A stretch of 64,000 nt of DNA from Nitrospira sp. (lineage in GTDB: Bacteria; Nitrospirota; Nitrospiria; Nitrospirales; Nitrospiraceae): assembly GCA_009594865.1 (NCBI GenBank), contig VOPT01000033.1:62001-126000 (forward strand), in the 5' to 3' direction. Below the pieces are notes generated by a model. The model was not told the DNA's origin, ran no database searches, and saw only the letters and a list, made by a program, of their open reading frames with translations. Below, in pieces: positions 1-64,000 of the stretch. Both the position numbers and the translations under genes were made by a program. The stretch's first letter is position 1, and each line of letters begins with the position of its first letter.

Positions 1-79
1 AGCGAAGCGGAGAACAGCATGACGAAGAGGGGAAACCACATACGCGGCGTAGCGTACCATGGCTGGGGCAGAGAAAGAA

Positions 80-114
80 AAAGGGTCTTCGGGAGCACAT
101 CCCGAAGACCCTTT
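80..114 (-). terminator. Rho-independent terminator
   Basis: A perfect 14-bp inverted repeat (arms 80-93 and 101-114) with a 7-nt loop lies just beyond the stop of the TRL-like gene at 138. Read on the minus strand, the second arm runs into a T-rich stretch. This is the classic intrinsic terminator layout and it ends the transcript that starts from the promoter at 525-553, making this a single-gene unit. Confidence 0.85.
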
Positions 115-137
115 CCTCAGAGGGACAACAAGCGTGA

Positions 138-464
138 TCAGCTGCCCTTAACGATCGTGCACCATTCGCCAAGGATGCCGAGAATGTTCTTTGCCGAGTG
201 ATCAACCGACGCCACCGTGGTGATTCCACCTGCGGCTTTCGCTGCCGAGACGCTGGCATCACCCGTGGCCACCCAGCCGAGGATGGACGTGCCGCAGGCC
301 TTGCCTTCCTTCGTCGCGCTGTTGTGGGTCGTGGCCACATCGCCGTACTTCGTTTCGTTGTAGATTCCACCCGCCATCGGAGACGCCACGATCTGACAAC
401 CGGTAAGGCTGAGATACGCTGCGCTGATCAGGCTCAGAGAAAACAAGACGGTCACCTTCTTCAT
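138..464 (-). CDS. TRL-like family lipoprotein
   Basis: A 108-residue exported protein. The N-terminus has two lysines, a hydrophobic stretch and a lipobox ending LTGC at residues 20-23, so it is probably lipidated on the cysteine. The rest (SPMAGGIY, then ATKEGKACGTSILGWVATGD) matches the layout of the TRL family, whose function is not well defined. A good Shine-Dalgarno (GGGAGG) sits 5 nt before the ATG, with a strong promoter upstream and a terminator downstream. The same ten bases precede the start codons of this gene and of the DUF3015 gene at 3264. The family call comes from recognising the fold pattern and was not searched. Confidence 0.75.
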   Translation of the reverse strand: MKKVTVLFSLSLISAAYLSLTGCQIVASPMAGGIYNETKYGDVATTHNSATKEGKACGTSILGWVATGDASVSAAKAAGGITTVASVDHSAKNILGILGEWCTIVKGS

Positions 465-791
465 AAGTCCTCCCTCTCGAGGTTAGTTGATGGCGCCCAC
501 CAAGTTGGGGCTCTACGTGGCGGGAGTATAGGTAACCTCTTCAGGCTTGTCAATCGCAAAGCCAGAAGTACCACGTACCATTCCCCCGAACTGTAGTAAC
601 CCTAGGGCCACATGGCTCCCCAAAGGATTTATGCTGCGATGGATGATGTGAACCTGTCCTATCACAGCCGACGATCAGCGAGTGAGAGTCTGGTGGCGAA
701 GAGCATTTCGCTGAAAGGATCTCACACTCCAGCCCTACAGAGGCAGAAGCCACGTTGCCGCATTCTCATCACGCTCACGTCGCACAAGAGC
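465..791. other. Gene-free gap upstream of the TRL-like gene
   Basis: 327 bases between two minus-strand genes. The left part holds the promoter and leader of the TRL-like gene. In the remaining part (about 560-791) I see no convincing gene, repeat or terminator; the short open frames there have no ribosome site or recognisable product. Confidence 0.6.
525..553 (-). promoter_or_regulatory. Sigma-70 promoter for the TRL-like gene
   Basis: Minus-strand -35 TTGACA (548-553) and -10 TATACT (525-530) separated by exactly 17 bp. The predicted transcript start near 518 gives a leader of about 54 nt before the ATG at 464. The near-consensus boxes suggest strong constitutive expression. Confidence 0.8.
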
Positions 792-2804
792 CTAAAAGAA
801 CGCCTGCATGGTGAACAACACATCGTTGTCGTGGTCCCGATGGTTATAGTCCAGGCGAAGCGCCCAATTCTGCGCGAGTGTATACCGCTGCCCCACCGAC
901 CACCGGACGTCATCGGATCGATCGCCTAGCGCATACCGAAGATAAGTCGCTGACGCCAGCACCCGCCAGCGTTCGACCAAGTCGGCATAAAAACCCGCCG
1001 ATGCACCGCCGCCCACACGGTGCCGTTCCTCATAGGCCCGGCTGTAGTTGCCCTCCACTTCTGCAAACGCAAAAAATACTTCACGGCGTAATACGTGCGT
1101 TTCGGTTGCCGCCCCGACCCCGCCATTCATACTCCAGTTGCTGCACAGCTGGCACTCGCCATGCCGGATGGTCTGCATCCCAACGTTCAATTTCCAGGAT
1201 GGGGCACGAAACAGACTATCAATGGGCGACAAGGACACCACATTCAGCAGGGTCGCCCGCTCGATCCGGCTCTGATCGGCCCGGTTGTAGTGACGCAGAC
1301 TGATCGAGCCGATCTCGATCTGCGCATCCGGCGTGTAACCAGGTTCCGGATCAAGCAGGTCATGATAGGCGGCCCGCACACTGAGTTCTTCGAAGGTATC
1401 GTTATTGCGCCAGCCTCCCCCGAGGCTCGCACGGGAGGTCTTATGCCCCGATTCTGGTTGCATCGCAAACGGCAAAATCGAGAGATCCTCTGATGGAATT
1501 CGCAAGAGGCTCCTTGCGGTCAGAAGTCGCCGGTTGTGATCGCGAGCCGCTGTCGCCTGCGACTCATCGCGTTCACCTGTGTAACGCACATAGTCCGACG
1601 CCACATCCAGAACAAACGCCTGCCGCGACAATGGTAAGCTCCGCACATCATCCGACTGCGCGACCGCCGCATCACGTACTAATCGTTTGACCAATCCATG
1701 CTCAGCAGCGGTGAGCTGTTCCCGCTTGCGGCGAATGAGGGTCACGCGCGAGGGGCGAAAGGCGGTGTCTGTCACCAGTCCCGGTTGATCCGCGAGCAGT
1801 CGAACGGTATCTGCAGGAATGGTCCAGAATCGGAACTTGTCGGTCAAGTGCAACGAAGGGTCGGCATATTCCAGCAACGACAACAGGTGGTAGGAACAAT
1901 TCTCTTTAAAGAAAAAATAGTCGAATGACGCATTCCCGAGTTCCCAGGCATGCAGAAGTAATCGCCGGATTTGCGGCTCGCCGAAGTTGAGCCGGTACTC
2001 CCATATATCGCGATTTTCGATATCCCGGTATTCCTGCACCTTGAGGTAATACGGAATCGTCGAAAAATATCCGCGATATCCCCCGAAAATCCCGCGCACC
2101 GGATAGGCCAATCCTTCGTCTTTGGGAACATCCGCCGCGAAATTGATGGTGTAGGCCAAGATGCGGGTGTGAGGCGTCTGCCCTTCCTGATCGATGCGCA
2201 AGAGCGTATGGCCGAACATGGAGGCCGGGTTATTCATAAAGGCCGAAGGGAAGACGAGCGTGATGGAGCGGGCATGAAACTCTTCAATCCATCGTTTGAA
2301 TCGATCACAGCGCATGCCCGGGAGTTGTCCTGGATCGAAGGCGAGACGCTCATTGAGCCACGCATACCGCGCCACAAAGGCGCATTGCGCCGGCTGTTTC
2401 GAACGGCCAATCAGGTCAGGCGAAAAAAATTGTGTCAGCGTGGCATCGAGTTCAGCCTGCGGATCGGTCTGACCGTCAGGAGACAAGAAAAACCCCGGCT
2501 CGTCCTGTTCACTCGTAAACCCACCGAACAAATTGGCTCGATAGTGGAGCAAGAGATGCCATTCGCGCTCGCCTGCCAGCTTTGCCTGATGAGCTCGTTG
2601 AATGAGTTGGGACAAGTACGGCGCAGGCGGCTCTTGCGCCTCGGTGGAAGTCGCGAGGAAAAGGCCGACCAGGAGGATGAACAGAATATGCACGATTGGG
2701 GACAGAAGGTAGCGCAGGGCTCCGGCCAATGACCGAAGCCCTGCGATGACTCGATTAACGGCTGACGGCTTGGGCGAGGACCGGGCTCTTGGAGACCGCG
2801 TCAT
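792..2804 (-). CDS. DUF4105 domain membrane/periplasmic protein
   Basis: A 670-residue protein with an N-terminal hydrophobic segment (about residues 33-53) that looks like a signal anchor, followed by a DUF4105-type domain. Its conserved signatures are visible: MFGHTLLRID near residue 197 and ENCSYHLL near residue 300, whose His and Cys resemble a papain/NlpC-like active site. The C-terminal 250 residues have alternating polar/hydrophobic strands ending in a phenylalanine, like a beta-barrel. The ATG at 2804 lies 50 nt inside the upstream DUF3015 gene; no later in-frame ATG precedes the hydrophobic segment, so this start is kept. The family has no established enzymatic role that I can state. 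Confidence 0.75.
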   Translation of the reverse strand: MTRSPRARSSPKPSAVNRVIAGLRSLAGALRYLLSPIVHILFILLVGLFLATSTEAQEPPAPYLSQLIQRAHQAKLAGEREWHLLLHYRANLFGGFTSEQDEPGFFLSPDGQTDPQAELDATLTQFFSPDLIGRSKQPAQCAFVARYAWLNERLAFDPGQLPGMRCDRFKRWIEEFHARSITLVFPSAFMNNPASMFGHTLLRIDQEGQTPHTRILAYTINFAADVPKDEGLAYPVRGIFGGYRGYFSTIPYYLKVQEYRDIENRDIWEYRLNFGEPQIRRLLLHAWELGNASFDYFFFKENCSYHLLSLLEYADPSLHLTDKFRFWTIPADTVRLLADQPGLVTDTAFRPSRVTLIRRKREQLTAAEHGLVKRLVRDAAVAQSDDVRSLPLSRQAFVLDVASDYVRYTGERDESQATAARDHNRRLLTARSLLRIPSEDLSILPFAMQPESGHKTSRASLGGGWRNNDTFEELSVRAAYHDLLDPEPGYTPDAQIEIGSISLRHYNRADQSRIERATLLNVVSLSPIDSLFRAPSWKLNVGMQTIRHGECQLCSNWSMNGGVGAATETHVLRREVFFAFAEVEGNYSRAYEERHRVGGGASAGFYADLVERWRVLASATYLRYALGDRSDDVRWSVGQRYTLAQNWALRLDYNHRDHDNDVLFTMQAFF

Positions 2805-3264
2805 TCAGCGTCTTCACCAAGGCCACAGACGAGGTTTCACCATCCTGCACGAGTGCCGTGTAGCGCTCCTGCGTCAAGGCGAAGAAGGCTGCATGCTGCT
2901 CGCTGGGCACGCCCATCAGCGTCGCGAGCGATGCCAAGTGCTCGCCTTTGCCTTGCGCCATTTCCTGCGTCAGGTTCTCGAAGTTCAATAACGCAAACAT
3001 CGTGGTCTTCTGGTCCGCCATGACCTGACCATCATTCGTACAGCCCGACGTTCCGGAGCTGATCCCGAACGTCCCGCTGCCAAATGTGCCATTCGTGGTG
3101 GCCATCATCACCTGCGGGGCGATGTTCTTCTGGTTCTTATAGTCGGCCCAGGCCAACTTTCCCAGACCACAACCTGGTCCTGTATCAGGATTGGCGGCCA
3201 TCGCCAACCCGGCTTGTGAGGCCACGGCCACCACACCCAACGCAACGATGAACTGTCTCAGCAT
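2755..3264 (-). CDS. DUF3015 family exported protein
   Basis: A 169-residue protein with a signal peptide (MLRQFIVALG..., cleavage after SQAGLAMAA) and the DUF3015 pattern GCGLGKLAW, then GTSGTSGC-like and a helical C-terminus. The ATG at 3264 is chosen because AAGGAGG sits 5 nt upstream; an upstream in-frame start would remove the signal peptide. The promoter at 3326-3354 drives it. Its 3' end overlaps the DUF4105 gene by 50 nt, which suggests co-transcription. The function of the family is unknown. Confidence 0.8.
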   Translation of the reverse strand: MLRQFIVALGVVAVASQAGLAMAANPDTGPGCGLGKLAWADYKNQKNIAPQVMMATTNGTFGSGTFGISSGTSGCTNDGQVMADQKTTMFALLNFENLTQEMAQGKGEHLASLATLMGVPSEQHAAFFALTQERYTALVQDGETSSVALVKTLNDAVSKSPVLAQAVSR

Positions 3265-3325
3265 AAGTCCTCCTTGCAACAAGTGAATGACTCCGCCCGA
3301 CCGACTCTCCATAAATTCTGCTCTC

Positions 3326-3354
3326 ATTATAGACAACGCCCGACACCATGTAGA
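3326..3354 (-). promoter_or_regulatory. Sigma-70 promoter for the DUF3015 gene
   Basis: Minus-strand -10 TATAAT (3326-3331) is a perfect consensus; a -35-like TCTACA (3349-3354, four of six matches) lies 17 bp upstream. The leader to the ATG at 3264 would be about 55 nt. Confidence 0.65.
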
Positions 3355-3383
3355 GCAAAAAATCCGCGCACCGGCTGCGCGTG

Positions 3384-3869
3384 TCATTCCGCTCGGTCGG
3401 CTAACATAATGTGCCGCGTGTCAATTGATCCATTTTGAAACAGTAGCAGTCCCACCGCGCGCGGAAGACGAAAGCGTTTCGGGCCGGCAGATCCCGGATT
3501 GAACAACAAGACGTCGTCTCGCCATTCGGCCTTCGGCTGATGGGTATGCCCATACACACAAAGCGTGGGACGCGCACGCGCCAGCATGTCGATCCCATCC
3601 CGCGTCAGTCGGCCGCCTTCGTAGAGACGGTGGTAGATCGCGATTCGATGGCCCGCCAGTTCAACGGTCTGCTCCACCGGAATCCCGCTGGCCTCGAATC
3701 CATCCACATTGCCGGATACCGCCGTCACCGGCGCGATTCGGTGAAGCTGCGCGAGGACATCCCCTCGGCCGATATCACCCGCATGCAGAATATGGTCGAC
3801 TCCGGAAAAATGACGCAGGATCGCCCGATCGAACAATCCGTGCGTATCCGAGATAACTCCGATGCGCAT
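3384..3869 (-). CDS. YfcE/MJ0936-family metallophosphoesterase
   Basis: A 161-residue protein with all the metal-binding blocks of the small calcineurin-like phosphoesterases: GVISDTHG (D and H ligands), HAGDIG, GNVD, and GHTHQPK near the C-terminus. This family hydrolyses phosphodiesters with two bound divalent metals in the cytoplasm; the natural substrate cannot be told from sequence. It starts 13 nt downstream of the M48 gene and is probably in the same operon. Confidence 0.85.
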   Translation of the reverse strand: MRIGVISDTHGLFDRAILRHFSGVDHILHAGDIGRGDVLAQLHRIAPVTAVSGNVDGFEASGIPVEQTVELAGHRIAIYHRLYEGGRLTRDGIDMLARARPTLCVYGHTHQPKAEWRDDVLLFNPGSAGPKRFRLPRAVGLLLFQNGSIDTRHIMLADRAE

Positions 3870-3882
3870 TTCACATCTCGCG

Positions 3883-5016
3883 TTACTTCTTGAGTTCAGA
3901 GGCTCCCAACGAATCCTGAATGGTCTTCCATTGGAAGGTGAACGGTTCAGGGGTTCGCTTCGGTAATGCGGCCAACTCGGCCTTCAGTCGTTCCGCACGA
4001 GCCGCACTCATCGGATGGGTAGAGAACAGTTCGACGCGTTCCTTGTCTTTCTCAGACAGTCGCTCAAAAAATCGGATCATGCCATCCGGGGCAATGCGCG
4101 CGTCGGATAAGAGCCGAATGCCGGTGACGTCCGCCTCCGTCTCCTGCGCACGCCCGAATTTCAACGTCACTAACTCCATGCCTACCTGCTTGGCCAAGCC
4201 GGTCAGGCCCTGTTGGTCCCCCAGCAGAATACCCACCACAGCCGCCAGTCCCAGCATTTTGACCATGCGTTCCATGCCGTGACGTTGCAACACATGGTTC
4301 AATTCATGACTCAAGACGCCAGCCACTTCTTCGCCGCTTTCCGCCTTGGTCATCAACCCGGTGAAGACCACGACATACCCTCCCGGCAGCGCAAAGGCAT
4401 TCACCACGGGACTCTGCACAACGGAAATCTGAAATTTGTAGGGATTATTGGGAATTTTCTCCGTCAGCCGCTGCGTCATTTCCTGCACGGCGCTCACCGC
4501 CGGCCCATCCTTCAACACAGTCTCTTTGGACAGAAAATCCTGGTGCACGGTTTCGCCCAATTTTTGTTCCCACTCGATCGGAATTCTGGCGACCGCCCAT
4601 TCAACCATCAGATCCGTGCCAAACCACAACAGCAGTCCCAGGCCGATCAAGATGCCCAACACAGTCCCCCACACCAGGCGATGGCTGTGTCGCACCCGGC
4701 GAACCTGCTCTGCCGCACGTTCCAGATGGGCCGTCAACTGAGGCGGAGCCGCGCGGCGAAAAGCAACGATCAAGGCGGGATCTTTGACGTAGACGGTCCG
4801 AGCCGATGAGCCGCTTCCCCACGACACCACCAGCTGATCGTGATCCAACCCTCCGGCTTCAACCGCCATGTCTGCAAAGGCCACGACCTGGTCCTCGAGC
4901 GACGACGGCCCCATAGGACCGACGCGCAAGCCCTCCACGCAGAGCTCAACCCCACAGGGCACACCGGCCCCCGGTAGTCCGTCACCGAAACAGAGGGCGT
5001 TGGGAGCTAGGGCCAT
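3883..5016 (-). CDS. M48-family membrane metalloprotease
   Basis: A 377-residue protein. Residues 1-100 form a soluble beta-rich region of unknown type, a transmembrane helix follows at about 112-135, and the M48 protease domain carries the zinc motif HELNH near residue 235 plus a downstream ETEAD glutamate ligand. Such proteins (BepA/LoiP/HtpX-like) degrade or chaperone envelope proteins. The single helix after an N-terminal domain would place the protease domain on the periplasmic side. It is the first gene of a minus-strand pair with the phosphoesterase. Confidence 0.85.
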   Translation of the reverse strand: MALAPNALCFGDGLPGAGVPCGVELCVEGLRVGPMGPSSLEDQVVAFADMAVEAGGLDHDQLVVSWGSGSSARTVYVKDPALIVAFRRAAPPQLTAHLERAAEQVRRVRHSHRLVWGTVLGILIGLGLLLWFGTDLMVEWAVARIPIEWEQKLGETVHQDFLSKETVLKDGPAVSAVQEMTQRLTEKIPNNPYKFQISVVQSPVVNAFALPGGYVVVFTGLMTKAESGEEVAGVLSHELNHVLQRHGMERMVKMLGLAAVVGILLGDQQGLTGLAKQVGMELVTLKFGRAQETEADVTGIRLLSDARIAPDGMIRFFERLSEKDKERVELFSTHPMSAARAERLKAELAALPKRTPEPFTFQWKTIQDSLGASELKK

Positions 5017-5045
5017 CTTCAGTACTCAACCTTCTCCACACGGGT

Positions 5046-5157
5046 GCTCAAAACGGCGGCCAACGCGGCCGCAGGTGAGAAAAAACCGGAGGCGTACCCT
5101 CGAGGGTACGTTGAGGATTTTTTCGAACCGAGAACAAAGTTGGCAGGCGTTTTCAGC
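5046..5157. repeat. 112-bp dyad-symmetric intergenic element
   Basis: The gap between the AIM24-family and M48 genes is almost filled by one long imperfect palindrome centred between 5101 and 5102. The core CGTACCCTCGAGGGTACG (5093-5110) is a perfect 18-nt palindrome. Outside it, the arms keep matching in patches: GCT(C/G)AAAACG at the ends, GCCAAC, and GAAAAAA, all at mirrored distances. The ends (5046 and 5157) are exactly symmetric about the centre. It would form a long hairpin on either strand. The shape fits a non-coding palindromic element of the REP/MITE kind; no second copy was noticed in this window. Confidence 0.7.
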
Positions 5158-5173
5158 GCCCGCCATTCAGCCG

Positions 5174-5857
5174 CTATTCGGAGACGGGAATGAACTGTCG
5201 TATCCAATTCCCAAAACTGCCGGGGTTACGGCTTTGGATGTATACCACGCCCGGTCCACGGAAACGGCACACCAAGCCCTCGCCCGATGTCAAGCTGGCG
5301 ATCCATCCGGACGACGCCTTTTCGATATTGTAGGTCGTGGTGGACGTCCAGGCCACCAGGTGGCTGTTGTCGACAATGTATTCTTCATTCGGCTTCAGTT
5401 CGATTTTATGGATGGCTCCGAAACTGTTAAGGACCAACTGCCCGGTGCCGCCGATCTTCAAGATAAAAAACCCTTCACCCCCGAGCAGCCCGCGTGTCAG
5501 ACTTTGCATCTTGCTTTCAATCTTCACGCCCTCCGCGCCGGCCAAAAACCCGTCTTTCTGCACCATGTATTCATTCACACCGTCCAGTTCCAGCAGCACG
5601 ATTTCGCCGGGCACGGTCGGCGCCAGCAAGACTTCTCCCGCTCCCCGGCTGGCTCGTAACGTCTGGAAGAAGAACTTTTCGCCGCTCAGCATCTTCCGCG
5701 ACAGCGCGCCGAGGAACCCGCCTTCCATCTTGCTCTCAATGTCGATCGTCGGCGAGGCAGCCACCATGGCGCCGGACTCGGCCTTCACCGTCTCATTGGC
5801 ATCCAGATACACCCGCACCATTGGAAAGGCCCCCGGATAGAGAATTTCACACTTCAT
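5174..5857 (-). CDS. AIM24/TIGR00266-family protein
   Basis: A 227-residue protein with the beta-rich AIM24 pattern: an early AESGAMVA, GGFLGALSRKMLSGEKFFFQ, repeated glycine-rich turns (GGEGFF), and a C-terminal RGPGVVYIQSR. The family is widespread in bacteria with no firm biochemical role. It is a stand-alone minus-strand gene separated from the next gene by the dyad element at 5046-5157. Confidence 0.85.
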   Translation of the reverse strand: MKCEILYPGAFPMVRVYLDANETVKAESGAMVAASPTIDIESKMEGGFLGALSRKMLSGEKFFFQTLRASRGAGEVLLAPTVPGEIVLLELDGVNEYMVQKDGFLAGAEGVKIESKMQSLTRGLLGGEGFFILKIGGTGQLVLNSFGAIHKIELKPNEEYIVDNSHLVAWTSTTTYNIEKASSGWIASLTSGEGLVCRFRGPGVVYIQSRNPGSFGNWIRQFIPVSE

Positions 5858-6088
5858 CGCCCGCTCCCTTCATGAACTGTCAGCCTCATCATGCGATGGA
5901 TTTTGTGGAATGTCCCTGGTCCTGTCAAGCAGACTGTTGATACCGACCTGCCGCACAGCCTCTTTCCCTAGCTCAAGATCGATCACGTTTCAACCGATAC
6001 AGCCCAAAGAGCGATCCTCAGATGCTGACAGACCACAGCTCTTGAGATACTTCCCGCTCAAGGACTCGAAGAGACACGAGAGCCAGGC

Positions 6089-6424
6089 ATGAAACGCGTC
6101 GTGATCGAAGAGCTGACACCGGGAATGATCCTCGCCAAGCCCGTGACCAACAACACGGGGCTGGTCGTCCTTCCTCTCGGCGCTGAATTAGACGAGGCGA
6201 CCCTCACTCGGCTCCAACGCCTCGGCCTCACGTCTGTCTATGTTGAAGGTGATGCCGGCGACGCCAGTGGAAAAACCCTTGCCGAGTTGGAAGCCGAGCT
6301 CGACCACCGCTTCCGCCGTGTGATCGACGATCCGATTCAATGTCAGATTCGCGAAGCGATCCGCCTGCAACTCCGGACGTCACATGGGGTAGCCGACAAT
6401 CACGGGGCGCCTCCGACCACATGA
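6089..6424 (+). CDS. Small protein of an HDOD signalling operon
   Basis: A 111-residue protein. Its first 50 residues (EELTPGMILAKPVTNNTG, then a LQRLGLTSVYVEG strand) resemble the short domain that precedes HD-GYP or HDOD domains in other regulators. Here it is a separate gene whose stop overlaps the HDOD start as ATGA, implying translational coupling. It probably acts with the HDOD protein; its precise role is not known. Confidence 0.7.
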   Translation: MKRVVIEELTPGMILAKPVTNNTGLVVLPLGAELDEATLTRLQRLGLTSVYVEGDAGDASGKTLAELEAELDHRFRRVIDDPIQCQIREAIRLQLRTSHGVADNHGAPPTT

Positions 6425-7257
6425 GCCCTTCAACCAAGGTAGATCTCCGGCGTCGCATTGAGCAGGTGGGCGAGTTGCCGACCCTACCCCACGTCGTCCA
6501 GAAATTGGCGTCGATGATCGGCCGCCCGAATGTCTCGGCGGAGGAAATCGGCGCGCTGATCGAAAAGGACCAGGTGCTGTCCGCCAAGGTGTTGCGTCTG
6601 GCCAATTCGCCGTTCTATGGCTTTCCCTCACGCATCGCCTCGGTCGCCCACGCCGTCGTCGTACTGGGGCTGAGTGTCGTCAAGGGCCTCACGCTCTGCG
6701 CCACCGCGTTCGACATGATGAAAAACGCCGGCATGAATGACCTCTGGCGCCACTCGCTGGGGGTCGCCATGACGGCACATATCCTGGGCGCGAAGACCGG
6801 GATGAAGAATCCTGAAGAGGTATTTGTCGGCGGACTGCTCCACGATATCGGTAAGGTGGTGCTCTATGTGAAATGGCCGGACGTCGGCAAGCAGATCACC
6901 GCCGCCACCAAAGACAGCGCCCGATCACGCATGGACACGGAACGAGAACTATTCGACGTTACGCATGCCGATGTCGGCGGATGGCTCGCCACCGCCTGGC
7001 ATCTGCCGACCAGTTTGCGCGAGCCGATTCTCCATCACCATCTGCCGTCGGCAGCCCAGGAGGCGAAACTGCAAACCGCCATCGTCCATGTGGCCGATGT
7101 GCTGGTGAAGGGGCTCGCCTGTGGCAACCCCGGCGACGACCTCGTGCCCCCGCTGTCGCGCCAAGCATGGGAGTTGGTCGGCCTGGACGCACAGAGCCTG
7201 GCCGGATGCCTCGCACAAGCCACGGAAGAATTTCAAACCATCGACGACTATCTATGA
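6421..7257 (+). CDS. HDOD domain signalling protein
   Basis: A 278-residue protein made almost entirely of an HDOD domain: LPTLPHVVQKLASMI at the start, then VLSAKVLRLANSPFYG, and GGLLHDIGKVVL, which keeps an HD pair. HDOD proteins are HD-superfamily regulators without established enzymatic activity, linked to motility and stress signalling. The start is set at the ATG of the ATGA overlap with the upstream gene rather than the earlier in-frame ATG at 6340. It overlaps the receiver-GGDDF gene in the same way. Confidence 0.9.
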   Translation: MSPSTKVDLRRRIEQVGELPTLPHVVQKLASMIGRPNVSAEEIGALIEKDQVLSAKVLRLANSPFYGFPSRIASVAHAVVVLGLSVVKGLTLCATAFDMMKNAGMNDLWRHSLGVAMTAHILGAKTGMKNPEEVFVGGLLHDIGKVVLYVKWPDVGKQITAATKDSARSRMDTERELFDVTHADVGGWLATAWHLPTSLREPILHHHLPSAAQEAKLQTAIVHVADVLVKGLACGNPGDDLVPPLSRQAWELVGLDAQSLAGCLAQATEEFQTIDDYL

Positions 7258-8219
7258 GCGGGTCCTCTTCCAACCGCCGTATTCTGCTGCTGCACCACGA
7301 CCCCGTCGAAATCGAGCGACTGACGGCAGGCCTCAGCCGTTCGGGATTTAGTGTCGTCGTGGCGGATGCCGGACGGCTCGCGCTCCATGAACTAGTGCAT
7401 GATCCTCCCTGCCTGGTATTGGCCGCGGAGGGGACGAATGGACGGTCGGCGGATACGCTGGCAAGGGAGTTGCGCGCGGATCCCTTTCTCGGTCGGCTGC
7501 CGGTGATCATCCTGATTCGGGATAGCCGGGTGAATGATGTGGATTGGGCGGCGCTCGGCGTGGACGACTATATTGCCGTGCCCTATCGCCCCGAGGAAGT
7601 GCCGCAACGGGTGCGCCTGTGCTTGAGCCGCCTTGAACGATCGCTCGATGCCAACCCTCTCACGCGGTTGCCGGGCAACAGCACGATTCTCCACGAAACC
7701 ACCGCGCGTATTGAAAGCGGCGCTGCTTTTGCCCTCGCGTACCTTGATCTCGACAACTTCAAGTCGTTCAACGACCGCTATGGCTACGCGCGAGGCGATG
7801 AAGTCCTCGTGGTGACCTGCCGAATTCTCACCACCGTCGTCAGTGAACTGGCAGGCACGGACGGATTCGTGGGTCATGTGGGCGGAGATGATTTTGTCTT
7901 CATGAGCGCGCCGGCCACCATCGAAGCCATTTGTCAGACGCTGATCAAACGGTTCGATTTGGTGATTCCGGACTTCTACGATCCCGACGATCGGGGCAAG
8001 GGATTTATTGACTCCGTCGACCGCCGCGGCAACCACGAACGGTTTCCTCTCATGAGCCTGTCCATTGCGGTGGTTACCAATCAACAGCGGGCCATCACTC
8101 ATCCTGGCGATGTCAGCAAGATCGCCTCCGAGCTCAAAAAAATTGCCAAGAGCCAGCCCGGCAGCGTGTATGTGAAAGATCAGCGAAAAGCCGAGGCGAC
8201 GGACGCACGGGGCACCTGA
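7254..8219 (+). CDS. Degenerate receiver plus GGDEF-like protein
   Basis: A 321-residue protein. Residues 8-125 have a receiver-like fold (RILLLHHDPVEIERL opening) but the usual phospho-acceptor position reads LVLAAEG, with no aspartate. The C-terminal half is a GGDEF domain with LDLDNFKSFNDRYGYARGDE and an active-site motif of GGDDF instead of GGDEF. Synthesis of cyclic di-GMP is possible, since D-for-E changes are tolerated in some enzymes, but it is not certain. The start is the ATG in an ATGA overlap with the HDOD gene; a longer frame-mate beginning at 6873 is not used. Confidence 0.85.
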   Translation: MSGSSSNRRILLLHHDPVEIERLTAGLSRSGFSVVVADAGRLALHELVHDPPCLVLAAEGTNGRSADTLARELRADPFLGRLPVIILIRDSRVNDVDWAALGVDDYIAVPYRPEEVPQRVRLCLSRLERSLDANPLTRLPGNSTILHETTARIESGAAFALAYLDLDNFKSFNDRYGYARGDEVLVVTCRILTTVVSELAGTDGFVGHVGGDDFVFMSAPATIEAICQTLIKRFDLVIPDFYDPDDRGKGFIDSVDRRGNHERFPLMSLSIAVVTNQQRAITHPGDVSKIASELKKIAKSQPGSVYVKDQRKAEATDARGT

Positions 8220-8249
8220 CACACTCCGCCATCAGGTCCCGCTGGGAGG

Positions 8250-8765
8250 TTAGTGACCGGCTGCCGCACCAGGCGCTTGCCCGCCACCATTTCCGCCATT
8301 CCCGCCATACTGGCGGCGAAGTTCCCGCCGATAGGCGCGCCGCTCCTCCGGGGACATCGTCTGGAACTTTTCCCGCAACTCCTTCCGCTGCTCGGGAGGC
8401 AGTGATCGGAACCATCGGCGGGCATTCCGCACCGATTCGCGCTGTTCAGGCGGCAATTGGCGGAACTGCTGATACCGCTCACGCAATTGCTGTCGTTGTT
8501 CCGGTGGAAGCGACCGCCATTCTTTGAACCGCTGCTTCGCTTCCTGACGCTCTTCGGGCGTCATCGTGCCCCACTGCTGTGCCCCATTCCGCAAGCGTTG
8601 TTGTTTGCGCGGGGGCAACTGATCCCAGTTGTCGCTGAATCGCTGCAACAATTGCTGTTCGCCTGGACTGAGCTGGCTCCATGGGACTCCGGCCCTGTCA
8701 CCTTGCGCCCAGACAGGCGACCACGCGATGAACACGACCATGATCCCTAGCACGAGCACATTCAT
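8250..8765 (-). CDS. DUF3106 family exported protein
   Basis: A 171-residue protein with a signal peptide (cleavage near SPVWAQ) and a helical body made of imperfect repeats of about 17-20 residues built on W/F-x-x-LPPEQRQ-x-L-x-x-R, typical of DUF3106. The C-terminus is a glycine-rich tail (GGNGGNGGG). It is the last gene of the sigma/anti-sigma operon and its ATG overlaps the TGA of the interrupted gene upstream, so its translation may depend on reading through or restarting in that gene. It is probably a periplasmic protein, possibly a partner in the sensing circuit. Confidence 0.8.
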   Translation of the reverse strand: MNVLVLGIMVVFIAWSPVWAQGDRAGVPWSQLSPGEQQLLQRFSDNWDQLPPRKQQRLRNGAQQWGTMTPEERQEAKQRFKEWRSLPPEQRQQLRERYQQFRQLPPEQRESVRNARRWFRSLPPEQRKELREKFQTMSPEERRAYRRELRRQYGGNGGNGGGQAPGAAAGH

Positions 8766-9082
8766 GGGCCGGTTTGCATCCTTACGGGGTTGCGAGGGCC
8801 ATCGTTCGCAGATGTTGACGGTGTCTCTTGTGCGGGCTTGTGAGCTTCTGGAGACATCCCGTTGCGATTCGGTTTTGGTTCCGCAGAGGGCTGCGGGGCT
8901 TGATCGTTGGTGATGGTAAAGGGATCGACCTAGTGTCCATCCTCATCCTGCCAGCTCCCTAGGAAATCGAGCAACTCAAGGTCCGGCTCTTCTGCGGGCG
9001 GTGTCGGTGCCGCCTCTGCTATTCCGACAGCCAGGCAGAACAGGACCATCCGTCCTGCACTACCCCGTCGTAGCAGTACCAT
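8762..9082 (-). pseudogene. Small exported protein interrupted by an in-frame TAG
   Basis: An ATG at 9082 opens a frame for 50 residues (hydrophobic VLFCLAVGIAEAA, then EEPDLELLDFLGSWQDEDGH) and meets TAG at 8930-8932. The same frame continues without a stop for 53 more codons (VDPFTITNDQ... to MQTGP) and ends in a TGA at 8762-8764 that overlaps the DUF3106 ATG as ATGA. In sigma/anti-sigma/DUF3106 operons the matching protein carries an LLEFLG...DG-x-WVDP motif, so the TAG replaces the expected tryptophan (TGG to TAG). It is either a fresh nonsense mutation, a sequencing error, or a suppressed stop. It overlaps the anti-sigma-like gene by 23 nt. Confidence 0.7.
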
Positions 9083-9416
9083 CGGCCAGCCAATCGTAAA
9101 AGTCGAGATCCTCGGACAATTCCAGATTTTCCGGCGATTGCATCAGCTCGAGATCTTCCAATAACAGATGCGAATGGTTGGCGCCATTCGCCTGCCACAG
9201 CCACAGCGTCACCGCCAGAGCGGCCATCGAGGCCAGGGCCAACCCACCGGCCCATTGAAACCAGGGCCGTCGCGAGGCGGACCGGCCCACAGCATTTGCC
9301 CGCGCACGCTGGAGGGCCAGCACCGTCTTTCGATCGAGCTCCTGCACGCGGTGATCAAGAAGACGCTTCGCCGCCGTGGTCAACGGATCCGGCTGTTCGT
9401 TCAATCGTTCATTCAT
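9060..9416 (-). CDS. Anti-sigma-factor-like membrane protein
   Basis: A 118-residue protein: a helical N-terminal cytoplasmic part (residues 1-60), one transmembrane helix (about 62-80, GGLALASMAALAVTLWLW) and an acidic C-terminal periplasmic tail rich in Leu-Glu-Asp. Its ATG overlaps the stop of the sigma gene (ATGA), the usual arrangement for a membrane-bound anti-sigma factor. There is no zinc-binding HxxxCxxC motif. The role is inferred from position and topology only; DUF3619 proteins in other bacteria have the same layout. Confidence 0.65.
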   Translation of the reverse strand: MNERLNEQPDPLTTAAKRLLDHRVQELDRKTVLALQRARANAVGRSASRRPWFQWAGGLALASMAALAVTLWLWQANGANHSHLLLEDLELMQSPENLELSEDLDFYDWLADGTATTG

Positions 9417-10030
9417 GGCCAATGTTCTCCCAGTCGCTGGCGCAACACCTGCAGCGCCCGGAACAAATGGGTTTTGACGCTGCCCTCGGAACAGCCCATC
9501 GCGTGAGCCGTTTGCGCCACATCCATCTCTTCCCAGATGCGCAGAAGAAACGCCTGTTGCTGACGAAGCGGCAGGGCCCGCAGAGCGACTTCCAGTTCGG
9601 CGCAAGCCCGCTTACGCTGCACCTCGCCATCCGGTGCGGGAGTGCTGGAATCGGGGATCTGCTCCAGGGGATCTTCTGCGTCGTCATCATCCTGAGCGCC
9701 ACGAAAAAATTCGCGCAGGCGGTTTCGTACCCGCTCCCGCCGATACCAATCGCGTATGCGGCTCTGGAGAATGCAGTGAAACAGCGCGCCCCATTCATCT
9801 TCAGGCCGTCGGGCATACTTCTGTGCAAGCTTCAGCATGGCATCCTGGACTAGATCCATCGCCTCGTCCTCATTCCCCGTGGCAATATGCGCCATGCGGA
9901 ATGCACGCCGCTCAATCCCGGCCAGAAACCGATCCAATGCCTGGGTTTGGTCCAGAGAGCCCACCCTCTCACCCAGGCACAGATGGCCTGGCTGCCCTTG
10001 AACGGCGATAGGGGAATGGTAGCCGCTCAT
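9413..10030 (-). CDS. ECF-type RNA polymerase sigma factor
   Basis: A sigma-70 family protein of about 205 residues. Region 2 is visible in RRAFRMAHIATGNEDEAMDLVQDAMLKL and DWYRRERVRNRL, and region 4 in LPLRQQQAFLLRIWEEMDVAQTAHAMGCSEGSVKTHLFRAL, a helix-turn-helix. The start is uncertain: the ATG at 10030 is used, but a GTG at 9964, closer to the conserved LDRFLAG, would also fit. It heads an operon of overlapping genes (anti-sigma-like, small exported protein, DUF3106), so it likely responds to an envelope cue. Confidence 0.85.
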   Translation of the reverse strand: MSGYHSPIAVQGQPGHLCLGERVGSLDQTQALDRFLAGIERRAFRMAHIATGNEDEAMDLVQDAMLKLAQKYARRPEDEWGALFHCILQSRIRDWYRRERVRNRLREFFRGAQDDDDAEDPLEQIPDSSTPAPDGEVQRKRACAELEVALRALPLRQQQAFLLRIWEEMDVAQTAHAMGCSEGSVKTHLFRALQVLRQRLGEHWP

Positions 10031-10376
10031 CCCCGTACTGGTCCTCTGTGCGCCTCGTCCTCGACCCGTGAGGACCAATGCGCGGCAGCCGCATGGACCT
10101 GGGATCGGCCGAGATCGGCCCGATTCTCGACTTGAAACACGGTGAAATCAAGGGAAACCAAGGAAAATTTCCGGTCGCGACGCATGTAGAGGTCCTACAA
10201 TTGATGAGCTGGACTCGCAGCTGCCCTGCCTGCTTCAAAGAGGGTGCTGGCTCTTTCAGACTACAACGCAGGAGAACCATCCCGGTTGACAGGATGCAGA
10301 CATGACAGCGGCACGGTGCTGGGAGCAACGTTGCGACGTATGTGGTGAGAGGCGGAAAGGGGAATTGCAGACGGAA
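10031..10376. other. Gap upstream of the sigma operon
   Basis: About 346 bases between the sigma gene and the end of the 1579-residue gene. It must hold the sigma-operon promoter, but I see no pair of boxes good enough to name. A short direct repeat of ATCGGCC occurs near 10103-10119. No gene is supported. Confidence 0.4.
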
Positions 10377-13300
10377 CTATTTGGTTTTGCCTGCATCGGC
10401 CGATTTCTTGCTGCCAGCCCAGGCAACGGATGGGATCTGGGCCACGAGATCAAGATGCTCGTGCGCTTCATCGTCCTTGAGGTCCGGTCCGACACTATAC
10501 AGGACGCCTTTTTTCATATTGACCAGCATGGGCAGTCCGGTAAACGGATCGTAGAGTCCCTGGCCAGCCTTGGCTAACCGGGTCAGCAGGTCCTGCTCCG
10601 GCGGAGTCCGGCGCAACCAGGCCTGTAGCGAGACTAACCGCAACCGCGCATCGGTTTCCAGAACACGACCGGCGTAGGTTTCCCAGGTAGGCATGGGGTC
10701 CACCCCGACCAGACCTTCGATCGGATTCATCACCATGTCGCTCACGCTGTACGGTGCCACACGCACAAACTGGGAGAGCTTCGGCAGGTCGGCATACCGT
10801 CCGTCGGCCGCCGCTTTTCCCGCGGCATCATAATATTCGGCGTAGGCATTGAACCGGCGTTGCTTCGGCAACGGCATCGCTGCCGCGATGGCGCCATAGA
10901 ACGGACGCGTGTCGGCCCGATTCTGGCTGACCGCCTCATCCAATGTCTTGGTGGCCAGCACAAACTGACTCTGCATCGGCCAACGGAGCGATTGTTCTGA
11001 TTGCTCTAGCGGCTTCGCTAATTTCGCCATTCGGCTGACATATCGTTCATCGAGATCCGGCCGCTGCAAGAGCCCGCCCATGATCATCGCGTCGTCGTTC
11101 ATCGCCGCACTGGCCAACATTTTCACCGGCAATGACTTCGCCTGTCCCAAGACCGTCCGCCAGGCCGTGAGATCGGTTTCCAGCCGCCCGAATCCCGTGT
11201 CCACATCCTGCGCAAATCCGTCGGCAAGATACAGCCGATGCGTCTGGAGAATGAGCCCGCAGTTCGGACTGATCGATTGGCCGTATCCCACATCTTCAAA
11301 CGGCTTGTTCAACCATTGGCGGTAGCGGCTCAGGCCGACTTCCGCTTGCGACAGCCATGTTTTGGCGCCGCTCGCCTCCATCTGCAATGCCGGATCGGCA
11401 GCCTTCATCCATTTGCCCGCCGCTTCTACCGAGGCACTCTGCCCCCCGTCCGGCGCATATCCTTCTCCGGTCAGACAGGTATGCGTGAATGCCTGGTCGG
11501 TGCCTTCGGCCCGTCGATCGATTCCAACCTGCACGGGATCCTGATTCGCGGCAGCCCCAAGGCCGAGTAAGAGGATATAACCGTTTTTACTGGAATCTTG
11601 CAGTGTCTGCTGGGGCACCGACGTCATCGTGCGATAGGCTGCGTTCGGTTGCTCCTCGAGTATCAGCCACGTTAGAGCCACCGCAGCGAGGGACCCTCCA
11701 ACCACAAACAGGACGAGGCCGACCATTGCCAGAATCAGAACCACGAGTGATCGCGTCGTCGACACCCCCGCCCCGACCAGAGACGCGGCTGCCTCACCCA
11801 TCCGGCTCCAGAGGCCGGGCCCGGCAGGTTGGATACGTGCGGGACGATGGGGCGGCTCTTCCACAGCCGCCGCCGGAGTCGGCTCGATTGGTTCATGCGG
11901 CTGCTCCGCCACGACTGCCGCAGGAACTGATTCTTCCACTGCCTGCGAGGCAACTGGCGTGACAGGCTCAGCGGGTACGGGAGTCGCTGGAGGGACGGCG
12001 CTGACTTCCGGAGCAACAGGCTCCGCAGATTTTTTGAGCCAGCGCGTCAGCATGTTGCCGGTGGAAGGTTTCGGAGTCGGTGCTGACGAGGCATCCTCCC
12101 AGAGAATATGTAATCCATCACTGGCGGGGACATCAGTGGAAGCGGGGGCAGCCGGTGCGGGCACCTCAGCATCCACAACAGCGACGGGCTCGACAGCCAT
12201 GTCTATAGCCTGTTCCGCCTGCACGGGCTCAAGAGCCTGGGGCGCAGAGACACGTTCGCTCGAATCCTGCGTCGGAGCAATGATCGGCATCTCCGTCGCT
12301 GCCACGGGCAGCGGTTCCTCGACTAAAGTTGGTTGAACCTCCGTCAACTCTATTGGTGCGACTTCAGCGGCAGTTGCCGGAGCATCAACCACCTCAGGCT
12401 CGTCCGACTTCGACTCCGGCTCCAGTGCGACGACCGGGGCAGGCTCAACCTCGACGACCGGAAGCTCCGCCGGCACTTCGTCCTGTGCCTCGGGCGCAAT
12501 CGGTTCGGCCACGGAGATCGCGTGATCGTCAACGGGAGACAAGGAGACGGGCTCGACGATCTCATTCACCGGTGCAGGCTCCGGAGGCGTCATCACCTCC
12601 GGCGTACCGATTGACTCCAGTAGGGGGTCTACCTGCGGGACAGGCACCGAGGTCTCGACCACCACCGATTCAGCATGCGTTTCGGCGAGGGTGAACTCTG
12701 TGATCGGCTCCGCTTTGATGGGAGCCGGTTCAAGCGCAGCGTGCGGGGGTATGGTTTCGTTTTCGACCAAGCGCAAGGGAATGGCTGCGGATTCTTCCTT
12801 CGTAAGTCCGGCACACGGCTCAGCGTCGGGTGGCGTAATGGCCTGCTCTGCAAGAGTCGCCGCCTGTGGCGCCTGTTGCTCGTCCGGAGAAAGGAGGCGG
12901 AAGGCGCTGGCTGATTTATCGGTACCGCTCGGCGAGGGCTCAGCGGCGATTATGGGTGCCTCCACTTCTACGACTGGCGCAGGCGTTTCCGGAACAGCGG
13001 GTACGACGTGAGTGGAATCCTGTGTCACCCCGCCGGATTCCCCGGCTGCGTCGACTGCGAAAAAGGCTGAACCTAATTGCGGCTCGGGCTCTTGGCGGGG
13101 AATGGTGACCGCTTCGACTTCGACCTGTTCCCAGGGCATGGGGGCGGACAACGTCGATGAGGCGCTGCCCGGATCAAGAGAAAGTTCCGACGGGGGTGCT
13201 TCGGCCGAAGTCGCTCCCGCCTCGGCAGCATCAGATGTCGCCGTGACTATAGGAACCGGCCGCTCCGGCACGATGGAATCTTGCGCGTGGGTCGGCTCCG

Positions 13301-15116
13301 CGCTTGGAAGCGACTGGGCCGGTGCAGGAGACGATTGCATGGCCGCAACCGCTGCGAGAATTTCGTCCCAGGAGAGCCCGGACGACGTGATTTCTGAAGC
13401 ACTCGAAGTGGAGGGCGGCGTTGGGGGCGCCTCTGCCTGCTGCGCGGGAATCTCTATCGTGGAGCTCACCGCCTCAATCGCAGGTGGCGACGGCTTCTGT
13501 TCGCATGATTGCGGCGCAACCTCTTCCACACCGGATGCAGCGGGCGCTGCTGCCGGAGGAATGGGAATGGGATTCTCCTCGACCTGATCCCACGGCATGG
13601 ACACCGGAGTCGTCGGTGTGGCAACGATTGGATGGCTCCCTGATTGCGACAATACTTCGATGGCGTGTGGAACGGGCTCGCTGGCAGGAGCCGGTGGCCA
13701 TTCGGCTTCAGACGACCGCGCCTCCGAAGACTCTTGCGCAGCCGACACCTGACTCCCAGGCGGCGGCATGGTTAGCGCCTCCGCTCCACCCTGAACCAAG
13801 GGCATAGGAACCGGGCTGAACGGCACCGGAGCCATCGGATGGCCACCGGCCTCTGCCGGCAGTTCAATGGAGGGACGCACTGCTTCAACCTCGGGGGGTG
13901 ATCCCACTTCAGGCTCAGGAGAAACCGATGGCGCCTCATCGGATACCGTCGAAACCTGGCTCTCAGATGCAGGCGGTATGACGACCGCAACGTCTTCGAC
14001 CTGGTCCCACGGCATCGGTGCCGGGCTCGACGGCGCAGAAGCAATCGGATGAGCTCCGACCTCGATCAACGAGACGCTCGCCGGCGGTGACTCCAGAGCG
14101 ACCAGGAGAGGAGCCAATTCCGCCTCATTGGTCAAAGCGGGAAGCGAATCGATGGCAGGCGGTTCGCTTTCAGCTGCGGCCTTCATCGGCTCTTCGGAGG
14201 AGGCCGCTAGGGGCGACGAAGCAGCAACAGGCTCCGCCGGTGTCAGAATCGTCTGCGGTTCCGCTGTTTCGAGCGCAGGGCTTTGATCGACCTCGGGCGT
14301 CTGGGGATCAACCGCTATCGCAGCCTCGACCGGCAACGCAGGAGGACTAGCCGGCTCGATGATATCCGTGGGCGTTGTTTCCGCTGGGATGGACGGAGCT
14401 TGGGCGGCAGGCACATCGGCTTGCAGGGGCTCCATCTGTTCCCAAGGCATGGGAGCGACACCATCGGCATGAGCCTCCGCCGCTGTAGCCTGGGGAGATT
14501 CGCTCTCCTTGGTAGCAACCGTAGGTTGAGGGGTCGCCTGCCGGACTTGCCCGGTTACCGTATCAAACATCGCCGCAAGGCGGAACGAGACCGGGCTCCC
14601 GGGAGCGATTGAGCGAATCCGTGCGAACAGCTCGCTGGGGTGGTTGGGTTTTTCCGAGTCCGGATCCTCCAGCAGGACCTCAACCGCCTTCCCATACTCG
14701 GCCACCGCCGCCATGACGTCGCCTTTTTCCTCATAGACGCGTCCCAGCATTTCCAGGAAGGGCACATATCGCGGCCCTGCGGTCAGATATTCCCGCAACA
14801 GCGACTCCGCCAGCCAGTAATCCTGCCGTTCCATGGCTTCCCGGGCCAGTGATTCAAACGCCGTCCTCGCGCTCATGAGGCTTCCAAGCCGCAGATGAAG
14901 GGTGGCGAAAAGACGCCTGGCTTCTGCGTTCAGGGGATCGAGCGCGAGCAGGTCTTTGAGGGCGGAGGACGCACGGCCGTACTTGCCGGCGTTCATTTGG
15001 GTAATCGCGTCCTCAAGCAGCGCCGACTTTTTGTTGTAGCCGAGGCTGCCCTTTTTCTGGACCTTGGGAGGAGCCTTTTTATCGGACTTTAGCGGAGGTT
15101 TTTTGTCGGATCGCAC
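10377..15116 (-). CDS. Large TPR membrane protein with repetitive linker
   Basis: A 1579-residue protein of unknown function. Residues 1-30 are very basic (SDKKPP, SDKKAPP). Residues 30-190 form TPR-like helical repeats (NAGKYGRASSALKDLLALDPLNAEARRL). Residues about 200-1090 are a low-complexity Pro/Ala/Glu/Val linker containing repeated short motifs built on PMPW(D/E)QVE...IPP. One strong transmembrane segment lies near 1120-1150. The C-terminal 430 residues are a well-ordered domain (two cysteines, many aromatic residues) with no family I recognise. The N-terminus would be cytoplasmic and the C-terminus periplasmic. It starts at GTG. The layout suggests a scaffold spanning the inner membrane. 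Confidence 0.75.
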   Translation of the reverse strand: MRSDKKPPLKSDKKAPPKVQKKGSLGYNKKSALLEDAITQMNAGKYGRASSALKDLLALDPLNAEARRLFATLHLRLGSLMSARTAFESLAREAMERQDYWLAESLLREYLTAGPRYVPFLEMLGRVYEEKGDVMAAVAEYGKAVEVLLEDPDSEKPNHPSELFARIRSIAPGSPVSFRLAAMFDTVTGQVRQATPQPTVATKESESPQATAAEAHADGVAPMPWEQMEPLQADVPAAQAPSIPAETTPTDIIEPASPPALPVEAAIAVDPQTPEVDQSPALETAEPQTILTPAEPVAASSPLAASSEEPMKAAAESEPPAIDSLPALTNEAELAPLLVALESPPASVSLIEVGAHPIASAPSSPAPMPWDQVEDVAVVIPPASESQVSTVSDEAPSVSPEPEVGSPPEVEAVRPSIELPAEAGGHPMAPVPFSPVPMPLVQGGAEALTMPPPGSQVSAAQESSEARSSEAEWPPAPASEPVPHAIEVLSQSGSHPIVATPTTPVSMPWDQVEENPIPIPPAAAPAASGVEEVAPQSCEQKPSPPAIEAVSSTIEIPAQQAEAPPTPPSTSSASEITSSGLSWDEILAAVAAMQSSPAPAQSLPSAEPTHAQDSIVPERPVPIVTATSDAAEAGATSAEAPPSELSLDPGSASSTLSAPMPWEQVEVEAVTIPRQEPEPQLGSAFFAVDAAGESGGVTQDSTHVVPAVPETPAPVVEVEAPIIAAEPSPSGTDKSASAFRLLSPDEQQAPQAATLAEQAITPPDAEPCAGLTKEESAAIPLRLVENETIPPHAALEPAPIKAEPITEFTLAETHAESVVVETSVPVPQVDPLLESIGTPEVMTPPEPAPVNEIVEPVSLSPVDDHAISVAEPIAPEAQDEVPAELPVVEVEPAPVVALEPESKSDEPEVVDAPATAAEVAPIELTEVQPTLVEEPLPVAATEMPIIAPTQDSSERVSAPQALEPVQAEQAIDMAVEPVAVVDAEVPAPAAPASTDVPASDGLHILWEDASSAPTPKPSTGNMLTRWLKKSAEPVAPEVSAVPPATPVPAEPVTPVASQAVEESVPAAVVAEQPHEPIEPTPAAAVEEPPHRPARIQPAGPGLWSRMGEAAASLVGAGVSTTRSLVVLILAMVGLVLFVVGGSLAAVALTWLILEEQPNAAYRTMTSVPQQTLQDSSKNGYILLLGLGAAANQDPVQVGIDRRAEGTDQAFTHTCLTGEGYAPDGGQSASVEAAGKWMKAADPALQMEASGAKTWLSQAEVGLSRYRQWLNKPFEDVGYGQSISPNCGLILQTHRLYLADGFAQDVDTGFGRLETDLTAWRTVLGQAKSLPVKMLASAAMNDDAMIMGGLLQRPDLDERYVSRMAKLAKPLEQSEQSLRWPMQSQFVLATKTLDEAVSQNRADTRPFYGAIAAAMPLPKQRRFNAYAEYYDAAGKAAADGRYADLPKLSQFVRVAPYSVSDMVMNPIEGLVGVDPMPTWETYAGRVLETDARLRLVSLQAWLRRTPPEQDLLTRLAKAGQGLYDPFTGLPMLVNMKKGVLYSVGPDLKDDEAHEHLDLVAQIPSVAWAGSKKSADAGKTK

Positions 15117-15301
15117 TGTGTAACCCTATAACTTACAAGCATCCGGGATGATATGGCCGGCCATGCGCCTGACGGGTCTCTGGGGATCCTGAAAGAGCCA
15201 TGTGCCTTACCTTTTCGGCATTCTTCCGTGCGATCTTGATTAGGGATTGTCCTGTGCCGGTTTTGACACAGAGGCGAGATACGATGACCCGAGGAACCTG
15301 T

Positions 15302-15330
15302 TTTACCCGCCGGGAGGAGTTCCGTATACT
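15302..15330 (+). promoter_or_regulatory. Probable promoter for the HAD-IIB phosphatase gene
   Basis: TTTACC (15302-15307), 17-bp spacer, TATACT (15325-15330). Transcription would start near 15337, leaving a leader of under 20 nt before the ATG at 15354. Confidence 0.55.
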
Positions 15331-15353
15331 GCGGCAGGGAGAATTTGACCGAT

Positions 15354-16178
15354 ATGCGGCGCATCCTCATTTTTTCTGACTTGGACGGGAGTCTGCTGGA
15401 CGCCACCACCTACTCCTACGAGGTCGCCTCCGAGGCCCTCGCAGCCATCGAACATCGCCGGGCGACGCTCATTCTGGTCTCCAGCAAGACCCGTGCGGAA
15501 ATGGAGCCGATCCGCCGGTGTTTGGGCAATCACCACCCCTTTATTGTCGAAAATGGCGGGGCAATCTACATCCCTCACGGCACATTCCCCTTTCCCCTTG
15601 AAGGATCACGATCTCGCAACCATTCCCAGGTCCTGCAACTCGGGACTCCCTACGCGACCCTTCGAGCGGCGTTGAAGGAGATCGGTCAAGACATTGGTTG
15701 TCGAGTACGGGGATTTGGAGATCTGAGCCTGGCCGAGGTGGTTCAGTTAACGGGCATGTCAGCCGGGGAGGCACAGCTGGCCATGCTGCGGGAATACGAT
15801 GAACCCTTTGTAATGGATGGAGCGGTTGTCGCCTGGCAGGATCTGCTCGCAGCAGCCGACCGACGCGGCCTCTGCTGCACACGAGGGGGCCGGTTTTATC
15901 ATTTGATGGGCGCGAACGATAAGGGGATCGCGAGCCGGCGGCTCATTGACTGGTATCGACGGCTCGTACAAGAGGAGGGGCAGCCGCTCGTGACGGTCGC
16001 CCTGGGAGACAGCCTCAATGATCTCCCCATGCTGGAGGTCGTGGATTACCCGATTCTTGTCCAGAAACCGAATGGCTCCTACGATCCCGATGTACACCTC
16101 CCCCACCTCATCCGTGCTGATGGAGTGGGACCGGTTGGATGGAATTGTAGCCTGATGGCTCTCCTGCCGACGCTCTGA
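15354..16178 (+). CDS. HAD-IIB phosphatase, mannosyl-3-phosphoglycerate phosphatase family
   Basis: About 274 residues. HAD motifs are complete: IFSDLDGSLLD (nucleophile Asp), SSKTRAEM, a lysine in NDKGIASR, and GDSLNDLPML. The Cof-type cap and the SKTRAE signature fit the mannosyl/glucosyl-3-phosphoglycerate phosphatases, which dephosphorylate the precursor of the osmolyte mannosylglycerate or glucosylglycerate. The ATG at 15354 is used; an in-frame TTG at 15345 has better Shine-Dalgarno spacing and could be the true start. The glycosyltransferase at 17262-18563 is the likely partner enzyme. Confidence 0.75.
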   Translation: MRRILIFSDLDGSLLDATTYSYEVASEALAAIEHRRATLILVSSKTRAEMEPIRRCLGNHHPFIVENGGAIYIPHGTFPFPLEGSRSRNHSQVLQLGTPYATLRAALKEIGQDIGCRVRGFGDLSLAEVVQLTGMSAGEAQLAMLREYDEPFVMDGAVVAWQDLLAAADRRGLCCTRGGRFYHLMGANDKGIASRRLIDWYRRLVQEEGQPLVTVALGDSLNDLPMLEVVDYPILVQKPNGSYDPDVHLPHLIRADGVGPVGWNCSLMALLPTL

Positions 16179-16233
16179 CGATCGAACGAAAAACATTCTC
16201 GCTTCATGAGGTCAGTCCTCGGTAGACATCGCA

Positions 16234-16497
16234 TCAGTGCCCGCGCTGAGAGGTCGTGCTCCGACGGCTCAATAGGCCGACCACCAGCCCTCCCGCAAAT
16301 CCGGCCCCAATCGCGCAGGCCACCAGCCCAAGAAGTGAACGGTTGAACACAAACCGGCTGGGGCGGCGGTGTGGATAACGCGGCACGGCTGCCTCTCCAC
16401 CCAGCCAGCGTCGCGCCTTGGTCTCGCCGTCGATATCCGGTATCTTATTCGTCATACCCCATCCTTTATCAGTGACCGGCGAAGACCGCTCAGCCAT
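16234..16497 (-). CDS. Small membrane protein in the solute/channel operon
   Basis: An 87-residue protein with a polar N-terminal half and one C-terminal transmembrane helix (LLGLVACAIGAGFAGGLVVGLL), ending in a basic tail. Its ATG shares one base with the TAA of the channel-like gene upstream (TAATG), so they are probably coupled. There is no recognised family; it may be an accessory of the channel protein. Confidence 0.55.
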   Translation of the reverse strand: MAERSSPVTDKGWGMTNKIPDIDGETKARRWLGGEAAVPRYPHRRPSRFVFNRSLLGLVACAIGAGFAGGLVVGLLSRRSTTSQRGH

Positions 16498-17204
16498 TAG
16501 AGATGTCGTAAATCATCCGGTGCGCCATCTCGCGTTCGGACCGAGAGCCCGCGCTCGAGATAGTCCTTCGCCAGATCTTTCGCGCCCAATCCGAATGCGA
16601 TCGCCCCGGCCATGACGATCCCTCCCAGGGTAATCCCAAAGCCGACGACCACGATGTTTTGTGCAATCCCGAGCTGCTCCAGCGCCATGGCGACCGCCAG
16701 CAATTGAATCCCCCATCGCGAGCACGTCGCCACCAATCGGGCCGGAGGTAATCCCGCATTGACCGCCGCGATCAGCACCGCCTGAGACACAAAGTTGGAC
16801 AACAACCAGCCGGCCACCAGAATCAGGCCGGCTGTGACCAAATGCGGTACATAGGCCAAAAACGACTTGGCGAAATCGTTGATGGGCTGAAGATTGAGCG
16901 CACCCAATGCGGCGACGGTCGCAAAAATCATGACCAACCAGTACGCCGCTTGCCCTACCAATCGAGACGGATCCGTTTTCACTCCTCCGCGCAACAGCGC
17001 GCCGGTCACGCCCAGTCGATCAAACAACCGATCCAACCCGACCACGCGTAGCAGACGCTCAAGCGCCTGGCTCGCCGTCCATGCGACCACCAAGCCCGCA
17101 AAGAAGATGATGGACATGGCCAAGAGGCTCGGCAATACCGCGAGTACCTGTCGCGCCATCAGCTCCAGTGGATCGAGGAGCCCCTTTTCGAAAAATTCCT
17201 TCAT
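16497..17204 (-). CDS. Mechanosensitive-ion-channel-like membrane protein
   Basis: A 235-residue protein with five to six hydrophobic helices. It has the repeated helix pattern of the small MscS-related/CmpX-type proteins: LLAMSIIFFAGLVVAW followed by LLRVVGLDRLFDRLG, then PHLVTAGLILVAGWLLSNFV, and a final GITLGGIVMAGAIAFGLGAKDLAK. It lacks the cytoplasmic beta domain of full MscS. It lies downstream of the glycosyltransferase gene on the same strand, which suggests a role in osmotic response. Confidence 0.75.
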   Translation of the reverse strand: MKEFFEKGLLDPLELMARQVLAVLPSLLAMSIIFFAGLVVAWTASQALERLLRVVGLDRLFDRLGVTGALLRGGVKTDPSRLVGQAAYWLVMIFATVAALGALNLQPINDFAKSFLAYVPHLVTAGLILVAGWLLSNFVSQAVLIAAVNAGLPPARLVATCSRWGIQLLAVAMALEQLGIAQNIVVVGFGITLGGIVMAGAIAFGLGAKDLAKDYLERGLSVRTRDGAPDDLRHL

Positions 17205-17261
17205 ACTTCCCTCCTCCGGCCTCGACTGCAGCCTGCCTTCAGATGGATCGACTCACGACTC

Positions 17262-18563
17262 TTAACTCGAATGAGGCTCGTTCCACCGAGCCACCAGGTA
17301 AGACTTATCCTTTTCAAACGCCTGGCAAAGCGCTTCTATGCGGCCTTCGGCCTCGCTCGATGTGAGCCCCTGCGTATCCAGCACGAACGAGGCGGTGCGA
17401 CCCAAATATAAGGGCGTGAAGGCCTTCAAGACGTGATCGAGGGGCAGGACACGATTCCGGTAGGCGACAGCCGCGTCATAGACGACCCGTGCCCACAGGC
17501 TGTCCGCAATCCGAAAATCCTGTAACGAACAGGTGCCTAGCGGCCGCAGGCTCTGCCTGGTTCCCGGAGCAAGGATCTGGTCCCAGATCGTACCCAAATC
17601 GCTCAGGCCTTGCCGAAAGGTGCTGATCATACGATCGACATTCACGTTGACCGGCTCTACGCCGACTTCATACTGGAATCCGAAGAGCGGCACGGCGTTC
17701 GACCCATCCGTTTTGCCCCATACCGCATAATGATCTTCCATCAGCGCGAACACCGCTCCGAGCACTTGCACGAGCATAGCCGAAAGATCAGCCGCCGGGT
17801 CCTTAGGATTGTGGATTTTGGCACCGAGAAAGCTCTGGCAGACCCGTGCCCCGCTGGCAATCGCCTCCGTCGTCATCCAAATGTCGATGCCGAACTTCGC
17901 GACTTCCGACTCCCAGACATGCTTGTCGAGGTAATGCTGCGCCAATTGGCCTGAAAATCCGAAATCGCCGCCGATCGGTTGCCTGATTCGATGACCGTAG
18001 AGGGTGCGCGTCAGCGGATACACGATGCTGTTCGTGATGGTCCCATCGTATTTGTGGCGGAGATAATAGGGCGCGACATAGTCGAACCCCTGCTCAAACA
18101 CCGGGCTGACCAGAAGTTCGATCCATTCTGGCGTGATGCTCCGTAAATCGGAATCCACCACGGCACAGGCTTTCGCCTTCAAGCGACGGGCAATCTCAAA
18201 AATCGTCCGAAATGCGCTGCCTTTTCCGGGGATGCCGTGATAGGGCGTAATAATTTTATGGAGCGAGCTCTGCTGGTCGCCGATAAACAGGGTTTTGAGA
18301 TCGACGACTGCCTGTGACACCACCTGCTGCGTCCCGTCGGTCGAGCCGCCATCCGAATTCACCAGGACGGCACGGGCATCCGGGAAATATTTGGCCAGGC
18401 CCGCGCTGACCGCTTTGACGACGTGGCCGATCGTTTCCACATTGTTGAAGCTGGGGATGCCGACCAAAATATCCGTATGGGCGAATTGGTCGACTTGCGC
18501 CTCGGTTTCAGGCGTCAGCGGGGTTGTGTGGGAAGCGTCAGGAAGCTGAGGGCCAGGAGTCAT
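17262..18563 (-). CDS. Glycosyltransferase, probable glucosyl/mannosyl-3-phosphoglycerate or glycerate synthase
   Basis: A 433-residue GT-A fold enzyme. Visible blocks are ILVGIPSFNNVETIGHVV, SDGGSTDGTQQV, GIPGKGSAFRTIFE, the metal-binding VVDSDLRSITPEW, and the acceptor-site-like QPIGGDFGFSG. GKG with an S/T-rich donor loop and PxGGxF fits the retaining enzymes of GT81/GT78 that build glucosylglycerate or mannosylglycerate. The nearby HAD-IIB phosphatase of the matching pathway supports this. The exact sugar and acceptor cannot be read from the sequence. A generic GT2 role is the alternative. Confidence 0.65.
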   Translation of the reverse strand: MTPGPQLPDASHTTPLTPETEAQVDQFAHTDILVGIPSFNNVETIGHVVKAVSAGLAKYFPDARAVLVNSDGGSTDGTQQVVSQAVVDLKTLFIGDQQSSLHKIITPYHGIPGKGSAFRTIFEIARRLKAKACAVVDSDLRSITPEWIELLVSPVFEQGFDYVAPYYLRHKYDGTITNSIVYPLTRTLYGHRIRQPIGGDFGFSGQLAQHYLDKHVWESEVAKFGIDIWMTTEAIASGARVCQSFLGAKIHNPKDPAADLSAMLVQVLGAVFALMEDHYAVWGKTDGSNAVPLFGFQYEVGVEPVNVNVDRMISTFRQGLSDLGTIWDQILAPGTRQSLRPLGTCSLQDFRIADSLWARVVYDAAVAYRNRVLPLDHVLKAFTPLYLGRTASFVLDTQGLTSSEAEGRIEALCQAFEKDKSYLVARWNEPHSS

Positions 18564-18859
18564 ACGTCATTCTCGCACGCCTCCGCCCTAGGAACACTGT
18601 TATGACATGACCGAATTGGACTGGCGAAAGGCTGGTGTGTGTACCAATGTGTCTTGGCTAAGAGACACCATCTTGCCCAACGATGTCAAGCAATTCGGCT
18701 TCCCACCTGGTACCAGAGCACCTCTGTCAGGCTTGATCGATGCAGAGCGACGCCGCCTTTGGTGGCGGTCCATTTCACTTCGCACTAAGGCTTCAGCGGG
18801 GTTTTGACACAATCGAGGAGGAGGAGGATAAATATTCTCGGCAAGGTGGGCGGACCTGC
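18564..18859. other. Gap upstream of the glycosyltransferase gene
   Basis: 296 bases between two minus-strand genes. A small inverted repeat, GTGTCT/AGACAC with an 8-nt loop, lies at about 18648-18667. A 70-residue open frame on the minus strand (18600-18812) has no homology I recognise and no ribosome site. This region should contain the promoter of the glycosyltransferase operon, but no clear boxes were found. Confidence 0.35.
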
Positions 18860-19225
18860 TTACCCGGCATCAGAAATGACGATTTGTTCCTTTCGGTCCG
18901 TACTGAACGACGGCACCGTGGTATGGGCACTGACGAAATCACTCAATCGCAGCTGATCGTCAGCATCCATAAGTATGGGATCGACCCCGAGCCGCGACTC
19001 ACTCGCCCAGCGTATCGTCGCCAACCGTACCGACAAAGGCTTGGGCTCTCCCGGAATATGCAGATGCAATTGAAGGAGGTCCCCGGCTTGCAGTCCTTTG
19101 AGTCCGGTTCGCGACCATCCCGGAATCGAAAGATCAAGCATGCGGCCGTTCCAGACCAGCAACCCATCCTCGGAACGTGAGCCGGTACATTCGACGATAA
19201 ACCGCGGACGATTCTGTTGTTCCAT
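18860..19225 (-). CDS. PilZ-like domain protein (degenerate)
   Basis: A 121-residue protein with a PilZ-type barrel: DLSIPGWSRTGLKGL, then a LQLHLHIPGEPKPL strand pair and IRWASESRLGVD. The first c-di-GMP-binding block (RxxxR) is not evident, so it may not bind the nucleotide. The ATG at 19225 has GGAGG 4 nt upstream; another ATG is directly before it at 19228. It is the third of three PilZ genes in a row on this strand. Confidence 0.65.
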   Translation of the reverse strand: MEQQNRPRFIVECTGSRSEDGLLVWNGRMLDLSIPGWSRTGLKGLQAGDLLQLHLHIPGEPKPLSVRLATIRWASESRLGVDPILMDADDQLRLSDFVSAHTTVPSFSTDRKEQIVISDAG

Positions 19226-19412
19226 CATGCCTCCAGCCAAACGCCTCGGCAGAATATGAAAAGCAACAGATTGTGGGATAGTCCCCGAAAGTGGGGGATC
19301 AAGGGGGACGGGGCTAAGAGGATTGCAGGGATGGGAATCTAAGGGCGCGGCCGGCAAAATCTCAACTCCACGCCGAACAACGAGACCTGACGGCCCGAAA
19401 CAACCCATTGAC

Positions 19413-19757
19413 CTACGCCACGCGTGAGGAATCTGCTAATTTCAACACGCTTTCGACAAATTTGTGAATTCGTGCTTCAGCGGCGGCACTCAACTTGAGA
19501 GTTTCAAGCCCGAATGCACGGTCCTTCACCCACTTCACGGTAACACCTTCCACATCAATCGCCTTCGGCTCATCGGGCAAAAAGACGCGCAGCGTCAGTT
19601 TCATGCCAACCGTGACGGGCTTATCTCCATCGATACGCCAGCCCCTGACGGAGAGATCGCATACTTTTCCGGTTCCAACGAGTCCTTCCCCCAGATAATA
19701 GAGAAAGCAACCGACTGGCACGCGAGAATGTGACCGGGACGTGTGTGATTTGGCCAT
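19413..19757 (-). CDS. PilZ domain protein
   Basis: A 114-residue single-domain protein with both c-di-GMP-binding signatures: RSHSR followed by VPV, and DLSVRGWRIDG. The remaining strands (MKLTLRVFLPDEPKAIDVEG, VKWVKDRAFGLE) match the PilZ beta barrel. It probably acts as a c-di-GMP receptor or adaptor. It is the middle gene of the PilZ trio, and the nearby signalling genes at 6-8 kb could supply the messenger. Confidence 0.85.
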   Translation of the reverse strand: MAKSHTSRSHSRVPVGCFLYYLGEGLVGTGKVCDLSVRGWRIDGDKPVTVGMKLTLRVFLPDEPKAIDVEGVTVKWVKDRAFGLETLKLSAAAEARIHKFVESVLKLADSSRVA

Positions 19758-19911
19758 GGTGTGAGCGAGGGGATACGCACGCGCGGCATCAGCCTCGACT
19801 AGAGATCAGTCTACTCAACTCGCTGAAAATGACCAAGCAGATTTTGGTTCCCCGCAAGGCGAACACATCTCATTGTCACATACTGATCGGTAGCATGACG
19901 AGGGGAGAGGA

Positions 19912-20286
19912 CTAGACTAACGCCGTTACGAACTGTTCCAGACGGGCCTGCTCATCGGCTTTGATCGCATTCACTTCAATGCCGAATTCCTGACCTCGGG
20001 ACCAGCGAACAATCGCGCGGTCGACAAACACAGTCGGGTGCTGACCGGGAAGAAAGATACAGAGGGTCACGATCATGCCCGGGTCCACCGGATGTGTCCC
20101 GTCGACGCGCCACCCATTGAGGGAGAGATTCCAGGCAATACCGCTCCCCTGGAAGGCATCACAGGAATAATAGACCGAACACTGGACAGGAAAACGACGG
20201 AAGGAACGCACGTGGAACCGGACGCCGGCAGCAGCAGGAAGTCGATGATGGACTGATGGGACGAGCTGCTTCTGGCCACCAGACAT
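19912..20286 (-). CDS. PilZ domain protein
   Basis: A 124-residue PilZ protein: RSFRRFPV as the RxxxR block, NLSLNGWRVDG as the DxSxxG block (Asn replaces Asp), and a FLPGQHPTVFVDRAIVRW barrel section. The start is set at the ATG at 20286, since the longer frame would run into tRNA-His. It is the first of the PilZ trio, beginning 37 nt from the tRNA 3' end, so it may be transcribed through from the tRNA promoter. Confidence 0.8.
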   Translation of the reverse strand: MSGGQKQLVPSVHHRLPAAAGVRFHVRSFRRFPVQCSVYYSCDAFQGSGIAWNLSLNGWRVDGTHPVDPGMIVTLCIFLPGQHPTVFVDRAIVRWSRGQEFGIEVNAIKADEQARLEQFVTALV

Positions 20287-20322
20287 GGTATCCCCACTCG
20301 AACTCTGCCCCTCGATGCACGT

Positions 20323-20400
20323 TGGGGTGAGTGACGGGTTTCGAACCCGCGACCTCCGGATCCACAATCCGGCGCTCTAACCAGCTGAGCTACACCCACC
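20323..20400 (-). tRNA. tRNA-His (GTG anticodon)
   Basis: A complete cloverleaf on the minus strand. The acceptor stem GTGGGTG pairs with CACTCAC, an extra 5' G pairs with the discriminator C (the histidine-tRNA hallmark G-1:C73), the T arm is GCGGG-TTCGAAA-CCCGT, and the anticodon GTG is at 20363-20365. The 3' CCA is encoded (20323-20325). The false protein frame through it reads GVAQLVRAP, a common tRNA artefact. Confidence 0.97.
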
Positions 20401-20424
20401 ACACAAGGTCAGCAGAGAACGCGC

Positions 20425-20454
20425 ATCTTAACAAACCCTGTGGAACAGTCGCAA
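20425..20454 (-). promoter_or_regulatory. Probable tRNA-His promoter
   Basis: Minus-strand TTGCGA (20449-20454), 18-bp spacer, TAAGAT (20425-20430), about 24 nt before the tRNA 5' end. Both boxes match four of six consensus bases. Confidence 0.45.
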
Positions 20455-20524
20455 CCGCTCTCATCGCCTCGACCGCACGAGCCAATCCTCTCGGATGCGT
20501 GCCTCAAAAGACCTCAACGATTCG

Positions 20525-21241
20525 CTAGCCCCGACGGTCGAACGCCGCCTGCATTTCCTGGAGGATGGCTGCCGTCGCCACGGGAGGGTCTTGCGCGTCT
20601 CGAATGGGACGGCCGATCACCAGATAATCTGCCCCGGCAGCAATGGTTTGCGTCGGCGTCGTGGGGCGCGCATGATCATCAGTCGAGTTGCCCGCCGGCC
20701 TGACGCCAGGGGTGACGATGAGCAAATCCGGTCCCACCTTGGCACGGATGGCTTCCGGCTCTTCCCCCGAGGCGACCACGCCATCGCATCCCACTTCGGC
20801 CGCCAACGCAGCCCGGGCCGTAACCAAATCACGCACGCTCCGCTGAATGCCCATCTCCCGCAGATCGTCCCCGTCGAAATTGGTGAGCACCGTCACCGCC
20901 AGCAGTTTGAGCTCAGACTGTCCCCTACCTTGCACGGCCGCGATCAATGCCTTCCGGTTGGCATGGATGGTCAAAAACGTTGCGCCCATGGCGGCGACTC
21001 GAGCCGTTGCGCGCCTGACGGTCTCCTCGATATCGAGGAACTTGAGGTCGAGAAACACGCGCTTGCCACGGTCGACCAACGTCCGCACCATGTCCGGGCC
21101 CGCTACCGTGTAGAGTTCCAGGCCCACTTTCACAAATCGCACCTGATCGCCCATGCGATCGACCAAGGCCTCTGCTTCCGCCGCGGAGGGAACATCCAGC
21201 GCAACAATCAACCGATCTCGTGCATCAATTCGCGTCATCAT
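20525..21241 (-). CDS. pyrF: Orotidine 5'-phosphate decarboxylase
   Basis: A 238-residue TIM-barrel enzyme that converts OMP to UMP in pyrimidine synthesis. The catalytic block is intact: FLDLKFLDIEETV (Asp-x-Lys-x-x-Asp). It also has the N-terminal LIVALDVPS, the phosphate-binding IVTPGVRP, and a C-terminal DYLVIGRPIRDA. The length is normal for the bacterial enzyme. The two adjacent ATGs at 21241/21238 are both possible starts. It is divergent from rpsT, sharing a short promoter region. Confidence 0.97.
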   Translation of the reverse strand: MMTRIDARDRLIVALDVPSAAEAEALVDRMGDQVRFVKVGLELYTVAGPDMVRTLVDRGKRVFLDLKFLDIEETVRRATARVAAMGATFLTIHANRKALIAAVQGRGQSELKLLAVTVLTNFDGDDLREMGIQRSVRDLVTARAALAAEVGCDGVVASGEEPEAIRAKVGPDLLIVTPGVRPAGNSTDDHARPTTPTQTIAAGADYLVIGRPIRDAQDPPVATAAILQEMQAAFDRRG

Positions 21242-21295
21242 AACTCCACCGTGGCTGCCGGGAGGCCCCGAAGCCGCTGACTCCTTTCAGCATCC

Positions 21296-21325
21296 TTGAC
21301 CTATCTTCGTCACCTATGTTACAAG
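21296..21325 (+). promoter_or_regulatory. Probable rpsT promoter
   Basis: TTGACC (21296-21301), 18-bp spacer, TACAAG (21320-21325, four of six). It lies just before the rpsT leader, which has TAGGAGA 6 nt from the ATG. Confidence 0.45.
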
Positions 21326-21353
21326 CTCAAGCTTTGAACGTAGGAGAATCCGT

Positions 21354-21629
21354 ATGCCTGTTGTCCACAAATCCACGATTCGACGTGCTCGTCAATCCGA
21401 AAAGCGCCGCTTGCGCAACCGTGCGACCATCAGCTCGGTCCGCAGCATCCTCCGCAAGGTTCAGGATGCGATCGCAGCGAAGAAGCCGGATGAAGCGAAA
21501 GCCACCTTGCGCGCCGCCACGGCAGCCCTGAGCAAAGCGGTCACCAAAGGCGTATTGAAGCCGAACACGGCCTCGCGCCGCGTGTCCCGGCTCGCTGTGC
21601 GCGTGAACGCCATCACCGCTTCCGCGTAA
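21354..21629 (+). CDS. rpsT: 30S ribosomal protein S20
   Basis: A 91-residue, lysine/arginine-rich helical protein: SEKRRLRNRATISSVRSILRK and KPNTASRRVSRLAVRVNAI are the standard S20 blocks that bind 16S rRNA. The ATG at 21354 has a clear Shine-Dalgarno. Its last 17 nt overlap the 3' end of holA on the opposite strand (tail to tail). Confidence 0.97.
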   Translation: MPVVHKSTIRRARQSEKRRLRNRATISSVRSILRKVQDAIAAKKPDEAKATLRAATAALSKAVTKGVLKPNTASRRVSRLAVRVNAITASA

Positions 21630-22710
21630 CCGTTCTGACATTCGACACCGGTCTCGATCCCGATGGGCGCGAGGCCGGTGGTACCGCCGGCTGCACCCGC
21701 TGCGCCGTTGATGCCGGCTTCGATGGATTGCCGCACAGGCGAAACAAGAGATCTTCCATCACACGGACAGGGGCACTTCCGCTCCCCCCCTTCAGCTTTG
21801 AATCCGTCTCCAAGAACCACTCAAACGCCCGCGTCATCTGGTCATCCGGGAATTGCGCCAAAAATCCTCGCACTCGCGAAGGATCCATTCGAAACGTCCT
21901 CGCAGCCTCGCCTTCCCGTCCACCGGCTTTGAGCTGATCCTTCATCTTCCAAAGACGCCGGTATTGCCAGACCAAGGCGCCGAGAATACGGAGCGGAGCC
22001 TCGCCATTCTCTACATTCCTCGCAAGGATTCTGAAGGCTCGCCCATGATCATGCGCGCCTATGGCATTCAGGAGATCGAACACCGACGCGCCGGGCTCGG
22101 TTCCCCTGAGCGCCTCCACATCGGACGATTGTGCGGTCCGGTCTGACGGGACATAAGCGGCCAGCTTCTCCAGCTCTCGCTGTACTGCATAGAGGGACTC
22201 ACTCCCCACTTCTTGGAGCAACTGGATCGCGTCATCCTGCAGGCGCACACCTAATGTGGCCGCTTCCTGTCGAATCCATGCTGAGAGTTGAGCATCACGC
22301 AAGGGGGCGCAATTGACCGTCACCGCCCGCTTCGTGAGGGCCTGCGTCCACTTCAGCCGGCCGTCCAACTTGGCCGCCACCACGATGAACGTCGTGCTCT
22401 CATTCGGCGATGCCAGATAGGACAGCAGCTTTTCGCCTTCGCGAGCCGGCAGCTTCTCCACGGACTTATAGACCACGAGGCGGCGTTCCGCGAATACCGG
22501 AATTTCCGCCGCGCAGGCCAAGACATCGGCGATCGAAGAGTCATCGCCGTGAAAAATATCGTAGTTGAATCCAGTCTCAGCACCAGCACCGAGTGCGGCC
22601 GCGCGAAGGGCAGCAACCGAGGAGTCGCGCAGATAATCTTCCTCGCCGACGACAGCATAGAGCGGCATCACCCCGCTACGCGCGAGGGACTGGGGCAGTT
22701 CCATGCTCAT
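21613..22710 (-). CDS. holA: DNA polymerase III subunit delta
   Basis: About 365 residues, the delta (clamp-loader wrench) subunit that opens the sliding clamp. Blocks seen are LYAVVGEEDYLRDSSVAALR at the N-terminus, FAERRLVVYKSVEKLP, NESTTFIVVAAKLDGRLKW, and LQEVGSESLYAVQRELEKLAAY. The C-terminal tail is Pro/Arg-rich. The start is taken at the ATG at 22710; a longer in-frame ORF reaches 22770 inside lptE. It is the third gene of the leuS-lptE-holA operon. Confidence 0.93.
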   Translation of the reverse strand: MSMELPQSLARSGVMPLYAVVGEEDYLRDSSVAALRAAALGAGAETGFNYDIFHGDDSSIADVLACAAEIPVFAERRLVVYKSVEKLPAREGEKLLSYLASPNESTTFIVVAAKLDGRLKWTQALTKRAVTVNCAPLRDAQLSAWIRQEAATLGVRLQDDAIQLLQEVGSESLYAVQRELEKLAAYVPSDRTAQSSDVEALRGTEPGASVFDLLNAIGAHDHGRAFRILARNVENGEAPLRILGALVWQYRRLWKMKDQLKAGGREGEAARTFRMDPSRVRGFLAQFPDDQMTRAFEWFLETDSKLKGGSGSAPVRVMEDLLFRLCGNPSKPASTAQRVQPAVPPASRPSGSRPVSNVRTVTRKR

Positions 22711-22744
22711 GACCGAGGTACTCACCTCAAGACACCTTGCAACA

Positions 22745-23380
22745 TCATCGGGCAGGCTCAGGCGGTGCATTGCCGCCGGGGAGCGCCTCGGCTTTGACGG
22801 GACGCTTCAACATTTTGTCCAGCTCACCGGTATCCAGGAACAGTAAAAAGCGAGAGGCGAGATCTTCCGCCACAAAACGACCGGCCTGTTCCAACGCCCG
22901 ATTCTGCAGCACGCGGTTGAATTGCAGATCTTGCGTGAGAAAAAATTCCGAGGTTCCCTTCGCGACCTGCGACCAGACCAGTCGCTTGGTTTTGGCGTCC
23001 TCGATCCTCACATTCACCAGCATTTCGACGCGGCTTTCAAAGGTGGTGGTTTGATCGAAACTCAAGGTCGGCAGCACAATTTGCATGATCTGGCCGGACA
23101 GGTACAAGTCTGCCCCGGCGGAGGGACCCACAATTTCCGCCCCCGCGCCGGCAGAGAATTCCCGGCGCAAATAATTGGCCAACTTGATCTCGAAATTCGG
23201 CTCATAGGTGCTGTTGGAGATGGGAAGAATGGCCAGTCTTGGCGCGTGCGACCGTTTGGCCCCTGTCTCCGGCGCACCGCCTATCGTGGGGCCGGCTCCC
23301 TGTACCCGGAACTGGTAGCCGCAGGCGGTGATGTTCATCGCGCACAGGCCCAAAACAAGCAACAACAGGTAGCGAGGCAT
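22745..23380 (-). CDS. lptE: LPS-assembly lipoprotein LptE
   Basis: A 211-residue lipoprotein with lipobox ending ITAC at residues 17-20, directly followed by the typical GYQFR. LptE plugs the LptD barrel in the outer membrane and delivers lipopolysaccharide, so the organism is diderm. The body has ILPISNSTYEPNFEI and NRVLQNRALEQAGRFVAEDLASRF. It sits 4 nt after the leuS stop, in the leuS-lptE-holA order seen in many Gram-negatives. Confidence 0.9.
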   Translation of the reverse strand: MPRYLLLLVLGLCAMNITACGYQFRVQGAGPTIGGAPETGAKRSHAPRLAILPISNSTYEPNFEIKLANYLRREFSAGAGAEIVGPSAGADLYLSGQIMQIVLPTLSFDQTTTFESRVEMLVNVRIEDAKTKRLVWSQVAKGTSEFFLTQDLQFNRVLQNRALEQAGRFVAEDLASRFLLFLDTGELDKMLKRPVKAEALPGGNAPPEPAR

Positions 23381-23384
23381 GACA

Positions 23385-25820
23385 TCACACCACGAAATTG
23401 ATCAACTTCTTCTCGACGTAAATCACCTTCTTCGGCTCTTTCCCCTGCAGCCATTCGGCGATTTCCTTTTTGGCAAGCGGCTCCAGCTGGTCGCGTGACG
23501 CCCCTGCGTCGACCTCGAGCTTTCCACGCAGCTTGCCATTGACCTGAACGGGAATCGTCAGTCGATCGCTGACGACCAAGGCCGGGTCGAACTGAGGCCA
23601 GGCTTGTTGCCCGGCACTCGGTTGATGACCGAGCCGTTCCCAGAGTTCCTCGCTCAGATGCGGCGCGAACGGCAGCAGCAACAGGACAAACGGTTCCAGC
23701 AACTGTCGAGGCCGCTGCTCGAGCTTGGTCATCTCGTTCGTAAACACCATCATCTGCGAAATGGCCGTATTGAATCGCAGGGCGTCGATGTCTTCAGTCA
23801 CCTTCTTGATCGTGAAGTGGAGCAGCCGCAACTGATTGGCCGTCGGTGTCGAATTCGTCACCGCGGTGCTCAACGTGCCGTCTTCGGCGATCATCAACCG
23901 CCAGACCCGGTCGAGAAAGCGGGTGATGCCTTCCACGCCGCGCGTGCTCCAGGGCTTCATCGACTCGAGCGGCCCCATGAACATTTCATACAAGCGGACG
24001 GCATCGGCTCCGAACTGGTCGATCATCTCATCCGGATTCACCACGTTCCCGCGCGACTTCGACATCTTCTGATTGTCTTCGCCGAGCACAATGCCCTGAT
24101 GCACCAACTTCTTAAATGGCTCCGGCGTGCTCACCACGCCCGCATCAAACAAGACCTTATGCCAAAAGCGGCTGTACAGCAGATGGAGCACCGCGTGCTC
24201 GCTGCCGCCGATATACAAATCCACCGGCATCCAATACTGCTCTTTCGCCGGATCGACCAGCTGCCGGGTGTTTTTCGGATCGATGAAGCGCAAGTAATAC
24301 CAGCAGGAGCCGGCCCATTGCGGCATGGTATTCGTCTCGCGCCGCGCCGGTTTCCCGGAGGCCGGATCGGTCGTGCTCAACCACGCTTCGAGATTCGCCA
24401 ACGGACTTTCTCCGCTGCCAGAGGGTTTGAAGTTGCTGACTTCAGGCAAAGGAAGCGGTAACTGCTCTTCCGGCAATGGCCGGGGCTCGCCGTCGACCCA
24501 GATAATGGGAAACGGTTCTCCCCAATACCGCTGGCGAGCGAAGAGCCAGTCGCGCAGCTTGTAATTGATGGTCTTCTTGCCCTTGCCGTGAGTTTCGAGC
24601 CAGGCCGTCATTGCGGGAATCGCCTCGACAGGCAATAACCCGTCGAGCGAACAGGACCCGTCCGGCGTGGTCGAGTTGATCACACGACCTCGATCCGTCT
24701 CGACGAATGCCGCCTTATCTACCTGGCCGCCCTGTATCACTTCTCGAATCGGCAGATGATATTGCGTGGCAAAGGCCCAGTCGCGCTCGTCATGAGCCGG
24801 CACGGCCATAATCGCGCCGGTGCCATAACTCATGAGCACATAATCGGCGATCCAGATCGGCAGGCGTTCCTGGTTGACGGGATTGATGGCATAGCCGCCC
24901 GTAAACACGCCGGTTTTGACCTTATCCAACTCCTGGCGTTGCAGATCGCTTTTGCGTGCGGCCGCGTCGCGATAGTCGGCTACTTGCGCCCGCTGCGAAA
25001 GACTCGTCACCACATCGACCAGCGGATGTTCAGGCGCCACAACCATATAGGTGGCGCCGAACAGCGTATCGGGCCGGGTCGTGAAAACACGCAGATTTCC
25101 TGTCGTGTCGGCCAAGGCGAAATCAACTTCGGCGCCGATCGAGCGACCGATCCAATTCTTCTGCATTTCCAGCGTGCTGGTCGGCCATTCGACCAGGGTC
25201 AAATCATCAAGCAGCCGCTCCGCGTAGGCGGTGATCTTCAATACCCACTGCCGCATGGGCTTGCGGATGACGTCGAACCCGCCGACCTCGCTTTTGCCAT
25301 CGACGATTTCCTCGTTAGCCAACACCGTCGACAACGCCGGACACCAATTGACGGGGACCTCCGCCACGTAGGCCAACCCACGCTCGAACAGTTTCAGAAA
25401 AATCCACTGGGTCCACCGATAGTAATCCTGGTCGGTCGTGCTGAGTTCGCGCTCCCAATCGTAAGACAGCCCGACGCGTTTCATCTGCCGCTTGAACGTC
25501 GCGATATTTTGCGCCGTTGTGATGGCGGGATGAACACCCGTTTTGACGGCATATTGTTCGGCCGGCAATCCGAACGCGTCCCACCCCATCGGATGCAGCA
25601 CGTTGAAGCCGCACATGCGTTTATAGCGGGAGACAATGTCGGTGGCGGTGTACCCTTCCAGGTGCCCGACATGCAGACCGGAGCCGGACGGATAGGGAAA
25701 CATGTCTAGGCAGTAGAACTTGGGCTTTGAAGCGTCATCCGACGCCCGAAACGGGCGGTGGGTCTCCCAATAGGCCTGCCACTTCGATTCAAGAGCCTGG
25801 TGATCGTAGGATTTGCTCAT
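23385..25820 (-). CDS. leuS: Leucine-tRNA ligase
   Basis: An 811-residue class I aminoacyl-tRNA synthetase. The start is set at [18 protein letters not shown] (25820), where homologues begin; the longer frame to 26024 has no family match. It has the HIGH-like motif in [16 protein letters not shown], an editing domain in the middle, the KMSKS motif in [14 protein letters not shown], and a C-terminal tRNA-binding domain ending KKLINFVV. It charges tRNA-Leu in the cytoplasm and heads the operon with lptE and holA. Confidence 0.97.
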
Positions 25821-26043
25821 CGTATGAAAATCATTAGGTGACGGATTGATTGGCACCCGACTGAAGAACGGACGACTGTAGCATACGCGGTACGCGGCAA
25901 CAAGGATGCAGCGGGAGAAAGAGTGTCCGCACCGGTATGCCCGCTGCGCTTGATCCTCAGCGCCACTCCTGTTCAAATACTTGGGTGGACGACGGTGAGA
26001 ACGACACCAGCCGCGTCCATTCACCCCGAACCGGAGTGTCCAC

Positions 26044-26658
26044 GTGGGTCTCTACGCCACCTACATGTTTCCCCGGCTCATGGATTGGGTGCTCCGCGGA
26101 GCGCGCTTTCAGACCGAACGCCGCCTCCTCCTCGCTTCGGCGCACGGCGTGGTGTTGGAGATCGGCTTTGGGACAGGACTGAACCTGCCGCACTACCCTT
26201 CAACCGTCACAGACTTGCATACGGTGGAACCAGCAACGCTGTTGCCCGACCGCGTCACCAGGCGAGTGGCGAGTGCACCTTTCCCTGTTCACCTTCGCCG
26301 GCTCAGCGCAGAAGTACTGCCCTATACCGAAGGTCTGTTCGATTGCGCCGTCAGCACCTTCACTCTTTGTACGATTCCGGATCCGGTTGCGGCCTTGCGA
26401 GAAGTCCGGCGGGTCCTGAAGCCGGAGGGCGGCTTCCTGTTCCTTGAGCACGGCCGAAGCGACGACCCTGCCATTGCCCGCTGGCAGGACCGGCTCAACC
26501 CGCTGCAGCAGGTCGTGGCCTGCGGGTGTCATCTCAATCGCCGCATGGATGAGCTCATCGTTCAAGCCGGTTTTCGATTAGACCAGCTCGATCGGTATAC
26601 CCTGCCCGGCGTCCCTCGAATCGGCGGAGAGATGTATCGCGGCATCGCCAGAACCTAG
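26044..26658 (+). CDS. Class I SAM-dependent methyltransferase
   Basis: A 204-residue Rossmann-fold methyltransferase. The SAM-binding motif is [17 protein letters not shown], with an acidic residue ending the next strand (HTVEPA) and the [16 protein letters not shown] and [18 protein letters not shown] blocks of the UbiE/COQ5-like group. The substrate is unknown. GTG at 26044 is used as start because [14 protein letters not shown] matches the usual N-terminus; an ATG at 26065 is an alternative. It is divergent from leuS. Confidence 0.82.
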
Positions 26659-26779
26659 CACCATCCCTTAAGTGGAACCAACGGGTCTCTCAATTGTATC
26701 CCTCGCAGGAATTTTGTAGACTGCAGCGTATGAGCCTTGTGCCTCGCAATCGTCCTTCCCCAACAGGGGATTGATCCCG

Positions 26780-29700
26780 ATGGCTTCCTCGCCACCAGTT
26801 CCGGGCGACCGCCCGTCTTCGACGTCCGCCATCGCTCCACCGCTCGATGCCGCCATGGACGCGAACCTGCTGCTGCAGCGGGTCACGCTGCTCTATGACG
26901 GCATGCCTGCCGCTCTTGTGGCCGGACTCGGCTGTGCGCTTGCACTGGTCGTCGTCAATTGGGACGTGCTCCCGCACCACCAGCTGCTGGCCTGGCTGAC
27001 CTATCACATCATCCTCTCAAGCGGTCGCTACCTGCTGGCGAGATCATTCAGGGCCTCCAGGCCGACCGCAGCCACGATTCACCGCTGGCACCGGGCCTTT
27101 CTGACCGGGACCACCCTGGCCGGACTCGGATGGGGTGCGTCCGCGCTGATCCTCTTTCCCGAATCATCGCTCTCTCACCAGGTGTTTCTGGCCTTCGTTT
27201 TGGCAGGAGTTTCGGCTGGCGCCTCCTCCACGCTGTCGGCGCGCTTCGATGCGTTTCTCTCGTTTGCCCTTCCGACCTTGACGCCGCTCATTCTGCGCTT
27301 TTTCTTCCTCCATCATGAGCAAGCCTTGCCCATGGCGATCTGCACGCTGCTGTTTTCCCTGCTCATGCTCTACACCGCCTCCCGCACCTCGAACACCGTG
27401 CTCGAAACCCTCAGGTTGAAATATCACAACGCCCAGCTCGTGGATCAACTCGCCTCGCAATTGGAAGAGGGAGAACAAACGGCACTGCTCCTGAACGTCG
27501 ATTCCGAACACTATCGCTTTATCATGGAGTACGCGCAGGACATCATTTACCGAACGGACCGGAGCGGCCGGTTTACGTTCATCAATCCCGCAGTCATCCG
27601 CCTGCTGGGTTATCACGAGACCGAAATGCTCGGGCACCCCGCGCTGGACCTGGTGCATTCGAACTACCGCCGCCGCACCGAACATTTTTACATCCGCCAG
27701 TTTCTCCGCAAGACTCCCAGCACCTATTACGAATTCCCGCTGCTCACCAAAGCGCAGCAGACCTTGTGGGTGGGGCAACACGTGCAGTTGCTGCTTCGGG
27801 ACCAGGAGGTCATCGGATTCCAAGCCGTGATGCGGGATATCTCGGCTCGCAAAGAAACCGAAGCAGCCTTGCGCTTCAGCCAGGACCGATACCGGGCGCT
27901 GTTTGAGAGCAGTCCCGAAATGTTGTTGACCGTCGATGCAGAAGGCAGATTACTCACGGTGAATGCCACCGCCACGGCAGAATTGGGCTACAGCGCCGAG
28001 GAGTTGATCGGACAGCCGATTTCACTGATCGTTCATGCCGACGACCGCCCGGCCGTGCAGCAACATTTCACAGACTGTCTGCTGCGACCCGGACACGTGC
28101 TTCGCGGGGAATTCCGAAAACTCCGCAAAGGCGGGAGCCCGCTGTGGGTACGAGAAGCCTCCCGGGCCGTGCGCAACCCGAACGGGCAGTTCGACATTTT
28201 GATCGTGTGCGAAAACGTCACCGAACGGAAAGGGATGGAAGACGCCCTGACCCACACGCGCCAGCTCTTGGAGTCCATCGTGGAACATATTCCGCATATG
28301 GTCTTCCTGAAAGACGCCAAGGAGCTGCGCTTCGCCCAGTTCAATAAAGCCGGCGAACAACTCATCGGCCTGCCACGGGAAGCACTCCTGGGGAAAAACG
28401 ACTTCGACCTCTTCCCTCGTGAACAGGCGGAATTTTTTACCGCGAAGGATCGGGATGTGCTCACCGGCGGAGCCCTCCTGGACATTCCGGCCGAACCGAT
28501 CCAGACCAAAGATCATGGCCTGCGGTGGCTGCATACCAAAAAACTCGCCCTCTACGATCACACCGGCGTGCCTCGATATCTCCTCGGGATTTCCGAAGAC
28601 ATCACGGATCAGAAACAGCGGCAGGAAATTGAGCAACTCCGGTTGGGACAACTTGCCACGCAGCAGAACGTCCTCCATAAACTGGCGGAAGATCCGTCCA
28701 TTCACAGCGGGCACCCCCAACAGGCGTTTCCCGTCATGACCGAACATGCGGCCAGTACCTTCGCGGTTGAACGGGCGAGCATCTGGCTCTTCGACGGGAC
28801 CCAATCGGCCCTGGTGTTGCAGGACTTGTTCGAGGGCACCCCCAAACGCCATAGCCAGGGAACCATCCTTTCCATCAACGAGTATCCGGCCTATCTTCGC
28901 GCCCTTGAAACAGAGCCCTATTCTCTGGCCGCCCATGCGGCCCAGACCGATCCGCGCACACGTGAACTGACCCCGTCGTATCTCACCCCGCTCGGCATCG
29001 TGTCCATGCTGGACGCACCCATTCGCCGCCATGGACGGGTGGTCGGAGTCCTATGCCTCGAACATACCGGCCCGCCGAAGACCTGGACCCGCGAGGAAGA
29101 AGCGTTCGCCGCCTCTCTCGCCGCCATGGCCACCCTGACCCTGGAAGCGGCCGACCGCCGGCAGGCGCAGGAGGCGCTGGAACAACATGTCCGCGAGCGC
29201 ACGGGCGAATTGCGACGCATGACCGCGCATCTCCAGACGATCATTGAAGAATCTCCCCTGGCGATGATCGAATTGGATCAAGCAGGCCGCGTCACGACCT
29301 GGAATGCCGCCGCCACGGCCCTCTTCGGGTGGACCAGAGAGGAGGTCCTTGGACAAAAACTCCCGTATGTACCACTCGGGCAAGAACGGGAGTCCGATGA
29401 GCTGTGGGCGTCGGTCATGAGCGGCAGCTCACCGCGGGGCCTCGAGCTTCGCCGGAAGCGAAAGGACGGCACCCTGATCGATGTGACCATGTGGGGGACG
29501 CTGGTGCAAGGTCCCGGCGGCCAGGCAACCGGGTCCATCGGCTTCTTCATCGATGTCACGGAACACAAACAACTGGAAGAACAGCTGCGGCAAGTCCATA
29601 AAATGGAAGGGATCGGCAGGTTGGCCGGCGGCGTCGCCCACGATTTCAACAATCTGCTCACGGTCATCAACGGATGCGCCACCCTCCTCCTGGAGCAGGT

Positions 29701-30724
29701 GCGCGCCGAAGATCCGCTGCATCGATCGCTGACTGAAATTCTGACCGCAGGCCAACGGGCGGCCGCCCTCACCAAGCAACTCCTCGCCTTCAGCCGGAGG
29801 CAGGTCCTCACGTTCCAGGTCTTCGATCTGAATGAGGCGCTGTCGTCGATCAGCTCCATGATTGAACGACTGATCGGCGAAGACATCGCCCTCGTGAGAG
29901 ACTTCACCTCTCAGCCCTGCATCATTCGCGCAGACCGGGGACAGTTTGATCAGGTCGTGCTGAATCTGGCCGTCAACGCCAAGGACGCCATGCCCCAGGG
30001 AGGCACGCTGACCATGGCGACGCGAACGGTGACCCTGACCGCAGATACGCCGGTGCCCCATCCCGCGATGCTTCCAGGACAGTACGTACACCTCTCGATT
30101 CGCGACTCCGGAGAGGGCATGGACCGGACCACCCTCTCGCATATTTTCGAACCGTTCTTCACCACGAAGGAGGAGGGCAAGGGCACCGGCCTGGGACTGG
30201 CCACGGTCTATGGCATCGTCAAACAAAGCCAGGGCTTCATCTTCGCCGACAGCACCCCCGGCGAGGGCGCCATCTTCGACATGTATTTTCCCTTGGCTCA
30301 GGCTCCATCCCCGGCCGCGGCACCGGCTACCCCGTCGCGACCTCACTGTGGCCGCGAAACTATTCTGCTGGTCGAGGATCAACAGGCCGTCCGCATGTTG
30401 CTCACGCATGCCCTCTCGGATTACGGGTATACCTTGATCGAGGCCTCCAGCGGGCAAGAGGCGCTTCGCCTGGTCGCCGCCGCCAAGACGCCCATCCATA
30501 TTCTGCTCACAGACGTCGTCATGCCGCAGATGACAGGCCCCGCGCTGGCCGAGCGCCTTCGCCAGCAATGGCCTCACCTCCGGGTGCTGTTTATGTCGGG
30601 GTATGCGGAAGGCAGTGTGTTGCCGACATTCCTGGCAGAACCGGGAACCGGCTTCATTCAAAAACCGTTTTTACCGACGGAGCTCGCCCAAAAACTTCGC
30701 GAACTGCTCGATTCCGACAAGTAG
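26780..30724 (+). CDS. Hybrid sensor histidine kinase (PAS/GAF, HisKA, receiver)
   Basis: A membrane-bound kinase of 1314 residues. It has about six N-terminal transmembrane helices (residues 35-195). Three PAS domains follow, at about 240-350 ([20 protein letters not shown]), 370-485 and 500-610, then a GAF domain at about 625-785 and a fourth PAS at 800-920. The kinase core has the phospho-acceptor His954 in [16 protein letters not shown] and the ATP site [10 protein letters not shown]...[14 protein letters not shown]-terminal receiver carries phospho-acceptor Asp1245 in [18 protein letters not shown] kinases like this often pass phosphate to a separate response regulator, and none is adjacent. 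ATG at 26780 is used; a TTG at 26771 is possible. Confidence 0.92.
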
Positions 30725-30768
30725 CCACCCGACGAATCTCACCGGTACGCAAAAGTCACGTCCGAGAA

Positions 30769-31455
30769 TCACCGGGGCAGGATCGACTCGAAATTTTCGA
30801 TGGAGTGAAATCGTGCGGAAGGAACCGGCGAGGCCTGAGAGCTTGACTTCGAGCGATGAAAGATCCGACCGATGCCAAATTGTTCGGCCGCCGCGAGACA
30901 TTGCTCGTCATCGTCGATGTACAGGGCTCGCGTCGGATCGAACCCGACCAGTTCCCGGCACGTCGGCCAATATTCCGATCGCATTTTCAGCCATCCCACT
31001 TCGAACGCGTCCACGATGCGATCGACCTGCCGGTGCAGACCGGTTTTCGCGGTTTTGACCTCAACGCCAGCCCGATGCGCGTTCGTGAGAATCGTCACTC
31101 GTTTTCCCAGCCGCCGCAAGGAGAGAAGAAACGCTTCGGCATCGGGGAGAAACCCGATCATGTGGTCGAGTTCGCGATGCAGCGCCACCACATCGATCTG
31201 AACTTGCTCGGTCCAATAGTGCAAATCGGTCCAGGCGAGTTCGCCCTCCACGGAACGGTACATGCTCATCAAGCGATCCCGGGCTTCCGGGAACGCCAAC
31301 GCATGTTTGGCCGCATACCGTCTGGGGAGTTCTTCTTCGAAAAAAAAGTTGTCGAAATGGCGGTCCAGGAGTGTGCCGTCCATATCGAGCAGGACATCGT
31401 CGATGTGACTCCAGTCGACGGGAGGAGGAGTCGGATCCGGGCGGTGCTGTAGCAT
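30769..31455 (-). CDS. HAD hydrolase, GMP/IMP nucleotidase (YrfG) type
   Basis: About 228 residues. Motifs: LLDMDGTLLD (nucleophile), TNAHR (motif II), a lysine in the WLKMRSEYW region, and YIDDDEQCLAAAEQFG (motif III). WSHIDDVLLDMDGTLLDRHFDN is close to the YrfG pattern, which removes phosphate from GMP/IMP. The ATG at 31455 is preferred to the longer frame to 31530 because the conserved region starts just after it. It is convergent with the kinase and divergent from der. Confidence 0.78.
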   Translation of the reverse strand: MLQHRPDPTPPPVDWSHIDDVLLDMDGTLLDRHFDNFFFEEELPRRYAAKHALAFPEARDRLMSMYRSVEGELAWTDLHYWTEQVQIDVVALHRELDHMIGFLPDAEAFLLSLRRLGKRVTILTNAHRAGVEVKTAKTGLHRQVDRIVDAFEVGWLKMRSEYWPTCRELVGFDPTRALYIDDDEQCLAAAEQFGIGRIFHRSKSSSQASPVPSARFHSIENFESILPR

Positions 31456-31515
31456 CGGCCCAGTATAACGAAGACCGGCAGGATAAGACGAGTCATTGTG
31501 TTCAAGGAAATCTCT

Positions 31516-32910
31516 ATGATACGGTCGCACGCCATGTCACGCACAAAATCCGCTCGTGGTCCCGTCACACCGCTCTTCACGCTCGAAGGCGGTCGCTTGC
31601 CGATTATCGCCCTGGTCGGGCGACCCAATGTCGGCAAATCGACCCTCTTCAATCGTATTCTCGGCACGCGAGCCGCTATCGTCGACGATGTGCCGGGCGT
31701 GACGAGAGATCGCAACTATGCCGATACTGCCTATCGCAACCGCCATTTCAGGCTGGTCGATACAGGGGGACTCGACCCGACAGCCCATGAGGGCATGTTG
31801 TCGTTGATCCGGCAACAATCCCAACTTGCCATCGCGGAAGCCGACATTCTGGTCCTCGTCCTCGACGCTCGAGCCGGGCTCACGCCGCCCGACGAAGAGG
31901 TGGTCGCGACGTTACGCGGCTCCGACAAACCGGTGTTTTATGTGATCAACAAGGTCGATACACCGAAGGCCGATCCACTGGTCGCCGATTTCTATCGCCT
32001 CGGACAGGAGCACCTGTATCCGCTCTCAGCCGAACATGGCATCGGCGTGGCCGAATTACTCGATGACCTGTTTCCCCATATGGTTGACCCGCCGGGTGAA
32101 GAAACGCCGACGGCAATCCCCCGCATCGCCATCGTCGGGCGTCCAAACGTCGGGAAATCCACGTTGGTCAATTCAGTGCTTGGTGAAGCGCGAGTGGTCG
32201 TCAGCAACGTGCCTGGAACGACCCGTGATCCGGTGGACTCGATTGCGACCTTCAAGGATCGGCAATATGTCCTGACCGACACCGCCGGTATCCGCCGGCG
32301 AGGCCGTGTGGAGCGAGGGATCGAGGGGTATAGTGTGGCGCGCTCGCTCCGGGCCATCGGCCGGTCGGATGTCGCGGTGCTGCTGCTCGACGCGGAAGAA
32401 GGCGTGACGGAACAGGACACGAAGATTGCCGGGCTCATTCTCAAGCAGGGGCGCGCCTGCATTCTCGTCGTCAACAAGTGGGACCTCAAGTCCGACGACG
32501 TAGATGCTCGAGAAGCGTACAAGCAGGACCTCGAACGCCGCTTCCCCTTCCTCGCGTGGGCCCCGGTGCTCTTTATCTCGGCACTGGAGCAAGATTTCTT
32601 ACGAGGCCTCTTCGCCTTGATCGATCAAGTCTATTTCTCGTTCTGCAAACGTGTTCCGACCGGCGCGCTGAATCAGTTTTTCCAGGGACTGCTGGAAGAG
32701 CACCCATTGCCGGTTCGGAAGGGAAAACCAGCCAAAGCGAGCAAGTCGGCCTTTATGACGCAAGTGGCGACACGTCCACCTGCCTTCGCGTTATTTGTCG
32801 GGCACCCCGACAACATGACCCCGGCCTATCTTCGCTTTCTCGAGAACCAAATCCGGAAGGAATATCATTTTTCCGGCACGCCCATTCGCTTGATGATCCG
32901 CAAAAAATAA
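31516..32910 (+). CDS. der: Ribosome biogenesis GTPase Der
   Basis: About 464 residues with two tandem GTPase domains: GRPNVGKSTLFNR then NKVD, and GRPNVGKSTLVNS then NKWD. DTGG and DTAG G3 motifs are present, plus the C-terminal KH-like domain (LFVGHPDNMTPAYLRFLENQIR). It is essential in 50S subunit assembly. The start is taken at the ATG at 31516, which has AAGGAAA 7 nt upstream; GTG at 31498 and ATG at 31534 are alternatives. It is divergent from the HAD gene. Confidence 0.96.
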   Translation: MIRSHAMSRTKSARGPVTPLFTLEGGRLPIIALVGRPNVGKSTLFNRILGTRAAIVDDVPGVTRDRNYADTAYRNRHFRLVDTGGLDPTAHEGMLSLIRQQSQLAIAEADILVLVLDARAGLTPPDEEVVATLRGSDKPVFYVINKVDTPKADPLVADFYRLGQEHLYPLSAEHGIGVAELLDDLFPHMVDPPGEETPTAIPRIAIVGRPNVGKSTLVNSVLGEARVVVSNVPGTTRDPVDSIATFKDRQYVLTDTAGIRRRGRVERGIEGYSVARSLRAIGRSDVAVLLLDAEEGVTEQDTKIAGLILKQGRACILVVNKWDLKSDDVDAREAYKQDLERRFPFLAWAPVLFISALEQDFLRGLFALIDQVYFSFCKRVPTGALNQFFQGLLEEHPLPVRKGKPAKASKSAFMTQVATRPPAFALFVGHPDNMTPAYLRFLENQIRKEYHFSGTPIRLMIRKK

Positions 32911-33131
32911 CGCGCGGAAAGGCAGCCTCGCATCCCGTTTCAGAATAGCCTCCTTCGACATCACGAAGGCCTTTCAACTTGACTCATGCCCACCAGCATG
33001 TTATTCGCACAGGAGACGGTGTACGCCACGTACGATCCGGCAGAAACAGCTGCTCACGAGAGACGGCTGGTTTCTCCCCCGCTCAATCGACGTGAATCAT
33101 TCCAGACAGCCAGCACCATTCGATACACATT

Positions 33132-34190
33132 ATGGGACTCCTTGTGAATTCCGACCAACGATTCCGATTCATATCGTTCTCCTTGAGTGCCCTGCTCTTG
33201 GGGAGCATCCTGCCCGTAGCAGGTTGGGCCGAAACCGCCGCCCCGCTCATCGAACCGCCCTCGCTGGCTGAACCGGCCGACCCGGTGGAACCCGAGACGA
33301 TTCCGGTTGAGCCCGAAGCAATTCCAGTTGAGCCAGAACCGACCCAGACAGTCGCCACAGCTCCCGTTTCTCCCTCAGTGCACGTGTCCGGTTCAATCTG
33401 GAGATCCAAGCCGGGAATCGTCTTTCTGCAGACACCGATCGGTCCCCTCTCGCTGAGTTCCAAAACGACGCTGCGCGACGTCAAGAACTCACAAAAAATC
33501 ACGCTCTGGGTGCACGGCACCACCACGGTGATTGATATCCGCGAGAGGGGTGCCGACAAACTGGTGCATCGGTACGTGACGGCCATGCCCAATTTCACCT
33601 CCCCCGAGAAACAGACGGTAGCCCTCTGGACGCCGGACGGCGAACGATCCTTCGCGCTCGGCGGGCTGGCCGCGAAAATTGCCGGACGCTCAGATGAGCA
33701 ACCGTTTACCATCGAGGTCGATGGAAGCGGCACGGTGCGCGGCCTGCATGACGTGCAGTACGATCTGCAAGTGAATCAGGTTCCGCGTACGCCGTCCTCG
33801 GTGCATCTCCTTCTCAACGGCACGGTCTCGAAACTGAAGTCGAACTATGTGTTTCTGAAGACTCCGTTGGGCATCGTCACCGTCAGCGGGAAAACCGGCA
33901 TCCGTAACGCCAAAGTCGGACAGGAGATGTCGGTCTGGATTCAGGATCGGCATGTGGCGATCGACCTGTATCAAGACGGGATCTCAACTCCATCACGCCG
34001 GTTTCTCTCCGGCCCGCTGACCTATGCACCGGAAGGGCAAAGCGCATTGATCATGCAAAGCCCGGAAGGCGCGCAATCCATTCCCCTCGCGCAACGGCCG
34101 GCGGCCCTCTCGGCACTCAAGGAAGGCTTGCCGATCACCGTCGAGCTGGGTCGGCAGGGCGAATTGGTCGACGTCCGGCGTGTCAATTAA
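33132..34190 (+). CDS. Exported protein with two tandem related domains
   Basis: A 352-residue protein I do not recognise. A signal peptide (ending VAGWAE) is followed by a linker with repeats of PVEPE (about residues 50-72) and two copies of a domain of about 120 residues. Domain 1 (VFLQTPIGPLSLSSKTTLRD, ITLWVHG) and domain 2 (VFLKTPLGIVTVSGKTGIRN, MSVWIQD) align over their whole length, so they arose by duplication. Both look all-beta. It is likely periplasmic. There is no strong ribosome site at the ATG, so the exact start is uncertain. Confidence 0.6.
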   Translation: MGLLVNSDQRFRFISFSLSALLLGSILPVAGWAETAAPLIEPPSLAEPADPVEPETIPVEPEAIPVEPEPTQTVATAPVSPSVHVSGSIWRSKPGIVFLQTPIGPLSLSSKTTLRDVKNSQKITLWVHGTTTVIDIRERGADKLVHRYVTAMPNFTSPEKQTVALWTPDGERSFALGGLAAKIAGRSDEQPFTIEVDGSGTVRGLHDVQYDLQVNQVPRTPSSVHLLLNGTVSKLKSNYVFLKTPLGIVTVSGKTGIRNAKVGQEMSVWIQDRHVAIDLYQDGISTPSRRFLSGPLTYAPEGQSALIMQSPEGAQSIPLAQRPAALSALKEGLPITVELGRQGELVDVRRVN

Positions 34191-34228
34191 CGGTTCGCCG
34201 GCGACACCGGTCGCGCCGGCTCGCTCGC

Positions 34229-34258
34229 TTGACAGTCTCTGAACGCCACCCGTAGACT
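34229..34258 (+). promoter_or_regulatory. Possible promoter for the ECF sigma gene
   Basis: TTGACA (34229-34234), 18-bp spacer, TAGACT (34253-34258). Transcription would begin near 34265, only about 5 nt before the ATG at 34270, making the mRNA nearly leaderless unless translation starts further in. Confidence 0.4.
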
Positions 34259-34269
34259 CCCTTCCGCGT

Positions 34270-34902
34270 ATGGCATCACGGAAGAAAAGTCCGCCGGCCT
34301 CCCCTGATGGACACGGCCTATCCCCCTCCGCATCCGCTCCATTCGATCAGCTGTATCGAGACCATGTCGACGTCATGTACCGATTTGCCTATCGGCTGTG
34401 CGGCGAAGCCGAAGCGGCGAAAGACCTGGTCCAGGAAACATTTCTCAACGCCTATCGCGCTTATGATCGCTTTCGCGGGGATGCGCGGGTGTCGACCTGG
34501 CTGTATGCCATCGCGTCCCATGCCTGTCAGCGCATGCGGCGAAAGCGAAAAGGCGAGCCGGAGCGCGAGTTGTCCCTCACCGAATTCGTGCCGACCTCGG
34601 AAGGCGAGTTTGCATTGCAGATACCGATGGAGGGATTGAGCCCTCAGGAAGCCCTTGAAAACAAGGAACTGCGGGAAATTTTAGACCGGGCCATCGCCAA
34701 ATTGCCGCGGAAATACCGGATGGTCCTCGTCCTGCGCGACATGGAAGGGTTGAGCGCCAAAGAAGTCGGAGACATTCTCGGACTGAGCGAACGCGCCATC
34801 AAATCCAGACTGCATCGGGCCCGTCTGTTTGTCAGGAAAGAAATCAGCGGGAAAGGGGTCGCCGACGAATTTCACCGCGACATTGCCACTGTGGATCGAT
34901 AG
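34270..34902 (+). CDS. ECF RNA polymerase sigma factor (RpoE-like)
   Basis: A 210-residue sigma-70 family protein: region 2 in YRFAYRLCGEAEAAKDLVQETFLNAYRAYDRF and STWLYAIASHACQRMRR, region 4 in LPRKYRMVLVLRDMEGLSAKEVGDILGLSERAIKSRLHRAR. It is a clear RpoE-type group. It is followed by a zinc-finger anti-sigma gene and a cytochrome c gene on the same strand. This is distinct from the sigma factor at 9413-10030. Confidence 0.93.
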   Translation: MASRKKSPPASPDGHGLSPSASAPFDQLYRDHVDVMYRFAYRLCGEAEAAKDLVQETFLNAYRAYDRFRGDARVSTWLYAIASHACQRMRRKRKGEPERELSLTEFVPTSEGEFALQIPMEGLSPQEALENKELREILDRAIAKLPRKYRMVLVLRDMEGLSAKEVGDILGLSERAIKSRLHRARLFVRKEISGKGVADEFHRDIATVDR

Positions 34903-34925
34903 TTTGGTATAGTCAAAGAAGCAGT

Positions 34926-35231
34926 ATGACCATGGCGGACCGTGTACGCACATATCCAGGCACCCGCAAGCCCACCCCGCATCAGGGGCATCGGAAACGG
35001 AATTGCCTCAAAATCCTCGAACGTCTCTCGGCCTATCTGGACGATGAGCTGTCCGGCGAGATCTGCAAAGAAATTCGCGCGCACCTCGGCGATTGTCCGA
35101 ACTGCGAAATATTCCTCAATTCCCTTCGCCAAACCATTCGCCTCTGCCAGCATCGGCCCTCCCCATCCCTCTCAGAACAAGATCGTGCCGCCCTTCGACG
35201 CCAGATCTTAAAGGCCGCGGCGACGGTGTAG
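34926..35231 (+). CDS. Zinc-finger anti-sigma factor
   Basis: A 101-residue soluble protein with the zf-HC2 pattern LSAYLDDELS and the zinc-binding HLGDCPNCEIF (His-x3-Cys-x2-Cys). Such proteins bind and hold the sigma factor, often releasing it on redox change. There is no transmembrane helix, so it would be a cytoplasmic regulator. It sits 23 nt after the sigma stop; ATG at 34932 is an alternative start. Confidence 0.85.
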   Translation: MTMADRVRTYPGTRKPTPHQGHRKRNCLKILERLSAYLDDELSGEICKEIRAHLGDCPNCEIFLNSLRQTIRLCQHRPSPSLSEQDRAALRRQILKAAATV

Positions 35232-35239
35232 CCCCCGTG

Positions 35240-35722
35240 ATGCGTCAGACGCCCATCACGGCTGTGCATGAGCCGTCGGCAGCTGATTCCCCGACACATC
35301 CGTCCCGCGCACAGGTCCAGTCGGCCTCGCGGTTTCTTCGCGCAGGTGCCTACTGCCTGTTACTCATCATCGTGCCGATCTGTGGCGGCACCGCCGCCCT
35401 GCTCGCCCAACCCACTGACGGCCTGCCGCGCGGCCAGACACTCTATCGTGAACATTGTATGAATTGCCATGGCACCACCGGCAAGGGCGACGGCCCCAAG
35501 GCTCCGTTTCTGTCGCCACGTCCGGGGAATCTCATTTCCGCCGCCACCTCCGCCAAGACGGATACGGAACTGCTCCGGACCATTGCTCACGGCAAGCCCC
35601 GCACAGCCATGCCCGGCTGGAAAGATACGCTCCTCGATGAAGACCAACAAGCCGTGCTTCAATACATTCGCTCCCTGATTCAATTTTCCCGATCTCCGGC
35701 CGCCCCGCCCCCGGCCCCGTAA
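35240..35722 (+). CDS. Membrane-anchored c-type cytochrome
   Basis: A 160-residue protein with one N-terminal transmembrane helix (YCLLLIIVPICGGTAALL) and a single class I heme c domain: EHCMNCHG as the CxxCH site, and a distal methionine in RTAMPGWKD. The tail is Pro/Ala-rich. It probably carries electrons on the periplasmic side of the membrane. The ATG at 35240 lies 9 nt after the anti-sigma gene, so it is part of the sigma operon, which suggests the sigma factor responds to respiratory or redox conditions. Confidence 0.88.
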   Translation: MRQTPITAVHEPSAADSPTHPSRAQVQSASRFLRAGAYCLLLIIVPICGGTAALLAQPTDGLPRGQTLYREHCMNCHGTTGKGDGPKAPFLSPRPGNLISAATSAKTDTELLRTIAHGKPRTAMPGWKDTLLDEDQQAVLQYIRSLIQFSRSPAAPPPAP

Positions 35723-35810
35723 ACTCCTTCTATCCAAGCCGGACCTCTTTCGTCTGAAAAGAGCCGCGTGATAGAGTGACCTTCTTTTATCCTCATCGGA
35801 GGTCCTTCGT

Positions 35811-37520
35811 ATGATCCGCGGGAACCTGTTCCATACACGACAGACCATTGCCATCCTCACCCTGGCGCTGGCACTCGGCTCCTGGGCTGGAATCGCTGAA
35901 TCCGCGCCGGCCGTGGGCGGAAAGGGACATGCCAAAACCGGCGCCCCCAAAACCACACCGGCTATACAAACGGCTATACGGTATGCTGAAGCGCTCTCGC
36001 AGGGCGATCGCGTCACCGCGGGGCAATTGGACTTTGCCTGCCAGTACCGGCACCTCACCGCTTCACCGACCAAGGTCAAACAATTTGCGCCGAAGGATGA
36101 TCCGTCTTACGATGCGTGCTGGCAGAGCCTGACCGACGCCTATGCCCCCATGCTCACCAGGTCGGATATCGCCATGGATGTGATCTGGCCAAGCGCCGGT
36201 CCGCTGCTGTTCTTCGGCGATGACCTGCCCAGAGCGCCGGCCTCTGCCTTCGTGGCAGACGCGGTGGGAATTGCACCGCCGGGCAGCGGACTTCATGTCA
36301 CCGCCTTGAACAGTCGCACGATCCCGTCCGGGTCCTTCAAACTGGCGCGCACCGGCAAGGTCCTGGCGGCTCCGACCACCCTGGTCCAATTGTCTGTGCG
36401 ATATCAGGATCCGCTGACCTCGCCCGTGACCTATGCCGCGGGCAATGTGAAATGGACCAATACGATCAAGAAGCCTCGACGAGCGGTGAAATCCGTCACC
36501 CTGCAGTGGGTCGTCTTCAGCGGGCTGAAGCAACATGGCTTTCCGGGAGACACGGCGGTGTTCAATCTGCCAGTCCCCTCACAGCCGGAAGCTCCCGGCA
36601 TGATGGCAGAAAAAATTCCCTTCACGACCGAAACCAGCCGCGCGCTGCCTGACTCTTTGGCCTGGTGGGGACCAGACGACCAACCGGGCGTCTTGACCGC
36701 GGCGGCGGCACGGGCAGCCATCTTTCCAGACCTGCGCGACCGCGTCGCATTGCTGAACCGTGTGTTGATCATCGACCCCAAACAGCCCGATGCCCTCACG
36801 GTGCTGACTCGCCATCTCTACAGCGCGCTCCTGCGAGAGGCGAGAAGCAACCATCAGGTGCCGGTCAAAGACCCGGCGCTCGGCATCGTGCTGGATGAGT
36901 TTTATTGGAACATTTACGCGCAAGGCATGCGCCTGGACCTCTCCAACGGCATGGAAATGGGCGGCCTCTCCCAACCCACGCCGGCAGACTGGCTCTATCG
37001 CCTCATCCCGGCGCTTCAGACCCTGGCCGAAATCCGACCGGAGCAGCTCGACAACCGGTTTCGGCTCGGAATCGCCTACCGGTGGAACAACGATCAGATT
37101 CCGATGGTCGAAACCTTTGAAGCCCTGGTCAAAGATATTCCTGAGCACCGCAGAACACCCAAGGCCGAAGCCCTGCTTCAACTCGCCTGGTCTCGCATCA
37201 ACAAGGTGTCCTGGAACCGTATTTTGCATGACACGGAAACGCCGCGCGCCTATGCCAATGCCGAAGCCTCACTGGCGCTCGCCGAACTTCCCCTCGACAA
37301 GTTCCTCGCAGAATATGCCATGGCCTATACCATGATCTTTCTGCCCGACTATGGGGACAAGGCGAAAATGCTCCGCCACCTCACCGAAGCAAAACGCTGG
37401 TTCGATGAAGTGCCGGGGAAAACCGATGAGGCTTGGCGCTACTTCCTCCATACCGGCCTGCTCAAAGCGGTACTGGATGCTGATCCGATTTTTGCCCCCA
37501 TCCTGGCGACGGCTCCCTAG
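35811..37520 (+). CDS. Exported protein of unknown function
   Basis: A 569-residue protein with a signal peptide (AILTLALALGSWAG, cleavage near ESA). The first 290 residues have a mixed beta/alpha pattern with two cysteines, and the C-terminal half (about 300-560) is helical, with TPR-like stretches such as AKMLRHLTEAKRWFDEVPG. I do not recognise a family. GGAGG lies 8 nt upstream of the ATG. It is followed by a PEGA-domain lipoprotein gene. Confidence 0.6.
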   Translation: MIRGNLFHTRQTIAILTLALALGSWAGIAESAPAVGGKGHAKTGAPKTTPAIQTAIRYAEALSQGDRVTAGQLDFACQYRHLTASPTKVKQFAPKDDPSYDACWQSLTDAYAPMLTRSDIAMDVIWPSAGPLLFFGDDLPRAPASAFVADAVGIAPPGSGLHVTALNSRTIPSGSFKLARTGKVLAAPTTLVQLSVRYQDPLTSPVTYAAGNVKWTNTIKKPRRAVKSVTLQWVVFSGLKQHGFPGDTAVFNLPVPSQPEAPGMMAEKIPFTTETSRALPDSLAWWGPDDQPGVLTAAAARAAIFPDLRDRVALLNRVLIIDPKQPDALTVLTRHLYSALLREARSNHQVPVKDPALGIVLDEFYWNIYAQGMRLDLSNGMEMGGLSQPTPADWLYRLIPALQTLAEIRPEQLDNRFRLGIAYRWNNDQIPMVETFEALVKDIPEHRRTPKAEALLQLAWSRINKVSWNRILHDTETPRAYANAEASLALAELPLDKFLAEYAMAYTMIFLPDYGDKAKMLRHLTEAKRWFDEVPGKTDEAWRYFLHTGLLKAVLDADPIFAPILATAP

Positions 37521-37679
37521 CCGGACCTCACCATGGCAACAGATCGGATGGCGGGAGGGCACAGGCCCTTCGCCATCCGCCTGGCCGCGCCATCTTCCCA
37601 TAGGCACGCTCGCCCTCTCCGTACCTTGTCAACCCGCACAAGCTGTGGTAACGATGGCAGCACTGAGCAGAATACGCCC

Positions 37680-38105
37680 ATGCCGGAAACATCACTCCAT
37701 CGACAGGCACAGAGAACTGCCGGCAGCGCCTTCCTCGCGGTCTGCTACCTCAATCTGACTGCCTGTTCGATCTTTGGCGGGAGTTCGCAATCACTGTCGG
37801 TGAATTCAGATCCCCCGGGAGCCAATGTCTTGATCAACGGCACCCTGGCCGGAACCACGCCGCTGCAACATCAGGTTCCACGCCGGGGAGACCTCACGGT
37901 TGAAGTACAAAAGGCCGGCTACACATCACAGACCAGAGTAACCGGTCGGAAACTCAGCAGCGTCGGCATTGTCGATGTCATCGGAGGAGTGGTCTTCCTG
38001 CTGCCCTTGCTAGGCCTCATTGCGCCGGGCGCCTGGGAGCAGGACCCGGGCATCATCGGCATCACACTCGAACCGGAGCACCCTCAGCCTGCGCAGCCTC
38101 AATAA
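37680..38105 (+). CDS. PEGA-domain lipoprotein
   Basis: A 141-residue exported protein. It has a signal sequence with lipobox-like LTAC, then a PEGA domain (VNSDPPGANVLINGTLAGTTPLQ, VEVQKAGYTSQ), then a hydrophobic segment (VDVIGGVVFLLPLLGLI). PEGA domains are small surface-exposed beta modules. The ATG at 37680 is used rather than the upstream ATG at 37533, because the signal peptide starts soon after it. Confidence 0.7.
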   Translation: MPETSLHRQAQRTAGSAFLAVCYLNLTACSIFGGSSQSLSVNSDPPGANVLINGTLAGTTPLQHQVPRRGDLTVEVQKAGYTSQTRVTGRKLSSVGIVDVIGGVVFLLPLLGLIAPGAWEQDPGIIGITLEPEHPQPAQPQ

Positions 38106-38154
38106 CCTCCGAGCTGACGTACGCTGCAGGATCAGACCGTAAGGAACAGACACT

Positions 38155-39201
38155 ATGATGGACGTCAAAGGTTATGCCGCCCGTACCGCACAATCCCGAC
38201 TCGCGCCCTTCACGTTTTCACGCCGCGACGTGGGCCGGCAGGATGTGCTCATCAGCATCCGGTACTGCGGCATTTGCCATTCGGATGTTCATCAGGCACG
38301 GGATGAATGGGGCGGCTCGCTCTTCCCCATGGTGCCCGGACACGAAATCGTGGGCGTCGTCGAACGGGTCGGCGCCTCCGTGAAGCAATTCAAGGTCGGC
38401 CAAATGGTTGGCGTGGGATGTTTCGTCGATTCCTGCCGGACCTGTCCGCAATGCAAAAAAGGCCAAGAGCAGTACTGCGAAGGCCACCTCAGCTTTACCT
38501 ACAACGGGAAGGAGCGGGACGGCGTCACCCCGACCTATGGCGGGTACTCCACCAAAGTGGTCGTCGATCAACGCTATGTGCTTCGTATCCCCAAGCCATT
38601 GCGTCCCGAGGAAGCGGCACCGCTTCTCTGCGCCGGCATTACGACGTACTCGCCATTACACCACTGGGGAGTAGGCAACAAACATCGCCTGGCGGTGGTC
38701 GGCCTGGGAGGACTGGGGCATATGGCCGTCAAAATCGGAACAGCCCTGGGCGCTCACGTGACCGTGCTGAGTCATTCAGACAAAAAGCGGCGCGATGCAA
38801 AACGATTGGGTGCCAAAGAGTTTTACAAAACGTCCGACCCCAAAACCTTCACGACACTGGCCAAACGATTCGACTTCATTCTGGACACCGTTTCGGCGCC
38901 CCATGATCTGGATGCGCAGCTGGAATTGCTCAAGACCGACGGGACCATGATTCTCGTCGGCGTGCCGGACAAACCAGCGCAGCTGGGGGCCTTTCCCTTG
39001 ATTCTCAAGCGGCGGAGACTGGTGGGCTCATTGATCGGCGGCATTCAGGAAACGCAGGAGATGTTGGACTTCTGCGCGAAGCACAGATGCGGCGCCGACG
39101 TGGAGGTCATCCCCATTCAGCAAGTGAATGAGGCCTACGACCGCCTGGTCCGCGGCGACGTACGGTACCGCTTCGTCATCGACATGAGCTCGCTACAATA
39201 A
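38155..39201 (+). CDS. Zinc-dependent NAD(P) alcohol dehydrogenase (YahK/CAD type)
   Basis: A 348-residue MDR-superfamily enzyme. The catalytic-zinc region is RYCGICHSDVHQARDEWG with GHEIVGVV, the structural-zinc loop is SCRTCPQCKKGQEQYC, and the cofactor site is VVGLGGLGHMAVKIG. It oxidises alcohols or reduces aldehydes, with NADP likely in this subgroup. It stands alone between a PEGA lipoprotein gene and a convergent M20 peptidase gene. Confidence 0.92.
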   Translation: MMDVKGYAARTAQSRLAPFTFSRRDVGRQDVLISIRYCGICHSDVHQARDEWGGSLFPMVPGHEIVGVVERVGASVKQFKVGQMVGVGCFVDSCRTCPQCKKGQEQYCEGHLSFTYNGKERDGVTPTYGGYSTKVVVDQRYVLRIPKPLRPEEAAPLLCAGITTYSPLHHWGVGNKHRLAVVGLGGLGHMAVKIGTALGAHVTVLSHSDKKRRDAKRLGAKEFYKTSDPKTFTTLAKRFDFILDTVSAPHDLDAQLELLKTDGTMILVGVPDKPAQLGAFPLILKRRRLVGSLIGGIQETQEMLDFCAKHRCGADVEVIPIQQVNEAYDRLVRGDVRYRFVIDMSSLQ

Positions 39202-39207
39202 GGCCCT

Positions 39208-39221
39208 GCCGGCGCGCCGGC
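39208..39221. repeat. 14-bp GC palindrome between convergent genes
   Basis: The 20-bp gap between the alcohol dehydrogenase stop and the M20 peptidase stop holds the perfect palindrome GCCGGCGCGCCGGC. It may form a short hairpin at the ends of both transcripts; there is no T-tract, so terminator activity is only a possibility. Confidence 0.3.
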
Positions 39222-40585
39222 TAACGCTGTGCGGCCAGCTCCGAAAAATAATGCACGAAGGCCTTGATGCCGCCGGAGGCCTGCCCCCAATCGAAGTACT
39301 CATTCGGCGCATGATACCCATGCTCGGGCAGACTGAGTCCCATAAAGAGGATCGGGACTTTCCATGCCTTTTGCATCGTCACCACCGCGCCGATCGAACC
39401 GCCTTCGCGGATAAATGCCGGCTCCTTGCCAAACCCGGTCCGGACTGCACGCTTCACGGCCTCAACATACGGCCCGTCGAACACGCCGCGGAACGGATGC
39501 AACATGCCCTCTCGTTCCACCTTCACCGCCGGATTCAACTTCACGACATATTTCTTCAGCAACGTGAAGATCTTTTCAGGCGTTTGACCCGGCACTAATC
39601 GCATGCTGATTTTGAGTTCGCCATGACCCGGAACGATGGTTTTGATGCCGGGACCATGATAACCGCCGGTCAGCCCATGCACCTCGAATGTCGGCGCGGC
39701 CCAAATCCTCCGCATGACCTCAGCCAGATCATGGGTACGCAAGGTTTTGAACCCGTACGCCTGCTTAAACTTGCTCACCTGAAATCCCGATTTGAGGAAA
39801 CTCGCGATCTCGGCCTTCGTCGGCGGCACGACCTCGTCGTAAAAACCGGGGATCTTCACCTTGCCGGTCTTGGCATCGACGCAGGCATGGGCGATCTCCA
39901 TCAGCTCGACGAGCGGGTTCCGGGCTGCCCCGCCGGTCACGCCGGAATGCGCATCCTTGGTTCCGGTTCGCAACACCAGCCGTGCACCGAGCAACCCCCG
40001 CAACCCGTAGGGCATCGCGGGTTGATTCTTCGAGAGCCAGATCGTGTCCGAAATCACCACGGAGTCCGGACACGGAATCGCCGCCCGATTCTTGATCGCG
40101 GAGGCAAAACTCGGGCTTCCGTTTTCCTCTTCCAGTTCCCAAAGAAAACGCACATTGATCGGCACCCCCTGATCGATCGCATACCGCGCGCCGAACAGGG
40201 CCGCGAGGGCCGGACCTTTATCATCCGTCGCGCCGCGCCCCCGGTAGATGCCATTCTCATTCTGAAAGGCGAAGGGAGACTGCTTCCATTCCGGTTCCTG
40301 CGCCGGCTGAACATCCATGTGATTGTAGACCGTCACGGTGGGATAGTGCGGATCGACCGTCCAACCGCCTGAGACGACCGGGTAGCCCGGGGTCTCGACG
40401 ATATGCGCTTCCGCGCCGGCCTCCCGCAAATAGTGCGCCGCGAGTTCGGCCATGCGCCGCACGTCGGGCGCGTGACGGGGATCCATGCTGATGGACGGAA
40501 TTTCGACCGCCTGTCCGAGCATATCTTCATACTGCGGACGAATGTCGTTGATGTACGTCTCCACCTGCCGTTGCGCGTCACTCAT
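39221..40585 (-). CDS. M20-family dipeptidase
   Basis: A 454-residue zinc aminopeptidase. Metal ligands are visible in VYNHMDVQP (His), RGATDDKGP (Asp, bridging), WELEEENGS (catalytic and ligand Glu), VVISDTIW (Asp) and GYHAPNE (His). It cleaves dipeptides or related amides. The start is taken at the ATG at 40585, which has GGGAGG 6 nt upstream; the longer frame to 40714 is not needed. Confidence 0.92.
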   Translation of the reverse strand: MSDAQRQVETYINDIRPQYEDMLGQAVEIPSISMDPRHAPDVRRMAELAAHYLREAGAEAHIVETPGYPVVSGGWTVDPHYPTVTVYNHMDVQPAQEPEWKQSPFAFQNENGIYRGRGATDDKGPALAALFGARYAIDQGVPINVRFLWELEEENGSPSFASAIKNRAAIPCPDSVVISDTIWLSKNQPAMPYGLRGLLGARLVLRTGTKDAHSGVTGGAARNPLVELMEIAHACVDAKTGKVKIPGFYDEVVPPTKAEIASFLKSGFQVSKFKQAYGFKTLRTHDLAEVMRRIWAAPTFEVHGLTGGYHGPGIKTIVPGHGELKISMRLVPGQTPEKIFTLLKKYVVKLNPAVKVEREGMLHPFRGVFDGPYVEAVKRAVRTGFGKEPAFIREGGSIGAVVTMQKAWKVPILFMGLSLPEHGYHAPNEYFDWGQASGGIKAFVHYFSELAAQR

Positions 40586-40681
40586 CGATCCACCTCCCTC
40601 ATGGTCCTGGCGATTATATCGACTCGCAGAATGAAAGCCTATGAGGGCGATCCTCGAAACAAAGAATGGTAGAATGCCCTT

Positions 40682-41161
40682 ATGCATGCCGAAATACTCG
40701 CCACTCCGCCACACCTCAGGACCGCTCTGTTCGCGTGTGTCAGCATCATGTTCCTCTCACTTCCAGGCCTGAGCCAGGCACAAGAAACCCTCACGGTGCA
40801 GGAGGTCCTGGCGGACCCCCCGCTGTTTCATCTTCGTCACGTCACGCTCAAGGGAAGCGTGCGTCAGGTCCAGCCGCTCGATCCGTACGAAATCCCGGCC
40901 GGGTCAACCTGTTATGGAGGCTACCTGTTCAACCTGGAGGATGACACCGCGACACTCCCCATCGCCGTACCGGGGGTCTGTGGTGTGCCGATGGTGAAAG
41001 ATCCGGATGTGGAGGACGGCGCGCGCGTGGTCGTGGAAGCCACGATACAAGCCCCGAGCCACGGTGGGTATGCCTTGAGCTTCAAAGGCTCGAAGATCGC
41101 GATGGATCAAGAGGGAGTCGTGCAGGCGATCGCCAACCGGATCACCCCCTTGGTAGAGTAG
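40682..41161 (+). CDS. Exported OB-fold-like protein of unknown function
   Basis: A 159-residue protein with a signal peptide (cleavage near LSQAQE). The mature part has QEVLADPPLFHLRHVTLKG, a beta-strand-rich core with two cysteines (STCYGGY and GVCGVP), and VVVEATIQ, a pattern like small nucleic-acid or sugar-binding OB folds. I do not assign a function. It is divergent from the M20 gene and ends 3 nt before the next gene, with which it is probably co-transcribed. Confidence 0.5.
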   Translation: MHAEILATPPHLRTALFACVSIMFLSLPGLSQAQETLTVQEVLADPPLFHLRHVTLKGSVRQVQPLDPYEIPAGSTCYGGYLFNLEDDTATLPIAVPGVCGVPMVKDPDVEDGARVVVEATIQAPSHGGYALSFKGSKIAMDQEGVVQAIANRITPLVE

Positions 41162-41164
41162 CCC

Positions 41165-42145
41165 ATGTCCTCGCTGGTCCCTTTCCAACCTCCAGGCCAG
41201 GTGTCTCCCGCCACCACCCGCATCGGGTGGATCGGGATCGGTGTCATGGGTGCGCCCATGTGCCAACACCTGCAGGCTGCCGGATACGCCCTCACGCTCT
41301 TCACCCGCAACTGCACCAAGGCCTTGCCGATCCTGGAGAAGGGCGCCGTCTGGGCCGATTCACCCGGCGCCGTAGCCGAGCAGAGCGACGTGCTGTTTAC
41401 GATGGTCGGCTTTCCCAAGGACGTGCGGGAGGTCTACTTCGGAGATCATGGGGTGCTCGCCGGATCTCGGTCCGGCCTGGTCTTGATTGACATGACGACG
41501 ACGGAGCCCTCCCTCGCCTGTGACATCGCGAACGCTGCTGAGGCTCGTGGTGCTGCAGCTCTCGATGCACCGGTCTCCGGCGGCGACGTCGGAGCGCGCC
41601 AGGCCACCCTCTCCATCATGGTCGGTGGCAGGACCGAGGCGGTGCAGGCCGTCACACCACTCTTCACGTGTCTGGGCAAGAACATCGTCCACCAGGGTGG
41701 CCCCGGCGCAGGACAGCATACGAAGCTGTGCAACCAGATCGTCATCGCCGGCACGATGGTCGGCGTCTGCGAAAGCCTGTTGTACGGATACCGCGCCGGA
41801 CTCGACGTGCCACACATGGTAGAGTCGATCCGCGGCGGGGCCGCCGCCTGCTGGACGTTGGACCACCTTGCCCCACGCATCCTGGCTCGCAATTTCGACC
41901 CCGGCTTTTTCGTGGACCACTTTGTCAAGGACATGGGCATCGCGCTGGAGGAGGCGCGTCGACGCGAGCTCACGCTACCGGGCCTGACCTTGGTCCATCA
42001 GCTCTATCAGCAGGTCCAAGCCCTCGGCCATGGCCGTTCCGGTACCCATGCCTTGATGCTGGCATTGGAAGAATTATCTCCTCCTCGAACCCCTAATCCA
42101 GCGGAAAGCCCTGGCACTGATTTTCAATCCAAGGAGCCCTCATGA
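41165..42145 (+). CDS. Beta-hydroxyacid dehydrogenase (3-hydroxyisobutyrate type)
   Basis: A 326-residue NAD(P)-dependent enzyme. The cofactor site is IGWIGIGVMGAPMCQHL, substrate-binding residues lie in DAPVSGGDVGA, and the catalytic lysine lies in GAGQHTKLCNQI. It belongs to the HIBADH/glyoxylate reductase group; the substrate is not certain. The final residues are polar and probably unstructured. Its stop overlaps the start of the lipoprotein gene at 42142. Confidence 0.88.
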   Translation: MSSLVPFQPPGQVSPATTRIGWIGIGVMGAPMCQHLQAAGYALTLFTRNCTKALPILEKGAVWADSPGAVAEQSDVLFTMVGFPKDVREVYFGDHGVLAGSRSGLVLIDMTTTEPSLACDIANAAEARGAAALDAPVSGGDVGARQATLSIMVGGRTEAVQAVTPLFTCLGKNIVHQGGPGAGQHTKLCNQIVIAGTMVGVCESLLYGYRAGLDVPHMVESIRGGAAACWTLDHLAPRILARNFDPGFFVDHFVKDMGIALEEARRRELTLPGLTLVHQLYQQVQALGHGRSGTHALMLALEELSPPRTPNPAESPGTDFQSKEPS

Positions 42146-42876
42146 AGTATCTTTTGGCGGCGATTCTGCTCTTAACGCTGACTGGATGCACAATGAGCAG
42201 GGGATTTGATCGAAACGTACTTCGGGAACATGTCAGTCAACCTGCCACCGCCACAGACATTCAAGCCGTGCTGAACTTGAAACCTCAACTTCCCTACCCA
42301 TTCAAATTGGCAATCTATGTACACAGCCCAGAGCTGTTTCAGCGAAAACCATTTTGGACGGAGCTTGAGAAGAATAGTTTACAGAACACTGCCGCCACGT
42401 TGAAACAATCAGGCGTAATTTCCGACGTTGTCTTCATTGCCGACAGCGTGGTGCAACACGACAGTGAGCCTCGATTCAATCTTCGTACGGGGTTACACGC
42501 GCCGATGCCTCGCGTGTCGGAATTGCGTCTCGCTGCTGCACGATATGGAGCAGATGCGCTGTTGACCGTCAATGGAATCTCTTCCACCGACCGGTATAAT
42601 AATGTGTGGTCGCTGTCTTATTGGACGATTGTCGGCGCCTATTTTGTGCCAGGGACGCACAGCGATGCACTCGTCATGATATCCGGTGTACTCTGGGATG
42701 TACGGAACGAATATCTATATGCGACTGAAGAGGCCGAAGGGGGTGCCCAAAAGAGAGGTCCAGCCTTAGTCTTGGAGGATGTCGACGTCATTCGTCAGGC
42801 GAAGCAAGTCGCGCTGACAGAATTCAACCATAACCTGACAGCTCGCTTAATTCGACTGAATGGAAATACCCCATGA
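42142..42876 (+). CDS. Lipoprotein of unknown function (copy 1 of tandem pair)
   Basis: A 244-residue lipoprotein with lipobox LTGC at residues 13-16. The mature part has a conserved core shared with the next gene: AARYGADALL, RYNN near residue 152, a GAYFVPGT block, LWDVRNEYLYAT. The gene looks less GC-rich than its neighbours. The ATG overlaps the previous stop and its own stop overlaps the next start (ATGA), so expression is coupled. The family is unknown to me. Confidence 0.7.
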   Translation: MKYLLAAILLLTLTGCTMSRGFDRNVLREHVSQPATATDIQAVLNLKPQLPYPFKLAIYVHSPELFQRKPFWTELEKNSLQNTAATLKQSGVISDVVFIADSVVQHDSEPRFNLRTGLHAPMPRVSELRLAAARYGADALLTVNGISSTDRYNNVWSLSYWTIVGAYFVPGTHSDALVMISGVLWDVRNEYLYATEEAEGGAQKRGPALVLEDVDVIRQAKQVALTEFNHNLTARLIRLNGNTP

Positions 42877-43589
42877 ATTTACTCTTGGCCCTCACGTTCT
42901 TGATCGCATTATCCGCCTGCACCGGAGCCCGCGGCCTGAACCGCCACATCCTGCAGGAATCCTTTCATGACAATCCTGAAGTGGCAACTGATCGCGACAT
43001 CGCCGCAACCATGGCCACCCAGGCCACCCTGCCGACGCCCTATCGGCTGGCCATTTATTTCAAACATGAGGATTTCCCCAGCCGGCCCGCCTTGCAACGA
43101 GTGGACTGGGTCAGCTCCGACGGCGCCCGCGTCCAGCGCGCGCTGGACGCGGTACAGGAGGAAGGGATTCTTCAACGGACCTTCTTGCTCGCCAATTCAA
43201 CCGTGCAAGGCAATACGCTCCGCGACATACGACACGCTGCAGCCCGCTACAACGCCGATGCGATCCTCATCATCGACGGGGCTTCAGCCTTTGAGCGCTA
43301 CAACAACAGCCACGCCTGGTGGTATGCCACCGGGATCGGCGCCTACTTTGCGCACGGTACGGAAAGCCATGCCCTCTTCATGGTAGAGGGAACGTTGTGG
43401 GATGTCCGGACCGGTGCTCTCTACGGCACACAAACGGCGGAAGGGGAAACGACACTCATCGGCCCGGCGCCGTCGCTCGACGACAAGGCTGCTGTGGCCG
43501 AGGCAAAGGATGTGGCGATGACGCGGTTCGGCAGAGAACTGGCCGATACACTGCGGCTTCTGAAGGAAAAACAACGCGGCTCGAATTGA
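42873..43589 (+). CDS. Lipoprotein of unknown function (copy 2 of tandem pair)
   Basis: A 238-residue lipoprotein with lipobox LSAC and the same core as its upstream neighbour: AARYNADAILIIDG, RYNNSHAWWYATGIGAYF, a GTESHALFM stretch, LWDVRTGALYGT. It clearly arose by tandem duplication of the same gene, then diverged. It is the last gene of the plus-strand operon that starts at 40682. It converges on the barrel gene. Confidence 0.75.
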   Translation: MNLLLALTFLIALSACTGARGLNRHILQESFHDNPEVATDRDIAATMATQATLPTPYRLAIYFKHEDFPSRPALQRVDWVSSDGARVQRALDAVQEEGILQRTFLLANSTVQGNTLRDIRHAAARYNADAILIIDGASAFERYNNSHAWWYATGIGAYFAHGTESHALFMVEGTLWDVRTGALYGTQTAEGETTLIGPAPSLDDKAAVAEAKDVAMTRFGRELADTLRLLKEKQRGSN

Positions 43590-43595
43590 GCAGCG

Positions 43596-43722
43596 GCGCG
43601 GGCGCTCACAATGGCTGACGCGCGAGACCGCCGTGAGCGAGTGGCTACGGCATACTCTCAGTAGTACGTCGCGGGCTTGAGCGACACGAGAACGAAGCCC
43701 ACGCCATTTTCGGCGCCCGCTC
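43596..43722. repeat. Imperfect inverted repeat between convergent genes
   Basis: Two 20-bp arms (43596-43615 and 43703-43722) match in 16 of 20 positions as an inverted repeat (GCGGGCGC and AATGGC cores), separated by about 87 bp. The right arm overlaps the stop of the barrel gene. It may be a long hairpin terminator or the remains of a small element. Confidence 0.35.
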
Positions 43723-44953
43723 ACGGGCTATCGAAGGTCCAGAGAATCCCGAGCAACACCAGATGTTGATTCGGCGTGAGGCTCAGCACACCTGGTTGCA
43801 CCTCGCCACGCCGGAAGAACCCGCCTCCCGCTCCGGTCGATTCATCCCATCGATGTTCGAGCCGCACGGTGGTATTCGTCCATTTGTAGGGAATCTTGTA
43901 TTCCACGGTCGAGGTTACCGCTTTCACGAATTGCTCCGAGCCCGTCCAGCGCCCGTTCCGATCCCAATAGAATTCCGGCCTCGCGACCAGGGTCCACGGG
44001 CCTGCCACATGCCACCGAGCCACCAGATTTCCGCCGGTCACAAAGGCTCGCGGATGGCCGGGACGGTCGGCGATGTTTTCGGTGCCGATATCGTAAGACA
44101 ATGCCAGCGTGAAGTCGTCGCCCTTCCACTCGACGATATGATTTCCATACAACCGCCAGAACTGCGGGGCGGTATTGGTTTGATCAGGCCCGCCATAGAG
44201 AGTTTGCGTCAGAGTCAATCGCGGCGTCGCCCTATAGGCCCACTGCCCCCCGTAACTCGGTTGATCATTGGGATGCGACAGATGATAGTAGCCGTTGATC
44301 ACGAAGGCCGTGACCGTCAGGTTGTCGGTGACCGGATATTTCGCATTGATGCCGAACATCATGTAGGGCGTGTTGTCGGCCAACCAAGACCGCGTGTAAG
44401 TCGCGTTGTCCTTGGCATAGAGCGATTCATAGCCGATCAGGCTATTAAACAACCCGGCGGTAATCGTAAGGCCCTTCCCGACCGGAGCCAGATAGGAGAC
44501 ATTCGCGCGATGGACGTGCCGAAGGGTGTCGGCCCCGCTGACTTCCTTTTCGCCTTGCAAGAACGCGAAGTGTTCGGAATCGTAGCCCCCTTGCACGCCG
44601 AGTTCCATGCCCCAACGCGATGATTCATTCGCGTCTTTCCGCACGTAGGCGAGCGCCATGTTCGGCGCGAACTCATTGTGACGGCTCGCCGTCGCGCGAT
44701 TTCGCCAGAGATGGTTTTCGGGGAAATTGAAATTGAGAATGTAGGCGACGTCGAGATACGCGCCGTAGTGCCAGAGAGAGGCCTCCTCAGCGGCAACGGG
44801 CGGGGCATCTGTCGCTGAGGCGCTCTCGGCAAAAGCCGTCGAGACGAAAGAGATCCATAGGAGGACGGCCAGACCAACGCATTGCATCCACCAACGTGGA
44901 GCGTTCCGGGTAGCCGGAGAGGCATAGGCATTCGCATAGTGAAATCTTGTCAT
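43721..44953 (-). CDS. Outer-membrane beta-barrel (BBP2/OmpL-like porin)
   Basis: A 410-residue protein with a signal peptide (VLLWISFVSTAFAE) and a body of alternating strands with many aromatic residues: VAYILNFNFPENHLWRNR, TAGLFNSLIGYESLYAKDN, VGKGLTITAGL, ending in an odd tail (GILWTFDSP) close to a barrel C-terminus. The NSLIGYES and YTRS blocks are typical of the BBP2 (OmpL-like) family. The start is set at the ATG at 44953. It follows the Hyf-like genes on the same strand with a 131-bp gap, so co-transcription is uncertain. Confidence 0.8.
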   Translation of the reverse strand: MTRFHYANAYASPATRNAPRWWMQCVGLAVLLWISFVSTAFAESASATDAPPVAAEEASLWHYGAYLDVAYILNFNFPENHLWRNRATASRHNEFAPNMALAYVRKDANESSRWGMELGVQGGYDSEHFAFLQGEKEVSGADTLRHVHRANVSYLAPVGKGLTITAGLFNSLIGYESLYAKDNATYTRSWLADNTPYMMFGINAKYPVTDNLTVTAFVINGYYHLSHPNDQPSYGGQWAYRATPRLTLTQTLYGGPDQTNTAPQFWRLYGNHIVEWKGDDFTLALSYDIGTENIADRPGHPRAFVTGGNLVARWHVAGPWTLVARPEFYWDRNGRWTGSEQFVKAVTSTVEYKIPYKWTNTTVRLEHRWDESTGAGGGFFRRGEVQPGVLSLTPNQHLVLLGILWTFDSP

Positions 44954-45084
44954 CCCACACTCACAGGCCGACACCACTGACAGGCTGTTGGCGCTTGCCG
45001 TAAATTGACGAAAATCAGGAGAGATGTAAACGAATCGCAGAGAGAAAGGAACCAGAAAAACAGCTCGAGAGAGTCCCGGGCCGA

Positions 45085-45606
45085 TTATTTCTCCGATTCG
45101 GTGGCCGCGCTCCGGAGTGCCTCCAACACCGCGAGAATCTCCGTCGGCCTGGGAGGGCATCCGGCGATACGGACATCAACCGGAATATGGCGTTCGACCG
45201 GACCCGTCACCGCGTAACTGCCCTTGAACACTCCGCAATGGATCGCGCAATCTCCCAGCGCAATGACGAGCTTCGGATCGGCGGTCTGTTTATAGACGTC
45301 CTTTAACGGTCGCTCCATGTTCACGGTCACCGGGCCGGTCACCACCAACGCATCGGTGTGTCGCGGCGACGCGGCGATCTCCACGCCGAAGCGCTCCACG
45401 TCATAGACGGGATTGGCCAGCGCATTCATTTCCATCTCGCAGGCATTGCACGACCCGGTGTCCACCTCCCGGATCGTGAGGGACCGCCTGAACGGCTTGG
45501 CCTTGTCGATCGCCTCCCGGCTCACCGGCTCAGAGAGCGCCTTCGCCGCAGGAAATTGCCCCGTCACAACACCGGTCGCGAGACTCTTCTTAATGATCCG
45601 AAACAT
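45085..45606 (-). CDS. NuoB/HyfI-like small subunit of an Ehr-type complex
   Basis: A 173-residue iron-sulfur subunit. The [4Fe-4S] cluster ligands are visible: GSCNACEME, GDCAIHCGVF and AGCPPRPTE, the pattern of the NuoB/HycG family. It would pass electrons within the peripheral arm. It is the last gene of the six-gene complex. No ferredoxin-type NuoI/HyfH gene lies next to it. Confidence 0.9.
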   Translation of the reverse strand: MFRIIKKSLATGVVTGQFPAAKALSEPVSREAIDKAKPFRRSLTIREVDTGSCNACEMEMNALANPVYDVERFGVEIAASPRHTDALVVTGPVTVNMERPLKDVYKQTADPKLVIALGDCAIHCGVFKGSYAVTGPVERHIPVDVRIAGCPPRPTEILAVLEALRSAATESEK

Positions 45607-45690
45607 GGCGCCTCCTTAGCCGTCAGCAGTCAGCGATCAGGTCGCCGCTCGGAACCGGCTGCTCAGCGCGGATTGCTGAAGGCTGATTTC

Positions 45691-47283
45691 TCACAGATCA
45701 TTGCCTGCATAGGACAAATTGAAGCTCTTATTGATCAACGGAAAATCCGGCACGATGTTCCCCAGCGCCGCCCACTGAATGGCCGGCCAATGCACGAAGG
45801 ACGGGTCCCGGACCTTGCATCGGTGAATCCGCCCCTCTTCTGCCGCCATGACGACATACAGGATTTCGCCGCGCCAGCCTTCGACGGCTGATATCGCCCA
45901 CTGGCCGGGCGTCGGAGCCTCAACCGACTGCGTGGTCAGCGGGCCCATCGGCAATTGGCGATGAAGCGCATGGATCAGACGGATCGAATCATGCACTTCA
46001 TCCAGGCGCACCCGCATACGGGCGCGGACATCTCCGTAGCGATAGACAGCCACCGTCGGTTGACACTCGTGATACGCGGCAAATGGCCGATCTCGACGAA
46101 GATCCCGATCGATACCGGACGCGCGGCCCACAACCCCCATGACGGCATGGTCCCACGCGATACCTTCCGACAGCACGCCCGTGCTCTCCAACCGTTCGGT
46201 CAGAGAGGCATTCGCAAAAAGAATTTTTTCAATCCCGGCAAACTCCTGCTCGATGGCATGTAATTCCGCATCGATCTGCGACAACTGCACGCCGGAGAGA
46301 TCCCTCGACACGCCTCCGACCATATTCACCCCCCGCAGAAAACGTGAGCCGGTCAGGCGGTCGTTCAGCTGCATGAGCTGTTCTTTCATCCGGCCGCAGT
46401 GGGCATGCGCCAGGGCATAGGCCGTATCGTTACAGATAGCGCCGACATCGCCGATGTGATTGTGTAACCGCTCGAGCTCCAGAAAAAGACTGCGCAGATA
46501 TCGGGCTCGCGGCGGCACCGTCATCCCCAACAGTGTCTCGACCGCCTGACAATAGGCCACACTATGGCCGACCGAGGTATCGCCTGAGACCCGCTCTGCA
46601 AGCGGCACGGCCTCCGTCAGGCGCTGTTGCTCAAATAGTTTTTCCACCCCGCGATGCTTCCAGAAATGCCGCACTTCGAGTTGCAGGATCGGTTCGCCCG
46701 CCACCGACAACCGGAAATGGCCCGCTTCGATGATGCCTGCGTGGATCGGTCCGACAGGAATTTCGAACACCCCCTCGCCGTGCATTTTCCTGTATGCGTA
46801 TTCTCCCTGCACGCGCTCCAGCAGCTGGTCCCACACAAAGTCCTTCTTCAGTGGATGCGATCCCTTCGGCCAATGTTCATGCCGAACCAACCGCCGCATA
46901 TCCGGATGTCCCACAGGGATCAGGCCGAAGAGATCGCGGATCTCCCGTTCGTACCACTTCGCCGCATGCACCACCGGCGTGATCGACGCAAACTCGCGTT
47001 CGTCCCCTGCGAGATCCACCGACAGCAGCAGCCAGTCTTTCCGTTCCGCCAATGTGAACAGATAACAGATTTCATAACGGGCTTCGCGGGGACGATGATC
47101 GACGGCCCACAACAAGGAGAGCGAGCCGAGCACCTGCGGGTCTGTGTGGATATAGCGGGCGACCGCCGGCACGTCCTGCTTGTGCAGGCGCAGCATCGGC
47201 ACGCCCTGCACCGAGCCGACTTGCATGACAGCCTGTGGAAAAGCCTCCTGCACTCGCGCGACTGCGGTCTGGCCATCCGGCAT
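45691..47283 (-). CDS. HyfG-like NuoCD-type large subunit lacking nickel ligands
   Basis: A 530-residue fusion of a NuoC-like N-terminal part (about 1-170, EREIRDLFGLIPVGHPDMRRL) and a NuoD/hydrogenase-large-subunit part. At the first metal-binding site hydrogenases have CGxC followed by H; here the text is RVSGDTSVGHS, with no cysteines. At the second site hydrogenases have DPCxxC; here it is RDPSFVHW. So the [NiFe] site cannot form. This is the hallmark of energy-converting-hydrogenase-related (Ehr) complexes. The start at ATG 47283 fits the NuoC-like beginning. Confidence 0.88.
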   Translation of the reverse strand: MPDGQTAVARVQEAFPQAVMQVGSVQGVPMLRLHKQDVPAVARYIHTDPQVLGSLSLLWAVDHRPREARYEICYLFTLAERKDWLLLSVDLAGDEREFASITPVVHAAKWYEREIRDLFGLIPVGHPDMRRLVRHEHWPKGSHPLKKDFVWDQLLERVQGEYAYRKMHGEGVFEIPVGPIHAGIIEAGHFRLSVAGEPILQLEVRHFWKHRGVEKLFEQQRLTEAVPLAERVSGDTSVGHSVAYCQAVETLLGMTVPPRARYLRSLFLELERLHNHIGDVGAICNDTAYALAHAHCGRMKEQLMQLNDRLTGSRFLRGVNMVGGVSRDLSGVQLSQIDAELHAIEQEFAGIEKILFANASLTERLESTGVLSEGIAWDHAVMGVVGRASGIDRDLRRDRPFAAYHECQPTVAVYRYGDVRARMRVRLDEVHDSIRLIHALHRQLPMGPLTTQSVEAPTPGQWAISAVEGWRGEILYVVMAAEEGRIHRCKVRDPSFVHWPAIQWAALGNIVPDFPLINKSFNLSYAGNDL

Positions 47284-47288
47284 CGAGG

Positions 47289-48821
47289 TCACCTCACCAC
47301 AATCACGTGGACGGCCCTGGTCACCAATGTCCGCAACGACTCGGGAATCATGACGCTCAAGCCAACCAACGCCGCGATCATGGCCAAGACCGGCACATGG
47401 CCGACAGTCCAGCGTTCGCCCCGAGTGATCCCGTCTTGCGGAGTGCCCCACACCATCGCGCCGATGCGCGCCATCATGCCACCGAACAGGACGACGCCGA
47501 AAAATAAAAAGACGCCGACGAGACCAAGACTCCGCATTTCATCCGAGACCGTCACCGCCACGAATCGACCGACATGCATCGTATCGGACGCAAAATTCTG
47601 GGCGGAGAGTGCCGACACGACCAACAACTCGCTCACGAACGGCGAAAAGGGAGGCAGCCCGACCAGGGCAAACCCGGCCGCAAGGGTCGCCACTGCCGTA
47701 ATCGGTTGCGACCTGGCGAGCCCTCGTACATTCTCGATTTCCAACGAGTCGTATCGCCGATGGATATTGCCCGCGGCAAAAAATGCCAGCGCCTTGGCCA
47801 ATGCATGATTGAGCAAATGAAACAGGCCCCCGAAAGTGCCGACCAACCCGCCTACTCCAAACCCGAGCATGGCCAGCCCCATATGCTCAATGCTCGAATA
47901 GGCAAACAGCCGCTTGTAATTGTGCTGAAGGAGAATGAACAGCGAGGCCACCACAAACGACACGAACCCGAACGTGAGCAGCAGATTACCGGTAAACTGA
48001 GGCGGGAGCGCCTGGTCGACGAGCGCCTTACTGCGCAGCACCGTATACACCGCCACCGTTTCCAGCACCCCGGCCAACATCGCCGCAACCGGTGCGGGCG
48101 CTTCCGTGTAGGCATCCGGCAACCAGGTATGCATGGGTACCAAGCCGACCTTCGTGCCGTACCCGACGAGAATGAAGAGAAACGCCAGCTTGAGGACGTT
48201 CGGATCCAACCGATCCGCTACCCCGATCAGGTCGGTCACGTTCAACGCCGAACTGGCATCGCCGAGCACCCGCACCGACGAGTAATAGGTGAGCACGACG
48301 CCGAACAGGGCGAGCGCGATCCCCACCGAGCAGAGAATCAAATATTTCCAGCCGGCTTCCAGGGATTCCTTGCGTCGGAAAAAGGCGATCAGGAAAGTCG
48401 TGGCCAGCGTCGTGCCCTCCACCGCTACCCATTGCACGCCCAGGCTATTGGCCATCGTCGCGGCCACCATGGCGAACAGAAACATATGAAACAGGAAGAA
48501 GAAGACCCCCAGGTGCTTCGGTGCGATCACGCCCCTGGCGACCTGCTCATCCATATACGACCACATGTACAGCGAGCAGGACAGTCCGATGGCCGTGATG
48601 ATGATGAGAATAAAATCCGACAACGCATCCACATACACGAGCGAACCCAACGTCGTGACCGATCCTTCTGCCAACACCCGTTTGGTCAAGAAGGTCTCGG
48701 CGACGGCTAATCCCAGCATGGTCGCAAAATTGACGGCGTGCAGCAGCCGCGCACGATGGATCACCAGGCTCAGCAACCCGGCGAGAACCGGCCCTGCCAA
48801 CAATACGATCACCGGCCACAT
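47289..48821 (-). CDS. HyfF-like antiporter-type membrane subunit
   Basis: A 510-residue polytopic protein of the NuoL/M/N-MrpD family, about 14 transmembrane helices. Key residues for ion pumping are in place: the Lys in KVGLVPMHTWLPDAYTEAP and the histidine-rich HLLNHALAKAL with a further Lys. It is homologous to HyfF of hydrogenase-4. The start of hyfG lies 5 nt after its stop. Confidence 0.9.
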   Translation of the reverse strand: MWPVIVLLAGPVLAGLLSLVIHRARLLHAVNFATMLGLAVAETFLTKRVLAEGSVTTLGSLVYVDALSDFILIIITAIGLSCSLYMWSYMDEQVARGVIAPKHLGVFFFLFHMFLFAMVAATMANSLGVQWVAVEGTTLATTFLIAFFRRKESLEAGWKYLILCSVGIALALFGVVLTYYSSVRVLGDASSALNVTDLIGVADRLDPNVLKLAFLFILVGYGTKVGLVPMHTWLPDAYTEAPAPVAAMLAGVLETVAVYTVLRSKALVDQALPPQFTGNLLLTFGFVSFVVASLFILLQHNYKRLFAYSSIEHMGLAMLGFGVGGLVGTFGGLFHLLNHALAKALAFFAAGNIHRRYDSLEIENVRGLARSQPITAVATLAAGFALVGLPPFSPFVSELLVVSALSAQNFASDTMHVGRFVAVTVSDEMRSLGLVGVFLFFGVVLFGGMMARIGAMVWGTPQDGITRGERWTVGHVPVLAMIAALVGLSVMIPESLRTLVTRAVHVIVVR

Positions 48822-48857
48822 GGGACACCTGTTCGCGAGTACTCCATCATCACATCG

Positions 48858-49523
48858 TTATTCCTTCAACACTGTTAATTCGCTCGTATCCACGCTATCG
48901 AAGGCATCCTGCAGCCGATGGGTGTAAATGCCCGCGATCAGGCCCGCCACGAGCACGTCAAAAAACACGCCTAACTCGACGATCAACGGCATGCCATAGG
49001 CTGCTGCCGTCGTTCCCAGGAAGACGCCGTTCTCCATCACCAGAAACCCGACCATTTGCGTCACGGCTTTCTTCCGGGCGATCATCGTGAACAATCCGAT
49101 CAAGATGATGGCGAGAGCCAGGGCCAGGGAATCGCGAGTCAGGAGATACCCTAGCGGAATAATGGGCTGCGTGATAAAAAATGCCACCACCACAAGTCCG
49201 CCGCAGATCAGCAGCCCGGCCGGAATGTTGATGTTCATGACGAGTTCCCGTGACACATTCAGCCGTTCGATGACCTTTCGAAGAATGCGCGGCAACACGA
49301 TCACTTTGATGACCACCGTCAGGGCCGCGGCTAGATAGATGTGCCGGTGCCCGGTCAGGAAGGCGACCAGCGCCGCGGTGGTCGCCAAAAAGAACGACTG
49401 CAACGCGAACAGATCGACGCAGGCCGAGAGCCGCCGCTGCGCCACGATGGCGAAGCAACTCAACAGGAGCAATACTGAGCAGAGATCGACGAGCTGCGAT
49501 CCAAGCTGTGTGGATTCCGACAT
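48858..49523 (-). CDS. HyfE-like membrane subunit
   Basis: A 221-residue membrane protein with six to seven helices, the NuoK-type HyfE subunit: QSFFLATTAALVAFLTGHRHIYLAAALTVVIKVI, with a FLVMENGVFLG motif that contains the conserved glutamate. The ATG at 49523 is used; the longer frame to 49637 lies mostly in hyfC-like sequence. It sits 4 nt after the hyfC-like stop. Confidence 0.88.
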   Translation of the reverse strand: MSESTQLGSQLVDLCSVLLLLSCFAIVAQRRLSACVDLFALQSFFLATTAALVAFLTGHRHIYLAAALTVVIKVIVLPRILRKVIERLNVSRELVMNINIPAGLLICGGLVVVAFFITQPIIPLGYLLTRDSLALALAIILIGLFTMIARKKAVTQMVGFLVMENGVFLGTTAAAYGMPLIVELGVFFDVLVAGLIAGIYTHRLQDAFDSVDTSELTVLKE

Positions 49524-49527
49524 CGCC

Positions 49528-50496
49528 TTACCCTCGCAACGTGTAGAAGAATACCAAGGCGAGCAGCGCCAGGATGAAGGCTGAACCGAGCAGTTCCGGC
49601 ACACGAAACAGCCGCAACTTCGCGAACATCGATTCAATCACCCCGATGATGACCGCCAACCCCGTCACTTTGACGATATACACTGCCACGCCAGTCGCCA
49701 AGGCTAATGGCGTCGCCTCCGTCGCAATCCCCCACGGCGCGAACACGTTGACGAGCAACGTCAGGAACACCAGCAGCTTGATTCCCGCCGCCCACTCCAT
49801 CAACGCCAGGTACCGGCCGGAGTATTCCAGCAACATGGCCTCATGGATCATCGTCAGCTCCAGATGCGTTGCCGGATTGTCCACCGGCACGCGCCCGGTC
49901 TCCGCCAAGGTCACGATAAACATCGCGGCCAGAGCCATGAGGTGGGCGGGCGGCGCCAGCACCATGCCTTCCAGCAACGCCGACTGGTGCACGATCGTAC
50001 TCAGATTGGTCGACCCGGCCGTCAGGGCAATGGCCAGGATCGACAGAATCATCGCCGGTTCGGCCAGCGTCGCCACAATGGCCTCTCGACTGCTCCCCAT
50101 TCCGCCAAACGCCGATCCGGCGTCCAAGCCGGCCAAAATCAGGAAAAACGTCCCCAAGGCCAGCAGATACACCAGCGCAATAATGTTGCCGGCAAAATTG
50201 AGCGGCGTGTGGGAGATGAACACCGGCATCAACAGCCCGGCCGCCACCGTCGACGCGAAGACAATGTAGGGCGCAGCCGTAAAAATCCACGAGGTGGTGG
50301 AGGAGATCACCGGTTGTTTGTCGAACAGCTTGGCCAAATCGGCATAGGGCTGCAACAGACTCGCACCACGACGGCATTGAAGACGGGCGTTGACTTTCCG
50401 GATCACGCCGACGATGAACGGAGAGAGGGCGAGCAGCATGATGAGCTGCATGACGACGAACCCGATCTGAAGCATCACCTGCACGTCTGTCTTCAC
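49528..50496 (-). CDS. HyfC-like NuoH-type membrane subunit
   Basis: A 322-residue membrane protein with about eight helices, homologous to NuoH/HyfC, which links the peripheral arm to the pumping modules. Conserved blocks are MGSSREAIVATLAEPA and AETGRVPVDNPATHLELTMIHEAM, the quinone/coupling-site region. It lies in the same order as in the hyf operon. Confidence 0.92.
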   Translation of the reverse strand: MKTDVQVMLQIGFVVMQLIMLLALSPFIVGVIRKVNARLQCRRGASLLQPYADLAKLFDKQPVISSTTSWIFTAAPYIVFASTVAAGLLMPVFISHTPLNFAGNIIALVYLLALGTFFLILAGLDAGSAFGGMGSSREAIVATLAEPAMILSILAIALTAGSTNLSTIVHQSALLEGMVLAPPAHLMALAAMFIVTLAETGRVPVDNPATHLELTMIHEAMLLEYSGRYLALMEWAAGIKLLVFLTLLVNVFAPWGIATEATPLALATGVAVYIVKVTGLAVIIGVIESMFAKLRLFRVPELLGSAFILALLALVFFYTLRG

Positions 50497-50547
50497 CCGT
50501 CCCCTTACTGACGGCTCGTCACTGTGGACGTCCTCTTCTGTCAGAAG

Positions 50548-52572
50548 CTACCCTGCCCAGAGCAACAACAGCACCAGCGTCACAAAAATATAGGTCAGGT
50601 AGAGATGGAGGCTGCCGGCCTGAATGACGCGCAGACGCTCCGCCGCTCCCAGCAGCGCGGTGACGACCGGCCGGTACAGATACTGTTCGATGAGCGGCTC
50701 AATGGTACTGTGGAATCGCTGATGCCGGATGAAGTACTTCGACTGCTCCAGAAATTCTTGCTCCAACTTCACCGTCGGCTGATAGATCGTCTCGAACACC
50801 TGCTTGATCGGTTGCACGAAGCCGGTCGCGGTATATTCCATCCGCGGCGTGAGCGGCAGGCCACATCCCCATGTTTTGGAATAACGCGCCGGCGTCTTCT
50901 TCCTGAGCAGCCGGGCGATCGCCAGTCCCAGCCCAGCGGCACCGACGAGCAATGCCGCCAGAACCGGCGTCGAAATACTGGAGAATTCCACCGTCACCGG
51001 CGCGACCACCCATCCATCGAGCGCCAACACTTTTCCGCTGATCGTCACTCCCGTGAACGGAGCGGTCACCCGATCCAACAGGGGAACGACCAGCATGGGC
51101 GCTAGGCCCAACAGCCCACAGCTCGTCGCCAGGAAGCCCATCCCGATTCGCATCGATACCGGCACTTCCACGGCATGCCGGGCCTGAGGGCTGCGGGGCT
51201 GCGCCAGAAACGAGAGGCCGAAGGCTTTTGCAAAACAGGCCAACCCCAGTGCGCCCGTCAGCGCGAGAATCGCGGCGACAATCGGCAACATGAGCTTCAG
51301 AAATAACGTCGGCAACTGCACGCTAAGAAACAGGCTCTGAAAGATCAACCATTCGCTGACAAAGCCGCTGGTGGGCGGAAGCGCCGCAATCGACACGGCC
51401 CCGATCAGGAAACAGAGCCCGGTCCAGGGCATGCGCCTGAGCAGGCCCCCGTACTGCTCGATGTTTCTCGTGTGCGTCGCGAACAGCAGCGACCCGGCTC
51501 CGAGGAAGAGCAGCGCTTTGAATGCCGCGTGATTGATGGTGTGGTAGAGTCCGGCGAGCAATCCCAGCGCGGCCAGTTCGTCCAGGCCATAGGTGTGAAA
51601 TATCATCCCTGCGCCGATCCCCAACAGAATAATCCCGACGTTTTCCACACTCGAGAATGCGAGCAGGCTTTTCAAGTCGTGTTCCATGAGTGCATACATG
51701 ACGCCCAGGAGCGCGGACACCGCGCCGACGCTCAGCACCGTAAAACCCCACCACCAGGGGAACTGTCCCTCCAAAAAATCGAAGTACACCCGGATCAACC
51801 CGTAAATCGCCGTTTTGATCATCACGCCCGACATCAACGCGGAGATGTGAGACGGCGCCGCCGGATGTGCGTAGGGCAACCAGACGTGCAACGGGACAAT
51901 ACCGGCCTTCGCGCCGAAGCCGATCAATGCCGTGAAAAAGGCGATCGATCGCAAGCCTTCGGGCAACCGCTGGTCAGGATGCCGAAACGCTTCAAAAGAG
52001 AAGGAACCGGATTCTTGAGCAAAGAGCAGGAATGTCAGAATGATGAAGGCCGTTCCGGCATGCGTCATGATCAGATAGAACAGCCCGGCCTCACGCACGC
52101 CGCGCCGCTCATGCTCCGTCACCACCAGAACGTAAGACAGCAGGGACATCACTTCCCAGACGATGAGGAAGAAGAACCCGTTGTCGGCCAGGACCACCAG
52201 GGTCATGGAGAGCAAGAATCCATTGAGGAGGGAACCGAGCAGGCCGACCGATACGCGACCGGTGAACTCGCGCACATAGCCATAGGCGTACATCGAGGCG
52301 GCCAGCCCGACCAGTGAAATAGTCAGGACGAAAAACGCCGCCAGCGGATCAAGGCGCAGCGCACACGTGAGATAGGGGATGTTAGAGGGAACGGAAATCG
52401 TCAGTGGTTGGGCCGCGAAGAGTCCGCCAAGCCCCAGGGCAATGCCGGCCGAGCCGCCCGCAGCGGCACTACTATGGGCCAGACTATTCTGAAGATGCGG
52501 GCGTGATGTGCAAAGGGGAAGCAGCCCCCCGAGGAGGTAACAGCCGAGAAGGACGGTCAGGAGGGTGGTCAT
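50548..52572 (-). CDS. HyfB-like NuoL-type antiporter subunit
   Basis: A 674-residue membrane protein with 14-16 helices. Antiporter residues are clear: the Glu in VWEVMSLLSYVLV, the Lys in KAGIVPLHVWLPYAHPAAP, and the Lys in MIKTAIYG. It is homologous to HyfB and NuoL, the likely ion-translocating end. It is the first gene of the six-gene operon; its promoter region (52573-52818) holds TTGACA on the minus strand but no clear -10. Confidence 0.9.
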   Translation of the reverse strand: MTTLLTVLLGCYLLGGLLPLCTSRPHLQNSLAHSSAAAGGSAGIALGLGGLFAAQPLTISVPSNIPYLTCALRLDPLAAFFVLTISLVGLAASMYAYGYVREFTGRVSVGLLGSLLNGFLLSMTLVVLADNGFFFLIVWEVMSLLSYVLVVTEHERRGVREAGLFYLIMTHAGTAFIILTFLLFAQESGSFSFEAFRHPDQRLPEGLRSIAFFTALIGFGAKAGIVPLHVWLPYAHPAAPSHISALMSGVMIKTAIYGLIRVYFDFLEGQFPWWWGFTVLSVGAVSALLGVMYALMEHDLKSLLAFSSVENVGIILLGIGAGMIFHTYGLDELAALGLLAGLYHTINHAAFKALLFLGAGSLLFATHTRNIEQYGGLLRRMPWTGLCFLIGAVSIAALPPTSGFVSEWLIFQSLFLSVQLPTLFLKLMLPIVAAILALTGALGLACFAKAFGLSFLAQPRSPQARHAVEVPVSMRIGMGFLATSCGLLGLAPMLVVPLLDRVTAPFTGVTISGKVLALDGWVVAPVTVEFSSISTPVLAALLVGAAGLGLAIARLLRKKTPARYSKTWGCGLPLTPRMEYTATGFVQPIKQVFETIYQPTVKLEQEFLEQSKYFIRHQRFHSTIEPLIEQYLYRPVVTALLGAAERLRVIQAGSLHLYLTYIFVTLVLLLLWAG

Positions 52573-52818
52573 TACGACACTACCCTCACTCCACGCAGCA
52601 TCGCGATGCTCACCGAATCATCAAGAGACACGTCAGCTCTTGCAGTTGTCAAAGTACAAGTGAAACGAATGCCGTATCACCTCTTCATTTATCACCTTCT
52701 TGGCCGCTGCGCAACGTATCCGCCGTGAAGGACGCGCTGATGCCAGATCGACTCACGTCAACTGTAGGAGAATCTGTCGCGACGGGGGAAGGAGACTGAC
52801 GGCAAGGCAACTGAGAGG

Positions 52819-53352
52819 TTATTGGCCTGCCTGTCCCAGCACACACCACAATCGCCGGGTGCCGGATTTCTGATCGGTCACCGCCTGACCGAAAAAGAAA
52901 CTTTGCTGCCAGGCCACGATGTCGTCCTTGGGATGGGGTGTGGAAGTCCAGTAGATGCCGGACTTGATATTGTGGAAAGGATGGCCTGCCGGTAGCGAAG
53001 GATCCTGCTGCTCGAGATCGACCAAAGTCTTGATTTCATCAATGCTCGGCGCGCGCCAGCCCTGCGTTCCACCGACGGTTTTCGTCGCGCAGCGCGCAAC
53101 GGAGCGGTCCCACACATCAAAAATGTAATCCGGCTCACGCTCCCAGATGAGGCCGCTCGCCGAGTCTTTCACCGCCTCGCCATTCAACACCAACGTAAAC
53201 CGCGAGGCACTCTCTTCCGCATGAAGCATATCCATTGGGAAGCCGGCCCACAGAACACAGCAGCAGGCGGACATTCGGCAGAGCATCCAGGCGAGTGACA
53301 TGCCCGGGAGTGTGCCTGATGTCTCCAAGGTTTTCAAGAATAGGGTCGTCAT
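52819..53352 (-). CDS. DUF1566 domain exported protein
   Basis: A 177-residue protein with a signal peptide and the DUF1566 (Lcl C-terminal) pattern: SGLIWEREPD, GWRAPSIDEIKTLVD, IYWTSTPHPKDDIVAW, and a final RRLWCVLG. The domain is found in exported or surface proteins with no firm function. It is the last gene of an operon of two membrane metalloprotease-like proteins and an HTH-MBL protein, starting 9 nt after the upstream stop. Confidence 0.75.
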   Translation of the reverse strand: MTTLFLKTLETSGTLPGMSLAWMLCRMSACCCVLWAGFPMDMLHAEESASRFTLVLNGEAVKDSASGLIWEREPDYIFDVWDRSVARCATKTVGGTQGWRAPSIDEIKTLVDLEQQDPSLPAGHPFHNIKSGIYWTSTPHPKDDIVAWQQSFFFGQAVTDQKSGTRRLWCVLGQAGQ

Positions 53353-53361
53353 CGGACGTGC

Positions 53362-54087
53362 CTACCAGTCCAACCGCCGATATTGCCGCCGGAGCAACAC
53401 CGCTCCCCACAGCAACGAGCTCAGCATCAGCACCGTACCGATGCCATACGAGAGATGCGCGAGGCGATGGTCATATTGCAGCCACCCCAACATCGTGAGG
53501 AGATTGTTCCAGTCGTGCGCATCCACCTCTTTGCCGGTAAATCCGCCGAGCAGAATCAGATCCATGGCCCGGGCATCGTTGATATAGGGCGCGACATCCA
53601 TAAAATTTTCCGCTGTCCACCAGAGCGCCACCGAACCGCCGAACGGGTCACGCGTCTTGACGAGAAAGGTGCCGAGACAGATCAACGGCATGAGGATCTG
53701 CCCGAGACTACCGCCGAGAATCATCATGAAGCGTCCGAAGGGCATGAAGAGCAAGTGCCCGGCCTCATGAAACGGCAGATTAATCAGATGCAGGAAGGAT
53801 TCGCCCGTGTAATTCGTCTCGAGCGGGATGGCGATCAAACGCCAGCCCCACCAAGCTAACAAGGCGAACATCAGCACGCGTCCCGCGAAGTAAAAGGGAT
53901 TGACCGACTCCTCCGTAATGAGGAACCAGTCCTTGGCGAGGCGTGCCCGAGACGATTCGTCAACCGGCGTGGGTAGCACCGCAGCCGGAGGTGGCAGCCG
54001 GTGCATCTTCGCGAAGATGATGCCGCAGCGTACGCAGTCTGCGTTTCCGTCGTCCTGTTCCCATCCACATTTTGGACAGTGCATCAC
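53362..54087 (-). CDS. Zinc-ribbon membrane protein with HEAGH motif
   Basis: A 241-residue protein. Residues 1-30 form a zinc ribbon (CPKCGWEQDDGNADCVRCG). The rest has four to five helices and the metalloprotease-like motif LPFHEAGHLLFMPFG, followed by ILGGSLGQILMPLICL. HEAGH fits the M50 zinc-peptidase signature HExxH, but the second-half motif of site-2 proteases is not evident, so activity is uncertain. It directly follows a bona fide M50 gene with no gap. Confidence 0.7.
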   Translation of the reverse strand: MMHCPKCGWEQDDGNADCVRCGIIFAKMHRLPPPAAVLPTPVDESSRARLAKDWFLITEESVNPFYFAGRVLMFALLAWWGWRLIAIPLETNYTGESFLHLINLPFHEAGHLLFMPFGRFMMILGGSLGQILMPLICLGTFLVKTRDPFGGSVALWWTAENFMDVAPYINDARAMDLILLGGFTGKEVDAHDWNNLLTMLGWLQYDHRLAHLSYGIGTVLMLSSLLWGAVLLRRQYRRLDW

Positions 54088-55050
54088 TCAGCGCAGAATG
54101 AACGGTTCCCAGGAGAAGGTCACGGCAAAAATAACCAGGGCCAGCCACCCGATCAGCACACGGGTAGTGCCCAGATCCCGGCCGGGGTTTCGCACCGGCG
54201 GATGCGCCAAGCCCATCATGCCGGCCAACCCCACCCACAAAAACCACCCTTTCCAGCCAAGCCAACCGAACACCATCAGGATGGGAATGAGCGCAACCGC
54301 CACACTGCGCTGCCGCTCTCCCAATAAGGCATAGGCGACGTGCCCGCCGTCGAGTTGGCCGATCGGCAAGAGATTGAGCGAGGTGATGAAGAGTCCGAAC
54401 CAAGCGGCAAATCCGACTGGATGCAGGATCACATCCGCGGTCGGCGCCAAGGGACCGATCACGACCCAGGACGCGAATTGAAGCAACAATGGTTCGCCCA
54501 AGTGCATGCCGTAATTGCCTTGGATCGGCACCACCGTCGACAGCCGGAGCCCGATCACAAGGGCGATCACCGCGACGACAAACCCGGCGATCGGACCGGC
54601 GACGCCGATATCGAACAACGCCCGGCGGTCCGTCAGGGGCGCGCGCATGCGAATAATCGCCCCGAAGGTGCCCACGAAATGCGGCAGGCCGGGGATGAAC
54701 AACGGTAGGGAAGTCGGCACGCCATGCAAACGCGAGAACACATAGTGGCCCAGTTCATGGGTGACGAGAATGCCTAGCAGCGTCGCGGCAAAGGGGATCC
54801 CCTTCCATAACGAGCCGGAATCGTCGACCAGAAAGTCCCACGGGCCGACCAGAGGATTCGTGTTCGTTTGATACGCGCCGGCCCAGACGACGGTAAACAG
54901 GGTGAGGGCAAACAGGATGGCCGGGAGCACAAAGGCGGAAAAGGGCGGACGCTCTTCCTGGACCCATTCGTCTTCTTCGGCCTCTTCCAATGAAGAGGCC
55001 GTCACTTCACCCGAAGACCGGTTGTGACCCGACTCGTCCCGGTTCATCAC
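54088..55050 (-). CDS. Site-2 protease family (M50) membrane metalloprotease
   Basis: A 320-residue membrane protein with about six to seven helices. The active site has VTHELGHYVFSRLHGV (HExxH) and a partner NLLPIGQLDGGHVAYAL (the LDG motif), giving a complete M50 site. Such enzymes cut within membranes, often in regulated proteolysis of anti-sigma factors. The N-terminal 40 residues are acidic. It starts 12 nt after the HTH-MBL gene. Confidence 0.88.
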   Translation of the reverse strand: MMNRDESGHNRSSGEVTASSLEEAEEDEWVQEERPPFSAFVLPAILFALTLFTVVWAGAYQTNTNPLVGPWDFLVDDSGSLWKGIPFAATLLGILVTHELGHYVFSRLHGVPTSLPLFIPGLPHFVGTFGAIIRMRAPLTDRRALFDIGVAGPIAGFVVAVIALVIGLRLSTVVPIQGNYGMHLGEPLLLQFASWVVIGPLAPTADVILHPVGFAAWFGLFITSLNLLPIGQLDGGHVAYALLGERQRSVAVALIPILMVFGWLGWKGWFLWVGLAGMMGLAHPPVRNPGRDLGTTRVLIGWLALVIFAVTFSWEPFILR

Positions 55051-55062
55051 AGGCCTCTGGCG

Positions 55063-55899
55063 TTAGGTCGCGAACGGATTATGGAGCCGCTCTTCGTGAA
55101 CCGTCGTGGCCGGTCCATGCCCGGGAAATAGCCGCGTATTCGGAGAAAGGGCCAACACGCGGTGGCGGACGGACGCAAGATGCGCCTGATACAGTCCGGC
55201 TGGATTCGAACGGCCGATCGAGCCGGCAAACAAGGTATCGCCCACAAAACACATGGGCTCGCCTGCCTCTTCGAGGCGATAACAGACTCCGCCGGGAGTG
55301 TGGCCTGGCGTTGGCATGAACCGCAGCGTGAGCCCGCCGACCCGCAGCGTTCCGTCCTCTTGAGGCACGTGCAGCACATCTTGCGAAGGACGCCAGCTGA
55401 GGAGGTCGAGATCGTCAGGGCCGAGATAGACAGGCACCGGATGAGACTGCAGAAGCGCGTCAATTCCATCGGCATGGTCGGAATGCCCGTGCGTCAGGCA
55501 AATCGCCCGAAGACGCAATTTCCGCGTGGCGAGCATGTCCAACATGGCGTTCGCGTTGTACGCGGTATCCACGATCACCGCATCACCGCGATCATGCACG
55601 AGATAGCCTTTGACCTCGTAGCCCCCGATCGAACCCAGGATTGTTTCAACGTGCGGGACGGCCGGCGGCAATACCTCAGGGGTCCACCCTTCCGCCACCT
55701 GCGCCAACTGGTCGGCCCTCAGCCCCAATGCACGGGCCACCGCGTGCACCTGCTCTCGATTCTGCGGTGGCCGGCCGCGCTCCAGTTCACTCAGTTCGGC
55801 TTCCGGCAGACCACCTGCGCGCGCTACGTCGGCGACCGATCGTTGCTGCCCATTGCGAGCCTTCTTCAGAATATCGCTGAGTTCATCTTCAAGAGGCAT
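55063..55899 (-). CDS. HTH-metallo-beta-lactamase fusion protein
   Basis: A 278-residue protein. Residues 5-65 are an XRE-type helix-turn-helix (RSVADVARAGGLPEAELSELERG). Residues 75-278 are a metallo-beta-lactamase hydrolase: LTHGHSDHADGID, GHTPGGVCYRLE, FVGDTLF, FPGHGPAT. The hydrolase part resembles glyoxalase II-like enzymes. The DNA-binding part is unusual for this family and suggests self-regulation or ligand-sensing. It heads the operon of the two membrane metalloprotease-like genes. Confidence 0.82.
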   Translation of the reverse strand: MPLEDELSDILKKARNGQQRSVADVARAGGLPEAELSELERGRPPQNREQVHAVARALGLRADQLAQVAEGWTPEVLPPAVPHVETILGSIGGYEVKGYLVHDRGDAVIVDTAYNANAMLDMLATRKLRLRAICLTHGHSDHADGIDALLQSHPVPVYLGPDDLDLLSWRPSQDVLHVPQEDGTLRVGGLTLRFMPTPGHTPGGVCYRLEEAGEPMCFVGDTLFAGSIGRSNPAGLYQAHLASVRHRVLALSPNTRLFPGHGPATTVHEERLHNPFAT

Positions 55900-56085
55900 A
55901 GCAGTTCTGTTCCTGGTTCATGGCGATTGGGCGCATGGCCGCGGGGTCCTTCACTGCGCGCATCGAGCTTACATCGCCACTCCGGCCGGCAGGTCGATGT
56001 AGCGCTCACTGCGCGTGTCCAACGAGGGCCTTCCGAGGCCGCGCGTTGCGCGAGCAAGGAGCCACTCGATCTGCCACCCTCCCCC

Positions 56086-57573
56086 TCAACTCTCAGGCGC
56101 CAGGGTAATCTCCTTCACCTCGCCGAAACTTGCCAGCACTTTTGATAAGGCGTCGCCGGAACCCACCGCAAGGATGCGCAACCGGTCGGGATTAAAGTGC
56201 GTCTTTGCCGCCCGTTGAATATCATCTTTCGTGAGCTTCACCACCTTGTCACGAATCTGCTGCAGCCAGTCTTTCGGCAAGCCGTCGTATTCCAGATCCA
56301 TCAAGCGCGCGACAATGCTGGAGGCGCTGGTGAACGAAAACACGAACGAATTCACATACGCTTCTTTGGCTTCTTCTAACTCAGCATCCGTCACTGGTTC
56401 GTTCCGCATCCGCTCCATATTCGCCACAAAGCGGTTCACCACTTCCTGCGTGGACGAGAGTTTGGTCTCCGCACGCATCAGCCACACGCCTTCATCATAC
56501 ACACTGGCCCGCAGGCCGCTGCCGACGGAATAGGCCAGGCCGCGCTTTGTGCGCACGTCGTTAAACAGACGGCTGCGGAAGGAGCTCCCGCCCAGAATGT
56601 CGTTGGCAATCGCCACCGCGACGTAATCCGGATGGGTTTCCTTGACCGTCAAGTGCCCCACCCGCAAGTGAGTTTGCGATGTATCCTTATTGACGAACCG
56701 GACGAGGCCAGTCTTGAATTCAGATGCTGCTACAGCCGGGATCGTGACAGCTGGCACGACTCCTTTAGACCAATCCCCGAAGGCTTCGCGCAAGAGGGCC
56801 AGCATGCCGGCCTTGTCAAAATCGCCGGTCACGCCGAGAATGATGCCGTTGGGATGCACGGTCTGCTGATGAAACGCGACCAGATCTTCGCGGGTGATCG
56901 ATTCGATCGAACGCACCGACGTTTCACGCGCGCTCGGATGGGTCGGGCCGTAGAGCAATTTGGCAAACTCCCGCCCGACGATGGAGCCCGGGCTGTCCTG
57001 CCGACGGCGGATACCCTCCAGTGCCTGCAACTTCGCCAACTCGACCCGGCTCTGCTCAAATGCCGGGCGCCGCAACAGATCGGCAAAGATCTGCAGCCCG
57101 CGCCTCAGGTCCTTCTTCAGCACATCCAATGAGGCGGAACCGGATTCCTTCCCGAACCCAATGGAGATCGTCGCCGCCAACTGTTCCAGCTCTTCATCCA
57201 CCTCGTCCGGTGACATGGTGGCCGATCCACCGGTGCGCATCGCTGCGCCGGTCATCCCCGCGAGGCCGACCTTGTCCGCCGGATCCAGCCAACTGCCGGT
57301 CTTGAGCGTGGCATTGATCGTCACGAGCGGCAACTCATGGTCTTCAAGCAAGTAGACCACCATGCCGTTGTCCAGCACGAGCCGCTCCGCATCCGGCGGA
57401 TTGAATTCCACCGTCGGGAATCGCATGGCACGAGGATTATCCAACGCCAGGTCCCCTGCCATCACGAGCGACGCTTGCACAAGGAACACGAGCACGAACA
57501 CCGGACATGACATCCATCTCGCTGCTTGTCTCATGACCTTCCCTTTTTCCAGTTCACACATGAGGCGCCTCAT
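56086..57573 (-). CDS. M16-family protein without catalytic motif
   Basis: A 495-residue exported M16 peptidase-fold protein. At the place where active members have HxxEH, this one has LAGMTGAAMRTGG, so it lacks the zinc site and should be a non-catalytic partner. The C-terminal M16 domain (TSQTHLRVGHLTV, GSSFRSRLFNDVRTKRGLAYSV) is normal. It overlaps the active M16 gene by ATGA, so the two are probably made in equal amounts and form a pair. A signal peptide is present, most likely from the ATG near 57534. Confidence 0.85.
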   Translation of the reverse strand: MRRLMCELEKGKVMRQAARWMSCPVFVLVFLVQASLVMAGDLALDNPRAMRFPTVEFNPPDAERLVLDNGMVVYLLEDHELPLVTINATLKTGSWLDPADKVGLAGMTGAAMRTGGSATMSPDEVDEELEQLAATISIGFGKESGSASLDVLKKDLRRGLQIFADLLRRPAFEQSRVELAKLQALEGIRRRQDSPGSIVGREFAKLLYGPTHPSARETSVRSIESITREDLVAFHQQTVHPNGIILGVTGDFDKAGMLALLREAFGDWSKGVVPAVTIPAVAASEFKTGLVRFVNKDTSQTHLRVGHLTVKETHPDYVAVAIANDILGGSSFRSRLFNDVRTKRGLAYSVGSGLRASVYDEGVWLMRAETKLSSTQEVVNRFVANMERMRNEPVTDAELEEAKEAYVNSFVFSFTSASSIVARLMDLEYDGLPKDWLQQIRDKVVKLTKDDIQRAAKTHFNPDRLRILAVGSGDALSKVLASFGEVKEITLAPES

Positions 57574-59141
57574 CGAGCCACCTCCCCAACAGCCGCCAGC
57601 TTTTTATCCGGTGCCTTTTTCACCAAGACCCCGACCGTCCGGTTCGGCTTGGTCAGGTACTGGGCGGCCACCCGCTGCACGTCAGCGGGCGTCACGGCGG
57701 CAATCCTGGCACGCGCATTCAACACATACCGCCAGGTGCCGGCGACGGTTTGATAGAACGCCAGTTGCGACGCGAGGCCGCTATTGGAGCGCAACGACCG
57801 CACCAGATCCGCATCGAGTCCATTGAGGACCCGCTCGAACTCCTTCGCCGAGATCGGCTCCGTCTTCAACCGTTCGAGCTCTTCATAAATCGCCGATTCC
57901 ACTTCCGCCGTCGTGTGGGGCGCCAGGGGAGTGGCCGCAATCACGAACAGATTCGGCGCACGAACGCCCGGGTAGTTCGTATCCGACAAGACCGACGCCG
58001 CCAACCGCTTATCCCGCACCAGCGTGCTGTATAAACGCGACGTCACGCCTTCGGTCAGCACTTCGTCGATCACATCGAACACGAAGTCGTCCGGGTGGCC
58101 GATGGTCGGTTTGTGGTAACCGATCGCCAATGCCGGTTCGGCATCGAATTCGATTTCGACCCGGCGCTCGCCGCGCTGCGGCGGCTCTTCTGTCACCAAG
58201 GCCGGGATGGGGGGCGCGGCCGGAATTTTGCCGAAGGTCTGCTCGATCAACGCAATAACCTCTTTCGGTTGGATATCGCCGACAATGGCGACCGTTGCGT
58301 TGTTCGGGCCGTAGTAGGTCTTGAAGAAGGCTTCCGTGGCGGCCGGCGTGAGGGCCATGATATCCGAGCCCCACCCGATCGTCGGCACACCATACTGATG
58401 GGCCTGGAAGGCCGTGGAGGTAAAGGTCTCGTAGAGCAGGCCGTTGGGACTGTCGTCCGTCCGGAGTCGGCGCTCCTCCATCACCACACCCCGCTCTTTA
58501 TAGAATTCGCGCAACACCGGATGCGCCATACGGTCGGATTCCAGCGCCGCCCACAAGGGCAAGCGGTTGGCGGGCAGGCTGATCACATAACGGGTGATGT
58601 CCTTGCCCGTCGAGGCATTCAGGCCGACTCCCCCATGGCGCTGATAGAGCAACGCCATTTCATTGCCCACCACAAACTCGCCCGCCTTGTCCTGCAATTC
58701 CTTGAACCGGCGCTGCAGCTGCTGCACCTCTTGCGATGCCACATGCGACTTGCCTTCCATTTGTGCGCGAGCGGCTTCGTCGCGCTCGCGGCGGTCCAGC
58801 TCGTTCCCGACCGTGGTGAGTTCGTCCAGCACGGCTTGTTCCCGCTCATAATCTCGCGTGCCCACGGTCCGCGTGCCTTTAAATGCCATATGTTCGTAGA
58901 GGTGGGCCAAGCCTGTCAGTCCGACCTGCTCATTCACCCCGCCGACGCCGAAGGTCATGTTGATGCTGACGATCGGCGCTTGATGCCGTTCGACCATCAG
59001 CACGGTCATGCCATTGGCCAGCTTATGTTCAATGACCCGATCGGCCAGGCTCGGGGACTCCGCGTATCCCGGCGCGGCCGCCGCAAGCATGCCAGAGAGG
59101 ATCACAACCCCGATTGTGCGCACTCGTGTGATGCCGATCAT
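57570..59141 (-). CDS. M16-family zinc metalloprotease (active subunit)
   Basis: A 523-residue exported protease. The zinc motif is GLAHLYEHMAFKGT (His80, Glu83, His84), and a downstream helical insertion (about 105-165) is typical of one bacterial subgroup. The C-terminal domain has YYGPNNATVAIVGDI and TEGVTSRLYSTLVRDKRLA. It cleaves peptides in the periplasm. The start overlaps the HAD gene's stop by ATGA, and the inactive partner follows, so this is a two-subunit M16 system like mitochondrial MPP. Confidence 0.9.
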   Translation of the reverse strand: MIGITRVRTIGVVILSGMLAAAAPGYAESPSLADRVIEHKLANGMTVLMVERHQAPIVSINMTFGVGGVNEQVGLTGLAHLYEHMAFKGTRTVGTRDYEREQAVLDELTTVGNELDRRERDEAARAQMEGKSHVASQEVQQLQRRFKELQDKAGEFVVGNEMALLYQRHGGVGLNASTGKDITRYVISLPANRLPLWAALESDRMAHPVLREFYKERGVVMEERRLRTDDSPNGLLYETFTSTAFQAHQYGVPTIGWGSDIMALTPAATEAFFKTYYGPNNATVAIVGDIQPKEVIALIEQTFGKIPAAPPIPALVTEEPPQRGERRVEIEFDAEPALAIGYHKPTIGHPDDFVFDVIDEVLTEGVTSRLYSTLVRDKRLAASVLSDTNYPGVRAPNLFVIAATPLAPHTTAEVESAIYEELERLKTEPISAKEFERVLNGLDADLVRSLRSNSGLASQLAFYQTVAGTWRYVLNARARIAAVTPADVQRVAAQYLTKPNRTVGVLVKKAPDKKLAAVGEVAR

Positions 59142-59788
59142 ATGAAGAGCTCCATCAGTTCCTCCGGTCGTTCAATAAACCAATCCGGTTGGCAAGCCGC
59201 CATCTTTTGACGATTGCCCATACCATACCCCACCGCACAGACCCGAATGCCCGCATTGTGCCCGCCGTTGATGTCATTGGTGCTATCGCCGATGAGCACC
59301 GTGCGATCCTTCTTGACGCCGAGTTGCTCCATCACGTGCACCAGCATGCCCGGCTCTGGTTTCAAGCCGAAGCCATTGTCGCCACCAACCACATAGGCGA
59401 AGTGGTGATGACCGAGCCCTTTCAAAATCACGTTCGTATATTCGATCGCTTTGTTGGTCGCCACGGCTTTGGACTTGGCGGCGTAATGCGCGAGGACCTG
59501 GTCGATGCCGGGGTAAAACACGGTGCGATCCAGGCAATGTTCTAGATAGTGCCCGCGAAAGACACGCAATGCTTGGTCGAAGAGATCCTGATTGTCTTCC
59601 CCGACGGCCAGCCGCAGCAGCTTCTTCACGCCGTCGCCGACGAATCCGAAAATTTCCTCCTGCGGCCGCTCCGGGACTCCCAGCTCGCGCAACGTCAAAT
59701 TGACGCTATCGGCAATATCCCACTTCGATTCGATGAGCGTGCCGTCCAGGTCGAAGATGAGCAAATCGATCTCAGACTTTGTCGTCAT
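59138..59788 (-). CDS. HAD hydrolase, phosphoglycolate phosphatase type
   Basis: A 216-residue HAD-superfamily phosphatase with IFDLDGTLIESKWDI (nucleophile), ATNKAIEY (motif II Thr), GLKPEPGM (Lys), and GDSTNDINGGHNAG (motif III). This set fits Gph-like enzymes that clear 2-phosphoglycolate; other small phosphate esters are possible. The start is the ATG at 59788, which overlaps the preceding stop (ATGA). It lies in the pyk operon. Confidence 0.85.
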   Translation of the reverse strand: MTTKSEIDLLIFDLDGTLIESKWDIADSVNLTLRELGVPERPQEEIFGFVGDGVKKLLRLAVGEDNQDLFDQALRVFRGHYLEHCLDRTVFYPGIDQVLAHYAAKSKAVATNKAIEYTNVILKGLGHHHFAYVVGGDNGFGLKPEPGMLVHVMEQLGVKKDRTVLIGDSTNDINGGHNAGIRVCAVGYGMGNRQKMAACQPDWFIERPEELMELFI

Positions 59789-60345
59789 TCTTTTGCCTTT
59801 CGCAATTCTGCCTGCAACGCCGCCAGCGAAGCCTGCCGCGTTCCGTCTTTTTCTTCCAACATCGCCTGTCGCACCACATTCAACATACGTTTCTGACCGA
59901 CGTGAGGCGGCAGGATCGGCTCCACGATTTTCCACCGCCCGTTGATCACCTTGAGCCGGACACGCGCCTGCTCCGTACCGGGCTCCGGCACGAATCCGGC
60001 GGTATCCAGATACATGACGCCCAGCACGCGAAATTCGACCGGCACCACCACTTCCAACCGATTCACAATCTCCCATTGACGGAAATCATCCGGCACCGTG
60101 AAGCCAGTGATGACGATAACCTTCCCCCAAGCCGGCTCCTCTTTCCAATCGACATACCCAGCGACCGATTCGAAGGAACTGGCGTCAAGCCGCACCCCCT
60201 TGTTGTCGAGGGCAAAATATTTTTCCGCCACTTTGGCCGGCGAATGCGAGACCGCGTTGCTTTGCGCAAGCCCCGGCGAGACCCAGGCCGTCAGCCAGAC
60301 GACTCCCGCCATGAATCCGATGATCGCCGCACGCAGACATATCAT
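59785..60345 (-). CDS. Exported protein of unknown function in the pyk operon
   Basis: A 186-residue protein with a signal peptide (cleavage near SPGLAQ) and a single mixed alpha/beta domain (VAEKYFALDNKGVRLDASSFESVAGYVDW, INGRWKIVEPILPPHVG). The sequence looks like a small NTF2/SnoaL-type fold, but I have no firm family match. It starts 4 nt after pyk and overlaps the HAD gene. Confidence 0.55.
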   Translation of the reverse strand: MICLRAAIIGFMAGVVWLTAWVSPGLAQSNAVSHSPAKVAEKYFALDNKGVRLDASSFESVAGYVDWKEEPAWGKVIVITGFTVPDDFRQWEIVNRLEVVVPVEFRVLGVMYLDTAGFVPEPGTEQARVRLKVINGRWKIVEPILPPHVGQKRMLNVVRQAMLEEKDGTRQASLAALQAELRKAKE

Positions 60346-60349
60346 ACCG

Positions 60350-61801
60350 CTAACCGACCTCGTGCAGTTTCATGAGATTCGTCCCGCCCGGCTGCCCGAC
60401 TCTGGTCCCGGAAAGAATGACGATACGTTGCCCTGCCGTGGCGAGACCGTAGGCCTTCAGCCGCCGCTCGGCCTCGTTGACGCGTTCATCGGTGGTGGAA
60501 ATCTGCGGCATGGTGTGCGGCATGACCCCCCAATAGAGCGCCATCTGCCGGCGGACCGGCTCAAACGGAGTGAAGCCGATGATCGGCGCAGCCGGACGTT
60601 GTTTCGAGACCAGGCGGGCCGTGGTGCCACGCTCGCTGAACGCCACAATGGCCGTAGCACCGGTCGCCGCGGCCGCGGAGGATGCGGATAGGCAGATGGC
60701 CTCTTGGAATGACAGACGCCGGTTGTCCGGCGAGGCTCTCCGGACAAATCCCGGCCCAGTTTCGACCTCCGCCGCGCGCACGATGCGATCCATTACCCGC
60801 ACCACTTCGATCGGATGGTGCCCGACGGCCGTCTCCGCCGACAACATCACGGCGTCGGTGCCATCGAACACGGCATTTGCCACATCCGACGCTTCCGCTC
60901 TGGTCGGCCGCACGTGCTGCGTCATCGACTCCAACATTTGCGTAGCCGTAATCACCAGCCGCCGATGGCGATTCGCGGTGGCGATAATGCGCTTCTGCAA
61001 GACCGGTACGGCTTCCGGCCCCAATTCGACGCCCAAATCTCCGCGCGCGACCATCACCCCGTCCGCCTGCTGCAGGATGGCGTCTAAATCGGTCACGGCT
61101 TCCTGCCGCTCAATTTTGGCGATCACCGGCACGTCGCCGCCGCACTCGGCGATAAGCTGTTTGGCCGCGACGATGTCGTCCGCGCCACGCACAAATGACA
61201 GCGCGATATAATCCACCCCCTGCGCCACCCCGAATCGCAAGTCCTCACGGTCTTTGTCCGTCAACGTCGGCGCACTGACGACCGTGTCCGGGAGGTTCAT
61301 GCCCTTATGGGACGTGACACGTCCGCCCGCCACCACCGTGCATTCCACCGCACCGTCGGCGATGCGATCAGCCGTCAATTCCACGAGGCCGTCGTCGATC
61401 AGTATTTTGGCCCCTGGCCGAATGTCCCTAGTCAGAGCTTGATAAGTCACGGGAATCTCTTGCGCGCGATCAGCGGACAGGAGGGTCCTGGCGCCGATTT
61501 GTCCGCCGGATCGCAAGGTCATCGTCCGCAATCGCACGCGTTGTCCGACGCGCAGTTCCAATGTTCCGTCGATCTCTCCGACGCGAATGCGCGGCCCTTG
61601 CAAATCCTGAATAATCGCCACCGCCACACCCAAGCGGTCAGCGGCTTCGCGAATGGCCTTGATTGCCTGGCCATGTGATGCATGCGTCCCATGAGAAAAG
61701 TTCAACCGTGCCGCATTCATGCCGCTCTGGATCAGTTGCTCAAGCACGCCCGCGCCATCGCTCGCTGGACCGATGGTGCAGACGATTTTTGCTTTTCGCA
61801 T
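60350..61801 (-). CDS. pyk: Pyruvate kinase
   Basis: A 483-residue glycolytic enzyme that makes pyruvate and ATP from phosphoenolpyruvate and ADP. Blocks: MRKAKIVCTIGPAS at the start, ARLNFSHG, VIAKIERQEAV (catalytic Lys), MVARGDLGVELG (metal site). The length is normal. The ATG at 61801 starts at the conserved N-terminus; the longer frame to 62032 is not used. It heads an operon that runs through two M16 genes, and lies opposite the phosphofructokinase fusion at 62012. Confidence 0.96.
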   Translation of the reverse strand: MRKAKIVCTIGPASDGAGVLEQLIQSGMNAARLNFSHGTHASHGQAIKAIREAADRLGVAVAIIQDLQGPRIRVGEIDGTLELRVGQRVRLRTMTLRSGGQIGARTLLSADRAQEIPVTYQALTRDIRPGAKILIDDGLVELTADRIADGAVECTVVAGGRVTSHKGMNLPDTVVSAPTLTDKDREDLRFGVAQGVDYIALSFVRGADDIVAAKQLIAECGGDVPVIAKIERQEAVTDLDAILQQADGVMVARGDLGVELGPEAVPVLQKRIIATANRHRRLVITATQMLESMTQHVRPTRAEASDVANAVFDGTDAVMLSAETAVGHHPIEVVRVMDRIVRAAEVETGPGFVRRASPDNRRLSFQEAICLSASSAAAATGATAIVAFSERGTTARLVSKQRPAAPIIGFTPFEPVRRQMALYWGVMPHTMPQISTTDERVNEAERRLKAYGLATAGQRIVILSGTRVGQPGGTNLMKLHEVG

Positions 61802-61821
61802 GCTGCTGTTCTTCTGTCTTG

Positions 61822-61849
61822 ACAAGATCGGCCCGGCACACCATCTTGT
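61822..61849. promoter_or_regulatory. Inverted repeat in the pyk leader
   Basis: Arms ACAAGAT (61822-61828) and ATCTTGT (61843-61849) with a 14-nt GC-rich middle, 21 nt upstream of the pyk ATG. It could be an operator or an mRNA hairpin. Confidence 0.35.
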
Positions 61850-61892
61850 ACGTATGCGGTGAGGCTCGACGCGCTCCTGATTCGGTCGGCAA

Positions 61893-61916
61893 CGGGTCAT
61901 TCTAACAAACCCGTCC
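61893..61916. promoter_or_regulatory. Palindrome spanning the pyk -10 box
   Basis: ACGGGT and ACCCGT arms with 11 bp between them flank the TAGAAT -10 of the pyk promoter. Such an arrangement is typical of a repressor operator, and because the region lies between pyk and the fusion gene it could control both. Confidence 0.3.
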
Positions 61917-61927
61917 GCATGCCGCAA
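61899..61927 (-). promoter_or_regulatory. Probable pyk promoter
   Basis: Minus-strand TTGCGG (61922-61927), 17-bp spacer, TAGAAT (61899-61904, five of six). The leader to the pyk ATG would be about 90 nt, including the inverted repeat at 61822-61849. Confidence 0.5.
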
Positions 61928-62011
61928 AAGAACATCTGCATGGCGTCTGGAGATGCTGGAGGCCGGACTCATGAGAACATTCTTACGAATCCACACACCA
62001 CGAGGCGATTC

Positions 62012-64000
62012 ATGAGCGCATCGGACAAGCAATCAACGGAACAGTTCGACTTTGTCACGATGGAAGGGCTGCTGGCCTATGGAGAAGCCCTCGCACAACG
62101 TTCATCGAGCGGCAGGTACGTGTTACCGCCGCCGCCCCCCCCGCCATCGACTGACCGGCTACAACAAACACAGACGGCAGCCGACGCGATGAGAGCGTTC
62201 ATCCACCACGTTCAACAGGGGGTGCCGAGCGCCGAGGCCTATCGTGCCGGACGGCAAGAGCTGCTTGCTAAAGCCTGTGGAAATGACCCTCTGGTCTTTT
62301 TCGCCGCGTGGAATCTACTGCTTGCACGCGGCGAACTTGCGCCACTGTATCGTGCGCCAATCGGCGCGACCCAAAAACCTGCACATCGCCGTCCGGTCGC
62401 TATCGTCCCACGGACGCAATTGACTCCTCAGCTGGCCGAAGGCCGGATCGTGCTGGATTTGGGGGATGATCGTTTCTGGTTGCTTCCCCGGGACCTCGGC
62501 GACCGCACGCTGTTCCTCACCATGCGTCACGGTGTCTCCGAGGTCGAGAGCAAAACCCATCGTGTGGGCCGACGACTGGCAAATGTACTCGATACCGAAC
62601 GCGGCGTACCCAGAGCGGATGCTGTCGGGGCGGCCCTGGCCCGCATGGTGGGCGTGGTCGGCCAGCAATTAGGCTATCTGCAATTGCGCAATTATCTCGA
62701 TCCGCGCACGTTTCTTCATCTCATCAGTCACAGCCCCAATACGGAGCAACTCTGCCGCCGTATCACCAAGGCGTTGCTTCCCGACGGGGCAGATGCGGTG
62801 CATCCCCACCGTGAACCGACCTTGGAATCACAGGATTTCGGCTGGGTCACCGGCATGGAGAAACAAGCGGAACTCGACGCGGCAGCGAACGCGTTCGGGG
62901 TGGATGCGAAGACTGCCAAACGACTCATCAAGCACCCGTTCTACAGCTATCCCGGCGGGCATTCATTTTTTGATCTCTATGTCGATGTCATCGACGGTCT
63001 CCACCGGCTGGGCCGAGCCCATCCCGGCGAAGTGTTGTGTCTCTATACACACAGTTCGACCCTGCGCGCGCTGCGCATCTATCTCGACCCACGGCCTTTC
63101 CGCGAAGCGTTTTCGGAGTTCGGCGAATACAAGGAAGGGCAGGACAACGTCGTGCTCCTCACCTTGGAGAACGGCAAACTCTCCGGCTATTCGACCGCCG
63201 TAGGGCTGATTGAAAGCGACCGGGTCGCGCGGGAGGCCTGGGTGACGGTTGAGCGGGAACGCAGTCAACGTGTGACGCTCAAGCCCGGGCGCATCAAACG
63301 ACTGATCGCCTTGGTGTCGGGGGGAGATTTCGGCGGCGGGGGGGCGGCCTTGAAGGAGTTGCGCGTCACCGGCAACCGCTTCGGCCTGGACGTCTTGTTT
63401 GTCCGCCATGGATTTCTCGGCCTGGCCAACAATTGGATCGACGCCGTCACCGAGGAAGATACCCGCGGCATGAGCAGTCATGCCAGCAGCCCCATCGGGA
63501 GCAGCCGGTTTGAGGATTTTAAAGACGAACAGGTGCAACATGCCGCGATGCGTTCCCTGGCGCCCTACCTCGAAGACTCAGCGCTCGTGGTCTTAGGAGG
63601 AGACGGCAGCTTGCGCGGCGCGCGGGCGATCCATGAAACCTACGGGGTGCAAGTGGTCGGCATTCCGGGCACCATCGACAACAATATCGCCGGTACCACC
63701 TCGCTGGGATTTCATTCCGCAATCGCCCTTGCGAATCAATCCATCGAATCACTGAAGGCCACCAGCGCCGCCATGGGCAGTATCTTTTTCGTCGAGGTCA
63801 TGGGCGCGGGATCCGGCCACCTGGCCTTGGCGTGCGCCTACCAGGCCCGGGCGGAAGGGATTCTGGTCAATGAGCATCCCGATCCCGATGCCTATATCGA
63901 AGACATTGTCCTGGGCACCTTACAACGCACATTGGGCGTGCCGAACAAAAGCCATATCTTTGTCGTGGCGGAACGGACCCCTCACCGGCATCACCGGGAA
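62012..64000 (+). CDS. Histidine phosphatase-phosphofructokinase fusion (incomplete at window end)
   Basis: An open frame of 663 codons running off the window. Residues 1-160 are helical with a proline run (about 42-48). Residues about 165-390 are a histidine-phosphatase-like domain: TMRHGVSEVES (Arg172-His173-Gly174) and YTHSSTLRAL (second His347). Residues about 430 onward are a phosphofructokinase domain: LVSGGDFGGGG (434-444), GGDGS (529-533), PGTIDNNIAGT (552-562) and EVMGAGSGHLAL. In the standard enzyme the catalytic segment is TIDND; here the second Asp is Asn, and the usual Arg after MG is Ala. It is probably a bifunctional sugar-phosphate enzyme of glycolysis, with direction and substrate unclear. 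Confidence 0.8.
   Translation, partial: MSASDKQSTEQFDFVTMEGLLAYGEALAQRSSSGRYVLPPPPPPPSTDRLQQTQTAADAMRAFIHHVQQGVPSAEAYRAGRQELLAKACGNDPLVFFAAWNLLLARGELAPLYRAPIGATQKPAHRRPVAIVPRTQLTPQLAEGRIVLDLGDDRFWLLPRDLGDRTLFLTMRHGVSEVESKTHRVGRRLANVLDTERGVPRADAVGAALARMVGVVGQQLGYLQLRNYLDPRTFLHLISHSPNTEQLCRRITKALLPDGADAVHPHREPTLESQDFGWVTGMEKQAELDAAANAFGVDAKTAKRLIKHPFYSYPGGHSFFDLYVDVIDGLHRLGRAHPGEVLCLYTHSSTLRALRIYLDPRPFREAFSEFGEYKEGQDNVVLLTLENGKLSGYSTAVGLIESDRVAREAWVTVERERSQRVTLKPGRIKRLIALVSGGDFGGGGAALKELRVTGNRFGLDVLFVRHGFLGLANNWIDAVTEEDTRGMSSHASSPIGSSRFEDFKDEQVQHAAMRSLAPYLEDSALVVLGGDGSLRGARAIHETYGVQVVGIPGTIDNNIAGTTSLGFHSAIALANQSIESLKATSAAMGSIFFVEVMGAGSGHLALACAYQARAEGILVNEHPDPDAYIEDIVLGTLQRTLGVPNKSHIFVVAERTPHRHHRE

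Follow-up and report, generated by a model that had tools for sequence, protein, structure and literature searches.

A divergent phosphofructokinase domain joined to a predicted histidine-phosphatase fold in one gene of the Nitrospiria, often adjacent to pyruvate kinase

Results

The window, that is, the whole stretch of 64,000 nucleotides analysed here (positions 62001-126000 of contig C4 of a Nitrospira sp. assembly, a contig of 150,971 bases), ends inside a gene on the plus strand that starts with an ATG at 62012, preceded at a distance of 6 bases by GAGG, a plausible ribosome site. The frame is open through the window end (62012..64000) and reaches its first stop at 64354 (C4:126354), still on the same contig, giving a product of 780 aa (P0001). 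Read past the window in this way, the gene bears out the original prediction, according to which one uninterrupted frame carries both a phosphatase and a phosphofructokinase (PFK) domain. From the N-terminus, and all on the plus strand, the product comprises an all-helical region recognized from the secondary structure of the model (residues 17-114, 62060..62353), a histidine phosphatase (branch 1) domain assigned by fold match, Pfam and hhalign (residues ~130-396, 62399..63199), a helical linker between the domains that was taken from the predicted model (residues 401-420, 63212..63271) and a PFK domain assigned by Pfam and fold match (residues 427-773, 63290..64000 and on past the window to 64330). 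Domain searches of both halves returned a Pfam PFK match and, in the family, a His_Phos_1 match, and models confirmed both folds. The full-length AlphaFold2 model (pLDDT 79.8) had a low pTM of 0.55, so that the mutual arrangement of the two domains is uncertain.

Opposite the fusion lies a divergently transcribed pyruvate kinase gene (pyk; 60350..61801, minus strand; TIGR01064, 529 bits against a cut-off of 306), a neighbourhood that had already been noticed in the window and that proved to be recurrent, pyk adjoining the fusion in 27/40 loci (19 divergent, 7 tandem downstream and 1 convergent). At four loci of a related family (f2; L112, L114, L123 and L128) the divergent pyk is ~38% identical to that of the window, the linkage surviving there with a different lineage.

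In the window's protein, Pfam placed His_Phos_1 on residues 263-363 just below the curated cut-off (E 0.001), and all 36 of the 36 family members scanned matched the same domain (best E 7.3e-08). Searching solved structures with the sequence of just the phosphatase domain gave nothing convincing, but fold comparison succeeded: residues ~147-396 resembled phosphoglycerate mutases, PhoE and phosphoserine phosphatase, with VIA-align Z scores up to 16.6 (rmsd 3.2, 204 aligned). The AlphaFold2 model of this half (pLDDT 82.4, pTM 0.84) confirms, as far as a predicted structure can, that the N-terminal half has the histidine-phosphatase branch 1 fold. The two catalytic landmarks named beforehand are in place, the RHG motif at residues 172-174 (62525..62533) and the second catalytic His at residue 347 (63050..63052), each invariant in 56/56 of the fusion sequences on which all residue counts given here are based. 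Together with the fold, both are common to the fusion and to the known branch 1 enzymes (dPGM, PhoE, TIGAR, phosphoserine phosphatase), as are the S-P and PGG-x-S landmarks.

Other positions of the phosphatase pocket are less regular. In the SPNT-x stretch (residues 241-245, 62732..62746) the SPNT is invariant and residue 245 is Arg or Lys in 33/56 sequences, being Glu in the window's species and in nearly all of its genus, while at residues 272-273 (62825..62830) Glu or Asp occupies 272 in 55/56 and Ser occupies 273 in 55/56. In an alignment with ordinary histidine phosphatases encoded by the same genomes (hhalign), the second Arg of the latter falls on 245 and their general acid on 273, roles that we take from knowledge of the superfamily to apply to these aligned residues. 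In contrast to branch 1 enzymes, the fusion would therefore have, as judged from the alignment, no second Arg of the phosphate pocket fixed at position 245 and a Glu/Asp one residue before the usual general-acid position (272 versus 273); it also differs from them in its long insertions and in being always joined to PFK in the genomes searched. The invariant catalytic residues favour activity of the putative phosphatase, with the variable second Arg as a reason for caution.

The PFK half matched Pfam PFK (PF00365) on residues 432-727 (E 1.1e-56, 192.7 bits against a cut-off of 30.9), and residues 427-773 resembled E. coli PfkA (1pfk) with Z 36.0, rmsd 2.0, 314 aligned residues and 29% identity. 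The NCBIfam cut-offs for PfkA were not reached (TIGR02482, 175 versus 371 bits; NF002872, 188 versus 253). A PFK-domain tree grouped the fusions in a single clade (support 100/100), whose stem, at 4.24 changes per column, is roughly as long as the PPi-PFK branch, and since the branches are long the exact position of this clade is unsure. The window genome's second PFK-superfamily gene encodes a PPi-dependent PFK (G000:C24:19516-20733, minus strand; NF041103, 661 bits against an NCBIfam cut-off of 550), which shares only the superfamily with the fusion: it has Asp and Lys at two PPi-type positions, lacks the phosphatase domain and falls on a separate deep branch.

The original prediction had credited this half with a complete set of PFK blocks. 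The blocks could indeed be located, but their completeness was an overstatement, given that the whole family has replaced several of the residues for substrate and cofactor. As in E. coli PFK-1, to which the fold corresponds over the whole domain, the fusion has the GGDG motif (residues 529-532, 63596..63607), the general base and the ATP-type glycines; the glycine at the position that discriminates ATP from PPi (E. coli G104) marks the PFK domain as ATP-type, and Gly is invariant or nearly so at both ATP-type positions (E. coli 104 and 124). The E. coli PfkA residues kept are G11, R72, G102, D103, G104, G108, G124, D127, M169, G170, E222, H249 and R252, and within the family D556, GGDG, R499, E654, H703 and R706 are invariant. 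In GTIDNN (residues 553-558, 63668..63685) D556, the equivalent of E. coli D127, is kept, whereas E. coli D129 has become N558 in 56/56; of these two, D127 is the general base and D129 binds the metal cofactor (PMC10339645). The span with S590 (E. coli R162) and A599 (E. coli R171), at 63779..63808, has lost two phosphate-pocket arginines, and in the alignment E654 (E. coli E222) is followed by a family-specific P-H-x-H-H loop at residues 657-661 (63971..63994). Altogether, the family departs from E. coli PfkA in N17G, D129N, R162S/T, R171A and R243K, in its replaced PEP/ADP effector site (R25 to V/A/S, R54 to E/D and K213 to N) and in the extra N-terminal phosphatase and helical region. Of these changes, those to N, A and K at D129, R171 and R243 are invariable. 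Among ordinary PFKs aligned likewise (n=24), D129 was kept in all, R162 differed in one (L052), R171 in one (L141), and R243 was Lys in a few.

A search with a profile of the N-half found the fusion in 101 Nitrospirota genomes out of 396, every one in the window's class (Nitrospiria) and Ca. N. defluvii as well as single-contig genomes among them, so that the architecture is conserved among relatives within one class. In essentially all 101 carriers one long frame holds both the N-half and the PFK half; the exceptions are due to contig ends and to a single frame break in genome G303 (L146, G303:C1:133000-137000), where the gene is split into two frames and decay or assembly error are both possible. 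The same profile found no stand-alone N-half among the 396 genomes, and homologues in which each half has a gene of its own, which the original prediction had named as evidence against itself, were not found among the Nitrospirota genomes searched. At the sensitivity used, no relatives of the N-half were found on plasmids, phages or viral contigs. For N-half relatives outside Nitrospirota the coverage was one pattern-based scan of 84,980 species genomes, weak for remote relatives, which yielded the fusion in 28 full or partial copies, exclusively from Nitrospirota; the complete Ca. Nitrospira defluvii chromosome encodes it at 91% identity, and the matches following the fusion copies were PFK only, at about 30% identity. 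The fusion is absent from some class members, among them G145, a single-contig genome of the same genus that has a PPi-PFK. Both domains are under strong purifying selection and the helical region, the least constrained part, is less so, with dN/dS of 0.01-0.11 (phosphatase domain), 0.01-0.08 (PFK domain) and 0.05-0.29 (helical region), ratios that are approximate because pS is high in some pairs.

In eight genomes that are close to complete, two consisting of a single contig, the fusion is the sole PF00365 protein (G110, G189, G088, G117, G127, G125, G137 and G206; sole as a member of PF00365, PfkB-type kinases lying outside the search), and pyk is adjacent to it in 8/8. These genomes also have transaldolase and a separate class I FBPase. 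Most Nitrospiria also encode an ordinary PPi-PFK, and four related genomes without any PF00365 protein lack the fusion too. Pyruvate kinase is present and a PF00365 protein absent in three Nitrospiria genomes (G060, G143 and G009). Class I FBPase was present in 20/21 and 28/31 genomes tested, which leaves the idea of the fusion as replacement of a missing FBPase unsupported; in the window's own assembly, which is 85% complete, no such gene was found, and GlpX-type FBPase was found in none of 31 genomes. An archaeal-type FBPase_3 gene lies on C1 of the window's assembly. Transaldolase was present in 25/25 genomes tested, and a sedoheptulose 7-phosphate (S7P) bypass for a missing transaldolase was rejected on that ground.

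Discussion

One gene unites both folds, keeps their core catalytic residues, evolves under purifying selection in both domains and is linked to pyk; the activity of both halves, the substrate and the regulation are inferred. The reading that we prefer, at about even chances, is that of a putative sugar-phosphate kinase of glycolysis, specific to the class (Nitrospiria), to which a domain for phosphatase action or phosphate sensing is attached. A role in glycolysis is indicated because the fusion is the sole PF00365 copy in the eight genomes and because of the pyk linkage. The candidate protein would work at the fructose-6-phosphate (F6P)/fructose-1,6-bisphosphate step, where the kinase half may phosphorylate a sugar phosphate with ATP and the phosphatase half may either remove the added phosphate or bind a phosphorylated metabolite, in either case setting the direction or rate, and might stand in for the lost PEP/ADP effector site. 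Since D129N, R162S/T, R171A and R243K alter the sugar-phosphate/cofactor site, the substrate may be something other than F6P, or the protein may be only weakly active, and with the set of substrate-pocket blocks incomplete in this manner a plain F6P kinase is not to be assumed. Loss of R162 alone would leave F6P possible, because several PPi-PFKs that accept S7P have also lost this residue (PMC10339645). In most Nitrospiria the fusion is probably dispensable for the PFK and FBPase steps, since an ordinary PPi-PFK and a separate FBPase are present.

It is possible, although we would not expect it, that the histidine-phosphatase domain is non-catalytic and serves as a ligand-binding regulator of the PFK domain. 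The irregular pocket would fit such a function, with Arg or Lys at position 245 in little more than half of the sequences, Glu there in nearly all of the genus, and a Glu/Asp one residue before the usual general-acid position; moreover, since the classical PFK effector site is lost, control may have moved. Nevertheless, R172, H173, G174 and H347 are constant in the 56 sequences, and a binding domain is not obviously in need of them.

We regard as rather unlikely a kinase half that has changed its substrate, for example to S7P, with the phosphatase acting on the same or on the resulting compound. The invariant changes in the F6P pocket, together with the conserved P-H-x-H-H loop beside the E222 equivalent, would agree with such a change, as would a stem as long as that of the PPi-PFKs and the fact that several S7P-using PPi-PFKs are likewise without R162 (PMC10339645). 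However, both the linkage to pyk and the genomes with the fusion alone speak for glycolysis, and an S7P bypass would be unneeded because transaldolase is present in all genomes tested.

No less doubtful is a true bifunctional enzyme whose PfkA-type kinase and histidine phosphatase would work against each other on the same sugar-phosphate pair. If true, this would make the fusion a convergent counterpart of the eukaryotic PFK-2/FBPase-2 (PFKFB), switching nitrite oxidisers between glycolysis and gluconeogenesis. PFKFB and the fusion share the idea of a single chain that pairs a sugar-phosphate kinase with a histidine phosphatase. The PFKFB kinase has a P-loop fold and is N-terminal to the phosphatase, whereas the kinase of the fusion would have the PfkA fold and is C-terminal, that is, the kinase fold is different and the domain order reversed. 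The likeness is an analogy and not a homology of architecture.

Improbable, in our judgement, is a PFK half reduced to a non-catalytic, nucleotide-sensing pseudokinase, with the phosphatase as the enzyme: D129N and R171A do fall on catalytic positions, but the general base D556, GGDG, R499, E654, H703 and R706 are invariant, and eight genomes that retain pyk have no PF00365 protein besides the fusion. That two genes were run together in annotation or assembly has next to no probability, given that nothing but the single frame break in G303 speaks for it, and that the identical open frame in about 100 genomes, several of them single-contig, excludes a chance, frameshift or assembly join, the last two of which had been put forward as possible grounds for refutation.

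Yeast PFK, too, is a PfkA-type enzyme with an extra N-terminal domain, although that domain is glyoxalase-like and unrelated to the fusion's phosphatase, and the PFK halves of the yeast enzyme are duplicated (PMC12203962). A 2025 review of the PFK superfamily names no histidine-phosphatase partner domain (PMC12203962), and the fusion is unmentioned in the searchable literature, from which most subscription papers are missing, the N. defluvii genome paper among them. The fusion adds to the phosphofructokinase superfamily a deep, unsampled branch with an altered active site and a domain partner absent from that review. Nitrospira are CO2 fixers that have to drive the hexose-phosphate steps for the most part in the direction of sugar, yet they keep stores that can be burnt. 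A kinase-phosphatase fusion beside pyk in the main nitrite-oxidising lineage is a concrete candidate for setting the direction of hexose-phosphate flow, and its being the only PfkA-family protein in some members of the lineage adds to this candidacy. Two genes beyond pyk, at 59138-59845 on the minus strand, the window also encodes a HAD phosphatase that resembles phosphoglycolate phosphatase and scores below the equivalog cut-offs.
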